Shown here: positions 1 through 45,697 of the stretch, one piece after another
Position numbering within the stretch: position 1 is the first letter of the stretch
How the letters are laid out: each line of letters begins with the position of its first letter
Assembly (NCBI GenBank): GCA_036403155.1
Contig: DASWRM010000048.1
Coordinates: 1-45,697, forward strand
Source: Gaiellales bacterium
Lineage (GTDB): Bacteria > Actinomycetota > Thermoleophilia > Gaiellales > JAICJC01
Direction: 5' to 3'
DNA length: 45,697 bases
Notes under the pieces: generated by a model
The model's input: only the letters and a program-made list of their open reading frames with translations
Database searches by the model: none
Told to the model about the DNA's origin: nothing
Translations under genes and position numbers: made by a program

Positions 1-167
1 TGCTGGACGTGCGACGAAGGCGACACCGTCCAGATGTCCCCTGAGCGCACGAAGGCGATCAGGCCGTTCGATCCGGGATACGCAGCCCGTGCCGTCGTTG
101 CACCTCCAACCAGCGCCGAACAGAGCAGCACTGCGATCACCATGGCTCGTACCCGAAGCTCGCTCAT
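1..167 (-). CDS. Secreted PD40/TolB-like beta-propeller protein, N-terminal fragment
   Basis: The gene begins with ATG at 167 and runs off the left edge, so only 55 codons are visible. The start follows a good ribosome site (GGGAGAGG, about 8 bases upstream). The peptide has a short charged N-terminus (MSELRVRA), a hydrophobic stretch and an Ala-rich cleavage region (ATTARA-AYPG), which is a signal peptide. The mature part opens YPGSNGLIAFV followed by GDIWTV, the usual start of actinobacterial proteins built from PD40/WD40-like TolB repeats, which form extracellular propellers. Substrate or partner cannot be told. The family call rests on only about 25 mature residues. Confidence 0.6.
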   Translation of the reverse strand, partial: MSELRVRAMVIAVLLCSALVGGATTARAAYPGSNGLIAFVRSGDIWTVSPSSHVQ

Positions 168-295
168 TGCGCACCTCTCCCTCGACAACCATTCGAGCAT
201 GGCTGCCGCACGCCGCGCCCGCCTCCGCGGCGCCACCCATACGCCGACGGTAGTTGTCCGCACCGCCCACCACGACGCCTGGCGGCCGGCGGCCG

Positions 296-1939
296 TCAGC
301 GGACGAGGAAGGCGTCGACGTTCACCCGCGGCCGGCCGGACGTGCCCGCGACGACCAGCCTCACGCTGTGGGTGCCCGTCGTCGTCCACGATGTGCCCCA
401 GAGCACGGAGCTTCCGTCAACGTCCTCCCCGGTGAACGGATCCTCCTCGACTGCCGTCGGCCGGTTCTCGTCGACCGTTGCGCGGAGCGTCCCGTCCACG
501 TAGATGCGCACCTTTCCGAGGCCCGCGTTCAGGTCGGTCGGGGCTGCGAAGCCGACCGCCGATCCGGTGAACGTGAATCGCACGCTGTCCCCGGCTGCAG
601 CGCTGTCGTGCAGTGCTCCGCCGCTCGCGAGCGACGCGAACGCGGATGTCGCATCGACATTCCACGAACCGCCGTAGGCGACCGATGGGCTGGCATCCTC
701 GGTCTTCGCGACCGAGAACGCAGGCCCGGCGTGCCAGGTGCCGACGTTCGCGTAGTTGTCGGTCGCCTGCATGCGGAACTGGTGCGTCGCACCGTAGGCG
801 AGCGAGACGTCGAACGAGGTCGCCCACGGCGGCTCCACGTCCTGATCGGGCGATGCCCAGGCCCCTCCGTTGGTTCGCCCCTGAACGGCATACCGGTGGA
901 TTCCGCCGGGATCGGTTGCCGCCCAGGACAGCCGGACGGGAGCGGCGTCGTTGACCAGTCCGCCGCTCCACGCCGGAGCCGGCGCCTTCGTCACGACCGG
1001 GAGCGTTGTGTCTCCCGGTGTGAATGCCGCCGCATCGTCGACCGGAATCCCGGCCGGAGGAAACGCCTGGTAGAAGAACTGCCGCCCGCCGAATACGTAC
1101 AGCTTGCCTCCGAGCACCGCGGAGGCGGAATCGGTCGCGTCGAACGGCATGTCCTGCGCATACGCGGCCACGCCGGCCGAGACGTTGAGCACCAACGTGC
1201 CCGGAATGGTCGAGTACTGCATGTCCTGCTGGGGATCGCACGCGCATGCCCCGCCGAGCAGGTACACGCGGCCGTCGGGCCCTGTGCGGATCGCCGGCCG
1301 GAACTGATCGGTGAAGACGTGGTCGAGCTTCGCGAATGCGTTGGTGCCCGGGTTGTAGGAGACCGCATCGACCTTGTCGTACTGGTCTCCCAACCGCACG
1401 GTCGTGTCGACCAGCGGCGATCCCTCGGGATGCCACCGCCCGGTGGCCGGGTCATATGAGTCCTCCCCGGCCAGGCTGCCGCCGATCGCGTACAGCCGAC
1501 CGCTCGCGCCAACGCCGGCGACGAAGCCGGTACGACCGCTGGTCGGCGCACGCACCGCGCTCCACGCATCCGCGGCGGGGTTATAGCGATATGCGGCCTG
1601 CGGCCGGTTGGCGCTGCCGAGCACGTACAGCATTCCCCCACTGCCGACGACGCTCGGCGCGTCGAGGGCAACCGGCGCCGGCGCCTTCTGCGTCCAGCTG
1701 TCCGTCGACGCGTTGTAGGCGTAGAGCGTCCGCGTGGGCACCAACGAGGCATTCAGACCACCGACCACGTAGATCAGCCCATTCTTCAGCGAGGTCGCGC
1801 CGGGCGCGCTGCGCGGCTGCGGCATGGGCTCGATCGACGACCATGGGGCGGCACCTGCGAATGCCGGCAGCGCTGCGGAGAGCACGGAGATGGCGATTGC
1901 CGCAACCGTGCCGCGGCGACGTATCTGAGATGCATTCAT
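296..1939 (-). CDS. Secreted Kelch-repeat protein with C-terminal beta-sandwich
   Basis: 547 aa. Residues 1-30 are a signal peptide ending AGA-APW. Residues about 35-300 hold Kelch blades: repeated pairs such as LIYVVGGLN, MLYVLGSAN, RLYAIGGSL and KLYVFGGRQ, each followed by a YNxxTDSW-like strand, consistent with a propeller. Residues about 310-410 look like a fibronectin-type module (VRLSWAATDPGG). The last ~130 residues resemble a beta-sandwich often seen at the end of actinobacterial secreted proteins (VRFTFTGSAVGF, VRIYVDGTLRATVD, RPRVNVDAFLVR). The ATG at 1939 has an AGAGGTGATG ribosome site. Probably cell-surface or extracellular, with a binding rather than clearly catalytic role. It shares strand and secreted character with the upstream-edge PD40 gene. 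Confidence 0.75.
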   Translation of the reverse strand: MNASQIRRRGTVAAIAISVLSAALPAFAGAAPWSSIEPMPQPRSAPGATSLKNGLIYVVGGLNASLVPTRTLYAYNASTDSWTQKAPAPVALDAPSVVGSGGMLYVLGSANRPQAAYRYNPAADAWSAVRAPTSGRTGFVAGVGASGRLYAIGGSLAGEDSYDPATGRWHPEGSPLVDTTVRLGDQYDKVDAVSYNPGTNAFAKLDHVFTDQFRPAIRTGPDGRVYLLGGACACDPQQDMQYSTIPGTLVLNVSAGVAAYAQDMPFDATDSASAVLGGKLYVFGGRQFFYQAFPPAGIPVDDAAAFTPGDTTLPVVTKAPAPAWSGGLVNDAAPVRLSWAATDPGGIHRYAVQGRTNGGAWASPDQDVEPPWATSFDVSLAYGATHQFRMQATDNYANVGTWHAGPAFSVAKTEDASPSVAYGGSWNVDATSAFASLASGGALHDSAAAGDSVRFTFTGSAVGFAAPTDLNAGLGKVRIYVDGTLRATVDENRPTAVEEDPFTGEDVDGSSVLWGTSWTTTGTHSVRLVVAGTSGRPRVNVDAFLVR

Positions 1940-2094
1940 GTCGCATCACCTCTGTTCGGAGACCCTTCGAACCCTTACGGGGCACGGCCACCGCGGCGTC
2001 GGTGCACACGCGGACGTGCTGAGGTGGGAACTACGCAGCCGTGTCCGGGGGGCCGTCGGCGGGACAGCTCACCTGCTGCGCGCGCGCATCCCGC

Positions 2095-2409
2095 TCAGGC
2101 GGCGACCATGCGGAGGTGGGAGCCGAGGCCGCTCACCTCGACGAAGCGCTCGACCGTGGCGCTCGGCACGACCTCGAACGCCATCCCCGCCTTTTCGGAC
2201 CGAAGCGCGCCGTGCAGCAGGCAGCCGATGCCGGTGGAATCGATGAAGGTGACGGCCCTGAGGTCGACCCGGATCGCGGGCACCTTCTGGAGCTGCACAC
2301 GCTCGAGCGCATCGATCAGCTTCCTGCACGTGCCGACGTCGATCTCACCGGCGCACCGAATCACCGCGGCGTCCGTATCGCTCCACATGGTCACGTCGAG
2401 CATCGGCAT
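2095..2409 (-). CDS. STAS-domain anti-sigma factor antagonist
   Basis: 104 aa, one STAS domain (SpoIIAA/RsbV family). In this family the unphosphorylated protein binds an anti-sigma kinase and frees its sigma factor. The hallmark strand-loop DLRAVTFIDSTGIGCL carries the serine normally phosphorylated by the kinase (Ser of DSTGIG). Neither a cognate anti-sigma kinase nor a sigma factor is in view, so the partner is unknown. Start is ATG at 2409; another ATG lies two codons later. The promoter in front of it is of the general-stress sigma type, which fits feedback within such a pathway. The diguanylate cyclase lies upstream on the same strand across a 231-base gap, so it is probably a separate transcript. 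Confidence 0.85.
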   Translation of the reverse strand: MPMLDVTMWSDTDAAVIRCAGEIDVGTCRKLIDALERVQLQKVPAIRVDLRAVTFIDSTGIGCLLHGALRSEKAGMAFEVVPSATVERFVEVSGLGSHLRMVAA

Positions 2410-2421
2410 CGGACGGAACCG

Positions 2422-2448
2422 CTACCCGCGCCCGTCTTCGAGCTAAAC
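2422..2448 (-). promoter_or_regulatory. SigB/SigF-type promoter of the STAS gene
   Basis: On the minus strand GTTTAG (2448-2443) is followed after 15 bases by GGGTAG (2427-2422), matching the GTTT-spacer-GGGTA pattern of SigB/SigF-family promoters. It ends 12 bases before the STAS ATG, so the 5' leader would be only a few bases. The other promoter candidates in the window are TAnnnT boxes, so this one stands apart. Confidence 0.5.
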
Positions 2449-2640
2449 GTGCAGGGAGCGGCCGGCCGCGCGCGTTTGGGCGGGGCGTCGACGGGGTACG
2501 CGCGCGCAATGGCGCGGCGCCCAAGCACCTCGCACACGCCCTCCGCCGGGCGCCGCGCCGATCCCTTCCGCAGGTAACCCCGCGAGACCGCCACGCCCCG
2601 CATGCCGGGCCGCACCAGCAGCGATCGGTTGTCGTTGCCG

Positions 2641-4122
2641 TCAGGCCACGCGGGTGTGCGGGCCGTGGCGCTTCGCCTCGTACATCCGCCGGTCGGCGGT
2701 GCGAATCAGCTCGTCGGCCGTCCGCCCGTCCCGGGGATGCACGGCTGTGCCGATGCTCGCCGTCAACGGAAAGGCCCCGGCCTCCGTCTCGACGGGTGCA
2801 GCAAGCGACTCACGGATGCGGGCGGCCGTGCGCTCGGCCAGCTCGTCGGCCTTCGCCGCCGGCAACGCGCGAAGCAGGACAACGAACTCGTCGCCGCCAT
2901 GCCGCGCGACCAGATCGTCGCCGCGGACGACGGTGCGCAGGCGTGCCGCCACGTCGGTCAGCACGGTGTCGCCGACCGCATGGCCGTGCGTGTCGTTGAC
3001 CGCCTTGAAGCCGTCCAGGTCGAGGAACAGCAACGCCGTCATGCCGTCCCCGGCGCCGGCGATCGCGGCCGTCATCGCCTCATACAGCGACCGGCGGTTT
3101 GCGAGCTGCGTGAGGCCGTCGTGGTACGCCATCTGCTTCAGCGCCAGCTGGGCGGCGCGGCGCTGCACGTCGAGCTCGTCGCGTTCGACGAAGAGCAGCG
3201 ACAACCGCAGCAGCACGAGCACCGCGATCAACGCACCGATCAGTGCGAGGGCGCGCACGTCGTTTGCGTTCGTTGCCGCGTCGAACCCGATCGTCGCCGG
3301 CGTGGCGAGGAGCGCGGCCGTCAGCAACGCCAGCCGTGGCAGCGTCAACCGCCCGTAGGGCGCCGTGGCCCTCTCGGCGGCCTTTCCGACGGACGGCGAG
3401 AGCGCCGCGGCGCCGAGCAGAACGTAGAACGCGAAGTATCCGGCGTTCACCCAGGATGCCGCGGTGAAGCTGGCATCGACACGCATGCGCGCGTAGATCA
3501 CGTCCGTCACGAGCACGGTTGCGAACGCGGCCGTCGCCCAGCGCACCGACGTGTTCCGCAGGCCGCCTGCGAAGGCGAGCTGGATCACTCCCACCAGGAG
3601 CAGGTAGTCCATCGTCGGGTAGACGACGGTGACGGCGGCGGCGAGCGTCGAGCTCTGGTGCGCCTCCGCCGAGGGCGCGATGGCCGCGAACCAGATGATC
3701 AGGCCCGCAGCCAGTCCCACGATCGAGGCATCGACCAGGTCGGCGGCACGCGGCCGGCCGCCGCGGACGAGCAGCGCGAGGGCGACGAGCAGCGGCAGGT
3801 ACGCGAGCAGGTAGAGCAGGTCGGCCGCCGAGGGAAACGGCGCCTCGGTGCCGGTGAACCATCGGTGGGCATTCCAGACGCCGTCGCCGCCGACCCACAG
3901 GACGATCCCGAGCAGCAGCATCGTCCATGCGGAGCCGCTTCGATTGCGGCGGTTGCCGAGCCATATGGCGGCGACGCCGCTCACCCCGATCAGCTGGTAG
4001 AGCGCGTGGCTCGCGTCCGGCCCGACGGGGACGACGAAGTAGGCGACGCTCAGCGCGGATCCCGCCGCGAGGTATGCGAGCACGGCCGCGTTCCGCGAAC
4101 CGATGAGGCGCAGTTCAGCCAT
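2641..4122 (-). CDS. Membrane diguanylate cyclase (GGDEF)
   Basis: 493 aa from ATG 4122 (an in-frame TTG lies 30 bases upstream). Residues 1-315 form about ten hydrophobic segments, a membrane sensor region of no family I can name. A short charged linker (LFVERDELDVQRRAAQLALK) leads to a GGDEF domain at about 325-490. The active-site loop is intact (RHGGDEFVVLLR), and an RGDD lies five residues before it, matching the RxxD product-inhibition I-site. The predicted reaction is 2 GTP to cyclic di-GMP at the inner face of the membrane. No EAL or HD-GYP partner and no c-di-GMP effector is recognisable in the window. The signal sensed is unknown. Confidence 0.88.
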   Translation of the reverse strand: MAELRLIGSRNAAVLAYLAAGSALSVAYFVVPVGPDASHALYQLIGVSGVAAIWLGNRRNRSGSAWTMLLLGIVLWVGGDGVWNAHRWFTGTEAPFPSAADLLYLLAYLPLLVALALLVRGGRPRAADLVDASIVGLAAGLIIWFAAIAPSAEAHQSSTLAAAVTVVYPTMDYLLLVGVIQLAFAGGLRNTSVRWATAAFATVLVTDVIYARMRVDASFTAASWVNAGYFAFYVLLGAAALSPSVGKAAERATAPYGRLTLPRLALLTAALLATPATIGFDAATNANDVRALALIGALIAVLVLLRLSLLFVERDELDVQRRAAQLALKQMAYHDGLTQLANRRSLYEAMTAAIAGAGDGMTALLFLDLDGFKAVNDTHGHAVGDTVLTDVAARLRTVVRGDDLVARHGGDEFVVLLRALPAAKADELAERTAARIRESLAAPVETEAGAFPLTASIGTAVHPRDGRTADELIRTADRRMYEAKRHGPHTRVA

Positions 4123-4192
4123 CACATCGGTATCGCGCCGTGCGGGGGACAAATGGATCCCCCATCCGGGTGATGTCAGGCCCGGCGGCGGG

Positions 4193-4942
4193 TCAGAGGC
4201 CCTTGGCCGCCCAGCCGTACGAGGTATCGGGCTTGAAGCCGTCCGGCTGCCTGCCCTCGACGATCGTGATCACGTCGTGCTCGTGCAGCACGTACTTCCC
4301 GAGCTCCGAGTTCGGCGTGCCGTTCACCCACATCTCGACGCCGCCGCAGTAGCCGCCGATGCACTTCGAGTCGAAGCGGACGCCCCAGACGTTGAACACG
4401 TCCTGCAGCGGCGGCGCGAAGTGCTTCTCGCCGGCCTCCATGTGGATGATCCCCGTGTCGTCGTGGGTGTGGATCGCGGCCAGCGTCTGGGTGGCGGCAT
4501 CGATGCCGACCTGCGACGGGATCGGCGTCTCGCGGCCGTCGACATAGAGCGTGATGTGGACGTGGAAGTGCGTCAGGTACTGCATCGTCTCGCTCGATGG
4601 GGGAAGCCCCATGGCGGCGATCGCCTGCTGCAGGTTCTCGTAGTTGGGCTGCCAGGTGCCCTGGCTGACCGGGTCGAACTTCGCGGTTGAGTTGCGATCG
4701 GCGATCACCGCGGGCGTGCCGCCGCTGCCCCCGCCACCGCTGGACGAATCGCCGCGTGTCAGCACGATCGCCGCCACGATCGCGACCGCCGCCACCACGA
4801 TCGCTCCGCCGACGACCCATGCCCATGGCGGCACGCCGCCGCCTCCGGCGGCCGACTTGCGGCCCTTGCGCGAGATGCCCTCGCCGGTCCCAAGCCGCCG
4901 CGCGCGGTTCTCGTTCGTCCGCTGCTTCTGCCGCTGGCTCAC
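4193..4942 (-). CDS. Membrane-anchored histidine-motif protein (HFHVH / HTHDDTGIIH family)
   Basis: 249 aa from GTG 4942. I recognise this as a conserved uncharacterised family but know no function. A basic N-terminus (1-35) precedes one transmembrane helix (about 40-62) and a Gly/Ser linker, placing residues 80-249 outside the cell. That domain has HFHVH at 125-129, HTHDDTGIIH at 158-167, two cysteines at 194 and 199 (CIGGYC) and LHEHD at 219-223, a set that suggests metal binding; this is inference. I prefer this GTG to one 9 bases upstream because a TATAGT box ends 7 bases before it and there is no ribosome site. It is divergent from the zinc-ribbon peptide and trxB, with interlocked promoters. 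Confidence 0.65.
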   Translation of the reverse strand: MSQRQKQRTNENRARRLGTGEGISRKGRKSAAGGGGVPPWAWVVGGAIVVAAVAIVAAIVLTRGDSSSGGGGSGGTPAVIADRNSTAKFDPVSQGTWQPNYENLQQAIAAMGLPPSSETMQYLTHFHVHITLYVDGRETPIPSQVGIDAATQTLAAIHTHDDTGIIHMEAGEKHFAPPLQDVFNVWGVRFDSKCIGGYCGGVEMWVNGTPNSELGKYVLHEHDVITIVEGRQPDGFKPDTSYGWAAKGL

Positions 4943-4949
4943 GGCGGGC

Positions 4950-4959
4950 ACTATAGACT
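4950..4959. promoter_or_regulatory. Interlocked divergent -10 boxes (ACTATAGACT)
   Basis: On the minus strand TATAGT (4955-4950) ends 7 bases before the GTG at 4942. On the plus strand TAGACT (4954-4959) ends 9 bases before the ATG at 4969. The two boxes share two base pairs, so two polymerases cannot both occupy the site. Neither has a clear -35. Both genes would have nearly leaderless mRNAs. Confidence 0.55.
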
Positions 4960-4968
4960 CGGCCCCCG

Positions 4969-5148
4969 ATGCCCGAGCGCAGCACGGGTCACCCTGCGGT
5001 GCGGTTCTGCCCCTTCTGCGGGCAGCCGCTCGGGAGCTTCTTCGGTGCCCGGATCGAGGGCGGCGCCGCGTGCTGCGACCGCTGCGGGGAATGTTTCAGG
5101 GTGCTGGACGTTGAACAGGAAGAGGACATCGATGACGCGCCGGCGTGA
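4969..5148 (+). CDS. Small zinc-ribbon protein
   Basis: 59 aa. Two CxxC knuckles, CPFC at about residues 14-17 and CDRC at about 35-38, would bind one zinc; a further Cys lies on each side of the second knuckle. The tail is acidic (EQEEDIDDAPA). No ribosome site is present, but a TAGACT box ends 9 bases before the ATG, which supports this start. It lies 34 bases upstream of trxB on the same strand and may share its transcript, so a link to thiol redox is possible but unproven. Small zinc ribbons can bind nucleic acid or protein; nothing here tells which. Confidence 0.6.
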   Translation: MPERSTGHPAVRFCPFCGQPLGSFFGARIEGGAACCDRCGECFRVLDVEQEEDIDDAPA

Positions 5149-5165
5149 GGCGTCCGGGCGTTTTT
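5138..5165 (+). terminator. Possible intrinsic terminator or attenuator before trxB
   Basis: CGCCGG (5138-5143) can pair with CCGGGCG (5154-5160) with one bulged G, and TTTTT follows at 5161-5165. The left arm lies in the last codons of the zinc-ribbon gene, so translation there could affect folding. The stem is short, so this is tentative. Confidence 0.35.
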
Positions 5166-5182
5166 GTGGAGACTGGAGAGCA

Positions 5183-6151
5183 ATGACTGAGATTCGCGAT
5201 GTGATCATCATCGGGGGCGGTCCCGCGGGCTACACGGCGGCGCTGTATGCGGCGCGGGCCAACCTGCGCCCGCTCGTCTTCGAGGGGTTCGCGTACGGCG
5301 GCCAGCTGATGATCACGAGCGACGTCGAGAACTACCCCGGCTTCGAGGAAGGCATCATGGGCCCGGAGCTGATGGCGACGATGCGCAAACAGGCGGAGCG
5401 CTTCGGCGCCGAGCTGGTCGCAGACGACGTCACCCGCGTCGACTTCTCGAACCGGCCCTTCAAGGTCTATGTGGGCGACGAGGAGCATGTCGCGCGCACC
5501 GTGATCGTCGCCACCGGCGCCACCGCGCGCCAGATCGGCCTGCCCAGCGAGCGGCACCTGCAGGGCATGGGCGTCAGCTACTGCGCCGTGTGCGATGCCG
5601 CGTTCTTCCGCGACAAGCACGTGATCGTGGTCGGCGGTGGCGACAGCGCGATGGAGGAGACAAGCTTCCTGGCGAAGTTCGCCACCGACGTCAAGCTGGT
5701 GCACCGGCGCGACGAGTTCCGTGCGTCGAAGATCATGATCGAGTACGCCCGCTCCAAGCCGAACGTGGAGTTCATCACCAGCGCCGTGGTGGAGGAGGTG
5801 CTGGGCACCGATGAGCAGAAGGTGACGGGCGTCAGGATCAAGGACACGGTCACCGGTGAGACGCGCGACCTGCCGGCGGACGGGCTGTTCGTCGCGATCG
5901 GCCACGATCCGACGACCGGGCTGTTCCGGGGCATCCTCGACATGGACGACGCGGGATACCTGATCACCAGGGACGGATCCACCGCGACCAACATCGAGGG
6001 CGTGTTCGCGGCCGGCGATGTCGTCGACCACGTGTACCGCCAGGCGGTCACGGCGGCGGGCATGGGCTGCATGGCGGCGCTCGACGCCGAGCGGTGGCTG
6101 GCCCATTCGCAGCCGGTCGAAGCTGCGGCCGCCGCTTCCAACGTGGCCTGA
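5183..6151 (+). CDS. trxB: Thioredoxin reductase
   Basis: 322 aa, normal for low-molecular-weight bacterial thioredoxin reductase (NADPH + oxidised thioredoxin to NADP+ + reduced thioredoxin). The FAD-binding GGGPAGYTAALYAARA is at residues 11-26, the redox-active CAVC at 134-137, the NADPH-binding VVGGGDSAMEE at about 150-160, and the C-terminal FAD motif GVFAAGDVVD at about 280. The ATG at 5183 has GGAGAG five bases upstream; the frame stays open further upstream but that part is not protein-like. No thioredoxin gene is adjacent. The TlpA-type thioredoxin at 17.1 kb is extracytoplasmic and not an obvious partner. Residues 300-322 form a short extra Ala-rich tail. Confidence 0.95.
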   Translation: MTEIRDVIIIGGGPAGYTAALYAARANLRPLVFEGFAYGGQLMITSDVENYPGFEEGIMGPELMATMRKQAERFGAELVADDVTRVDFSNRPFKVYVGDEEHVARTVIVATGATARQIGLPSERHLQGMGVSYCAVCDAAFFRDKHVIVVGGGDSAMEETSFLAKFATDVKLVHRRDEFRASKIMIEYARSKPNVEFITSAVVEEVLGTDEQKVTGVRIKDTVTGETRDLPADGLFVAIGHDPTTGLFRGILDMDDAGYLITRDGSTATNIEGVFAAGDVVDHVYRQAVTAAGMGCMAALDAERWLAHSQPVEAAAAASNVA

Positions 6152-6173
6152 ATCCAGCCGGCACCGCGGCCAG

Positions 6174-6179
6174 TACGCT
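6174..6179 (+). promoter_or_regulatory. -10 box TACGCT for the zinc-ribbon/PAS gene
   Basis: TACGCT ends 7 bases before the ATG at 6187 and there is no ribosome site, which predicts a leaderless or nearly leaderless mRNA. No clear -35 is visible. Confidence 0.5.
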
Positions 6180-6186
6180 TCGAATA

Positions 6187-6645
6187 ATGCCTCGCTACTG
6201 GATCTGCCCGAACTGCGGCACCCGCGCCATCGACGACGACGGCCGCGACGGCCTGTCCCACCAGCAGGTCGGCTGTGTCAAGTGCGGCTTCGGCTTCCTG
6301 TTCGAGCTGCTGGAGGACTTCTACCCGCCGGCGAACGCCGGGTTCGTCGCGTGCGACAACGACACGCGCGTCATCTCGTGCGGCAAGGGCGTCTTCGAGC
6401 TGACGGGGTACGGCGAGGGCGACGTGCTCGGCAAGCCGCTGGTCGAGGCGTTCGGGCTGTCGGGCTTCGCGGGCGACGCCAACCCGGTCAGCGTGGTCAT
6501 GGAATGGGGTGTGCGCAAGCTCGACCAGCCGCTGGTCCTGCGACACAGAAGTGGCCGCCAGAAGGCCGTCCGCGTCGATCTGTTCCCCGCCTACGACGAT
6601 GACGGCGGCCTGCTCGCGTCGCTTGCTCCGCGCCGCGAGGAGTAG
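6187..6645 (+). CDS. Zinc-ribbon plus PAS-like domain protein
   Basis: 152 aa. Residues 1-45 are a zinc ribbon with knuckles CPNC and CVKC. Residues about 50-145 read as a PAS fold: GFVACDNDTRVISCGKGVFELTGY followed by GEGDVLGKPLVEAFGL, then the LRHRSGRQKAVRVDLFP strands. PAS domains bind small ligands, cofactors or partners. There is no kinase, cyclase or DNA-binding domain, so output would have to go through a partner. The start has no ribosome site but a TACGCT box 7 bases upstream. It follows trxB on the same strand and ends 2 bases from the convergent gene at 6648, leaving no room for a terminator. Function unknown. Confidence 0.65.
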   Translation: MPRYWICPNCGTRAIDDDGRDGLSHQQVGCVKCGFGFLFELLEDFYPPANAGFVACDNDTRVISCGKGVFELTGYGEGDVLGKPLVEAFGLSGFAGDANPVSVVMEWGVRKLDQPLVLRHRSGRQKAVRVDLFPAYDDDGGLLASLAPRREE

Positions 6646-6647
6646 CG

Positions 6648-6941
6648 CTACCTGCCTTCGAGCTCCCGCTCGACCAGCGCCTGGAACCGCTCCACGACCT
6701 CCAGCTGGCGCAGCCGCCGGTCCACCAGCCGGCGCTCGCCGGCCTCGTCCGAGCCGGTGAGCACGCCGAGCGACTCCAGCACCGCGGTGTCGCGCGCGCC
6801 CAGCTCGTCGCGCGCCGTCCGCTCGAGCTCGAGCCAGGCAAGACGCATCCGCGCCCCGTCCAGGTCGTCGCGAAGCCGCTCGGCGTGGCGCGACAGCCGC
6901 TCCGCATAGAGCTCGATCTCAATCCGCGTCATGGGCGCCAT
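6648..6941 (-). CDS. Small coiled-coil protein, unknown function
   Basis: 97 aa from ATG 6941; the next ATG (6932, MTRIEIELY) is equally possible and neither has a good ribosome site. The whole chain is charged and helical, rich in Glu, Arg and Leu with heptad spacing (YAERLSRHAERLRDDL, RRLVDRRLRQLEVVERFQALVERE). This suggests a coiled-coil or helical hairpin. No cysteines, signal peptide or membrane segment. It is the last gene of the minus-strand addB-addA-nth run, 55 bases after nth, so it may be co-transcribed with repair genes; a repair role is only a guess. Confidence 0.55.
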   Translation of the reverse strand: MAPMTRIEIELYAERLSRHAERLRDDLDGARMRLAWLELERTARDELGARDTAVLESLGVLTGSDEAGERRLVDRRLRQLEVVERFQALVERELEGR

Positions 6942-6996
6942 GATGCCGCCGGCACGTGTCACGGGGCAAGGCCCGCAGCGATCCGAATGGGTGCCG

Positions 6997-7632
6997 TCAC
7001 ACGCGCGACGACGGGCACACGTCCTTCACCGCGCACTCGGCGCACCGCGGCCGCCGCGCCTCGCAGACGCGCCGGCCGTGGAAGATCAGCACGTCCGACA
7101 CCTGCAGCCAGCGTTGGCGCGGGAACAGCCGCATCAGCGCCCGCTCGACCTTGACCGGGTCGGTGTGCCGCGTCAGGCCGAGCCGGCGCGACACGCGGCC
7201 AACGTGCGTGTCGACGGCGATCCCGTCGAGCCGGCCAAACGCGTTCGACGAGACCACCGCCGCGGTCTTGCGGCCGACGCCGTGGAGGGTGACCAGCTCG
7301 TCGAGGGTCGCCGGCACCTCGCCCCCGAACCGCTCGACGATGTCCGCGCACCCGGCGCGGATGGCCTTCGCCTTGTTCCGGAAGAACCCGGTCGGGCGGA
7401 TCATGTCCTCCAGCTCGGCAGGCGGCACGGAGAGATAGTCCTCGGGCGTGCGGCAGCGCGCGAAGAGGGCCGGAGTGACCATGTTGACCCGTGCATCCGT
7501 GCACTGCGCGGAGAGGATGGTCGCCACGAGCAGCTCGATCGGGGTCGTGTAGTCGAGCGCGATGTGCGCGTCGGGATGCTCGGCGGCGAGGCGGTCGAGC
7601 AGCGCGACCGCACGTTCCGACCGCGCGCTCAT
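6997..7632 (-). CDS. nth: Endonuclease III
   Basis: 211 aa, the usual length. This DNA glycosylase/AP lyase removes oxidised pyrimidines in base-excision repair. The helix-hairpin-helix LHGVGRKTA includes the catalytic lysine, and the catalytic aspartate is in AVDTHVGRVSRRLGL. The C-terminus has the iron-sulfur signature C-x6-C-x2-C-x5-C (CEARRPRC, CAVKDVC), which binds a 4Fe-4S cluster. The ATG at 7632 overlaps the stop of the helicase gene in an ATGA, so the two are translationally coupled. Conserved neighbours in this run are all DNA-repair genes. Confidence 0.94.
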   Translation of the reverse strand: MSARSERAVALLDRLAAEHPDAHIALDYTTPIELLVATILSAQCTDARVNMVTPALFARCRTPEDYLSVPPAELEDMIRPTGFFRNKAKAIRAGCADIVERFGGEVPATLDELVTLHGVGRKTAAVVSSNAFGRLDGIAVDTHVGRVSRRLGLTRHTDPVKVERALMRLFPRQRWLQVSDVLIFHGRRVCEARRPRCAECAVKDVCPSSRV

Positions 7633-10600
7633 GCGGGGAGGGCGGGTCCGGCGCAGAGCAGGTCGAGGGCCGGGCAGTCCACACACCAGGGGCCGGGGCT
7701 GGCCTGGAACCGGCCGTCGAGGATCGGGCCGAGCGACGAGCGGATGCCGTCCTCGAGGGCCGCCACGTCGTCCGCCGTGAAGCTGCGCACGGCCACGGCA
7801 TCCGGGCCGTCGAGGAATGCGTAGGCAACCTCGACGCTGGGTGCGCCGCCGAGCAGCGCGGCCAGCGCATAGATCGCGACCTGGTGGCCGTAGCTGCGCT
7901 CGACCAGCTCGTCGGGCGACAGGTCGCGCAGCCGGTTCGTCTTGTAGTCGACCACGAGGGCGGTGCCATCGGCCGACTGGTGGTAGAGGTCGAAGCGGCC
8001 GCGGATCAGGACGCCGTCGATCTCGAACGCGAACGGCAGCTCCACCTGCACGCCGTCGAGCGCGCGCACGCGGGCGGCGAGCGCAGACGCCGCCCAGCTC
8101 TGCAGCATCCGCTCGATCAGCTGCTCGTTCTCGGCCGTTGCATCGGGATAGCGCTCGCGCCAGCGGTCGTCCTGCCGCTCGAGCAGCAGGTGGACGGCAT
8201 CGCCGATCTCGACGCCGGCCATGCCAGGCTGGTCGCCGCGCTCGGGCACACGCTCGGGCAGGCGCAGGATGCGCTGCGCGTAGAACCGGTAGCCGCAGCG
8301 GTCGTACAGCGCCAAACCGCTGTACGAGATCCGGCGGAGCGGCACGGATGGCGGGGGCGGTGCGGAGACCAGCTCCGGCAGCTCCGGCAGCGGAGACTCG
8401 AGCGCCGAGAAGAGGTGCAGCTGGTCGGGCGCATCGTCCGGCTCGGGCTCCGCCTCCGGCACGCCGATCACGCGCACGTCGACCTGCGTGCGGCCGACCT
8501 CCACGACGCCGTCGCTGTGCAATCCCACCTCGAGCACGCGGCAGAGGGTCGCGATCGGCGTGTCGTCGTCCGGCTTGCCGAGGCCGCCGCTGACGATCAG
8601 ATGCTGCTGCGCGCGCGTCATGGCGACGTACTGCCGCCGGCGGCCCTCCTCCAGCTCGGCGCGCCGCTCGTCGTCGGCCAGCTCCTTGTGGCCCAGGCGC
8701 TGACGGGTGATGCCGGTGTCCGGGCAGGCCCGCAGGGCGACACGGCCCTGCCGGTCGAGCAGCACGTCGGGCGCGCCCCGGCCGCCCGGCCGGCGCCCGG
8801 CGTCGGCGACCACGACCACGGGGAACTCGAGGCCCTTGGCCGAGTGCACGGTCATCAGCACCACCGCGTCGCCGCCCTCGTCCGCGATCGCGGCCTCGCC
8901 CTCGCGGGCGGCAAGGTCGGCCTGCTCCTCGCAGAAGCGCACGAATCCCTCGAGATCGGGGCCGCGCAGCTGCTCGTACTCCCGCGCCAGGCGGATCAGC
9001 TTGCGGACGTTGGCCAGGCGCCGGTCGCCGTCGGGGCGGGCGAGCAGCGCCAGGTCGAAGTCGTGCTCCGCGACGATCGCCTCGCACAGCCGCTCGAGGC
9101 TGTAGCCGGCGAGGCGGTCGACCAGGCGGTCGTAGCGGAGCTTGAAGGCCTGTCCGAGGCGGTTGTCCTGCTCGCTCAGCGCCTGCGGCCAGCGGGCGGG
9201 CTCGAAGGCGCCGATGGCGGCGGCGCGCCGGGTGGCGAGCCGGATCAGCGCCAGCCCGTCGTTGGAGAGGCCGACCAGCGGCGACGCCAGCACCCCGAGC
9301 AGCGCGCGGTCGTCCGTGCGGTTGATCAGCAGCCGCAGGTACGCGAGCACATCGCTGACCTCCTGCTGGCCGTAATACCCGCGCCCCGTCGCGCGGACGG
9401 TGGGCAGGCCGCGCTCGCGCAGCGCATCCTCATAGGTGCCCGCGTCCGTGCCGGCCTCGAACAGCAGGACGACCTCGCCGGGCGAACAGGCGCCCTCGCT
9501 CACGAGCGCGGCGACGCGGTCGGCGATTGCCGCCGCCTCCGCCCGCCGCCACGCGACGTCGTCCTCGCGGAGCGCTCGGACGTCGGTGAGGAGCATCTCC
9601 ACGACCGCGGAGGGTGCGTCGCCCTCGAAGGTGCCGGCGGCCACCAGGTCGCGATACCGGCCGTTGAACTCGCGGCCGTACGCCTCGTTGACCAGGTCGA
9701 GCACGTGCGGGCGCGAGCGGTAGTTCTCGTCCAGTGCGATCGCCTCGCCGCCGGCGCGCTCCCGCTGCTCCCGATAGACGCTGACGTCGGCACGCCGGAA
9801 GCGGTAGATGCTCTGAAACTCGTCGCCGACCAGGAACAGATCACCGCCGCACACGAGCTCGACCAGCTCGACCTGCAGGCGGTTCGTGTCCTGGAACTCG
9901 TCGACCATCACCTCGGCGAACCGGTCGCGGTATCCGGCGGCCACGTCCACTCGGCTTCGCAGCAGGTCGCGCGCGACCAGCTCGAGATCGTTGAAGTCGA
10001 GCCGCCCGCGCTGCTCCTTCACGGCCGCGTAGTGGACGTGGAAGACGCCGAGCAGCTGCTCGATCAGGGCAAGGTCGGCGACCGCCCAGCGCTCCTCCTC
10101 GTAGTCGGCGTCCCCCTGCGACGGCTCCCGGTGCGGGCGCAGCTCGAGAGGCAGACCGAGTCCGCGCAGGCGGTCGTGCAGCTCCGTCACCATGCGGCGC
10201 AGCCGGTCGCGCCCATACCGCGCCAGCAGATCGAGGCGGTCGGCGGCATCCGCGCCGCCGAACTCCTCCACGGCCGACGCGAACGCCTCCGACTGGAGGA
10301 TCCGCATCTCGGTGTCCGAGGCGACGGCGAAGGAGGGGTCGATCCCGGCCTCCAGCGCATGCGCCCGAAGGACGCGCGCACAGAGGCCGTGGATGGTCGA
10401 GATCCACGCCGTCTCGACCGCGGCCGCCGCGTCCACCATGTCAAGCTCGCGCAGCCGCGTGCGGATCCGGCGCTTCAGCTCGTCCGCAGCCCGGTCGGTG
10501 AAGGTGATGACGAGCAGGTGGTCGAGCGGGGTGCCCTCCTCCAGGCGCCGGATCACGCGCTCGATCAGCACCGACGTCTTGCCGGTGCCCGCCCCCGCGG

Positions 10601-10670
10601 ACACGAACACGCGCCCGCGGCGCTCGATCGCGGCCGCCTGCCCCTCGTTCCAGGTGCGCGTGGCGCTCAC
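7629..10670 (-). CDS. AddA-like UvrD-family helicase with RecB-type nuclease domain
   Basis: 1013 aa. N-terminal UvrD/Rep-type helicase: Walker A SAGAGTGKTS at about residues 24-33, motif II as VMVDEFQDTN, and later SF1 motifs (VVLLFEAGTD, VVLMTVHSAKGLEFPVVVVAD). The last ~150 residues are a RecB-type nuclease with GRFDLYH, VVDYKTNR and QVAIYA, covering the metal-binding Asp and the D-x-K core. One Cys (LYDRCGYRFY) before the nuclease and three at the end (CVDCPALDLLC) match the four-cysteine pattern of iron-sulfur-stapled nucleases. The GTG at 10670 overlaps the stop of the AddB-like gene as GTGA; the frame stays open upstream only as a shadow of that gene. Predicted role: double-strand-break end resection with its neighbour. 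Confidence 0.88.
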   Translation of the reverse strand: MSATRTWNEGQAAAIERRGRVFVSAGAGTGKTSVLIERVIRRLEEGTPLDHLLVITFTDRAADELKRRIRTRLRELDMVDAAAAVETAWISTIHGLCARVLRAHALEAGIDPSFAVASDTEMRILQSEAFASAVEEFGGADAADRLDLLARYGRDRLRRMVTELHDRLRGLGLPLELRPHREPSQGDADYEEERWAVADLALIEQLLGVFHVHYAAVKEQRGRLDFNDLELVARDLLRSRVDVAAGYRDRFAEVMVDEFQDTNRLQVELVELVCGGDLFLVGDEFQSIYRFRRADVSVYREQRERAGGEAIALDENYRSRPHVLDLVNEAYGREFNGRYRDLVAAGTFEGDAPSAVVEMLLTDVRALREDDVAWRRAEAAAIADRVAALVSEGACSPGEVVLLFEAGTDAGTYEDALRERGLPTVRATGRGYYGQQEVSDVLAYLRLLINRTDDRALLGVLASPLVGLSNDGLALIRLATRRAAAIGAFEPARWPQALSEQDNRLGQAFKLRYDRLVDRLAGYSLERLCEAIVAEHDFDLALLARPDGDRRLANVRKLIRLAREYEQLRGPDLEGFVRFCEEQADLAAREGEAAIADEGGDAVVLMTVHSAKGLEFPVVVVADAGRRPGGRGAPDVLLDRQGRVALRACPDTGITRQRLGHKELADDERRAELEEGRRRQYVAMTRAQQHLIVSGGLGKPDDDTPIATLCRVLEVGLHSDGVVEVGRTQVDVRVIGVPEAEPEPDDAPDQLHLFSALESPLPELPELVSAPPPPSVPLRRISYSGLALYDRCGYRFYAQRILRLPERVPERGDQPGMAGVEIGDAVHLLLERQDDRWRERYPDATAENEQLIERMLQSWAASALAARVRALDGVQVELPFAFEIDGVLIRGRFDLYHQSADGTALVVDYKTNRLRDLSPDELVERSYGHQVAIYALAALLGGAPSVEVAYAFLDGPDAVAVRSFTADDVAALEDGIRSSLGPILDGRFQASPGPWCVDCPALDLLCAGPALPA

Positions 10671-13597
10671 CGCGCCACCCGGCAGATGCCGCCCACCTGG
10701 CGGAGGCACCAGTCCGGGCAGCTGCCGCCGATCGGGTCGCGGCGGATGTCGCCACGCCGGATGCGGGCGACGATCTCGTTGGCATAGCCGACGGCGCGGT
10801 CGACCTGCGCCCAGAACTCCGCCGGTTCCAGCCGGTCGTTCTTCATCACGCCGTCGAGCTCGCCGTCCACCGCCATGCCGCGCACGCGGCGCTCCCCTCC
10901 CAGCGCCCGGTAGAGGCCGGCGACCGGCTCGATGCCGAGCAGGTCGCGCGCCACCAGGATGTAGAGCGGCAGCTGCAGCTTCCGTTCGGCGTCGATCTGC
11001 CGGGCCGACCGCGCGCCCTTCCCGAGCTTGTAGTCCCACACCGCCCCGCGCGCCGACATGCCGGGATCGCGGTCGACGCGGTCGATCGTGCCCGAGACCG
11101 CGAACCCGTCGAGCCGCAGCCCCGCCTGCAGGTTCGGGGGCGACGTCTTGGTGCCGAACCGCACCTCGTAGTCTCGGGGCACCAGCGGCGACGCGAACAC
11201 CGCCTCGCTGCGGAGGAAGCCCTCCAGGTCGAGCTCGAGCCGCCGGATCGCCGCCTTGCCCGCCACCCCCGCGGGGACGCGGACGCTTCCCAGCGCGTCG
11301 CGGAGGCACTCCCGCATCAGCGGCACCGCCCGCGGCAGCTCCGCCTCCGTCAGGCGCTCCACGCCGAGCTCGCTGGGCATGCGCTGGTGAAAGCGGTGCA
11401 GGGTGGTGTGCGCGACCGACCCGGTCTCCTTGGGGCCGAACTCGTAGTCGATCTCACCCGGCTGGAGGAACCGCTCGACGAACCAGGCAGACGAGCATTC
11501 CGCGAACTTCTCGAGCTCGGTGACGTTGAAGCGCTCCTGCCGCGCGAGCGCCTCGAGCACGGCCGGGTTTCGCAGCGGCGACGGGCGCCGGTAGGCCGTC
11601 CGCGCGCGCTCCAGCTTGCGCGTCCAACCCTCCCGGTCGGCGACCGCGGCCGCCCAGTCGGCTCGGCCGCGCAGCTCGCGGGCGAGCGCGCGCTGGCGCT
11701 CGCGGACGGTGGGCGCGTCCGTCAGCTCGTACGTGAGGTCGCCGATCGCCCTGCGGTGCCGCTCGACGCCGTCCTCGCCGACAGCTTGCACGACGTCCTC
11801 GAGGAACGGCGAGGGCTCGAGCAGCCTCCCGTCCTCGTCGGCCGCCTGGCGGCACAGGTACAGCCGCGTCCACGGGCGGGTGACGGCCGTGTAGAAGAGG
11901 TGCCTGTCGCGCTCGAGCGCGTCCAGACGGCCGAGGCCGAGAGCCGCCGCCTCGTCCGCGTCGAGGAACGGGTTCTCGCGGGGGCCGCCGGGCAGCCCGC
12001 CCTCCTCCAGTCCCAGCACGAACACCGCGCGAAAGCGCCGTGTGCGCGCGCGGCGGAGGTCGAGCACCTGCACCCTCCCCTGGCCGCCGCCGGGCATGCG
12101 CAGCGTCGTGCGCTCCAGCTCGGCGGCCAGCCCGGCGCGATCGGGCCTCGGCACGTCGCGCGCCGCAAGCTCGGCCAGCTGCTCGAGTGTCCGCAGGACC
12201 GCGCGCAGCGCGGCGGCGTGGCCCTCGCCCGCCGCGCTCTGCCGCACGGCCGTGAGGCCGCCCGCGGCGGCGCTCATGCGACGCAGCTGGTCGGCCACCT
12301 GGGCAGCCGGATCGCCCGGCTCGGCCAGACGCTCCGGCGCGACGAGCAGGCGCGAGTAGTCGAGCTCCTCGAGCATCCCGCGGACGTCCTCGTTGCGGAG
12401 CGCGCCGCGGCCGCGCAGCCGCCCCTCCGCGTAGTCCACCGTCGCGCGCGGAACGCCCGCAAACGGCGAGCGCAAGAAGCGGAACAGCTCGCCACGGTCG
12501 GCGCCGAACCAGGCGAACCGGAGCAGCCCGAGCAGCGCCTGTCCGAGCGCCGTCTCGGCGAAGGCGATCGGTGCGTCCACCTCGACCGGCACGCCCATGG
12601 CCGCGAACGCGCCCTCGAGGGCCAGCCGCCAGCGCGCCGTGTCGCGCGCGATCACTCCCACCTCCTCCGCCGCCATGCCGCCCCGAATCAGTCCCAGCGC
12701 ATGGTGGGCGACCTGATCCGCCACACCGCGGACGCCGCACGCCTCGAGCAGCGCGACCGACCCGTCACCGGGTGGCGGGGGCGCGGCATGCGGCTCGAAC
12801 AGCGACCGTTCGAGGTGCAGGAGCAGCGGCGAGTCGGCGTGCTGCCCGGGCCGCAGCTCGACCACCTCGTGCGGGACGGCCGTCAGGGCGTCGACCGCCG
12901 GACGCACGGCCGCGAGCGCCGGGCGCCCCGGCTGGTAGGGCAGCGAGACGATCACGGGGGCACGCGCCGCGAGCGCCCGCAGAGCGGCGATCTGGACGCC
13001 GGACATGTCCTCGAAGCCGTAGGCGAACACGGGCGATCCATCCCAGGCGTCGAGCCGGGATTCGAGCAGCCCGGCGGCGTGGCCGTGGCCGCCCGCCCGG
13101 TCGCGGATGCCGAGCTGGGCGAGCCGGTCGCGATACCGGCCATGGAGGCGCACGAGCTCCGCTCGGCGGCCCTCGGAGCCGAAGGCGCCGAGCCGTCGCT
13201 CCAGCTCCTCCGGCGGCGCAGCGGATGCCATGTCGTCGAAGATGCGTGCGAGCCCGTCGACGAAGCCGGGGAACCGAGCCGGGCCTGCGAGCACCTCGAG
13301 CGGCGCCTCGCGCACGACGCCGTCCAGCACCACGCGCCGGGCCAGGGCCGAGAGCGAGCCGGACGGCTCGCCCGCGCGCTCGAGCACCCGCTCGAACAGA
13401 TCCTCGAAGGTGCCGATCGATCCGCCCAGCAGCACCGGCCGGCGCGCAAGCAGGTCGCGCTCCGCGAGCTCGACGTCCGGGCGGGTCGGCACGACCAGCG
13501 TGGGCGAGGCACCCGAGTCGACGTGCTCGGCGAAGCGGTCGAGCAGCATGGCGACCTTGCCGCAGTTGGCGGGACCGAGCAGGAGCGTCAGCGGCAT
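10667..13597 (-). CDS. AddB-like helicase/nuclease subunit
   Basis: 976 aa. The N-terminus LLLGPANCGKVAM lies where AddB has its Walker A, but the usual Ser/Thr after GK is Val. The middle is an inactive-looking helicase scaffold (VFVLGLEEGGLPGG, FYTAVTRPWTRLYLC). The C-terminus is a PD-(D/E)XK nuclease: GTIDRVDRD, AVWDYKLGKG and LQLPLYILVAR. Four cysteines, one in FAECSSAWFVERF and three in CPDWCLRQVGGIC, fit the AddB-type 4Fe-4S staple. First gene of the addB-addA-nth run; a TAGAAT box lies 6 bases before the ATG. AddAB complexes process double-strand breaks for RecA. An AdnAB-like assignment is possible; alignment would decide. Confidence 0.82.
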   Translation of the reverse strand: MPLTLLLGPANCGKVAMLLDRFAEHVDSGASPTLVVPTRPDVELAERDLLARRPVLLGGSIGTFEDLFERVLERAGEPSGSLSALARRVVLDGVVREAPLEVLAGPARFPGFVDGLARIFDDMASAAPPEELERRLGAFGSEGRRAELVRLHGRYRDRLAQLGIRDRAGGHGHAAGLLESRLDAWDGSPVFAYGFEDMSGVQIAALRALAARAPVIVSLPYQPGRPALAAVRPAVDALTAVPHEVVELRPGQHADSPLLLHLERSLFEPHAAPPPPGDGSVALLEACGVRGVADQVAHHALGLIRGGMAAEEVGVIARDTARWRLALEGAFAAMGVPVEVDAPIAFAETALGQALLGLLRFAWFGADRGELFRFLRSPFAGVPRATVDYAEGRLRGRGALRNEDVRGMLEELDYSRLLVAPERLAEPGDPAAQVADQLRRMSAAAGGLTAVRQSAAGEGHAAALRAVLRTLEQLAELAARDVPRPDRAGLAAELERTTLRMPGGGQGRVQVLDLRRARTRRFRAVFVLGLEEGGLPGGPRENPFLDADEAAALGLGRLDALERDRHLFYTAVTRPWTRLYLCRQAADEDGRLLEPSPFLEDVVQAVGEDGVERHRRAIGDLTYELTDAPTVRERQRALARELRGRADWAAAVADREGWTRKLERARTAYRRPSPLRNPAVLEALARQERFNVTELEKFAECSSAWFVERFLQPGEIDYEFGPKETGSVAHTTLHRFHQRMPSELGVERLTEAELPRAVPLMRECLRDALGSVRVPAGVAGKAAIRRLELDLEGFLRSEAVFASPLVPRDYEVRFGTKTSPPNLQAGLRLDGFAVSGTIDRVDRDPGMSARGAVWDYKLGKGARSARQIDAERKLQLPLYILVARDLLGIEPVAGLYRALGGERRVRGMAVDGELDGVMKNDRLEPAEFWAQVDRAVGYANEIVARIRRGDIRRDPIGGSCPDWCLRQVGGICRVAR

Positions 13598-13603
13598 CAC
13601 CGG

Positions 13604-13609
13604 ATTCTA
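13604..13609 (-). promoter_or_regulatory. -10 box TAGAAT for the repair operon
   Basis: Minus-strand TAGAAT (13609-13604) ends 6 bases before the ATG at 13597, with no ribosome site between. It would drive the addB-addA-nth-6648 run as a leaderless message. Confidence 0.5.
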
Positions 13610-13646
13610 CGTCGCCCCACCGGGGCCTCCGGACACCGCCGCTGGG

Positions 13647-13652
13647 TAGAGT
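13647..13652 (+). promoter_or_regulatory. -10 box TAGAGT for the phosphatase-family gene
   Basis: TAGAGT ends 10 bases before the ATG at 13663, leaving at most a very short leader. It lies 38 bases from the divergent TAGAAT box, so the two promoters share one short intergenic region. Confidence 0.45.
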
Positions 13653-13662
13653 GCGGGGCCGT

Positions 13663-15276
13663 ATGCCGACCGATCTGACAGGCCGCGCGGTCGTGCTCGG
13701 GCTCGACGGCGCAACGTGGGATCTGCTCGTTCCCCTGGCCGAGCGCGGCGTCATGCCCAACCTCCAGCGCGCGCTCCAGCAGGGGCGCCACGGCCGCCTC
13801 CAGTCGTGTCTGCCGCCGTACAGCTCGCCGGCCTGGATGTCCATCTCCACCGGCAAGAACCCGGGAAGCCATGGCATCTTCGACTTCTGGGAGGCCGGCC
13901 TGCCGGGCGAGCGCCGCCTCGTCTCGTCCCGCTCGGCCAAGGGCAGGAAGCTCTGGGAGCTTGTGGACGATGCCGGCAAGGTGTCGCACGTCCTGGCGGT
14001 GCCGGTGTCCTACCCGCCGACGCAGCTCGAGCACGGGACGTTCACCTGCGGGATGTTCACGCCCGGGGAGGGCGTCGACTACACCTGGCCGCCGGCGTTG
14101 AAGGCGGAGCTCAAGGCGCTGCCGGGCGGCTACCGGGCCGACCCGTACGCGGACGGGCTGCAGGGCCCGGCGTTCATCGAGCAGACGCACGAGGTGATCC
14201 GCCAGCAGGAGGTGGCGACGACCCACCTGCTGGAGCGGGGTGACTGGGATCTCCTGTTCACCGTCATCCAGGCGCCGGATCCCATCCAGCACAAGTTCTG
14301 GAACGTCCTCGATCCGACCGACCCGCGCTACGACGCCGAGAAGGCCGCGAAGCACCTGCCCGCGCTGGAGGAGTCGTACCGGCGCTGCGACGAGGTGATC
14401 GGCGACCGCATGGCGATGGCCGAGCGCGGGGCGTTCGTCATGATCGTCAGCGACCATGGCTTCGGGCGCTACGAGAAGAACTTCTACCTGAACAAGGTGC
14501 TCGAGGAGCGCGGGCTGCTCTTCCGCGAGCGGAGCGCGAAGAAGGTGGCGTCGCGACGCCTGTCGACGCGACGGGTGATCGACGGCGTCCGCAAGCTGGA
14601 CGTCTTCGGCCTCGAGGGTCGGGTGCCCCACCGGTTCCGGGAGAAGCTGGCGCGCGGCATCGACTCGGCGCTGGCCGTGCCGATCGACATGCAGCGGACG
14701 CTCGCCTACGCGGCCGCCCGGTCGGCCGAGAGCGTCTTCATCGCAGACCACGTGCCGGCCTCCGAGCGCGACGAGGTGGCCCGCAGGGTGATCGAGGCGC
14801 TCGAGGCGGCGCGCGATCCCGACACGGGGGAGCCGATCATCGACCGCGCCCTGCGGCGCGAGGACGTCTACGACGGCAGCGAGCTGCATCGCATCCCGGA
14901 CATCCTGATCGACTTCGGTGAGCGCCCGTACGTCGCCTCCGACCGGCTGGCTGCGAGCGCGATCGTCGAGCGGCTGCCCGGCTCGGGCGGCGGCGGGCGG
15001 CACCGGCGCTACGGCATCCTGCTGGCGCTGGGGCCGGGCATCGCGGCAGGGACGGTCGACGGCGCGAACATCGTCGATCTCGCACCCACGGCGCTGCACG
15101 CCATGGGGCTGCCCGTGCCGGACGACATGGACGGCCGCGTGCTGACCGAGCTGTTCTCGGACGGGCGCGAGGTGCAGAGAAGCGCGGGCGCGTCAGGCGA
15201 AACCTCCGAGGTCGTGTACACGCCGGAGGAAGAGGCCGCGATCCAGGCCTCGCTCGAGAACCTCGGCTACATGTAG
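13663..15276 (+). CDS. Alkaline-phosphatase-superfamily phosphodiesterase/phosphotransferase
   Basis: 537 aa. The N-terminal VVLGLDGATWDLL carries the first metal-ligand Asp of the type I phosphodiesterase/nucleotide pyrophosphatase family, followed by the nucleophile region YSSPAWMSISTGKNPGSHGI. Further metal ligands are in VSDHGFGRYEKNFYLNKVL (Asp, His) at about 265-285 and a late His in GGRHRRYGILLALGPGI. There is no signal peptide or membrane segment, so it looks cytoplasmic. Relatives cleave nucleotide diesters or act on lipid or sugar phosphates, and the substrate cannot be read here. Start ATG 13663 has a TAGAGT box 10 bases upstream; the longer open frame upstream is a shadow of the addB-like gene. 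Confidence 0.82.
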   Translation: MPTDLTGRAVVLGLDGATWDLLVPLAERGVMPNLQRALQQGRHGRLQSCLPPYSSPAWMSISTGKNPGSHGIFDFWEAGLPGERRLVSSRSAKGRKLWELVDDAGKVSHVLAVPVSYPPTQLEHGTFTCGMFTPGEGVDYTWPPALKAELKALPGGYRADPYADGLQGPAFIEQTHEVIRQQEVATTHLLERGDWDLLFTVIQAPDPIQHKFWNVLDPTDPRYDAEKAAKHLPALEESYRRCDEVIGDRMAMAERGAFVMIVSDHGFGRYEKNFYLNKVLEERGLLFRERSAKKVASRRLSTRRVIDGVRKLDVFGLEGRVPHRFREKLARGIDSALAVPIDMQRTLAYAAARSAESVFIADHVPASERDEVARRVIEALEAARDPDTGEPIIDRALRREDVYDGSELHRIPDILIDFGERPYVASDRLAASAIVERLPGSGGGGRHRRYGILLALGPGIAAGTVDGANIVDLAPTALHAMGLPVPDDMDGRVLTELFSDGREVQRSAGASGETSEVVYTPEEEAAIQASLENLGYM

Positions 15277-15327
15277 CGGGGGGGAACCGGCGTCAGCCTG
15301 AAGGCAGACGCCCAACTCCCGTAGCAG

Positions 15328-15371
15328 CCCTGCCGGGTCAGCCCCTGCGGGGCAGACCCGCACATCACCCG
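15328..15371. repeat. Hairpin repeat, family 1, copy 1
   Basis: Arms 15335-15345 (GGGTCAGCCCC) and 15349-15359 (GGGGCAGACCC) pair around a TGC loop with one A-A mismatch. It sits between the convergent ends of the phosphatase-family gene and ferredoxin. The same outer stem, the preceding CCCTG...CCGGGTCAG and the following CAGACCCGC...TCACCCG recur at 34119-34170. It may act as a two-way terminator, though no T-run follows on either strand. Confidence 0.6.
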
Positions 15372-15380
15372 TAGACCCGC

Positions 15381-15662
15381 TCACTCCTCCGGCGGCTTCA
15401 CCTCGTCGACCAGCTGGTCGATCGTTCCCGCGTCGGGATAGGCGTAGTTGATCTTGACGAACGGCTCCCACTTGTCGGGAAGCGCGTCCTCGGGGAAGAT
15501 CGCCTCGACCGGGCACTCCGGCTCGCAGGCGCCGCAGTCGATGCATTCCTCGGGGTCGATCACGAGCATCCGGCCCATCTCGTGAATGCAGTCGACGGGG
15601 CAGACATCGATGCACGACTTGTCCTTCACGTCGATGCAGGGCTCGGCGATGATGTACGTCAC
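15381..15662 (-). CDS. fdxA: 7Fe-8S type ferredoxin
   Basis: 93 aa. The pattern CIDVKDKSCIDVCPVDCI followed by CIDCGACEPECPVEAI is that of FdxA ferredoxins, which hold one 3Fe-4S and one 4Fe-4S cluster. The C-terminal extension (KWEPFVKINYAYPD) is also typical. It is a soluble electron carrier; the partner reductase or oxygenase is not adjacent. GTG start at 15662 with an AGGAGG ribosome site. A TAGGAT box about 40 bases upstream, at the end of the receiver-like gene, could be its promoter. Confidence 0.93.
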   Translation of the reverse strand: MTYIIAEPCIDVKDKSCIDVCPVDCIHEMGRMLVIDPEECIDCGACEPECPVEAIFPEDALPDKWEPFVKINYAYPDAGTIDQLVDEVKPPEE

Positions 15663-15705
15663 GGAACGGTGCCTCCTGGGGTTCTTCCCTCTCTGGCGGC
15701 TGATC

Positions 15706-16017
15706 CTAGCGAACGAGCTCCGAGACGAGCTCCGGCAACCGGTCGCTCAGCACCGACCGAGCGACGACCTTCGCGAACCCCGCCCGGCGCGCTGCGCGGA
15801 GGGCGTGCGGGTCGGTGTGCTGGCCGAACCCCAGCACCGGCACACCCGGAAACCGTGCGACGACATCCTCGGGATCGGTGCGGTTCACGTCCGCGATCAC
15901 GAGGTCGGGAGGCGGGCCGCCCGGCTTCGCGATCACCTCATGGCCGCTGGCGGCCAGCATCGCGTCGATCTTGCCGCGGAAGAACAGGTCGACGCCCGCG
16001 AGCTGGACGACGCTCAC
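15706..16017 (-). CDS. Degenerate receiver-domain protein
   Basis: 103 aa, a single response-regulator-like fold: SVVQLAGVDLFFRGKIDAM, then PDLVIADVNRTDPE, then VPVLGFGQHTDPHALRAARRAGFAKVV. The Asp of IADVN lies where the phospho-acceptor is expected, but the acidic pair after the first strand and the conserved Lys near the end are missing, so normal phosphorylation is unlikely. No output domain. Its GTG start overlaps the ccdA stop as GTGA, making it the last gene of the tlpA-ccmH-ccdA run. A regulatory or scaffold role linked to cytochrome maturation is a guess. Confidence 0.6.
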   Translation of the reverse strand: MSVVQLAGVDLFFRGKIDAMLAASGHEVIAKPGGPPPDLVIADVNRTDPEDVVARFPGVPVLGFGQHTDPHALRAARRAGFAKVVARSVLSDRLPELVSELVR

Positions 16018-16694
16018 AGCGACTCCGTCATGTGGTTGACCCAGCCGTTCAAGATGTAGGTGCGGTCGAAGAACACGAGCAGGCCGGCCGCCACCAGCAC
16101 GACGCCGCTGAGACCGCGGACGAGGTCGTAGCGGTCGCGCAGCAGGCGGAACGCCGACATGGTACGGCCGAGTGCGACGGCGGCGATCAGGAACGGCAGT
16201 GCCAGGCCGGCCGCATACGCGGCCAGCAGCCCGGCGGCTTTTGCCGTCGTCCCGACGCTCGCCGACAGCGCCAGCAGCGAGGCGAGCACCGGCGTCACGC
16301 ACGGCGTGAAGCAGAGCGCGAACGCGCCGCCGAGCAGGAGCGGCGATCCCGAGCGCCGGGCCGGCTCGACCGCCGGAGCGAGCGAGCGCTCGAGGAGCGG
16401 CACGGGGATCAGCCCGAGCATGACCAGGCCCATCGCCACGATCACGATGCCCGACAGCTTGGCCAGCTGTTCGCGGTGATCCGCCAGCTCGCCACCGGCG
16501 AGGCCGGCGAGGATCCCCATGGCCACGAACACGACGGAGAAGCCGAGCACGAACGGCACCGCGGCGGCGAGCGACCGGCGCGACCCGCCCGGACGGACGC
16601 CGACGGCCGACAGGTACGCCGGCACCAGCGGCAGGACGCACGGGGTTCCGAAGGATACGAACCCCGCACCGAAGGCGACGGCGGCGTCGGTCAC
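16014..16694 (-). CDS. ccdA: CcdA-type thiol-disulfide transporter
   Basis: 226 aa with six hydrophobic segments. The paired cysteine motifs FGTPCVLPLVPAYLSA (near residue 18) and LCFTPCVTPVLASLLA (near 125) are the hallmark of the CcdA/DsbD membrane family, which carries electrons from cytoplasmic thioredoxin to extracytoplasmic thiol proteins. It is needed for cytochrome c maturation and acts with TlpA/CcmG and CcmH partners, which are the two genes upstream. GTG at 16694 overlaps the ccmH stop as GTGA. The C-terminus ends in a short tail after the last helix (DRTYILNGWVNHM). Confidence 0.92.
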   Translation of the reverse strand: MTDAAVAFGAGFVSFGTPCVLPLVPAYLSAVGVRPGGSRRSLAAAVPFVLGFSVVFVAMGILAGLAGGELADHREQLAKLSGIVIVAMGLVMLGLIPVPLLERSLAPAVEPARRSGSPLLLGGAFALCFTPCVTPVLASLLALSASVGTTAKAAGLLAAYAAGLALPFLIAAVALGRTMSAFRLLRDRYDLVRGLSGVVLVAAGLLVFFDRTYILNGWVNHMTESL

Positions 16695-17143
16695 GCCTCC
16701 TCCCGCGCCAGCTCGGCGTCGATCCGCTCGTCGAGCTCGGGATCGGGCGACGGAGGCGGCGCGGGCGGCCCCGCACCGCGCCCGCGCGACCACCGCATCG
16801 CGAGCGCGACCGCCACCGCACCGCCGCCGAGCAGCACCGCGCCCGGTACGACCCATGCCAGCAGACCGAACCCGTGGTGCGGCGGCGCGGCCAGGATCTC
16901 CTCCCCGTACTGGTCGATCAGGTAGGCCTTGGTGCGCTGCTCGGACCACCCCTGGTCGTGCTTGGCGCGGATCAGGGAGCGGATCTGATCTGCCGCCGAC
17001 GACTGCGACTGGTTGAGCGGCTCGTGGCACACCGGGCACATCAGCTGGTTCTCCAGGTCGGTGACCGACCACGCCGCAGCCGCGCCCGCCGGCGGCGCGG
17101 CCACCAGCGCGGCACCCAGCACGACGGCCACGAGCCACCTCAC
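16691..17143 (-). CDS. ccmH: CcmH-like cytochrome c maturation protein
   Basis: 150 aa. A signal peptide (about 1-23, ending GAAAAW) is followed by the CcmH core: DLENQLMCPVCHEPLNQSQS with the redox motif CPVC, then a helical bundle (ADQIRSLIRAKHDQGWSEQ, LIDQYGEEIL). A transmembrane helix at about 100-122 anchors it, leaving a Pro-rich cytoplasmic tail. CcmH helps reduce apocytochrome c cysteines before haem attachment. No ccmF or haem-handling gene is in view, so the rest of the pathway is elsewhere. GTG at 17143 overlaps the tlpA stop as GTGA. Confidence 0.9.
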   Translation of the reverse strand: MRWLVAVVLGAALVAAPPAGAAAAWSVTDLENQLMCPVCHEPLNQSQSSAADQIRSLIRAKHDQGWSEQRTKAYLIDQYGEEILAAPPHHGFGLLAWVVPGAVLLGGGAVAVALAMRWSRGRGAGPPAPPPSPDPELDERIDAELAREEA

Positions 17144-17688
17144 GCCGCGCCACCGAGCAACGGGCCGATCTCGGACTCGACGGCCTGCGCGTCGACCGGA
17201 CCGGGAAAGTGATGCACCACGTGAAGGGTGCGGTCGAGGACGAATGTCTCGGGGAACCCGCTCAGCCCCCACCTGCGGTAGATCTCGTTGCCCGCCGCGT
17301 GAACGAGCGGATACGTCAGGTGATAGCGGGCCGCGAAGGCCGCCGCGTCGGCCGTCGTGTCCTGCGAGTCGACGCCCACGACGGCCAGGCGGCTCCCGTA
17401 CTTCTGCGAGAGCTCCTCGAGCGCGGGCGCCTCGTCCTTGCATGGGTCGCACCACGAGGCCCAGAAGTTCAGCACGACCACCTTGCCGCGGAACGACGAC
17501 AGCGTCGTGTCGCCTCCCCTCCCGATATTGCCGAGCGTGAAGATCGGGGCGGCGGGGTGTTTCCCATCCGCCACCTGGGTGGCGATGGAGGTGTGGCTGT
17601 CGACCAGGCTCTTCGCGAACAGTCCGACCAGCGCCAGCAGCAGAAGCACGGCGCCGGCCTGCAGGACTCGTCGCACCGGAACGGCCAC
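17140..17688 (-). CDS. TlpA/CcmG-family membrane thioredoxin
   Basis: 182 aa. An N-terminal helix (about 8-27) anchors an extracytoplasmic thioredoxin fold. The active site is WASWCDPCKDE; family members more often have a Pro before the second Cys preceded by a different residue, so CDPC is slightly unusual. The cis-Pro loop is SGFPETFVLD. It should reduce CcmH or apocytochrome c and be re-reduced by CcdA, the genes immediately downstream in a run of GTGA overlaps. GTG start at 17688; a TACCCT box ends 6 bases upstream with no ribosome site. Confidence 0.9.
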   Translation of the reverse strand: MAVPVRRVLQAGAVLLLLALVGLFAKSLVDSHTSIATQVADGKHPAAPIFTLGNIGRGGDTTLSSFRGKVVVLNFWASWCDPCKDEAPALEELSQKYGSRLAVVGVDSQDTTADAAAFAARYHLTYPLVHAAGNEIYRRWGLSGFPETFVLDRTLHVVHHFPGPVDAQAVESEIGPLLGGAA

Positions 17689-17694
17689 GCCTGA

Positions 17695-17700
17695 AGGGTA
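17695..17700 (-). promoter_or_regulatory. -10 box TACCCT for the tlpA operon
   Basis: Minus-strand TACCCT (17700-17695) ends 6 bases before the GTG at 17688 and fills the 13-base gap after the spermidine-synthase-like gene. No ribosome site is present, so a leaderless internal promoter is predicted. Confidence 0.45.
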
Positions 17701-17701
17701 T

Positions 17702-19198
17702 CTACTTGCCGGTCCCGCCCGCGGCGGCGTACCGCACGATCATCTGGTCGGTCAGCCACTCGACCGGCGCATGGTCGTCCGTGAGCGGGTCATCCGCCGG
17801 GGCGACGGGTCGCAGGGCGAGCGCGTCGGCGCGCGTCGGAGTCAGGCTCGGGGGCAGCGCCTCCAGGCGCGCGAGCAGCTGATCCCGGGTCACCGGGCGC
17901 GTGAAGCCGGCGACGATCACATTGAAATCACCGACCGGCCACCGGTAGACGGAGGCGAATCGCGTGGCCATCGTCCCGCCGATGGCATCGGGCAGCCGAT
18001 CGTCACCCGGTACGCGACCGACGTTCGCCATCACCATGCCGCCCGGATGCAGGCGGCTGACCGCGAGCGACCAGAACTCCTGCGTCGTCAGGTAGAACGG
18101 TATGTACGGCTGGCGGAAGGCGTCGAGGAAGATCGCGTCGTAGCGTCCGGCGTGCTGCTCGAGGTACGTGCGCCCATCCGCCGTCGCAACGCGGACGCGC
18201 GGGTTGTCGCCCAGGCCGAAATACCGGCGGCCGGCGCTGGTCACGTCGGGATCGAGCTCGATGCCCTGGATGTCGACCGCCGGCCAGTACGTCCCATACG
18301 CGCGGCCGACCGTGCCGCCGGCATAGCCGATCATGGCCAGGCTCCGGAACGCGCCGCCGTGCAGGGCCGGAGCGAGCAGAAACTGATCCCAGTACCCGCC
18401 GGTCAACACCTGGTTCTTCCGCCAGATCGAGTGGTCGGCCCAGCCCTCGTTCAGGTGCAGGATCCGCGTGCCGTCGGACTGCTGGACGACCTGGATGAAC
18501 TGGTAGGGCGACTCGGTCTCGAACACGACGCCGTGCCCGGGCTTGACGAGGCCCGGCGGAACCAGGGCCAGGACGCCGATCGCGACGGGCGCGAGCAGGT
18601 ATCGCCGGCCGAGAGCGGGAACGGCCGTCAGCGCGAGCACGGCCGCGCTCGCCAGCATCGTGCGGCGCGTGCCGAGCGACGGGATCAGCACGACAACCGG
18701 TAGGAACGTCCCCATGATGCTCCCGGCCGTCGACAGCGCGTACATCCGCCCGGCGACCTCGCCGGCCTGCTCGACCCGGGTCACGCCCAGGCGGACGGCG
18801 AACGGGGATGCCATGCCGAGCAGGGTGATCGGCACCGAGAAGATCAGCATCGACGCAAAGAACGACCCCAGGAACGCGCCGACGGACGCGTCGGCGAAGG
18901 CCGTCACGGCACGGTCGAGCAGCGGGCTGGCGATGAACGGGGTGGCGGCGATGGCGGCAGCGGCGATCAGCATCAGCCGTGCCAGGTAGGCCATCGAGGG
19001 GTGACGGTCGGCGATCCGGCCACCGATGAAGTAGCCGGCGCAGAGGTAGATCAGGATCAGGCCGATGATGTTGGCCCAGACCAGGATGGACGCCCCGAAG
19101 AACGGCGCGAGCAGCCGCGAAGCCGACATCTCCGTCGACATGGTGGTCGCACCGGCCACGAACACCAGCGGATAGAGCAGGCGGTGACCGCTCGTCAC
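17702..19198 (-). CDS. Membrane protein with spermidine-synthase-like domain
   Basis: 498 aa. Residues 1-240 contain about seven hydrophobic helices (YPLVFVAGATTMSTEMSASR opens the first) of the type fused to spermidine-synthase-like domains. Residues about 255-495 are a Rossmann methyltransferase-like fold with IGYAGGTVGRAYG, IELDPDV, ATADGRTYL and DAIFLDAFRQPYIP. True spermidine synthases use decarboxylated AdoMet; many membrane-fused relatives have no known product, so I do not name the reaction. GTG at 19198 is chosen because TACACT ends 7 bases upstream; upstream codons in the same frame are not protein-like. Confidence 0.78.
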   Translation of the reverse strand: MTSGHRLLYPLVFVAGATTMSTEMSASRLLAPFFGASILVWANIIGLILIYLCAGYFIGGRIADRHPSMAYLARLMLIAAAAIAATPFIASPLLDRAVTAFADASVGAFLGSFFASMLIFSVPITLLGMASPFAVRLGVTRVEQAGEVAGRMYALSTAGSIMGTFLPVVVLIPSLGTRRTMLASAAVLALTAVPALGRRYLLAPVAIGVLALVPPGLVKPGHGVVFETESPYQFIQVVQQSDGTRILHLNEGWADHSIWRKNQVLTGGYWDQFLLAPALHGGAFRSLAMIGYAGGTVGRAYGTYWPAVDIQGIELDPDVTSAGRRYFGLGDNPRVRVATADGRTYLEQHAGRYDAIFLDAFRQPYIPFYLTTQEFWSLAVSRLHPGGMVMANVGRVPGDDRLPDAIGGTMATRFASVYRWPVGDFNVIVAGFTRPVTRDQLLARLEALPPSLTPTRADALALRPVAPADDPLTDDHAPVEWLTDQMIVRYAAAGGTGK

Positions 19199-19205
19199 GA
19201 CGGCG

Positions 19206-19211
19206 AGTGTA
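19206..19211 (-). promoter_or_regulatory. -10 box TACACT for the spermidine-synthase-like gene
   Basis: Minus-strand TACACT (19211-19206) ends 7 bases before the GTG at 19198, without a ribosome site. It lies in the 40-base gap after the zinc-ribbon gene stop at 19239. Confidence 0.5.
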
Positions 19212-19238
19212 GTCCCCGGTTCTCCGTGGCCGGCTGGT

Positions 19239-19457
19239 CTAGCCGCCGTTGCGGCCGGCCGAATACGTCCGGCTGAACGGCCGCCACGGAACCCGCTGCC
19301 ACGACGACCCACGGCACATCGGGCATTCGGGGAGCACCTTGTGGACGGTCACGCCGTAGCCACAACCGGCACAGCGAAACTCGCCCTTCGCTCGCGAGCC
19401 GGTCGCCCAGCCGGCGGCGTCCTCCACGACCTCGAGTCGATCCAGGCTCGACCCCAT
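19239..19457 (-). CDS. Small zinc-ribbon protein
   Basis: 72 aa. A zinc ribbon (FRCAGCGYGVTVHK then LPECPMCRGSSW) fills residues about 28-52 and resembles rubredoxin-like or ribbon domains on regulatory peptides. The tail is basic and aromatic (WRPFSRTYSAGRNGG). ATG 19457 has an AAGGGTGG ribosome site at good distance. It lies immediately upstream of the spermidine-synthase-like gene on the same strand, but that gene has its own -10 box. Function unknown. Confidence 0.65.
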   Translation of the reverse strand: MGSSLDRLEVVEDAAGWATGSRAKGEFRCAGCGYGVTVHKVLPECPMCRGSSWQRVPWRPFSRTYSAGRNGG

Positions 19458-19505
19458 CGCGCACCACCCTTCACCCTGCGCCGCCCAACTCCGGCGGCAT
19501 GGCGA

Positions 19506-19511
19506 TAGAGT
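19506..19511 (+). promoter_or_regulatory. Possible -10 box TAGAGT for the tetraspan gene
   Basis: TAGAGT sits about 185 bases before the ATG at 19697. If used, the mRNA would have a leader of roughly 180 bases, much longer than elsewhere in this window. A GTG at 19517 keeps the frame open into the gene, but the Arg/Ser/Gly-rich peptide looks non-coding. I see no recognised riboswitch in the leader. Confidence 0.3.
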
Positions 19512-19696
19512 AGCCCGTGCGGAGAAGCGGCTCAACAGGAATTTCCCGCATACGCGCTGGTCGCATTGCCGGGGGGCGCCCTTGCAACAGCAGCCGGGCA
19601 TGCAGGACTGGACGCGGCGGGAGCGAAGCGAGCGACGCGAGCACGGCGCGGACGTCCCGGAGGGGCGGCGCGGCCGGTTCCGAAAGGGGAAGTGCC

Positions 19697-20338
19697 ATGA
19701 GTACCGAGAGCAACGATCCAAACCGCCCGGCCTCCGAGCCGGAGCCAAGCGCGCCGGCCGCGCCGGACATGCCGATCCCACCCGCGGCGCCGCCGCCTGG
19801 GGCGGCAGAGCCGCCGCCGTCCGCTGGTTCGAGCGCCGGCGTCCCCCATCGCACGGGTGCCGGGATGGGCGCAGGCACGAACATCGACTTCGCGGCCGTC
19901 CCGCGGTCGGTATGGATCTCACTGGGCGGCGCTGTGGTGCTGCTGATCAGCGTGTTCTTCAGCTGGTACACGGCATCGGTGTCGGTCGCGGGGAATTCCG
20001 GAAGCACGAGCGAGAGCGGCTGGGATTCCGGTTCCGCGGCGAAGCTGATCGCGCTGCTCGCTCTGGTCGCCATCGTCGCATGGGCGGTCGAGCTGTTCGC
20101 GCCGACGGTGGCGCTGCCGTTCCCGGCGTGGATGATCGCCGGAGCGGCCGGTGCGCTCGCGCTGCTGCTCGTCCTGTTCAAGATCGTGTCGAAGCCCGGT
20201 GGCGACAGTGTCGGCCAGTTCAATGCGCTTGGCATCGGCCACGTATCGATTGGAACGGCGTGGGGCATCTGGCTCGCATTGCTTGCGACGATCGCGGTGC
20301 TGGTCGGGGCGTACCTGCGGATGAACGAGAGCGCCTGA
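19697..20338 (+). CDS. Pro-rich N-terminus, four-helix membrane protein
   Basis: 213 aa. Residues 1-70 are Pro/Ala/Glu/Ser-rich and disordered (EPEPSAPAAPDMPIPPAAPP). Four hydrophobic segments follow (about 78-98, 118-138, 142-162 and 185-205), beginning VWISLGGAVVLLISVFFSWY. The first loop is Ser/Gly-rich. No catalytic motif is visible. ATG 19697 has AGGGGA at good spacing. A strong hairpin follows the stop, so this is probably a single-gene transcript. Function unknown. Confidence 0.65.
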   Translation: MSTESNDPNRPASEPEPSAPAAPDMPIPPAAPPPGAAEPPPSAGSSAGVPHRTGAGMGAGTNIDFAAVPRSVWISLGGAVVLLISVFFSWYTASVSVAGNSGSTSESGWDSGSAAKLIALLALVAIVAWAVELFAPTVALPFPAWMIAGAAGALALLLVLFKIVSKPGGDSVGQFNALGIGHVSIGTAWGIWLALLATIAVLVGAYLRMNESA

Positions 20339-20357
20339 GCGCTCGCTGTGAGGCACG

Positions 20358-20396
20358 GCTGCGCCCGGCGACCGGACTCCGGCCGCCGGGCGCAGC
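20358..20396 (+). terminator. Strong hairpin after the tetraspan membrane gene
   Basis: A perfect 13-base inverted repeat (20358-20370 and 20384-20396; GCTGCGCCCGGCG and its complement) encloses a further CCGG-ACT-CCGG. No T-run follows. It ends 2 bases before the TAGACT box of the next gene, so it may insulate that promoter from upstream transcription. Confidence 0.6.
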
Positions 20397-20398
20397 AC

Positions 20399-20404
20399 TA
20401 GACT
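20399..20404 (+). promoter_or_regulatory. -10 box TAGACT for the basic-linker gene
   Basis: TAGACT ends 7 bases before the GTG at 20412 and there is no ribosome site, so a leaderless message is predicted. The expected -35 position falls inside the preceding hairpin. Confidence 0.5.
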
Positions 20405-20411
20405 GGCACGC

Positions 20412-20966
20412 GTGACGACGGCCAAGGCCACACTCAAGCCGTACCTGACCGAGATCCGCGACTGGGTCTCGCAGGGGATGACCGACGTCTGGATCGCGCA
20501 CCGGCTGAACTCGACGCCGGCCAGCATCTCGGCGTTCCGGTCGCAGCACGGGATCCTCCGCCGCGACGTGGCCGGCGAGGTGCTCGCGGCGGACGTTCCC
20601 CCACCGGTGATCCCTCCCGAGGCGGACGAGCCGGAGCCCGAGACGAAGCCGCGGCGACGGTCGCGGGGCGGGCGGAAGAAGAGCGGGGAGTCGACCGCGA
20701 CGACGTCGACGCCGGTTGCGGAGACGGCCGATGCGAACGGCGACGGTGCCGGGAAGCGGCGGCGGCGCGGCGGCCGCGGGCGCGGCAGGCGCGTGCCGGC
20801 CTACGAGGCGGTGCTGGACACCGGCGACGAGGGGTACGGCTTCTGGATGGACGGCGCGGTGCGCGACGACCCGGTGTTTGCCGAGAACTGGGCGGACCGG
20901 CGGGCGATCGTCGTCAAGATCGAGGCCGACCAGATCGTGATCCGCGCGGCCGAGCCGGGCGAGTAG
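20412..20966 (+). CDS. Putative DNA-binding protein: helix-turn-helix-like head, basic linker, conserved tail
   Basis: 184 aa. Residues 4-45 resemble a helix-turn-helix (YLTEIRDWVSQGMTDVWIA, then STPASISAFRSQHG). Residues 60-125 are a low-complexity linker with two highly basic clusters (KPRRRSRGGRKKSG and KRRRRGGRGRGRR) that could hold DNA or RNA non-specifically. Residues 128-184 are a compact domain (YEAVLDTGDEGYGFWMDGAV, then RRAIVVKIEADQIVIRAAE). A nucleoid or RNA-associated role fits, but this is inference. GTG start supported by the TAGACT box. The gene ends 3 bases from the convergent gene at 20970. Confidence 0.6.
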   Translation: MTTAKATLKPYLTEIRDWVSQGMTDVWIAHRLNSTPASISAFRSQHGILRRDVAGEVLAADVPPPVIPPEADEPEPETKPRRRSRGGRKKSGESTATTSTPVAETADANGDGAGKRRRRGGRGRGRRVPAYEAVLDTGDEGYGFWMDGAVRDDPVFAENWADRRAIVVKIEADQIVIRAAEPGE

Positions 20967-20969
20967 CGG

Positions 20970-21281
20970 TCACGGCCGATAGTCGACGGCGCCTCGCGCG
21001 AACCGCGCGAACGCCGCGTCGCCCACGATCGTGAGGTCGTGCGCCCACACGTGGTCGGTCGTGCGATGGGCGACCTGCCGCGCCCAGGAGGCGCTTCCCT
21101 CGTACTCGCCCGCGAGCTGCTCGAGCGTGAAGGCCTGGCCGACGCGCCGGTTCAGCTCGGCGACGATCTCGTCCACGACGGCTCGGTAGACGGCTTCTCG
21201 AGCGGGCGACACGTCCAGCGAGTCGAGCCGGCGCTGCCCGGCCTCCCACTCCATGACGGCGAGATCCAGCGTCGTGCTCAC
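20970..21281 (-). CDS. Hypothetical protein coupled to DUF501
   Basis: 103 aa, mostly helical, with no recognised domain. Visible pieces are MEWEAGQRRLDSL, YRAVVDEIVAELNRRVG, FTLEQLAGEYEGSASWARQ and HVWAHDLTIVGDAAFARFARG. No cysteine pairs, signal peptide or membrane segment. Its GTG overlaps the DUF501 stop as GTGA, so the two are co-translated. In mycobacteria the gene after DUF501 is a Ppx/GppA phosphatase; this protein is too short and lacks its motifs. Confidence 0.6.
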   Translation of the reverse strand: MSTTLDLAVMEWEAGQRRLDSLDVSPAREAVYRAVVDEIVAELNRRVGQAFTLEQLAGEYEGSASWARQVAHRTTDHVWAHDLTIVGDAAFARFARGAVDYRP

Positions 21282-21763
21282 GTGGTGCAGCACCCCGTCT
21301 CGGGGAACAGCGGCGCGGCCTCCTCGACGATCGCCCGCCCGAGCGCGTACCCCGGTTCGGCCAGCGCGAACGCGGCATGCGCGTGCAGGCACTTGACTGC
21401 TCCGGCCCGCGCTGTGCCGCCGATGCCGAGCTCGAGCGAGGCGCCGCCGTCGGCCATCACGGCCGCCGGGCGGCGGAGCGCCCGCTGGCGGGCCGCGCCC
21501 CAGGCATACGACTCGGCCGCCGGCCCTCCGGCAGCAACGAGCCGCTCGAAGCGGTCGACGCCGCCCGCATCCTCGAGCGCCGCGATCGCAGCGACGGCAC
21601 TCGGGCACGTGAGGTAGTAGGTGGTCGGGAACGGATCACCGCCGGCCAGGTAGGCATCCTGCTCGACGACGGCAGGAGCGCCGTAGGGGCAGCGCGCTGC
21701 GACGCCCCGCAGGCCGCGCGGCGGGCGGCCGAGCTGCCGCTCGACGATGGCACGATCGTCCAC
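21278..21763 (-). CDS. DUF501 family protein
   Basis: 161 aa. It matches the actinobacterial DUF501 family in layout: VERQLGRPPRGLRGVAARCPYG at the start, then FPTTYYLTCPSAVAAIAALE, and GIGGTARAGAVKCLHAHAAFALA near the end. The conserved cysteines (in RCPYG, LTCPS, KCLHAH) and HAH could bind a metal, but the function is unknown. In other actinobacteria it lies between ftsB and ppx after eno, as it does here apart from ppx. GTG at 21763 has TACGCT 6 bases upstream and no ribosome site. Confidence 0.88.
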   Translation of the reverse strand: MDDRAIVERQLGRPPRGLRGVAARCPYGAPAVVEQDAYLAGGDPFPTTYYLTCPSAVAAIAALEDAGGVDRFERLVAAGGPAAESYAWGAARQRALRRPAAVMADGGASLELGIGGTARAGAVKCLHAHAAFALAEPGYALGRAIVEEAAPLFPETGCCTT

Positions 21764-21769
21764 GCGTTC

Positions 21770-21775
21770 AGCGTA
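21770..21775 (-). promoter_or_regulatory. -10 box TACGCT for DUF501
   Basis: Minus-strand TACGCT (21775-21770) ends 6 bases before the GTG at 21763. No ribosome site; leaderless start predicted. Confidence 0.5.
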
Positions 21776-21881
21776 GCCGCCGCCTGCGCGCGGGCGGAAC
21801 CATCACACCACCCGGCACCTTCCCGCAACCGGCGCGAGACTTCCGCATGCGTCACAGGAGCCCAACAGCCCCCGGTCCGGT

Positions 21882-21977
21882 GACCAAGTCATACCAGGCG
21901 GCCGATGCCGGCTCGTGACGCCCCCGGCACGGTCGACGTGGCAACCATCGCATCACCCAATTCTTGGAGACCAAGCC
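21882..21977. repeat. Paired GACCAAGTC element, family 2, locus 1
   Basis: GACCAAGTC at 21882-21890 and a variant GACCAAGCC at 21969-21977 lie 87 bases apart. The second follows CCCAATTCTTGGA; a CTCGTGACGC block lies between them. The same order of CTCGTGACGC, CCCAATTATTGGA and GACCAAGTC recurs at 44375-44480. No ORF or transposase is associated. Confidence 0.55.
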
Positions 21978-21999
21978 GAGCCCAGGGGGTGCGAGCGGG

Positions 22000-22041
22000 G
22001 CGTTGCGCCTGCGTGACGCCGCGTGACGCCGGCGTAACGCC
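22000..22041. repeat. Tandem GCGTGACGCC decamers
   Basis: Four head-to-tail units of 10-11 bases: GCGTTGCGCCT, GCGTGACGCC, GCGTGACGCC and GGCGTAACGCC. The middle two are identical. The near-helical repeat spacing could present binding sites on one DNA face. A related GTGACGC also occurs in both family 2 loci. Confidence 0.55.
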
Positions 22042-22098
22042 CGAGTGGGCAAACGGCGGCTTCCAGGGTGTCACGCGGGTGTTGCCGCCTCGCGGGCG

Positions 22099-22422
22099 TC
22101 AGCCGCAGTGCGTGAGCTTCGACTGTGCGATGTCGCTGATCACCAGCGGGTGCTCGTTCGGCAGCACGTACCCGCACGCGCGGGCCATGATCTCGATCTT
22201 CGCCTTCGTGCCGAGCGCGGCTGCTTCGGCGACCAGCCGATCGTGCTGCCGCTTCAGTGTCGTCAGCTGACCCCGCTCGTCGCGCAGGCGGCGGCTCGAC
22301 CCCAGGTACTTCTGCACCGGGCTGACGTACAGCGCAGCCATCAACAGCAGCACCGACACCGCGGCCACCCGGCGAAGCGAGAACGGGCTACGGTCGCGAT
22401 CGATCAGTCGAGCGGACCCCAC
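22099..22422 (-). CDS. ftsB: FtsB/DivIC-like septum formation initiator
   Basis: 107 aa. A single membrane helix (about 18-36, VAAVSVLLLMAALYVSPVQ) is followed by a coiled coil (RRLRDERGQLTTLKRQHDRL) and a short conserved tail (IEIMARACGYVLPNEHPLV), the normal DivIC/FtsB layout. It should join the FtsL/FtsQ divisome subcomplex outside the membrane. Its position after eno and before DUF501 is conserved in actinobacteria, here with pyruvate kinase inserted after eno. GTG at 22422 lies 31 bases after the pyk stop, without a clear ribosome site. Confidence 0.85.
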   Translation of the reverse strand: MGSARLIDRDRSPFSLRRVAAVSVLLLMAALYVSPVQKYLGSSRRLRDERGQLTTLKRQHDRLVAEAAALGTKAKIEIMARACGYVLPNEHPLVISDIAQSKLTHCG

Positions 22423-22453
22423 GGAGCAAGCTTCGTCGCCGCCGCCGGAACTC

Positions 22454-26705
<4,252 letters not shown>

Positions 26706-26713
<8 letters not shown>

Positions 26714-27764
26714 GGGCGAGGTCGTGCTTCGCCCGCCGGTACCACGCATCCTGCTCGTCCAGCGTCAGCTCGGCGAAGGTCTGCCCCTCGGCGGCGGCGA
26801 GCGACTCCGCCAGCTCAACGCGTTCGCGGAACCGGCTCGCCGCCGCCCGCAGCGCCAGCTCCGGGTCGACGCCGGCCAGGCGGGCGACGTTGACACCGGC
26901 GAAGAGCAGGTCGCCGAGCTCGTGCACGACGTGACGGTCGGGCTCCTGCTCGGCTGCCTGGGCTGCGGCGCCGTCCAGGGCCTCCCGCAGCTCCCGCAGC
27001 TCGCTCTCGAGGTCGCCCCACGCTCCCTCCCACGCCTTCCAGTCGAAGCCGACCGCCGACGCGCGCCGCTGCACCTTGCGCGCGTAGAGCAGCGACGGAA
27101 GCACGCCCGGGACGTCGTGGAAGATCCCCGCCCGGCCCTCCTGGTCGCTCTTGATCTGCTCCCAGGTGCGACGCACCTCGCCCGGCGTGGACGCCTCGAC
27201 GTCGCCGAATACGTGCGGGTGGCGGCGGATCAGCTTCGCCGTGATGCCCCGTGCCACTTCCGCCCAGTCGCCGTCGCCCTGCTCGTCGAGCAGCAGCGCG
27301 AGAAACGCCGTCTGGAACAGCAGGTCGCCGAGCTCGTCGACGAGCTTGGCGGGATCCCCCTGCTCCGCAGCCTCGGCCACCTCGTAGGCCTCCTCGAGCG
27401 TATGCGGGACGATCGAGCGGGCTGTCTGCTCCCGATCCCATGGGCAGTCGCGCCGCAGGCGCGCGGTCAGGCGCATGAGCGCGACCATCGCGTCGGCCGC
27501 CATCAGGGCACGCAGCGCCTCGCCCTGAGGCACGCACGGCACGCCGTTCGCCGCCGCCAGCAGCCGGACGAACCGTTCGCCCGACGCCGCCGCGACGGGC
27601 GCGTCGGCGGCCACGTGAACGCCCTGGGAGCGCAGCCACCCGGCGAGCGGCTCATCCTCCTCCATCCGCACCGGCCCGGCGGTCTCGAGCGCCCGCCAGG
27701 CTGCCAGCGGTATCAGCTCCGGGTCACCGGGGCCGAGCGCGACCAGGAGCTGGAGCGAGGCCAC
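26706..27764 (-). CDS. mazG: MazG nucleotide pyrophosphohydrolase with reduced methylase-like head
   Basis: 352 aa. Two MazG domains: the first (about 105-215) has WDREQTARSIVPHTLEEAYEV and VDELGDLLFQT, the second (about 225-340) FDWKAWEGAWGDLESEL and VHELGDLLFAGVN, each with the E..E/ExxD metal site. The enzyme hydrolyses non-canonical or damaged NTPs to NMPs and pyrophosphate. Residues 1-95 start LLVALGPGDPELIPLAAWRAL, like the first strand-loop of tetrapyrrole methylase domains fused to MazG in YabN-type proteins, but only a fraction of that domain remains. GTG start at 27764, 13 bases after the foldase gene; operon with it and mfd. Confidence 0.88.
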
Positions 27765-27777
27765 GCGCTCGCTGCGG

Positions 27778-28848
27778 CTACCCGCCGCTCGTAGCCGGGT
27801 TCGACGTCGCCGCGGGCTTGTAGCCGGCCGCGTACGTCGTCAGCTTCTTCTGCTCTGCGACGAGCGCCTGCAGCCGCTTCGAGATCTTCTGGGCCTGCGA
27901 TCCCTGTGCGAGCGTCTGCTCGATCTGCGACTTCACCTGGGCCAGGCTCTGCTGGCCGCCCTTCACGGTGTCCGAGTCGGCGCGGATCACGAAATAGCAG
28001 GTGGGCTTGCACTTCCCCGCGAGCGTGGACTGCGCGTAGCTCTTGCTGACCTCGACCGGAAGGCTGACTCCGCCGGTCTGCAGCTCGTTGAAGACGGTGT
28101 TCTGGAAGTTCTGCTCCAGCGCGCCCGGCGTGCTGCTCGCGCTCAGCGCCCCGGTCGGATCCTTCGCACCGTCGATCGAGTACTTCTTCACCATCTTGGA
28201 GAAGTCGGCGCCCTTGACGAGCGCGGTGCGGGCGGCGTCGGCGTCGGCCTTGTCCTTGGTGAGGATGTAGTGCACGTTGCGCGTGTCCGCCTGCTTGAAG
28301 GTCGACTTGTTCTGGTTGTAGTACGCCTGCACCTGCGCGTCCGTCACCTTGTACTGCGCCTTCAGCTTGTCGATGATCTTCGTCTGCAGGAGCGACGGCC
28401 GCACCACCTGCGCCTTCAGGTCGTCCTCCGTGATCCCGTACTTCTTCAGGAACGCCTGGAACTTGGCCTGCGACCCGAATTGCTGCTGGACGCCCTCGTC
28501 GAGCTTCTTCTGCACCTCGGAGTCGGTGACCGTGATGTCGAGCTGCTTGGCGATGTTCTCGGCCTCCGCCTCGTTGACCAGGCGCTGGACGATCGGGTCG
28601 GTGACCTGCGTCTTGAAGTCGGCACTGCCGGCCTTCGGGAGAGCCTGGCCGCTCACCTTCGCGGACGTCTCCTGCAGCTGGATCTGGTGATCGAGCTCCG
28701 AGCGCGTGATGTGGATCGTGCCGACGACGGCGACGTCGTCCTTGCCGAGGTCGGCGGTGCTGCCGCCGCCGCTGCCGCCGCCGCAGGCGGCGCCGAGCGC
28801 GACCGCGCCGACCAGCAGGGGGAGGAGAACGATGCGAAAACGAGTCAT
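27778..28848 (-). CDS. PrsA/SurA-like peptidyl-prolyl isomerase lipoprotein
   Basis: 356 aa. A lipoprotein signal peptide ends in the lipobox LGAAC at about 18-22, so the mature protein is lipid-anchored outside the membrane. A SurA-like N-terminal helical region (about 55-185; DHQIQLQETSAKVSG, NQNKSTFKQ) precedes a parvulin-type domain (TRNVHYILTKDKADADAARTA, DFSKMVKKYSIDG). A coiled tail follows (QKISKRLQALVAEQKK). The family folds secreted proteins. Lies between mfd and mazG, on the same strand, 10 bases after mfd; no clear ribosome site. Confidence 0.87.
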   Translation of the reverse strand: MTRFRIVLLPLLVGAVALGAACGGGSGGGSTADLGKDDVAVVGTIHITRSELDHQIQLQETSAKVSGQALPKAGSADFKTQVTDPIVQRLVNEAEAENIAKQLDITVTDSEVQKKLDEGVQQQFGSQAKFQAFLKKYGITEDDLKAQVVRPSLLQTKIIDKLKAQYKVTDAQVQAYYNQNKSTFKQADTRNVHYILTKDKADADAARTALVKGADFSKMVKKYSIDGAKDPTGALSASSTPGALEQNFQNTVFNELQTGGVSLPVEVSKSYAQSTLAGKCKPTCYFVIRADSDTVKGGQQSLAQVKSQIEQTLAQGSQAQKISKRLQALVAEQKKLTTYAAGYKPAATSNPATSGG

Positions 28849-28857
28849 AGAAACGCG

Positions 28858-31800
28858 TTACGCCGCTAGGGCGCGGCGCGCTTCGAGTATAGCAGCGAGA
28901 ATTTCGAGTCCCTGCCGCATGTCCGGGCGCTGGTTGGACCCGGATTGGGGCTCCAGACGGGCGCTCACCTCGCGCGCCGAGACGCTGTAGAGCGCGCGCG
29001 GCGCCCGCTCCTTGAGCGCGCGCACCTGGTGCGAGTCGAGCCGCAGCGGCCCCACCGTCAGCTTGCCGTTGCGCAGCGCCACGACCTCGGCCCCGAGCTC
29101 GGCCGTGAGCAGGCGGGCCTCGTGGATGCCGAACAGGTTCTCGACCGGCGCAGGCAGCGGCCCGAACCGGTCGGCCACCTCGGCCCGCAGCTCGCGGAGC
29201 TCCGAGACGGTCGACGCGAGCGCAAGCCGCCGGTGGAGGTCGATCTTGACGGCCTCGAGCGAGACGTAGTCGGCCGGCACGTAGGCATCGACGTGAGCGT
29301 CGACCCGAACCGGCCGCGGGGGCGGTCCGGCCGCGCCCTGCAGCTCGGCGACCGCCTCGGCCAGCAGCTCGACGTACAGCTCGAACCCGATGGCGGCGAC
29401 ATGGCCGGACTGCTCGTCTCCAAGCAGGTTGCCGGCGCCGCGCAGCTCGAGGTCCCGCATCGCGATCCGGTACCCGGAGCCGAGCTCGGTGTAGTCCGCG
29501 AGTGCGGACAGGCGATGCCGCGCCTCCTCCGACAGCTCGCGGCGATCGGGATAGAACAGGTACGAGTGCGCGGTGACGTCGCTTCGCCCCACCCGCCCGC
29601 GGATCTGGTACAGCTGCGACAGGCCGAGCAGGTCGGCGCGCTCGATGATCAGCGTGTTGGCCTGGGGGATGTCGAGGCCCGACTCGATGATCGTCGTCGA
29701 GACGAGCACGTCGTGGTCACCGCGCAGGAAGGCCAGCATCGCGTTCTCCAGCTGGCGCTCGGCCATCTGACCGTGCGCGACCCCGACCCTCAGCTCGGGC
29801 ACCCACGAGCGGACGCGTTCCGCCGCCTCGTCGATCGTCTCGACCCGGTTGTGCAGGTAGAAGGACTGCCCCTCCCGCGCGTGCTCGCGGCGCAGCGCCG
29901 CGGCGATCAGCTCCTCGTCGAACTCGCCGACGTGCGTCTTGATCGGCCGCCGCCCGCGCGGCGGGGTCGTGATCACCGAGATGTCGCGCAGCCCGGAGAG
30001 GGACATGTGCAGCGTGCGCGGAATCGGCGTCGCGGACATGGCCAGCACGTCCACCTCCAGCCGCATCTGGCGCAGCAGCTCCTTCTGGGCCACCCCGAAG
30101 CGCTGCTCCTCGTCGAGCACGACCAGCCCAAGGTTCTTGGGCACGACGTCGCGTGACAGCACGCGGTGCGTCCCGATCAGCACGTCCACCTTGCCGTCGC
30201 GGAAGTCGGCCAGCACCCGCTTGACGTCGGCGGCGCCGCGAAACCGCGAGACCGTCTCGACGCGCACCGGGAAGTCCCGGAACCGGTCGCGGAACGTGCC
30301 CCCGTGCTGCTGGGCGAGCACCGTCGTCGGCACCAGCACGAGCACCTGGCGGCCGCCGGAGATGCACTTCATCGCCGCGCGCACCGAGACCTCGGTCTTG
30401 CCGAAGCCGACGTCTCCGCAGACGAGCCGGTCCATCGGCTGGTCGGCCTCCATGTCCTCGGTCACGGCGTCGATCGCGCGCTGCTGGTCGTCGGTCTCCT
30501 GGTAGGGGAACGTGGCCTCGAGGCGACCCGTCCACTCGTCGTCGGTCGGGAAGGGCGGGCGGCTCGACGCCTGCCGGCGCGCGTAGAGCGCGAGCAGCTC
30601 CCCGGCCAGCTCGCGCACGGCCACACGGGCGCGGGTCTTCAGCGTGTTCCAGGCCTTGCCGCCGAGCTTCGCAAGCGCCGGCACGGAGCCGTCGGCGCCG
30701 ATGTAGCGGCTGACCTTCCCGAGCTGCTCGTGCGGCACGTACAGCCGGTCGTCGCCCCGGAACTCGAGGTACAGGTAGTCGCGCACCACGCCGCCCACCT
30801 CACGCGTGTCGAAGCGCACGAAGCGGCCGACTCCGTGGTCGTCGTGGACGACGTAGTCGCCCGGGCGCAGATCGCCGAAGGCCGCCAGGGCCCGTCCCAG
30901 GCCGACGGCGCGGCGCGGCGCGCGGCGGCGGAACAGCTGCGCCGACGGCAGCACCGCCAGCCGCAGCCAGGGGATGACGACGCCTCCCCGGATGGCGCCA
31001 TGGCAGAAGGCGACGCCCGCCTCATCCGGGCCGGCGGCTCCCGGCGCCGGCGCATGCACCTCGACGCGCGTGAGCGCCAGGCGCGTCCGCTCGGCCTCGC
31101 CGACGTGCGGGAAGCACACCAGCACGCGGTAGCCCGCGCGCACCAGCGCACGCAGCTCGTTCTCGGCCTCCGCGATGCCGAACGATGCCAGCGCGGGCGG
31201 CTGCGCCTCGAACGAGAACGTCTGCCCGAGCGGCAGCTCCTCGAGGGCGCCGCTGCGCTCGATCAGCTCCTGGACATCCGGCATGCGCACGTAGCCACGG
31301 CCGCGAACCTCCGGATCGCGCAGGCGGTCCGCCTGCTCCGCGGTGTGCTCGCGCGCGGCGTCCAGCACCTGCTCGGGATTCCAGACCAGCACCTGCGCGT
31401 GGGCCTCGAGCTCCGGCCCGAGAGCGACGAGGCCGGCCGGGACGAACGGGTCGTCCTCATCGGCACCCCACCGGCCCTCGAGATCCTCGGGCTCGGCCGC
31501 CGGGTGGACGACCGCCCGGTCGAGCTCCCGCAGCGACCGCTGGGTGAAGGCGGAGAACGCGGACAGCCGCTCGATCTCGTCACCGAAGAACTCGGCGCGG
31601 ATCGGCTCTCGGCCCGTGGTCGGGAACACGTCGACGAGCCCGCCGCGGACCGAGAACGTGCCACGCTCCTCGACCGTGTCCGCGCGCGCGTACCCGGCGG
31701 CCGCCAGCAGCTCGACCACCTCCCCCAGGCCCGGCTCGGCGCCGCGCTCCAGCTCGACCACGGTGGGACGGCGCTGCGCCGGGACGATCCGCTCGACGAG

Positions 31801-32226
31801 CGCGTCCGCCGACACCGCCACCAGGCCGCCCTGTCCGAGCGTCTCGAGCGCGAGGGCGCGCTCACCGACGAGGTGTGCGGCCGGCTCGAGGCCGCTGCCG
31901 TATCCGGTGCCCCGCGAGGGCAGGTAGGCGACCGGGGTGTCCGGCAGGAACGGCGTGACAGCCTCGGCCAGCGAGTGAGCCGCCTCGTCGTCGTCCACGA
32001 CGACAACGAGGCCCCGCCGGGACAGCCCCGCACGGCTTTGCCAGAGCGCCGCGGCGAGCAGCGGCAGCATCGGCGGGGACACGCGCGCACGTGGCACGCC
32101 GTCCACCGCGATCCGCGCGAACGACGCGAACTCGTCGCTCTCCAGCAGGTACCGCAGCGCCACATCCGCACCGGCGAGTGCGGACACCGTCTCCGGCGGT
32201 CGTTCCAGGGGGTCGGTGCGTTCCAC
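28858..32226 (-). CDS. mfd: Transcription-repair coupling factor
   Basis: 1122 aa, normal for Mfd, which removes RNA polymerase stalled at DNA lesions and recruits UvrA. N-terminal UvrB-homology region (about 50-330), a CarD-like RNA polymerase interaction domain (GDYVVHDDHGVGRFVRF) at about 455-520, then a RecG-type motor with VCGDVGFGKTEVS (Walker A), LVVLDEEQRFGV (motif II) and TTIIESGLDIPQANTLII, and the C-terminal TRCF domain. I choose GTG 32226 because a TACCAT box ends 11 bases upstream; an upstream in-frame GTG at 32259 would put the start before that box. Neither has a strong ribosome site. Confidence 0.95.
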   Translation of the reverse strand: MERTDPLERPPETVSALAGADVALRYLLESDEFASFARIAVDGVPRARVSPPMLPLLAAALWQSRAGLSRRGLVVVVDDDEAAHSLAEAVTPFLPDTPVAYLPSRGTGYGSGLEPAAHLVGERALALETLGQGGLVAVSADALVERIVPAQRRPTVVELERGAEPGLGEVVELLAAAGYARADTVEERGTFSVRGGLVDVFPTTGREPIRAEFFGDEIERLSAFSAFTQRSLRELDRAVVHPAAEPEDLEGRWGADEDDPFVPAGLVALGPELEAHAQVLVWNPEQVLDAAREHTAEQADRLRDPEVRGRGYVRMPDVQELIERSGALEELPLGQTFSFEAQPPALASFGIAEAENELRALVRAGYRVLVCFPHVGEAERTRLALTRVEVHAPAPGAAGPDEAGVAFCHGAIRGGVVIPWLRLAVLPSAQLFRRRAPRRAVGLGRALAAFGDLRPGDYVVHDDHGVGRFVRFDTREVGGVVRDYLYLEFRGDDRLYVPHEQLGKVSRYIGADGSVPALAKLGGKAWNTLKTRARVAVRELAGELLALYARRQASSRPPFPTDDEWTGRLEATFPYQETDDQQRAIDAVTEDMEADQPMDRLVCGDVGFGKTEVSVRAAMKCISGGRQVLVLVPTTVLAQQHGGTFRDRFRDFPVRVETVSRFRGAADVKRVLADFRDGKVDVLIGTHRVLSRDVVPKNLGLVVLDEEQRFGVAQKELLRQMRLEVDVLAMSATPIPRTLHMSLSGLRDISVITTPPRGRRPIKTHVGEFDEELIAAALRREHAREGQSFYLHNRVETIDEAAERVRSWVPELRVGVAHGQMAERQLENAMLAFLRGDHDVLVSTTIIESGLDIPQANTLIIERADLLGLSQLYQIRGRVGRSDVTAHSYLFYPDRRELSEEARHRLSALADYTELGSGYRIAMRDLELRGAGNLLGDEQSGHVAAIGFELYVELLAEAVAELQGAAGPPPRPVRVDAHVDAYVPADYVSLEAVKIDLHRRLALASTVSELRELRAEVADRFGPLPAPVENLFGIHEARLLTAELGAEVVALRNGKLTVGPLRLDSHQVRALKERAPRALYSVSAREVSARLEPQSGSNQRPDMRQGLEILAAILEARRALAA

Positions 32227-32237
32227 GGCCGTATCTG

Positions 32238-32247
32238 ATGGTAGTCT
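32238..32247. promoter_or_regulatory. Interlocked divergent -10 boxes (ATGGTAGTCT)
   Basis: Minus-strand TACCAT (32243-32238) ends 11 bases before the mfd GTG. Plus-strand TAGTCT (32242-32247) faces the small membrane gene at 32278, which also has a GGAGG ribosome site. The two boxes share two base pairs, as at 4950-4959. No clear -35 elements. Confidence 0.45.
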
Positions 32248-32277
32248 GGCGGGCGTCACCGACCGGAGGTTCTCCTC

Positions 32278-32499
32278 GTGCGCCGTCGTCTGTCCGCTCC
32301 GCTGATCGCCCTCTACCTCGCGCTGGTGCTGCCGGCCGTGACCTGGGCGGCGACGAGCACGTCATCGCCGGAAAAGCCCGAGGGGCACGACTACACGCTC
32401 GACACGATCTTCGTCGTGGCGCTCGGCATCCCCCTGATCCTCGCCCTGCTGTCGCTGATCGACGTCGCGGTCGGGAAGCACACCCAGAAGCACCAGTAG
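32278..32499 (+). CDS. Small secreted or membrane protein, two hydrophobic segments
   Basis: 73 aa. A signal-like first segment (LSAPLIALYLALVLPAVTWA) could be cleaved or retained; a short polar stretch (TSSPEKPEGHDYT) leads to a second helix (TIFVVALGIPLILALLSLIDV) and a basic tail. GTG 32278 has GGAGG 8-9 bases upstream. It lies 5 bases before the M20 peptidase and is probably co-transcribed. No motif suggests a function. Confidence 0.6.
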   Translation: MRRRLSAPLIALYLALVLPAVTWAATSTSSPEKPEGHDYTLDTIFVVALGIPLILALLSLIDVAVGKHTQKHQ

Positions 32500-32504
32500 G
32501 CGCG

Positions 32505-33803
32505 ATGACGCTTCAGCTTGACGAGCTGTTCGAGCTGCTGCGGATCGAGTCGGTCTCGAGCGACGGTGCGCACCCGGCCGAGCTGCGAGCGGCGGCCGAC
32601 TGGGTGGCCCGGCTCGTCGGCGGGGCGCGGGTGGTCGAGGGCTTCGGCAATCCGGTGGTCGACGGGCTGATCCCCGCGTCGACGGAGGGCGCGCCGACGG
32701 TGGTCGCGTACGGGCACTACGACGTGCAGTCGCCGGGCGATCCGGCGCTGTGGGACAGCCCGGCGTTCGACCCGCAGGTGCGCGACGGCTGGCTCTATGC
32801 GCGCGGGGCGTCCGACGACAAGGGCAACTACTGGACGCTGCTTCGCGCAGCGCTCGACCTGGCCGGGGCGGGTGAGCTCGGTGTCAACGTGCGGGTGATC
32901 GCCGACGGCGAGGAGGAGGTCGGCGGCCACTCGGTGATCGACTACCTGGCGACGCTCGACGACCCGTTCGCGGCAGCCGTGATCTTCGATGGCGGCATGG
33001 CGACCGACGACGTGCCGGCCGTGACCACGGCGCTGCGCGGCCTGGCCGGCTTTCAGCTGCGGCTGGTGACCAACGCCAAGGAGCTGCACTCCGGCCTGTA
33101 CGGCGGCGCGGCCGCGAACCCCGTGCACGACCTGTTGGCCACCCTCGCCGCCGTGGCCGGGAATGACCACCTGTTTGCGGATGGTGTGGCGCCGGTGACG
33201 GACGAGGAGCGCGCGGGTTGGTCGCAGCTCCCGTCCGGCGCCGAGATGCTCGCCAGCGGCGGGGGCACGCCGGCCGACGAGCGGGCCGCGGAGGAGTTCT
33301 ACGACCGCACGTGGGCGATGCCGTCGCTGACCGTCCACTCGGTCGGGTCCGGAGACCCCACGATCCACAAGACCAGCATCGGCGCAGCGGCGCGCGCGTC
33401 GCTGTCGCTGCGCGTCGCGCCGGGGCAGGACCCGCACGCGCTCGGCGACGAGCTCGAACGGCGCCTGCGTGAGGCCTGCCCCGCGCACGCGACGCTCGAG
33501 CTCGAGCGCTGGCCGGACGGCGAGCCCGCATTCGTGTCGCCCGATGACCCGGTGATCGCAAGCGGGATGCGGGCGATCGAGCGGGCGACCGGAGCCGCCC
33601 CCGTCGCGATGCGAAGCGGCGGGTCGATCCCCGTGATGGCCGCGCTGGTGGCGCGCGGGACTCCGACGATTCTGTCCGGATTCGCGTCGGCCGACGACAA
33701 CATCCACTCGCCCAACGAGCGGATGCGGGTCCGCAACCTCGAGTGGGCGCTCGCCTCGGCACGCGAGATCTATCGCGGGCTGGCCGAGACGCTGCGGAGC
33801 TGA
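32505..33803 (+). CDS. M20-family metallopeptidase
   Basis: 432 aa. Metal ligands of the M20 (dipeptidase/ArgE/CPG2) fold are visible: VAYGHYDVQSPG (His, Asp), ARGASDDKGN (bridging Asp), ADGEEEVGG (catalytic Glu and metal Glu), and the late GFASADDNIHSPNE (His). A lid/dimerisation domain occupies roughly 180-300. It is cytoplasmic, as no signal peptide is seen. Dipeptide cleavage is most likely, but deacetylation or decarbamoylation of amino acids cannot be excluded. Gene lies in the plus-strand insert between pth and mfd. Confidence 0.88.
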   Translation: MTLQLDELFELLRIESVSSDGAHPAELRAAADWVARLVGGARVVEGFGNPVVDGLIPASTEGAPTVVAYGHYDVQSPGDPALWDSPAFDPQVRDGWLYARGASDDKGNYWTLLRAALDLAGAGELGVNVRVIADGEEEVGGHSVIDYLATLDDPFAAAVIFDGGMATDDVPAVTTALRGLAGFQLRLVTNAKELHSGLYGGAAANPVHDLLATLAAVAGNDHLFADGVAPVTDEERAGWSQLPSGAEMLASGGGTPADERAAEEFYDRTWAMPSLTVHSVGSGDPTIHKTSIGAAARASLSLRVAPGQDPHALGDELERRLREACPAHATLELERWPDGEPAFVSPDDPVIASGMRAIERATGAAPVAMRSGGSIPVMAALVARGTPTILSGFASADDNIHSPNERMRVRNLEWALASAREIYRGLAETLRS

Positions 33804-33841
33804 GGCGCACGGAGGAAGTGGACGGCGTCCGTCGAAGCCGG

Positions 33842-33847
33842 TACGCT
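33842..33847 (+). promoter_or_regulatory. -10 box TACGCT for the 33856 gene
   Basis: TACGCT ends 8 bases before the ATG at 33856, with no ribosome site. Same box and nearly the same spacing as in front of the genes at 6187 and 21763. Confidence 0.45.
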
Positions 33848-33855
33848 TGCGCGCG

Positions 33856-34095
33856 ATGCGAATGACGTCGCGCGGGATGAGCGAGTACCAGGTGCGGACG
33901 CGGCTCTACGAGCCGCCCGAGATGGTGCGCAGGCTCGAGGCCAAGCTGGCCTGCTGGAAGATCGCGACATCGCCGCGGATGCGAGGCGAGGACCTGCGCA
34001 AGGCGTTCGAAGAGCGCCTCGACAACCGCGTGCCCGAGGTCGTGGCGGCGCCGGTGCAGGAATCCGAAGGCCCACGCATCCGGCTGATCGCGTAA
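33856..34095 (+). CDS. Small hypothetical protein
   Basis: 79 aa from ATG 33856; ATG 33862 and another at residue 8 are alternatives. Middle part is helical and charged (PPEMVRRLEAKLACWKIA, RGEDLRKAFEERLDNRV). One cysteine, no signal peptide or membrane segment. It follows the M20 gene but has its own TACGCT box. Convergent with pth across a hairpin repeat. No family recognised. Confidence 0.5.
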   Translation: MRMTSRGMSEYQVRTRLYEPPEMVRRLEAKLACWKIATSPRMRGEDLRKAFEERLDNRVPEVVAAPVQESEGPRIRLIA

Positions 34096-34118
34096 CGGCA
34101 CCGGCACTCGGGCGCTCA

Positions 34119-34170
34119 CCCTGGGCCGGCCGGGTCAGACACCTTCGGCGTCAGACCCGCGGGTCACCCG
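34119..34170. repeat. Hairpin repeat, family 1, copy 2
   Basis: Arms 34132-34140 (GGGTCAGAC) and 34150-34158 (GTCAGACCC) pair with one A-A mismatch; the inner ACC-TTC-GGC adds more pairs. Flanks (CCCTG...CCGGGTCAG before, CAGACCCGC...TCACCCG after) match copy 1 at 15328-15371. Like copy 1 it lies between convergent genes. Confidence 0.6.
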
Positions 34171-34216
34171 GCAGCCCCACCACCAGCACGCGAGCGCCTG
34201 CCAGTGGCGTCGCACG

Positions 34217-34813
34217 TCATGCGCCGTTCCACGACCGCATCGCCGCGTCCACGCCCTCGCGCACCACCGCCAGCGTGCAATCCGCTCCGTCGCGCACCAG
34301 CCGGTCGACGTCCGTTCCGGGCGGGAACGGCTGAAGCACCCAGTCCGCCACCGGGCGGGGATCGCCCCGCTCCGGGCGGCCGATGCCGATGCGCACCCGC
34401 AGGAAGTCCTGTGTCCCCAGCGCGTCGGCGACCGATCGCAGGCCGTTGTGGCCGGCGAGCCCTCCCCCGCGCTTCGCCCGCACGTCACCCAGCTCGAGGT
34501 CGAGCTCATCGTGCACCACCACCAGCCGCTCCGGCGGCAGCTTCGTGAAGCGCAGCGCCGGTGAGACCGCGCGGCCCGAGTCGTTCATGTACGTCTCGGG
34601 CACGTGCAGCACCAGCCGCTCGTCGCCGTCACGCACCTCGCTCGCGCTGCCGCTCCAGCGCGACCGCCAGCTTCCGCCCAAGTCGGACGCGATCAGCTCG
34701 ACCGCCTTGCGGCCGAGGTTGTGGCGCGTGTCGCGGTACCGCGGCCCGGGGTTGCCGAGCCCAACGACCAGATAGGCGAAGGACGACCGACGCTCGCGGC
34801 GGAGCAGGCCCAC
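34217..34813 (-). CDS. pth: Peptidyl-tRNA hydrolase
   Basis: 198 aa. Releases tRNA from stalled peptidyl-tRNAs. Motifs: LVVGLGNPGPRYRDTRHNLG with the catalytic His, VVHDELDLELG with the catalytic Asp region, GLAGHNGLRS, and DFLRVRIGIGRPE. The N-terminal 12 residues (MGLLRRERRSSF) exceed the usual start, so the real start may be a little later. GTG 34813 lies 6 bases after rplY, and the pair is in conserved actinobacterial order with prs and glmU. Confidence 0.94.
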   Translation of the reverse strand: MGLLRRERRSSFAYLVVGLGNPGPRYRDTRHNLGRKAVELIASDLGGSWRSRWSGSASEVRDGDERLVLHVPETYMNDSGRAVSPALRFTKLPPERLVVVHDELDLELGDVRAKRGGGLAGHNGLRSVADALGTQDFLRVRIGIGRPERGDPRPVADWVLQPFPPGTDVDRLVRDGADCTLAVVREGVDAAMRSWNGA

Positions 34814-34819
34814 GCCGTC

Positions 34820-35524
34820 TTACGCGTCGCCGGAGGAACCCTCCGCTGACGCCTCGCCTTCGCCGGCCGGCTGCTCGCCGTCGGCCGCCTCGGCGGCGAC
34901 CGCTTCGGCCTCCTCGTCGCCCTCGGCTGCCGGCGCCTCGAGCTCCTCCTCGGAGATCGGCGCGCTGACGGTGGCGATCGCGGTGCTCTCAGGGTCGTCG
35001 AGGAACGTGACGCCGTCGAGCGCCGGAATGTCCACGAGGCGCAGCGACCCGCCGATGTCGAGCTCGCTGACGTCGACGACGATCTGGTCGGGAATCGCGG
35101 TCGGTAGCACCGAGATGTGCAGCTCATGGGTCGGCTGGCTCAGCACGCCGCCCATCGACACGCCGTTCGGCGTGCCCTCGAGCACGATCCGCACGACCGT
35201 GTTGATCGGCTGGTCGAGCCTGACCTCATGGAAATCGATGTGGATGACGCGGTCGCGCACCGGGTCGAGCTGCATGTCCTTGATGACCACGGAATGCGTC
35301 TTGCCCTTGCCGTCGAGCGTCAGGTCGATGATCGCGTGCTGGCCGCCCGGCCCGGACACGGCCGTCCGCAGGTCGCGGGCGCCGACGCAGATCGGCGTCG
35401 AGCCGTCCTTGCCGCTCGTGGACGTATAGATCACTCCGGGGATCTCGCCGGCGGCACGCAGCGCCTTGGCGTCCTTGCCCCCGCGCCCCTCGCGCACGCG
35501 CGCTTCGAGTTTCACATCAGCCAT
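34820..35524 (-). CDS. rplY: Ribosomal protein bL25 (long CTC form)
   Basis: 234 aa. The N-terminal ~95 residues are the 5S-rRNA-binding L25 domain (LEARVREGRGGKDAKALR, GEIPGVIY, DLTLDGKGKTHSVVIKD), and the next ~90 the beta-rich TL5/CTC domain (DFHEVRLDQPINTVVRIV, IVVDVSELDIG). The last ~50 residues are an acidic Ala/Glu tail. The CTC form can be linked to general stress in some bacteria; nothing here shows that. ATG 35524 has GGGAG upstream. Confidence 0.95.
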   Translation of the reverse strand: MADVKLEARVREGRGGKDAKALRAAGEIPGVIYTSTSGKDGSTPICVGARDLRTAVSGPGGQHAIIDLTLDGKGKTHSVVIKDMQLDPVRDRVIHIDFHEVRLDQPINTVVRIVLEGTPNGVSMGGVLSQPTHELHISVLPTAIPDQIVVDVSELDIGGSLRLVDIPALDGVTFLDDPESTAIATVSAPISEEELEAPAAEGDEEAEAVAAEAADGEQPAGEGEASAEGSSGDA

Positions 35525-35561
35525 CGATCGCTCCCAAAGACGTGACGATCCGGCGCGGCGG

Positions 35562-36566
35562 TCAGAAGAGCTGGTTGCCGCCGTGGAACAGGCCGGACAC
35601 CGAGTCGTCGTTGAAGACGTTGGAGATGGTATCAGCCAGGATCGGGGCGACCGACAGCACCCTGACGTTGTCGGGGCGCTTCACGAGGTTGCCCGGGATC
35701 GTGTCCGTGACGACCACCTGCCTGAACACGCTGTTTCCGAGGTTCTCGAGGGCCGGCCCCGAGAACACCGCGTGGGTGGCGCAGGCGTAGACCTCCGTCG
35801 CGCCGTGCTCGACCAGCGCAACGCCGCCCGCGCACAGCGTCCCTGCCGTGTCGATGATGTCGTCGATCACGATGCAGGTCTTGTCGCGCACGCGGCCGAT
35901 CACGTTGGTCACCTCGGCCACCTGCTGCTCGGGCCGCTCCTTCGTGATCAGCGCGAACCCCGCGCCGAGCATCTCGGAGAACTTCTTCGCCAGCTTCGCG
36001 CGGCCCGCATCCCCCGACACCACCACGACCTCCTCGGGCGCGACATTGCCGAGCACGAGCCTGAAGTGGTCGGCCAGCAGCGGCACCGACGTCATGTGGT
36101 CCACGGGGATCTTGAAGAAGCCCTGCAGCTGGCCGGCATGCAGATCCATCGTCAGGACGCGGTCTGCGCCGGCCGCCTCGATCATGTCGGCAACCAGCTT
36201 CGAGGTGATCGGCTCGCGCGGCGCGCTCTTCTTGTCCTGGCGCGAGTACGGATACCACGGCATGACCGCCGTTATCCGCTTGGCGGAGGCCAGGCGGGCC
36301 GCGTTGATCATGATCAGCAGCTCCATCAGCGAGTCGTTCGTCGGCGAGGAGCAGGACTGCACGATGAACATGTCCGCTCCGCGCACCGATTCCTCGTAGC
36401 GGCAGTACACCTCGCCGTTCGTGAACGTCTTCAGCATCGCCTGGCCGAGCTCGATGCCGAGATGCTCCGCGATCTTCTCCCCGAGCTCCGGGTTCGACCG
36501 GCCGCTGAACAGCATCAGACGCTTGTGCGGCGTGCGCTCCATCCATGTCAGCCGGGTGTCGCTCAT
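35562..36566 (-). CDS. prs: Ribose-phosphate pyrophosphokinase
   Basis: 334 aa from ATG 36566. It makes PRPP from ribose 5-phosphate and ATP, feeding nucleotide, His and Trp synthesis. Motifs: LMLFSGRSNPELGEKIAEHLG, MPWYPYSRQDKK, MDLHAGQLQGFF, VVSGDAGRAKLAKK and the PRPP-binding IVIDDIIDTAGTL. An ATG at 36641 would add 25 Ser/Pro-rich residues and overlap glmU by 29 bases; I prefer the shorter form, which matches the usual length, but neither has a ribosome site. Confidence 0.95.
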   Translation of the reverse strand: MSDTRLTWMERTPHKRLMLFSGRSNPELGEKIAEHLGIELGQAMLKTFTNGEVYCRYEESVRGADMFIVQSCSSPTNDSLMELLIMINAARLASAKRITAVMPWYPYSRQDKKSAPREPITSKLVADMIEAAGADRVLTMDLHAGQLQGFFKIPVDHMTSVPLLADHFRLVLGNVAPEEVVVVSGDAGRAKLAKKFSEMLGAGFALITKERPEQQVAEVTNVIGRVRDKTCIVIDDIIDTAGTLCAGGVALVEHGATEVYACATHAVFSGPALENLGNSVFRQVVVTDTIPGNLVKRPDNVRVLSVAPILADTISNVFNDDSVSGLFHGGNQLF

Positions 36567-36612
36567 CGACGGCGCCGAGGCCGGCAGAGTCGGAAACAGC
36601 GGGATCGGCGAC

Positions 36613-37947
36613 TCAACGCTGACGGCGCTTTCGGGTTCCATATCCCGGAATGTTGGTCTGCTTGGCACGAGCGACTCCGAGGGCGTCGGGCGGGATGTCG
36701 TCGGTGATCACGGAGCCTGCACCCGTCCAGGCGCCGTCTCCAATGGTGACCGGGGCGACGAAGACATTATGAGAGCTCGTGTGGACGTCCTGCCCGATCG
36801 TCGTGCGCTGCTTGCTGTGGCCGTCGTAGTTCGCGGTGATGGCGCCCGCTCCGATGTTCGTCCCCGAGCCGATATCGGCATCCCCGATGTAGGACAGGTG
36901 CGGCACCTTGGCGCCCTCGCCGAGCACGGAATTCTTGATCTCCACGTATGTCCCCGCCTTCGCGCCGTCGAGCAGCGTCGCGCCGGGGCGAAGGTAGCAG
37001 AACGGCCCGACCAGGGCATCGCGCCCGATCGTCGCGTCGACGGCCACGACGTGCGGCCCGACCTGAGCGCCCGCGGCAACGCTGGTCGCGCCGCGCAGGA
37101 CGGTGAAGGGGTGGATGACCGCGTCGGCCTCGATCTCGACGGTCGGCTCGATGAACGTGGAGGCGGGATCGACGATCGTGACGCCGTCCAGCTGGTGGCG
37201 TCGGTTGATGCGCGCCCGCAGCTCCGCGTCCGCCTCCGCGAGGTCGACGCGCGTGTTGACTCCCTTGGCGACGAGCGGATCGTCATGCACGTGGGCGTGC
37301 ACCCCTGCGCCGTCGGCGCTCAGGATGCCCACGATGTCCGTCAGGTAGAGCTCGCCCTGGTCGTTGTCGTCGGTCACGCGGTCGAGCGCGCTCCAGAGCA
37401 GGTCGGCGCGCGCGACGTAGTACCCGGAGTTCACCTCGGCGATCGAGCGCTGGTCGGGTGAGGCGTCACGCACCTCCACGATGCCTGTCACGTTCCCCGA
37501 TGCGTCCCGGACGATGCGCCCGAAATCCTCCCCAATGGTCGCAGTGCGCTCGAAGGTGAGCAGCGTCGCCGCCGCGCCCGCCGTCCGGTGGGCCGCCACC
37601 AGGTCGCGCAGCGTGTCCGCCTCGATCAGGGGGTGGTCGGCGTTCATGACCAGCACGTCGCCGGCGAAGCCGGCGAGCGCCTCGCGGGCGGCGAGGACGG
37701 CGTCACCGGTGCCGCGCGCGGTGTGCTGCACGGCAGCCGTGGCCCACTCCGGCACGAGCACGGCGAGCTGCGGTTCGTCGGGTGGCACGACCACAACGGC
37801 GGGGGAGGCGCCCAGCGGCTCCACCGCGCCCAGAGACCAGGCCAGCAGCGGGCGCCCGCAGGCGGGGTGCAGGAGCTTCGGGACCCGCGACTTCATGCGC
37901 GTGCCCCTGCCCGCCGCGAGGACGATGCTGGCCAGGGTGTCGGTCAT
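36613..37947 (-). CDS. glmU: GlmU: UDP-GlcNAc pyrophosphorylase / GlcN-1-P acetyltransferase
   Basis: 444 aa, bifunctional. The N-terminal nucleotidyltransferase has IVLAAGRGTRMKSRVPKLLHP and EVNSGYYVARADLLW; the C-terminal left-handed beta-helix acetyltransferase has IEPTVEIEADAVIHPFTVL, IGDADIGSGTNIGAGAIT, ANYDGHSKQRTTIG and SHNVFVAPVTIG. It makes UDP-GlcNAc for peptidoglycan and other envelope sugars. ATG 37947 lies 23 bases after the 3' end of tRNA-Gln on the same strand, with no promoter or ribosome site between. Confidence 0.95.
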   Translation of the reverse strand: MTDTLASIVLAAGRGTRMKSRVPKLLHPACGRPLLAWSLGAVEPLGASPAVVVVPPDEPQLAVLVPEWATAAVQHTARGTGDAVLAAREALAGFAGDVLVMNADHPLIEADTLRDLVAAHRTAGAAATLLTFERTATIGEDFGRIVRDASGNVTGIVEVRDASPDQRSIAEVNSGYYVARADLLWSALDRVTDDNDQGELYLTDIVGILSADGAGVHAHVHDDPLVAKGVNTRVDLAEADAELRARINRRHQLDGVTIVDPASTFIEPTVEIEADAVIHPFTVLRGATSVAAGAQVGPHVVAVDATIGRDALVGPFCYLRPGATLLDGAKAGTYVEIKNSVLGEGAKVPHLSYIGDADIGSGTNIGAGAITANYDGHSKQRTTIGQDVHTSSHNVFVAPVTIGDGAWTGAGSVITDDIPPDALGVARAKQTNIPGYGTRKRRQR

Positions 37948-37970
37948 GTCGCGGTCACGTGCCAGAAGAC

Positions 37971-38040
37971 TGGGGCGCCTGGATTCGAACCAGGGGTCGC
38001 GGGACCAAAACCCGCTGCCTTACCACTTGGCCACGCCCCA
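37971..38040 (-). tRNA. tRNA-Gln (anticodon TTG)
   Basis: 70 bases, full cloverleaf on the minus strand: acceptor TGGGGCG paired with CGCCCCA; D arm GCC...GGC; anticodon stem GCGGG/CCCGC around loop TTTTGGT, anticodon TTG; T arm CCTGG-TTCGAAT-CCAGG. No CCA is encoded. It reads in the same direction as glmU, 23 bases downstream. Confidence 0.95.
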
Positions 38041-38063
38041 TCGCCGTGCGGTCAGGCGGGATG

Positions 38064-38069
38064 AGTATA
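38064..38069 (-). promoter_or_regulatory. -10 box TATACT for tRNA-Gln
   Basis: Minus-strand TATACT (38069-38064) lies 23 bases before the tRNA 5' end, a normal distance for a short tRNA leader. It probably also drives glmU and perhaps prs. Confidence 0.55.
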
Positions 38070-38102
38070 CGGCGCAGGGTGCGGACGACGCGCCGCGCCG
38101 CT

Positions 38103-38480
38103 CTACGTCCTGCGAAGGTCGCCGAGCAGCACGAGCACGAGGATGACGAGCACGAGCGCGGCGACGATGGCGGTGAGGAAGATCAGGCCCTGCAGCGCAG
38201 GCACGATGATCGCGGCGACGGCCTGGGACATCGCGACCACCCAGAGCGGCCGGCGAAGGCGGAGCGGCACGCGCTTTCGCAGCCAGAGGTAGCCGAACAC
38301 GGCCAGCAGGCCGACGAGGAAGAGAAACCGGAACCCCACAACCCACGCTGCCGCGCCCTCGACGATCCCGACGACGATCGCGATGCGGATGCTGTGCTCC
38401 CGCAGCCACTTCAGCGGCGAGCGTCGCGGCGCCTTCTCCTCCAGGGTCACCCGATCGCTCGACAGGTTCCATTCGGCCAT
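38103..38480 (-). CDS. Small membrane protein, unknown function
   Basis: 125 aa. Four hydrophobic segments: about 31-48 (RIAIVVGIVEGAAAWVVG), 49-66 (FRFLFLVGLLAVFGYLWL), 80-97 and 98-120 (IFLTAIVAALVLVILVLVLL). A basic loop (RKRVPLRLRRP) separates the halves. No catalytic motif. ATG 38480 has TAGCAT 6 bases upstream, lying over the ispE stop, and no ribosome site. Confidence 0.65.
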   Translation of the reverse strand: MAEWNLSSDRVTLEEKAPRRSPLKWLREHSIRIAIVVGIVEGAAAWVVGFRFLFLVGLLAVFGYLWLRKRVPLRLRRPLWVVAMSQAVAAIIVPALQGLIFLTAIVAALVLVILVLVLLGDLRRT

Positions 38481-38486
38481 GGAGGA

Positions 38487-38492
38487 ATGCTA
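38487..38492 (-). promoter_or_regulatory. -10 box TAGCAT overlapping the ispE stop codon
   Basis: Minus-strand TAGCAT (38492-38487) begins with the TAG stop of ispE and ends 6 bases before the ATG at 38480. Promoter and stop codon share the same three bases. Confidence 0.45.
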
Positions 38493-39272
38493 CATCGTGC
38501 GGGTCACGACCGACCCCTCGATGCCCGCCGCCGCGGTGCGCGCGGCCGGCTCGTCCGCGAACAGGCCGAACACGGTCGGCCCGCTGCCCGAGACGGCGGC
38601 CGCCAGCGCTCCCGCCGCGCGAACGGCAGCCAGCGTGTCGGCGATCGATGGCATCAGCGAGCACGCGGCCGGCTCGAGGTCGTTGGCGACCAGCGCGGCA
38701 ACGCCCTCCGGCGCCCGTGCCGTATGCACCCCGCGGATCAGGTCGCCCTGGACGGCGGGGTAGACGGGATTCGGCTCCGCCGCGGCGTAGACGTCTGCGG
38801 TCGAGAGCCCCTCGGCTCCGGGCACGAGCAGCACGGCGAGCCCGCGGGGGAACGCGGGCAACGGCCGCAGAACATCGCCGCGGCCCGTGGCGAGCGCCAC
38901 CTCGAGGCCGGACAGGAAGAACGGCACGTCGCTTCCGAGCGACCGGGCGATCTCGTACAGCTCGTTCACGGAGCGCTCGCCGGGAAGCGCCCGAAGCACC
39001 GCGGCGGCGTCCGATGAGCCACCACCGAGACCGGCGGCGACAGGGATCCGCTTCTCGATGCGAACACGCCGCCTCTCTCCGAGCGCGTCGAGCGCCCGCG
39101 TCACCAGCGTGTCGGCGAACCCTTCCACCACCGTCTCGCCGGCCGGCTCGACGTGGAGCACGTCGTGCAGCTCGAGCGCCGCAAACAGCGTCGTGATCCG
39201 GTGGAACCCGTCGTCGCGCCGCGGGCCGACGCGCAGGCACAGGTTGATCTTCGCGGGCGCGCGCAGGATCAC
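38490..39272 (-). CDS. ispE: 4-diphosphocytidyl-2-C-methyl-D-erythritol kinase
   Basis: 260 aa, a GHMP kinase of the non-mevalonate isoprenoid pathway. Motifs: APAKINLCLRVGPRRDDGFHRI, the phosphate loop IPVAAGLGGGSSDAAAVLRA, and the C-terminal AAAVSGSGPTVFGLF. GTG 39272 overlaps the rsmA stop as GTGA. The rsmA-ispE pairing is conserved in actinobacteria. Confidence 0.94.
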   Translation of the reverse strand: MILRAPAKINLCLRVGPRRDDGFHRITTLFAALELHDVLHVEPAGETVVEGFADTLVTRALDALGERRRVRIEKRIPVAAGLGGGSSDAAAVLRALPGERSVNELYEIARSLGSDVPFFLSGLEVALATGRGDVLRPLPAFPRGLAVLLVPGAEGLSTADVYAAAEPNPVYPAVQGDLIRGVHTARAPEGVAALVANDLEPAACSLMPSIADTLAAVRAAGALAAAVSGSGPTVFGLFADEPAARTAAAGIEGSVVTRTM

Positions 39273-40042
39273 AGCAGCTCCAGGAACTGCTCCGGGGCGA
39301 GCTGCTCCGCCCGCAGCGGGGCGAGCGCGGGCGGCGGCGGATCGAGCCCCGCAAGCTCCATCGCGTTGGCGAGCCGCTTGCGGCGGTGGGCGAACGCCCC
39401 GTGGACGACGCGCGAGATCGCCCGCCACTCCGGTTGCGCCGCCCGGTCGCTGCTGCGCTCGAACGCGACCAGCGCGGAGTCCACCCGGGGCACGGGCGAG
39501 AACACGCGGCGGGAGACCGGGCGCACGGCTAGACGGCGGCAGCTGAGCTGCACCAGCACGGAGACCGCCCCGTAGGCCTTGGTGCTGGGCTGCGCGAACA
39601 GGCGGCCGGCGATCTCGCGCTGCACCATCACGCAGAAGCGCTCGCAGACGGGGAGGGCGTCCATGATCACCGGCGTCGCGATGCTGTAGGGGAGGTTCGC
39701 GACGAGCGCCGCGGGCGCCGGGTCGAGCGCGCCGAAGTCGACCCCCATGGCGTCGGCGAAGAGCAGCCGGACGTTCGAGACCCCCTCGAGCGTCGCCGCA
39801 AGCGCGGGCTCCAGACGGCGGTCGACCTCGATGGCGTGCACCAGGGCGGCCCGTTCGCTGAGCCAGCGTGTCAGGACGCCGAGCCCGGCACCGACCTCGA
39901 GCACGACGTCGCCGGAGCGAAGCGGCGCGACCCGGCCGATGATGCCGAGCACGTTGTCGTCGATCAGGAAGTTCTGCCCGAGCTCCCGTTTCGGGACGAT
40001 TCCGAGCTCGCGGAGCCGGGCGATCGAGACCTGCGTGGTCAC
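39269..40042 (-). CDS. rsmA: 16S rRNA (A1518/A1519) dimethyltransferase
   Basis: 257 aa, KsgA/RsmA family, which dimethylates two adjacent adenines at the 3' end of 16S rRNA with AdoMet. Motifs: KRELGQNFLIDDNVLGII, the AdoMet-binding VVLEVGAGLGVLTRWLSE, HAIEVDRRLEP, and the catalytic NLPYSIATPV. GTG 40042 lies 7 bases after the EamA permease. No ribosome site is obvious. Confidence 0.94.
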   Translation of the reverse strand: MTTQVSIARLRELGIVPKRELGQNFLIDDNVLGIIGRVAPLRSGDVVLEVGAGLGVLTRWLSERAALVHAIEVDRRLEPALAATLEGVSNVRLLFADAMGVDFGALDPAPAALVANLPYSIATPVIMDALPVCERFCVMVQREIAGRLFAQPSTKAYGAVSVLVQLSCRRLAVRPVSRRVFSPVPRVDSALVAFERSSDRAAQPEWRAISRVVHGAFAHRRKRLANAMELAGLDPPPPALAPLRAEQLAPEQFLELL

Positions 40043-40049
40043 CGGCGCA

Positions 40050-40871
40050 TCATGCCAGCGTGACGACCGCGACCCCGGCCGCCACGGCGACCCCGCCGAG
40101 CAGTGCCCGCGGGCGGGGCCGGCCGCGCCCGAGCGCCGCGGCGATCAGCGGGGCCAGGGCGATGCTCGACTCGCGAACGGCCGACACCGACGCCGCCGGG
40201 GCACGCTGCAAGGCGGCGAGCGCGAGCCCATACGCGGCGAACATGCCGATGCCCGCCACTAGGGAGCTGCGGCCGACGGACGCGCGCACCACGGCCGCGC
40301 CGTCCCGGCGCAGCGCCCACACGGCATAGGCGAGCGACGGCCACACCATCACCGCCTCCAGGTAGGGGACCGGTGAGCCGTAGCGGAGGCCGTGCTTGTC
40401 CACCAGCGTGTAGCCGGCGATCGACGCCGCGACGGCGAGTGCGAGCGTCACGTCGCGCGCCGCCGCGCGGTTCGCGCCGCCGGCCACCAGGACGATCCCG
40501 CCCGCCACGAGCGCGACGCCCGCGAGCTGTCCGGCGTTCGTGCCGGCGCCGGTCGCCACGGCGGCGGCGAGCACCAGCGGCGGCGCTGCGCCGCGCGCGA
40601 TCGGATAGATCACCGTGACCGCCGCGTCGCGGTAGGCGGCCGCGAGCAGCACGATGTATGCCAGCTCGAGCGCTGCGGAGGCGGCGATCCAGGGAAGCGC
40701 GCCTGCCTGCACGTCCCACGTGGCCGCCGCGATGGGCAGCGCCGCCAGCACGCCGACGATCATCGCCACCGCGGCCGCCGGTCGCGGGTCGCGGGCGCTG
40801 CCGACGAGCACGTTCCAGAGCGCGTGCACCAGCGCGGCGGACAGCGCCAGGGCCAGCGCGGCGGCCGTCAC
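40050..40871 (-). CDS. EamA/DMT-family permease
   Basis: 273 aa with about ten hydrophobic helices in two EamA-like halves; the first half starts LALSAALVHALWNVLVG, and the second includes VRESSIALAPLIAAALG. DMT transporters export or import small metabolites; the substrate is unknown. GTG 40871 overlaps the tatD stop as GTGA. In many genomes a ribonuclease M5-like gene (rnmV) or nothing lies between tatD and rsmA, so the permease is an unusual member of this run. Confidence 0.82.
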   Translation of the reverse strand: MTAAALALALSAALVHALWNVLVGSARDPRPAAAVAMIVGVLAALPIAAATWDVQAGALPWIAASAALELAYIVLLAAAYRDAAVTVIYPIARGAAPPLVLAAAVATGAGTNAGQLAGVALVAGGIVLVAGGANRAAARDVTLALAVAASIAGYTLVDKHGLRYGSPVPYLEAVMVWPSLAYAVWALRRDGAAVVRASVGRSSLVAGIGMFAAYGLALAALQRAPAASVSAVRESSIALAPLIAAALGRGRPRPRALLGGVAVAAGVAVVTLA

Positions 40872-41590
40872 GGGAGCGAGAACACGCGGGCGGCGTTCCG
40901 TTCGATCTGCCGGCCCAGCTCGCCGGGGTCGACGCCCCGGAGACCGGCGAGAAACTCGAGCGTGTGGACGACGTTCGCGGGGGTGTTGCGCCGGCCGCGC
41001 AGCGGCACCGGCGCGAGGTACGGGCTGTCGGTCTCGGCCAGCAGCAGCTCGGCCGGCGTGCGCGCGGCCGCCTCCTGCAGCTCCACCGCCTTCGGGTATG
41101 TCACGTTGCCGGCAAACGAGAGCATGTAGCCCCGGGAGACGGCCTCGGCCAGCCGGTCGGGCGAGGAGAAGCAGTGGAGCACCACCGGGACGCGGGCACG
41201 CTCGAGCATGGGGAACGTCTCCTCGTCGGCGTCGCGCGTGTGGATCACGAGGGGCAGTCCTACCTCGTTCGCGAGGTCGATCTGCTGGGCGAACACCCGG
41301 CGCTGGTGTTCGCGGGGAGCGTTGTCCCGGTAGAAGTCGAGTCCGACCTCGCCGAGGCCCACGACCCGCGGCCGGGTCAGCAGCGGCCGCAGCGCGGCGA
41401 CATCGGCTTCGGACGCGTCGTGCGGGTGCCAGCCGACGATCGCCCAGACGCCGGGGTGCTCGCCCGCCAGGTCGACCGCCTGCTCGCGGCCGATGGTCAG
41501 GATGCGGTCGACGCCGGCCTCGGCCGCCTGGGCGATCGCCGCAGCGGCACCTCCCTCGACGCTCTCGAGGTGCGCGTGGGTGTCGATCAC
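40868..41590 (-). CDS. tatD: TatD-family metal-dependent DNase/hydrolase
   Basis: 240 aa. Metal ligands of the TatD fold: the opening VIDTHAHLES (HxH), VVGLGEVGLDFYRD (Glu), LVIHTRDADEE (His), VVLHCFSS (His) and ETDSPYLAPVPLRGRRN (Asp). TatD proteins are 3'-5' nucleases linked to DNA repair and DNA degradation. GTG 41590 overlaps the metG stop as GTGA. Order metG-tatD-rsmA is conserved. Confidence 0.93.
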   Translation of the reverse strand: MIDTHAHLESVEGGAAAAIAQAAEAGVDRILTIGREQAVDLAGEHPGVWAIVGWHPHDASEADVAALRPLLTRPRVVGLGEVGLDFYRDNAPREHQRRVFAQQIDLANEVGLPLVIHTRDADEETFPMLERARVPVVLHCFSSPDRLAEAVSRGYMLSFAGNVTYPKAVELQEAAARTPAELLLAETDSPYLAPVPLRGRRNTPANVVHTLEFLAGLRGVDPGELGRQIERNAARVFSLP

Positions 41591-43083
41591 CGCTCGACGC
41601 GCGGGAACAGCGGCTCGGGCTGCTGCACCTGCGTTCCGGCGGGCAGGAGGCCCAGGGCGGCGCGGTCCCACGCAGTGGCGCCCGGATCGCCGACCGCCGC
41701 GAGGATCTTCCCGGCGGCGGCCGGGATGAAGGGCGTGAGCAGCACGCCGAGCGCCCGCACCGTGTCGGCAAGGGTGTAGAGCGCATCGTCGAGCCGGCGA
41801 GCATCGCTCTCGGCGTCGCTGCGGGCGAGCACCCAGGGCTGCTGCTCCTCGACGTAGCGGTTGGCGCTGCGGACGAGGCCCCAGATCTCCTCGAGGGCGC
41901 CGGTGAGGTCGGTCTCGCCGAGCCGCCGCGCGACGCCTTCGTGGACAGGGGGCAGCGCGTTCGTGCCCTCCGGGACGCGGCCGTCGCGATAGCGGACGAC
42001 CATCGCCGTGGCGCGGGAGACGAGATTCCCCAGGTCGTTCGCGAGCTCGCCCTCGTAGCGGCGGTGGAGGCCCTCCCACGTGACATCGCCGTCCTGGCCC
42101 CACTGCACCTCGCGCAGCAGGTAGAACCGCAGCGCGTCCGCGCCAAGCGTGCCGATCACCTCGAATGGGTCGATCACGTTGCCAAGCGTCTTGCTCATCT
42201 TCTGACCGTCCGACGTGAAGTAGCCGTGGACGAACAGGCCGCGCGGCGGCTCGTAGCCGGCGGCCAGCAGCATGGCCGGCCAGACGATGCCGTGCAGGCG
42301 CAGGATGTCCTTCGCCATCAGGTGCAGCGACGTCGGCCAGAACTCCGACGTCACGTCGCGTCCGAGGCCGTACTCCTGCGCGGTGCGGTAGTTGAGCAGG
42401 GCGTCCACCCAGACGTAGATCGTCTGGCTCGGCTCCCACGGCACCGGGATGCCCCAGCTGACCGAGCCGCGCGTGAACGAGACGTCCTCGAGGCCGCCAG
42501 CGATCAGCGAGCGCGCCTCGTTGTAGCGGGCGCGCGGGCGCACGAAGTTCGGATCGGCGTCGTAGAGCTCGAGCAGCCGGGGCGCCCACGTCGACAGCGG
42601 GAAGAACCAGTTCTTCTCCTCGACCCAGTCGGTCGGCCGGTTGTGGATCGGACAGATGTTGCCAGGCTGGACGAGATCGCCCTCGGGATAGAACACCTCG
42701 CATGACGAGCAGTAGTAGCCGGCGTACGTCCCCTCGTAGAGGTGCCCACCGTCGTGCAGCTTCTGGACGAACGCCTGGACGCGGCGCTCGTGCTCGGGGT
42801 CAGTCGTGCGGATGAAGAAGTCGTGGGTCGACTCCATCTCGGCGGTCAGGCGGCGGAACCGCTCCGAGACCTGGTCGCAGAACTCCTTTGGCGGGAGGCC
42901 GGCCGCCTCCGCCGCGCGAGCGACGTTGCCGCCGTGCTCGTCGGTGCCGGTCAGGAAGAAGACGTCCTCGCCGCGCTGCCGGTGGTGGCGGGCCAGAACG
43001 TCGGCGGCCACGGTCGTGTACGCGTGTCCGAGATGCGGATCGGAGTTGACGTAATAGATGGGAGTTGTGACAGAAAAGGCCAT
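41587..43083 (-). CDS. metG: Methionyl-tRNA synthetase
   Basis: 498 aa. Class I synthetase: HIGH motif as HLGH (SDPHLGHAYTTV), KMSKS motif as KMSKT (SDGQKMSKTLGNV), and a zinc site CSSC...CPIH in the connective region. The anticodon-binding helical domain follows; there is no C-terminal tRNA-binding domain, as in the short forms. ATG 43083 fits the family start MAFSVTTPIYYVN. First gene of the metG-tatD-eamA-rsmA-ispE run and divergent from the AbrB-type gene. Confidence 0.96.
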   Translation of the reverse strand: MAFSVTTPIYYVNSDPHLGHAYTTVAADVLARHHRQRGEDVFFLTGTDEHGGNVARAAEAAGLPPKEFCDQVSERFRRLTAEMESTHDFFIRTTDPEHERRVQAFVQKLHDGGHLYEGTYAGYYCSSCEVFYPEGDLVQPGNICPIHNRPTDWVEEKNWFFPLSTWAPRLLELYDADPNFVRPRARYNEARSLIAGGLEDVSFTRGSVSWGIPVPWEPSQTIYVWVDALLNYRTAQEYGLGRDVTSEFWPTSLHLMAKDILRLHGIVWPAMLLAAGYEPPRGLFVHGYFTSDGQKMSKTLGNVIDPFEVIGTLGADALRFYLLREVQWGQDGDVTWEGLHRRYEGELANDLGNLVSRATAMVVRYRDGRVPEGTNALPPVHEGVARRLGETDLTGALEEIWGLVRSANRYVEEQQPWVLARSDAESDARRLDDALYTLADTVRALGVLLTPFIPAAAGKILAAVGDPGATAWDRAALGLLPAGTQVQQPEPLFPRVER

Positions 43084-43098
43084 ATTGCAAAGCGGACG

Positions 43099-43128
43099 CT
43101 GGCAAATCGCGAGTGTCGTGGATATGCT
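43099..43128 (+). promoter_or_regulatory. Possible promoter of the AbrB-type gene
   Basis: CTGGCA (43099-43104) and TATGCT (43123-43128) are 18 bases apart, each matching four of six consensus positions. Unlike most boxes here it leaves a leader of about 30 bases, and the gene has an AAAGGCGGCGG ribosome site. Confidence 0.4.
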
Positions 43129-43164
43129 GGCGACCAATCCTACCGGCGGACGTAAAGGCGGCGG

Positions 43165-43467
43165 ATGTCGAGGCGCAGCACGGAGGCTAGACCCCAATCC
43201 GTGAGCCCGCGGGTCGGCGGCGTGGTGCGCCGGGTCGACGAGCTGGGGCGGATCGTGATCCCTGTCGAGATCCGCAAGCGCTTCGGGATCGCGGACCACG
43301 ATGCCCTCGAGATCAGCGTGCAGGGCGACTCGATCGTGCTCGCCCGGCCGCACACGGAATGCGTCTTCTGCGGAGCCGGCGAGGGGCTCACGGAGTTCCG
43401 CGACCGTGCCGTGTGCAGGAACTGCGTCGCGGAGCTTGGCTCAGACGTTGTGTCCGCCGCGAGATAG
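43165..43467 (+). CDS. AbrB/SpoVT-type regulator with C-terminal zinc knuckles
   Basis: 100 aa. Residues about 20-60 are the AbrB swapped-hairpin DNA-binding fold (VRRVDELGRIVIPVEIRKRFGI, then ALEISVQGDSIVLARP). The tail has CVFC and CRNC, a zinc ribbon found on some AbrB-family proteins. It likely dimerises and binds AT-rich or bent promoter DNA; targets unknown. ATG 43165 has a ribosome site. It is divergent from metG and ends 3 bases from the convergent rsmI. Confidence 0.85.
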   Translation: MSRRSTEARPQSVSPRVGGVVRRVDELGRIVIPVEIRKRFGIADHDALEISVQGDSIVLARPHTECVFCGAGEGLTEFRDRAVCRNCVAELGSDVVSAAR

Positions 43468-43470
43468 CTG

Positions 43471-44289
43471 TCAGCGCCGGCGCGTGAGCGCCTCGTAGAT
43501 CTGGTTGCGCGGCACGCCGCTGAGCGTCGATGCGAGCGCCGCGGCGCGCTTCGAGCCGAGGGCGCCCGCAAGCTCCGAGAGGACGGCCGCGTCGGGCAGG
43601 TCGGACGGCCGCTCCTGCGCGGCGGCGAGCACCAGCGTCACCTCGCCCTTCGGCGGTTGCTCGAATGACGCCGCGAGCTCGGCGATGGTGCCGCGCTCGA
43701 CCTGCTCGTGGAGCTTCGTCAGCTCGCGGCACACAGCAGCCGTGCGTTCCGGGTCGCGCCCGGCCAGGCGCGCAAGCGTCGACGGCAAGCGCTTCGGCGA
43801 TTCGAACGCGACGATCGGCAGACGCGCGCCGTCCAGGTGGTCGAGCAGCGTCGCCAGCGCTCCGGCCGCGCGCGGGAGGAATCCGGCGAACACGTAGCCG
43901 CCGCCCGCCATGCCCGACGCGGCCAGCGCGACCGGCACAGCCGAGGCGCCTGGCAGCACGACCGGCCGGATGCCGGCGTCCAGCGCGGCGGCGATGAGGA
44001 GCGCACCGGGGTCGGAGACCGCCGGGAAGCCCGCGTCGGTCAGCAGGCAGATGCGGTCGCCCGCGGCCACGCGGCGGACGATCGCCGGGGACTGCGCGCG
44101 CTCGTTGTGCTCGTGCAGCGCGATCAGCGGCAGGTCGATGCCGTGGCGGGCGAGCAGGGTGCGGGAATGGCGCGTGTCCTCGCATGCGGCGGCGTCGGCA
44201 CGGCGCAGCTCCTCGAGCGCGCGGAGCGTGACGTCGCCGAGGTTGCCGATCGGGGTCGGGCAGACGACGAGGGCGCCGGTGTCAGCCAT
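43471..44289 (-). CDS. rsmI: 16S rRNA (C1402) ribose 2'-O-methyltransferase
   Basis: 272 aa, RsmI of the tetrapyrrole-methylase fold. Motifs: LVVCPTPIGNLGDVTLRAL, EDTRHSRTLL, LHEHNE, the AdoMet loop LLTDAGFPAVSDPG and VVLPGASAVPVALA. It modifies C1402 in the decoding centre together with RsmH. ATG 44289 has TAGAGT 7 bases upstream and no ribosome site. Confidence 0.94.
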   Translation of the reverse strand: MADTGALVVCPTPIGNLGDVTLRALEELRRADAAACEDTRHSRTLLARHGIDLPLIALHEHNERAQSPAIVRRVAAGDRICLLTDAGFPAVSDPGALLIAAALDAGIRPVVLPGASAVPVALAASGMAGGGYVFAGFLPRAAGALATLLDHLDGARLPIVAFESPKRLPSTLARLAGRDPERTAAVCRELTKLHEQVERGTIAELAASFEQPPKGEVTLVLAAAQERPSDLPDAAVLSELAGALGSKRAAALASTLSGVPRNQIYEALTRRR

Positions 44290-44296
44290 GGCGGAC

Positions 44297-44302
44297 ACTC
44301 TA
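44297..44302 (-). promoter_or_regulatory. -10 box TAGAGT for rsmI
   Basis: Minus-strand TAGAGT (44302-44297) ends 7 bases before the ATG at 44289. Leaderless start predicted. Confidence 0.5.
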
Positions 44303-44374
44303 CGAATCTCGCAGCCGGCACGCCGGTTCCGGCCGGCGCGAAGGCACACGCCGCCGACCACGCCATTCATTGGA

Positions 44375-44480
44375 GACCAAGTCGTACCGCGGGGGTGATG
44401 CGCGCTCGTGACGCAGGTGTGACGGGCGCTGGGATGGTTGAGCGGGCAGGCGGCCCAACCCAATTATTGGAGACCAAGTC
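44375..44480. repeat. Paired GACCAAGTC element, family 2, locus 2
   Basis: GACCAAGTC at 44375-44383 (after ATTCATTGGA) and again at 44472-44480 (after CCCAATTATTGGA), 97 bases apart, with CTCGTGACGC and GTGTGACG between. This matches the order and spacing of 21882-21977. It fills most of the gap between rsmI and the HNH-like gene, where apparent GC drops. Confidence 0.6.
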
Positions 44481-44514
44481 GAGGCGACTATCCCCGTACT
44501 GTAGAGAAAGGTGG

Positions 44515-44520
44515 TATAGT
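44515..44520 (+). promoter_or_regulatory. Possible plus-strand -10 box TATAGT, antisense to the HNH-like gene
   Basis: TATAGT is followed 4 and 8 bases later by two ATGs. The second encodes only 15 codons; the first stays open but only as a shadow of the gene on the other strand. GACTAT at 44486-44491 and ATAGTC at 44516-44521 form an inverted repeat. It may be a promoter for an antisense RNA, or chance. Confidence 0.25.
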
Positions 44521-44548
44521 CCACATGCATGGCAAGCAGAAAGGCGGC

Positions 44549-45328
44549 TCACTTTCCGAGATGCCGCCAGCGGTGAGTCAGCGCGAGCAGGCCAAGGTCG
44601 TCCAGCGGGACGATGGGTGGCCAGGTGACGGTGGCATCAGGTGGGCCGTCGATCTTGATGGTGCTGTCCCTCCACCGCTCCGCGACACCGGCGTCGTCAG
44701 CGATCCGGGGCCACGGCTTCCCCTCGACCGGGCGGCATATGAGGTTCTGCAGCACCGCTTGGCCGATGCTGAGGGTGCATGTGTGGCCATTGACCACCAT
44801 GACGTCTGGTGCCATGGCTTGGGCGAAGGTGATGTTCCCGCTGTAGCCCCGAGCAACCTGGAGAGATGATGAACGCTTCGCGAGCCAAAGCGTGGTGCGA
44901 TCAGGGGCGGTTCCCGATGCCGCCAATGCGGTTCGCTCGAGCTGGGTGTAGTAAGCCGGTTCCCTTGATTCCGCCTCCAGCACCATGTCGGTCATGGTGA
45001 GCCACGCGGCGAGTGCGAGTTGCCCGCCTGTCGGGATGCTGAGAGGCGTTCCCGCGATCATCGGCCCAAGGGTTGGCTGGGCGAGTTGCTGAAGGTCGCT
45101 CATCCAGCCGTTGTTACATGTCTGGCAAACGTGGTTGCGGACGGCCAGGACGATGGTGTCCTCCAGCCGGTCGGGCTGTTGGACGCCTCCATAGCGGCGA
45201 CGCTTCTTGATCCGCGCGTCGGTGGGCTTCGTCAACAGCGGCCGGATCCACTTGGGGATCGCGTCCTCTTTGCTGTCAGCGGTGTTGCCGCAGAAGATGC
45301 ACGTGCCGCGGTTCCGGCGTCTAGCCAT
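44549..45328 (-). CDS. HNH-like zinc protein, probable accessory gene
   Basis: 259 aa. N-terminal CIFCGNTADSKEDAIPKWI at about 10-28 and later NHVCQTCNNGWMSDLQ at about 66-81 form two CxxC pairs around a His/Asn-rich core, like HNH-type proteins common in phages and islands, often called HNH endonucleases. The catalytic His is uncertain. The remaining ~175 residues match nothing I know. Apparent GC and codon use are lower than in the rest of the window, which suggests transfer. ATG 45328 has a GAAAGGG ribosome site 7 bases upstream. Confidence 0.6.
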   Translation of the reverse strand: MARRRNRGTCIFCGNTADSKEDAIPKWIRPLLTKPTDARIKKRRRYGGVQQPDRLEDTIVLAVRNHVCQTCNNGWMSDLQQLAQPTLGPMIAGTPLSIPTGGQLALAAWLTMTDMVLEAESREPAYYTQLERTALAASGTAPDRTTLWLAKRSSSLQVARGYSGNITFAQAMAPDVMVVNGHTCTLSIGQAVLQNLICRPVEGKPWPRIADDAGVAERWRDSTIKIDGPPDATVTWPPIVPLDDLGLLALTHRWRHLGK

Positions 45329-45333
45329 GCGGC

Positions 45334-45339
45334 TACCCT
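45334..45339 (+). promoter_or_regulatory. -10 box TACCCT for the 45-residue gene
   Basis: TACCCT ends 6 bases before the ATG at 45346 with no ribosome site, the same leaderless layout as the chromosomal genes. It overlaps the ribosome-site region of the divergent HNH-like gene. Confidence 0.4.
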
Positions 45340-45345
45340 TTCAAC

Positions 45346-45483
45346 ATGACCGACAAGCCGCAACCGCCGGCAAAGCCGGAGCCGAAGCAGAAGACGAAGA
45401 CGGGCGCCGAGATCCCCGTCCCGAAGCGCGGCGAGTTCTACGAGAGCCTCGGCAAAGCAACCAAGCCTGATGACAGCCCCTAG
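45346..45483 (+). CDS. 45-residue basic protein, unknown function
   Basis: Lys/Pro-rich head (KPQPPAKPEPKQKTKTG) followed by a more ordered tail (EIPVPKRGEFYESLGKATK). No cysteines or membrane segment. A TACCCT box 6 bases upstream supports the start, and the neighbour genes fit around it. Divergent from the HNH-like gene. Could be an accessory-element protein; I recognise no family. Confidence 0.45.
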   Translation: MTDKPQPPAKPEPKQKTKTGAEIPVPKRGEFYESLGKATKPDDSP

Positions 45484-45513
45484 GCGGGTGTTTCCGCCGG
45501 TGACACGTCCTGG

Positions 45514-45519
45514 TATAAA
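45514..45519 (+). promoter_or_regulatory. -10 box TATAAA before the last gene
   Basis: TATAAA ends 13 bases before the ATG at 45533 and overlaps the approach to a GGAGG ribosome site. It is the box closest to the TATAAT consensus in this window together with TATAGT at 4955-4950 (minus). Confidence 0.4.
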
Positions 45520-45532
45520 GTGGAGGCCGACA

Positions 45533-45697
45533 ATGCCAACCGCCGCACCCCCACGACACCCGTCCATCTTGCTCGCCAAGGGCATTTTGAAGGCGCTCTT
45601 CACGGAGAAGCCCACGGAGACGAGCGAGGTCGTGGTTACCGCTGATGGCGACGTGGAGATCAACCCCGTCCATTACGAAGATCATGGCGAGGTTGTC
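45533..45697 (+). CDS. Hypothetical protein, N-terminal fragment
   Basis: At least 55 aa; it runs off the right edge. ATG 45533 has GGAGG about 8 bases upstream. A Pro/Ala head is followed by a helix (SILLAKGILKALFTEK) and a beta-like stretch with acidic residues (SEVVVTADGDVEINPVHYED). No family recognised. It lies 49 bases after the 45-residue gene on the same strand, in the same possible island. Confidence 0.45.
   Translation, partial: MPTAAPPRHPSILLAKGILKALFTEKPTETSEVVVTADGDVEINPVHYEDHGEVV

Follow-up and report, generated by a model that had tools for sequence, protein, structure and literature searches.

The ftsB-DUF501 gap of a Gaiellales bacterium probably holds a copy of a REP-like miniature element mobilized in trans by RAYT transposases

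The repeat in the gap between the ftsB-like and DUF501 genes is very probably a copy of a short non-autonomous REP-like miniature element, most likely mobilized in trans by the RAYTs of the same genome. A non-autonomous element was one of three readings offered for the locus from its sequence alone, next to a small RNA and a protein-binding array, and it is favored here by the dispersed copies, their near-identity within unrelated flanks, their fixed direct pairing, and the pairs found upstream of RAYT genes with matching subfamilies.

Results

Two copies in the window. The window, i.e., the whole stretch of 45,697 nucleotides analyzed, contains two loci of the repeat, at 21.9 and 44.4 kb, with the following features.

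21278-21763, minus strand: DUF501 gene (PF04417, 85.7 bits)
21851-21857, plus strand: GTCACAG, similar to the motif GTCA(C/A) at the left end of other copies; putative left boundary
21879-21890, plus strand: unit B core GGTGACCAAGTC
21954-21991, plus strand: unit A CACCCAATTCTTGGAGACCAAGCC...GGGTG, with a fold no better than shuffles
21954-21958 with 21987-21991: possible outer stem CACCC/GGGTG of the 21.9-kb unit A
22099-22422, minus strand: FtsB/DivIC-like gene, placed by synteny (Pfam 25.2 bits, below the 28.9-bit cut-off)
44290-44482, plus strand: second, more typical composite; the stretch is also present in C49:19.2 kb, with both outer flanks different
44369-44388, plus strand: first unit A of the 44.4-kb copy, ATTGGAGACCAAGTCGTACC
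44435-44443, plus strand: TGGTTGAGC spacer box, present in both species of the genus
44459-44482, plus strand: second unit A of the 44.4-kb copy, CCCAATTATTGGAGACCAAGTCGA, 97 bp beyond the first

The window has the core GACCAAGTC at three positions, always on the plus strand (21882, 44375, and 44472). A pair of these cores, 87 bp apart, had been described at 21.9 kb; the spacing and one exact core stand, but the second core is in fact GACCAAGCC (at 21969), a single change away from GACCAAGTC. The described match to the 44.4-kb locus is borne out, as both loci carry GACCAAGTC, CTCGTGACGC (21912 and 44405), and the CCCAATT-TTGGA blocks (21956 and 44459). The 21.9-kb locus is a degenerate variant, with the units in B-A order at 87 bp spacing and without the TGGTTGAGC box, and the same order is found at C76:28 kb with a spacing of 86 bp; the 44.4-kb copy is the more typical one. 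The gap itself is widened, as had been supposed: it measures 335 bp, versus 18, 18, 11, and 38 bp in four relatives belonging to other genera, while in the same-genus relative G001 it measures 241 bp and has its own palindromes. Immediately past the 44.4-kb repeat, the G+C content falls from about 0.72 to 0.64, so the end of the window may be acquired DNA. A gene there (44549-45328, minus strand) encodes a protein of 259 aa whose start (CIFCGNTADSKEDAIPKWI) is CxxC/HNH-like, with no Pfam or NCBIfam match and one weak PHROG match of unknown function (E 3.4e-5).

A family of direct pairs. When the whole 3.2-Mb genome was searched, TTGGAGACCAAG with at most one mismatch gave 43 matches versus 14 for the reversed control, GGTGACCAAGTCG gave 45 versus 5, and ATTGGAGACCAA gave 42 versus 0, with only 0-2 matches per genome in eight relatives. 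The repeat is therefore neither limited to the two window loci nor at chance level. About 60 unit matches built on GGNGACCA were counted, a few of them probably twice at contig ends (the left flank of C53 is also that of C57), and three units are solitary. All 31 neighboring pairs have the same orientation, and 23 of them are spaced by 97-98 bp. A chance likeness of GC-rich intergenic DNA might draw on the GTGACG-type motifs that are common around the copies, but with counts far above controls and every pair in one orientation, its probability is negligible and we regard it as already refuted by the counts.

Within the units, CCCAATTNTT usually lies 5' of GGNGACCA, and GTCGTWCC with a G-rich arm often follows on the 3' side; GTGACG (CGTCAC on the other strand) is also frequent 3' of the unit, at no fixed position. 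The composites are of the types A-A (e.g., the 44.4-kb copy), A-B, and L-R, the last having GGAGCCCGACTCC as its left and GGAGACCAACCCC as its right unit. The contig ends C2, C15, C70, and C73 probably represent two physical copies, and we estimate about 30 scattered copies of the element in the genome. Intergenic position was checked at the two window loci and, by eye, in some of the many others. At G000 C37:181405-181876, the unit is also repeated in tandem with a period of 153 bp, GTCACAGCACCCGTGACGC and GGCCGGCCGTAGGCCGGCC included. A CRISPR or attC array was considered and dropped, given that most loci have two units and that an unsystematic look revealed no cas or integrase gene. Similarly, GTCACRGCNNCCGTGACGC was rejected as a common module, having few copies that are limited to the genus except for one match.

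Ends and signs of dispersal. Alignment of the copies revealed near-identical bodies with abrupt flank changes. Agreement begins at GTCAATACCGCA in the L-R copies, and at GTCACAG or slightly left of GTCACGA in the A-B copies. In C15 and C70, near-identity sets in approximately 50 bp to the left of the first core, with unrelated sequence further out, and in C2 and C73 it extends on the right as far as about GTTCCGTTGC, after which they are unrelated. C42 contains two tandem composites and C33 one more, again with near-identical bodies and an abrupt change of flank. About 190 bp of the 44.4-kb copy are also found in the copy at C49:19.2 kb; one of the two precedes a gene that we take to be rsmI-like and the other adjoins what is presumably a small cupredoxin-like protein, both named from their translations. 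Several contigs break off within copies, which is the expected behavior of a repeat. Taken together, near-identical copies within different flanks are, as far as sequence comparison can tell, marks of dispersal.

REPs in other bacteria also bind proteins and affect transcription. Such roles are mentioned in the literature (PMC3733652) and both window copies are intergenic, so one could regard the family as an array with a regulatory or structural role, made up of protein-binding sites or of RNA hairpins that act in termination or mRNA stability, which spread by recombination and was kept for its function, its RAYT linkage being incidental. We consider this quite improbable: the copies are near-identical and sharp-ended in unrelated flanks, the core is species-specific, a pair stands at each of the three close RAYT paralogues (see below), and the Rfam scan matched no family at the repeat locus. 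The only Rfam hit in the window was a tRNA gene (37970-38040, minus strand; RF00005, 60.7 bits).

Linkage to RAYT genes. The genome encodes five Y1_Tnp genes, three of which are close paralogues (RAYT2 and RAYT3 have 73% and 63% identity to RAYT1, respectively), and each of these three has two same-strand units upstream. An A-A pair stands upstream of RAYT1 (C30:24.4 kb). Ahead of RAYT3 (C30:2.5 kb) there are two GGGCTCAGAGCCC units with a spacing of 109 bp, which returns at four further loci (C21, C76, C42, and C79). Upstream of RAYT2 (C37:120.6 kb) lies a GGAGACCAACCCC/GGAGTCCGACTCC pair, in the order R then L, and the same unit types recur as pairs at six other loci; this match between RAYT2 and the L-R subfamily is the clearest indication that one transposase serves one family. 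The RAYTs score above the cut-off for PF01797 and have the HWH motif and the conserved Tyr. Their best NCBIfam model is REP_Tyr_transpos, at 62-66 bits, below its 80-bit cut-off, and the sole PDB match is to TnpA-REP (4er8), weak (E 0.016) and aligned across the catalytic Tyr region. A further RAYT-like gene (G000 C49:44813-45094, minus strand; L086) has GGTGAAAAAAA-GTGCCAGGC palindromes on both sides; it is TIRYT-like and unrelated to the ftsB-gap repeat.

These genes also bear on the possibility that the copies are miniature IS200/IS605-type derivatives, in which one unit would be the left-end hairpin and the other the right-end hairpin of a parent IS that has been lost, and a Y1 transposase, not a REP system, would move them. 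Same-strand hairpin ends without inverted repeats do have the look of IS200/IS605 ends, and the spacing is fixed and the internal box conserved. However, the closest transposases score best as RAYTs, with TnpA-REP as the PDB match, and the pairs lie upstream of the gene and not at its two ends, making such derivatives unlikely.

Hairpin structure. When arms were swapped among all units, the real arms paired better, with 3 of 2,000 swaps as good; within single subfamilies, the test was not significant. The folding energies of the 21.9-kb units are no better than those of shuffles (z -0.44 and -0.79), and among eight units folded, one stands out clearly (z -2.67), the energies being mostly unremarkable. 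RNAalifold did not find a common structure for 31 mixed units. Hairpin formation by the units is thus plausible. The absence of visible terminal inverted repeats, remarked on in the sequence-only reading, fits Y1 transposases, since these recognize hairpins on one strand.

Relatives. The nearest genome, G001, is without the GGAGACCAAG core. It has the GGGCTCAGAGCCC palindrome in common with the genome studied, as well as GGTGTCAAACACC pairs and others around the TGGTTGAGC box. Its RAYT has the same downstream sequence beside it as RAYT3, to which it is also slightly closer (68% versus 64 and 65%). The 15-base box pattern was counted 45 times in each of two species of the genus and twice in the control. 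The box total of G002, although similar, was rejected as representing the same element, as it consists largely of GTCGAGC-type and other variants. As judged from these genomes, the core family is species-specific, with the paired-hairpin layout and the box kept in the sister species around different hairpins. A simple stem-loop scan around the RAYTs of other genera gave mostly TIRYT-like palindromes or nothing, and the paired layout was not found, in a scan that needs 7-bp perfect stems, so that weak units slip through and those of the sister species were also missed. In two genomes (L222 and L198), TGGTTGAGCGGAAT lies just 3' of a tRNA-like sequence, without visible hairpin pairs and possibly by chance.

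Discussion

A typical copy of the element consists of two same-strand units, putatively hairpin-forming and 97-98 bp apart, with the TGGTTGAGC box between them. In the likely mechanism, the units would fold whenever their strand is exposed as single-stranded DNA, for example on the lagging-strand template, and the RAYT would recognize one unit as the left end and the other as the right end. Nicks would then be made beside the units by the catalytic tyrosine of the RAYT, and the single strand, once excised or copied, would be joined elsewhere in intergenic DNA. Single-strand transposition, binding, and cleavage by the RAYTs, as well as any current activity, are predictions made from the sequences.

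We further propose, tentatively and with slightly less than even confidence, that this is a separate kind of RAYT-moved element, with two same-strand hairpin ends at a fixed distance, a conserved TGGTTGAGC box, and no GTAG tag, standing between IS200/IS605 and REPINs. It may have been kept across a Thermoleophilia genus while its hairpins were replaced, the RAYT paralogues following. The findings add a REP-like system for the class Thermoleophilia, in which no earlier report of such repeats was found (a literature word search returned no paper on REP/RAYT in this class, which is weak evidence of absence). Direct pairs bear on the origin of REPs from IS200/IS605 ends, and the three RAYT paralogues with matching subfamilies, together with a sister species in which the framework is kept and the hairpins are replaced, allow the co-evolution of transposase and repeat to be tested directly.

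Among the known systems, CGTC-tagged repeats have a CGTC tag beside the stem, a CCA tail, and no link to a transposase; here, CGTCAC on the opposite strand is frequent 3' of the unit at varying positions, and a transposase link is present, unlike in that class. TIRYT palindromes (PMC3733652) are alike in involving Y1 proteins with flanking palindromes, and the RAYT-like gene in C49 and several others in the order resemble them; however, TIRYTs have a palindrome on both sides of the gene, in contrast to the two same-strand units upstream seen here. IS200/IS605 elements are similar in that their end hairpins lie on the same strand, terminal inverted repeats are absent, and the transposase is of the Y1 type, but no parent IS was seen and the transposase is nearer to RAYT. 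REPINs and BIMEs (PMC3116915) are likewise two-repeat mobile units thought to be moved by RAYTs in trans, but in them the two repeats stand in inverted orientation and fold into a single long hairpin, while none of the 31 neighboring pairs is inverted here.

REP tags are GTAG or CGTC, or neither in some subclasses, and REP dimers are mostly inverted, head-to-tail ones being rare (PMC2817692, PMC3733652, PMC6006769, and PMC3116915). At the hairpin foot, GT[AG]G was found within 20 nt 5' in 2 of 52 units (background 11%) and on the other side in 1 of 52 (background 15%). Some REP subclasses also lack the GT[AG]G tag, and Actinobacteria are not among the phyla named for tagged REPs (PMC6006769). 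Given the absent tag, and pairs that are direct and not inverted, this is a RAYT-linked REP-like element, not a canonical REP or REPIN. It differs from the REP/RAYT systems, or REPtrons (PMC2817692, PMC3733652, and PMC6006769), in its missing tag and weak hairpins, and it resembles them in the Y1/HUH transposase whose gene adjoins a dispersed hairpin family of its own, in the several RAYT-repeat pairs within one genome, and in repeats that vary between species.

Follow-up and report, generated by a model that had tools for sequence, protein, structure and literature searches.

A composition border beside a direct REP-like repeat doublet coincides with the end of an IS1595-family transposon in a Gaiellales genome

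Near the end of a 45,697-nucleotide stretch of DNA from a Gaiellales bacterium, two copies of a short repeat stand where a GC-rich run of core genes gives way to sequence of lower GC content. The locus raises the question of whether the repeats and the border belong to one mobile element. A preliminary description placed the repeat cores at 44375 and 44472 and suggested that repeats in this position may be integration or recombination sites. The whole stretch analysed, hereafter the window, is the entire contig C48 of a 79-contig assembly (genome G000), so the far side of the border was sought elsewhere in the genome. The paired repeats and the composition border are two separate things stacked at one place.

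The features on the repeat side are as follows.

43471 to 44292, minus strand: rsmI, core gene on the high-GC side (Pfam TP_methylase and RsmI_C)
44363 to 44384, plus strand: left unit of the doublet (first, REP-like), with the shared exact 16-mer at 44369-44384
44435 to 44443, plus strand: spacer stretch TGGTTGAGC, at the same position in many other doublets as read by eye, unscored
44460 to 44482, plus strand: right unit of the doublet (second), into which the transposon has inserted, with the shared exact 16-mer at 44466-44481
21957 to 21977, plus strand: further member of the repeat family, its 97-bp partner not above background score

The identical 16-mers, ATTGGAGACCAAGTCG, lie on the same strand at a spacing of 97 bp and are embedded in a 32-nt repeat with 81% identity. 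Both cores named in the preliminary description fall inside these copies. With up to three mismatches the window holds four matches against 0.09 expected, a number reached in none of 100 shuffles. Judged by its neighbours, the pair sits between genes; rsmI itself gives a single match per genome in all nine genomes searched. The composition shift reported beside the repeats is present, GC content falling from 0.736 (43501-44500) to 0.640 (44501-45500) right after the second copy, and the foreign sequence begins at 44483, one base past the second 16-mer. At Rfam gathering scores, the window together with ten loci (11 sources) gave two tRNAs and no other match. An integron attC reading, based on GTTRRRY...RYYYAAC near the repeats, was weighed by eye and dropped.

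The features on the other side of the border belong to a transposon whose two ends are assembled on different contigs.

44475 to 44482, plus strand: CAAGTCGA, target duplication of 8 bp, left copy (its right counterpart is at C35:626-633)
44483 to 44507, plus strand: left terminal inverted repeat, matching the right one (C35:601-625) at 23 of 25 bases
44483 to 45697, no strand assigned: left part of the transposon (1,215 bp), truncated where the contig stops
44549 to 45328, minus strand: HNH-like passenger gene, 259 aa, named from motif reading alone
45346 to 45483, plus strand: putative small ORF within the transposon, 45 aa, divergent from the HNH-like gene
C35, 1 to 625: right 625 bp of the transposon, including the start of the transposase gene

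The GC border is the left end of this IS1595-family transposon, inserted in the second repeat unit. The left terminal repeat has no partner in an inverted-repeat scan of 44300-45697; the partner lies on C35, a contig that opens within the transposase ORF and continues with the inverted repeat (601-625), CAAGTCGA (626-633), a ROK-family gene and a LytR/CpsA/Psr gene. No contig spans the transposon and the assembly breaks inside it; with its ends on two contigs, the element measures at least 1,215 + 625 bp plus the unassembled gap. The assembled part of the transposase, its first 195 aa, matches the zinc-ribbon profile PF12760 (33.4 bits, cut-off 25.4) and, over a partial profile where the contig ends, PF12762 (DDE_Tnp_IS1595; 29.5 bits, cut-off 27). 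Among plasmid relatives of this protein, 10 of the best 15 of 303 records are named "IS1595 family transposase". By these matches, the enzyme is an IS1595-family DDE transposase. The terminal-repeat pattern (up to three mismatches, 61 genomes) occurs at two places in G000, which are the transposon's own ends; elsewhere it was found once in the sister species G001 and once, weakly (three mismatches), in G011.

Passenger genes are carried by some IS1595 elements, and the HNH-like gene appears to be one. Its protein has no Pfam match up to E 0.001 and no NCBIfam match up to E 1; against PHROGs it matches one family of unknown function (E 3.4e-5). The gene is present in three of 61 genomes, G000 included, and homologs occur in 5 of 72,556 plasmid records; the one plasmid neighbourhood examined (H16) lists no transposase. 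In G001 the matching terminal repeat is immediately followed, on its inner side, by the homolog of this gene (27% identity), and an 88%-identical transposase stretch of 83 residues lies upstream of the homolog. By eye, EDAIPKW in the window protein corresponds to EHVIPRW in that homolog, and one histidine of the supposed HNH motif may therefore be missing. The related element of the sister species (G001:C129:718-3030, L195) carries a 180-aa transposase ORF; a terminal repeat is recognisable at one end, and the other end was not found in the 6 kb read. The 45-aa small ORF at 45346-45483 is rich in proline and lysine.

Comparison with relatives places the displaced genes. The ROK gene adjoins rsmI in four of six relatives examined (G001, G009, G005 and G006), while in G002 and G004, which have no ROK match, a divergent gene begins near rsmI. 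The protein of the G002 divergent gene leads to a G000 copy at C35:1701 (66% identity; Pfam LytR/CpsA/Psr). In G000 both the ROK and the LytR/CpsA/Psr gene are displaced from rsmI onto C35, where the other border, with its inverted repeat and duplicated target, bears out the suspicion of a mobile border at the composition shift. The preliminary description had named synteny past 44.5 kb in relatives lacking the repeat as evidence to the contrary; among the relatives examined, what follows rsmI shows no synteny with the window past 44.5 kb.

Contig C49 carries a duplicate of the rsmI-ROK spacer, doublet included, at about 19073-19396 (L107, L015). At about 324 bp, this segment reaches into both genes, taking in 39 bp from the start of rsmI and a few from the end of ROK. 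It passes the insertion point uninterrupted, and both transposon flanks together align to it gap-free at the junction. The inverted repeats, the target duplication and the uninterrupted paralogous site can all be read directly from the assembled DNA, and the sequence establishes the order of events, with the doublet first and the transposon second. The C49 duplicate lies in other surroundings, and the moved segment is larger than the doublet.

Presence and absence against the sister species are evident in alignment at two loci. The rsmI and ROK matches of G001 are 14 bp apart with no doublet between them, while the host spacer in G000 measures 276 bp (44293-44482 plus C35:634-719). A block on C30 comprising a doublet and a Y1 transposase gene (L105:1679-2453) is missing in G001, where both flanks align with 19 bp between them. 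Both absences fit insertion of the doublet or block in G000, with loss in G001 as the alternative.

The pair belongs to a dispersed family. With up to three mismatches, CCAATTMTTGGAGACCAA has 57 copies in the genome and none in a reversed control, a count in which near-identical copies at contig ends may be included twice. The copies split by eye into the subfamilies GGAGACCAAGTC, GGAGTCAAAGCC, GGAGCCCGACTCC and GGAGACCAACCC. In a profile of the 57 copies, same-strand partners lie at +97 for 14 and at +98 for two, a few others being found at 63, 130, 153-154, 232 and multiples; opposite-strand partners within 500 bp number zero. Scored at 94-101 bp, a partner is clear for 28 of the 57, weak for nine and lacking for 20, and some of these 20 belong to arrays of other spacings. 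For some single copies, a diverged partner stands at roughly the usual distance; it retains the GGTGTC or GGGGTC part but not CCAATTATTGG. A four-copy array at C37:181398-181875 (L014) has spacings of 154, 153 and 153 instead of 97. Near-identical copies are borne by the contig ends C2:6, C15:45558, C70:108 and C73:6, which suggests that the assembly breaks at longer repeats of the family.

The 21-nt pattern (up to one mismatch) has no match in 60 relatives. In the genome collection, possibly without the window's own genome, an exact-pattern scan turned up 12 stretches from scattered taxa, each with a single match, which is close to chance by a rough estimate. Short self-complementary stretches (CCAAT-T-ATTGG) are present in the units; the predicted unit hairpins are no stabler than shuffles, mean z being +0.40 across 23 right units (control, -0.12) and +0.56 across 17 left units (control, -0.49). 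No GT[AG]G is conserved at the hairpin foot, where the aligned units have TTGGAG by eye.

These results speak against the repeats as integration sites. The transposon duplicated 8 bp only, CAAGTCGA, the tail of the second repeat; the doublet on C49 stands without a transposon; and the family has 57 near-matches in the genome, whereas the terminal-repeat pattern lies there only at the transposon's two ends. The matching repeat proposed for the other border did not materialise, no repeat core turning up when the first 6 kb of C35 were scanned for the motif. The transposon does not use the pair as its recombination site.

The genome has five matches to PF01797 (Y1, IS200-like). Two of these genes, C30:24454 and C37:120658, lie just downstream of a doublet, of a different subfamily each, and their 5-kb loci contain no further copy, none inverted and none downstream. 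Their proteins are 71% identical, carry THWH and YIPLNP motifs and exceed the PF01797 cut-off, scoring 63.8 and 65.7 bits with the NCBIfam REP-associated tyrosine transposase model, below its cut-off of 80, and 14.3 and 12.5 bits with the NCBIfam IS200 model (cut-off 55). The C30 protein has no match to solved structures at E up to 0.1. A third gene, C30:2525, follows a different doublet with a spacing of 109; this second family (C30:2967-3107 and others) has 18 copies, of which 14 form seven doublets, every one direct and at exactly 109 bp. The fourth gene, C49:44813, follows a 76-bp pair, and the fifth has no pair above controls. The repeat family, its fixed direct spacing and its linkage to two Y1 genes are established at the level of sequence.

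Relatives contain 86 Y1 matches. Of these, 63 were taken for a test of upstream and downstream pairs, one having too little upstream sequence, which leaves 62; a pair counted when it scored above all 536 mononucleotide-shuffled controls. An upstream direct pair accompanies 14 of the 62 genes and a downstream pair four; in the other 48, no upstream pair passes the threshold. Short-period tandem arrays account for at least two of the 14 upstream pairs (L154 and L127). The top score of the C37 gene in this test stems from another tandem repeat, its 97-bp pair having been found separately. One family in G001 has 28 sites (55 rows); six of its pairs are spaced 112-113, and further pairs 105, 128 and 162. 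Its motif is nearly palindromic, most sites are listed on both strands, and pair orientation is not readable.

The explanation that we favour, with a probability of roughly 0.8, is a REP-like direct doublet of a dispersed, Y1-linked family that was later hit by an IS1595-family transposon with an HNH-like passenger. In this account a direct doublet, with units 97 bp apart, occupies the spacer between rsmI and the ROK-family gene. Such doublets are probably copied by Y1 (HUH, IS200-like) transposases acting on single-stranded DNA, the enzymes being encoded elsewhere in the genome beside doublets of this kind. On single-stranded DNA, a Y1 dimer may bind both units of one strand, cut at each and insert the piece of about 100 nt elsewhere, the two units serving as left and right ends. 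Later, the IS1595-family DDE transposon with its HNH-like passenger entered the second unit and duplicated 8 bp. We infer the recognition and movement of the doublet by a Y1 enzyme, as well as the chemistry of both transposases, from sequence relationships. The narrower proposal that the direct doublets are miniature single-stranded-DNA transposons with same-strand ends, moved by an external Y1 enzyme of the THWH/YIPLNP type, is tentative, and we consider its chances slightly short of even.

Direct repeats at a composition border would also be expected if the pair were the duplicated attachment site of a site-specific integrase island starting at 44.48 kb. This account is very improbable, given that the far border on C35 has the 8-bp duplication only, with no repeat core in the first 6 kb, that the ends and transposase are of IS1595 type, and that the C49 doublet exists without any such island. 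Equally hard to credit is the possibility that C48 and C35 are not the two ends of one element and that the border reflects a contig mis-join or a different rearrangement. Such a reading draws on the assembly break inside the element; yet the terminal-repeat pattern gives one left and one right end in the genome, the 8-bp duplications are identical, and the joined flanks align to C49 with no gap at the junction.

An alternative of more weight, though still unlikely, takes the doublets as protein-binding or RNA-level regulatory repeats with spacing under selection, spread by recombination or segmental duplication, with the Y1 genes as mere neighbours. It is consistent with the C49 copy, which at about 324 bp with the ends of two genes is not a clean doublet transposition, with the lack of a stable hairpin, and with three of the five Y1 genes being without this 97-bp family. 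However, the second family comes with a separate Y1 gene and a different fixed spacing, and the doublet-plus-Y1 block is present in G000 and absent in G001 as one unit. The excess of upstream over downstream pairs beside the Y1 genes of relatives (14 of 62 versus four), together with the lack of Rfam matches beyond the two tRNAs, also argues for the favoured reading of Y1-linked doublets over regulatory repeats.

The end hairpins of IS200/IS605 elements lie on one strand, an arrangement that would fit a direct doublet, and a Y1 transposase is common to both systems. Here, in contrast, the gene lies outside the doublet, and its proteins match PF01797 but score far below the NCBIfam IS200 cut-off. 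The transposon is ordinary, yet it accounts for the suspected island border to the base. Like IS1595 insertion sequences, it has zinc-ribbon and DDE_Tnp_IS1595 domains, inverted ends and an 8-bp target duplication; the excerpted text of PMC8101967 gives 8-bp duplications and a zinc finger for the family, with 5'-GG stated for Merlin elements. One transposase gene is usual according to the same excerpt (PMC8101967), whereas the window element adds an HNH-like gene. Insertion into REPs has been reported for the IS3, IS110, IS4, IS256 and IS5 families (PMC1525189, in excerpt). The present case is similar in that an insertion sequence lies within a REP-like unit and differs in being IS1595 and a single case, so a preference of IS1595 for such repeats cannot be claimed.

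As in REP/RAYT systems, short dispersed repeats occur in many copies (57), the family is tied to an adjacent Y1 gene, the Y---NP motif is present, and for two Y1 genes there is one family per gene. RAYT genes are described as always flanked by two inverted REPs in the excerpted text of Nunvar 2010 (PMC2817692), whereas the doublets here are direct, upstream of the gene and never inverted, with no GTAG foot, weak hairpins and scores below the NCBIfam cut-off. According to excerpts of Quentin 2018 (PMC6006769), subclasses 2.1 and 2.3 yielded no REP, structures in 2.6 and class 3 are atypical, and some atypical REPs lack the GT[AG]G tetranucleotide. For class 2 they list L, V, I, F, Y or M at the middle position of the HUH motif, while the two G000 Y1 proteins with THWH have W. 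Within the coverage of our literature search, which left most subscription journals outside, nothing closer was found for direct REP doublets or actinobacterial RAYTs.

REPINs and BIMEs share with the present family a repeat doublet with a near-constant spacer as the repeated unit. Their doublets are inverted, at 93% of 430 REP doublets in SBW25 according to the excerpted text of Bertels and Rainey 2011 (PMC3116915), which also describes some tandem REP arrays; here, inverted partners within 500 bp number zero. If the doublets are indeed miniature single-stranded-DNA transposons, they would retain ends on one strand, as IS200/IS605 elements do and inverted REPINs do not, and would constitute a REP-like family for Y1 enzymes outside the canonical RAYTs. 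This bears on how REP sequences arise from IS200-like transposons, for which two Y1-linked families of fixed-spacing direct doublets in one genome may represent an intermediate. The system resembles REP/RAYT but breaks its described inverted arrangement.
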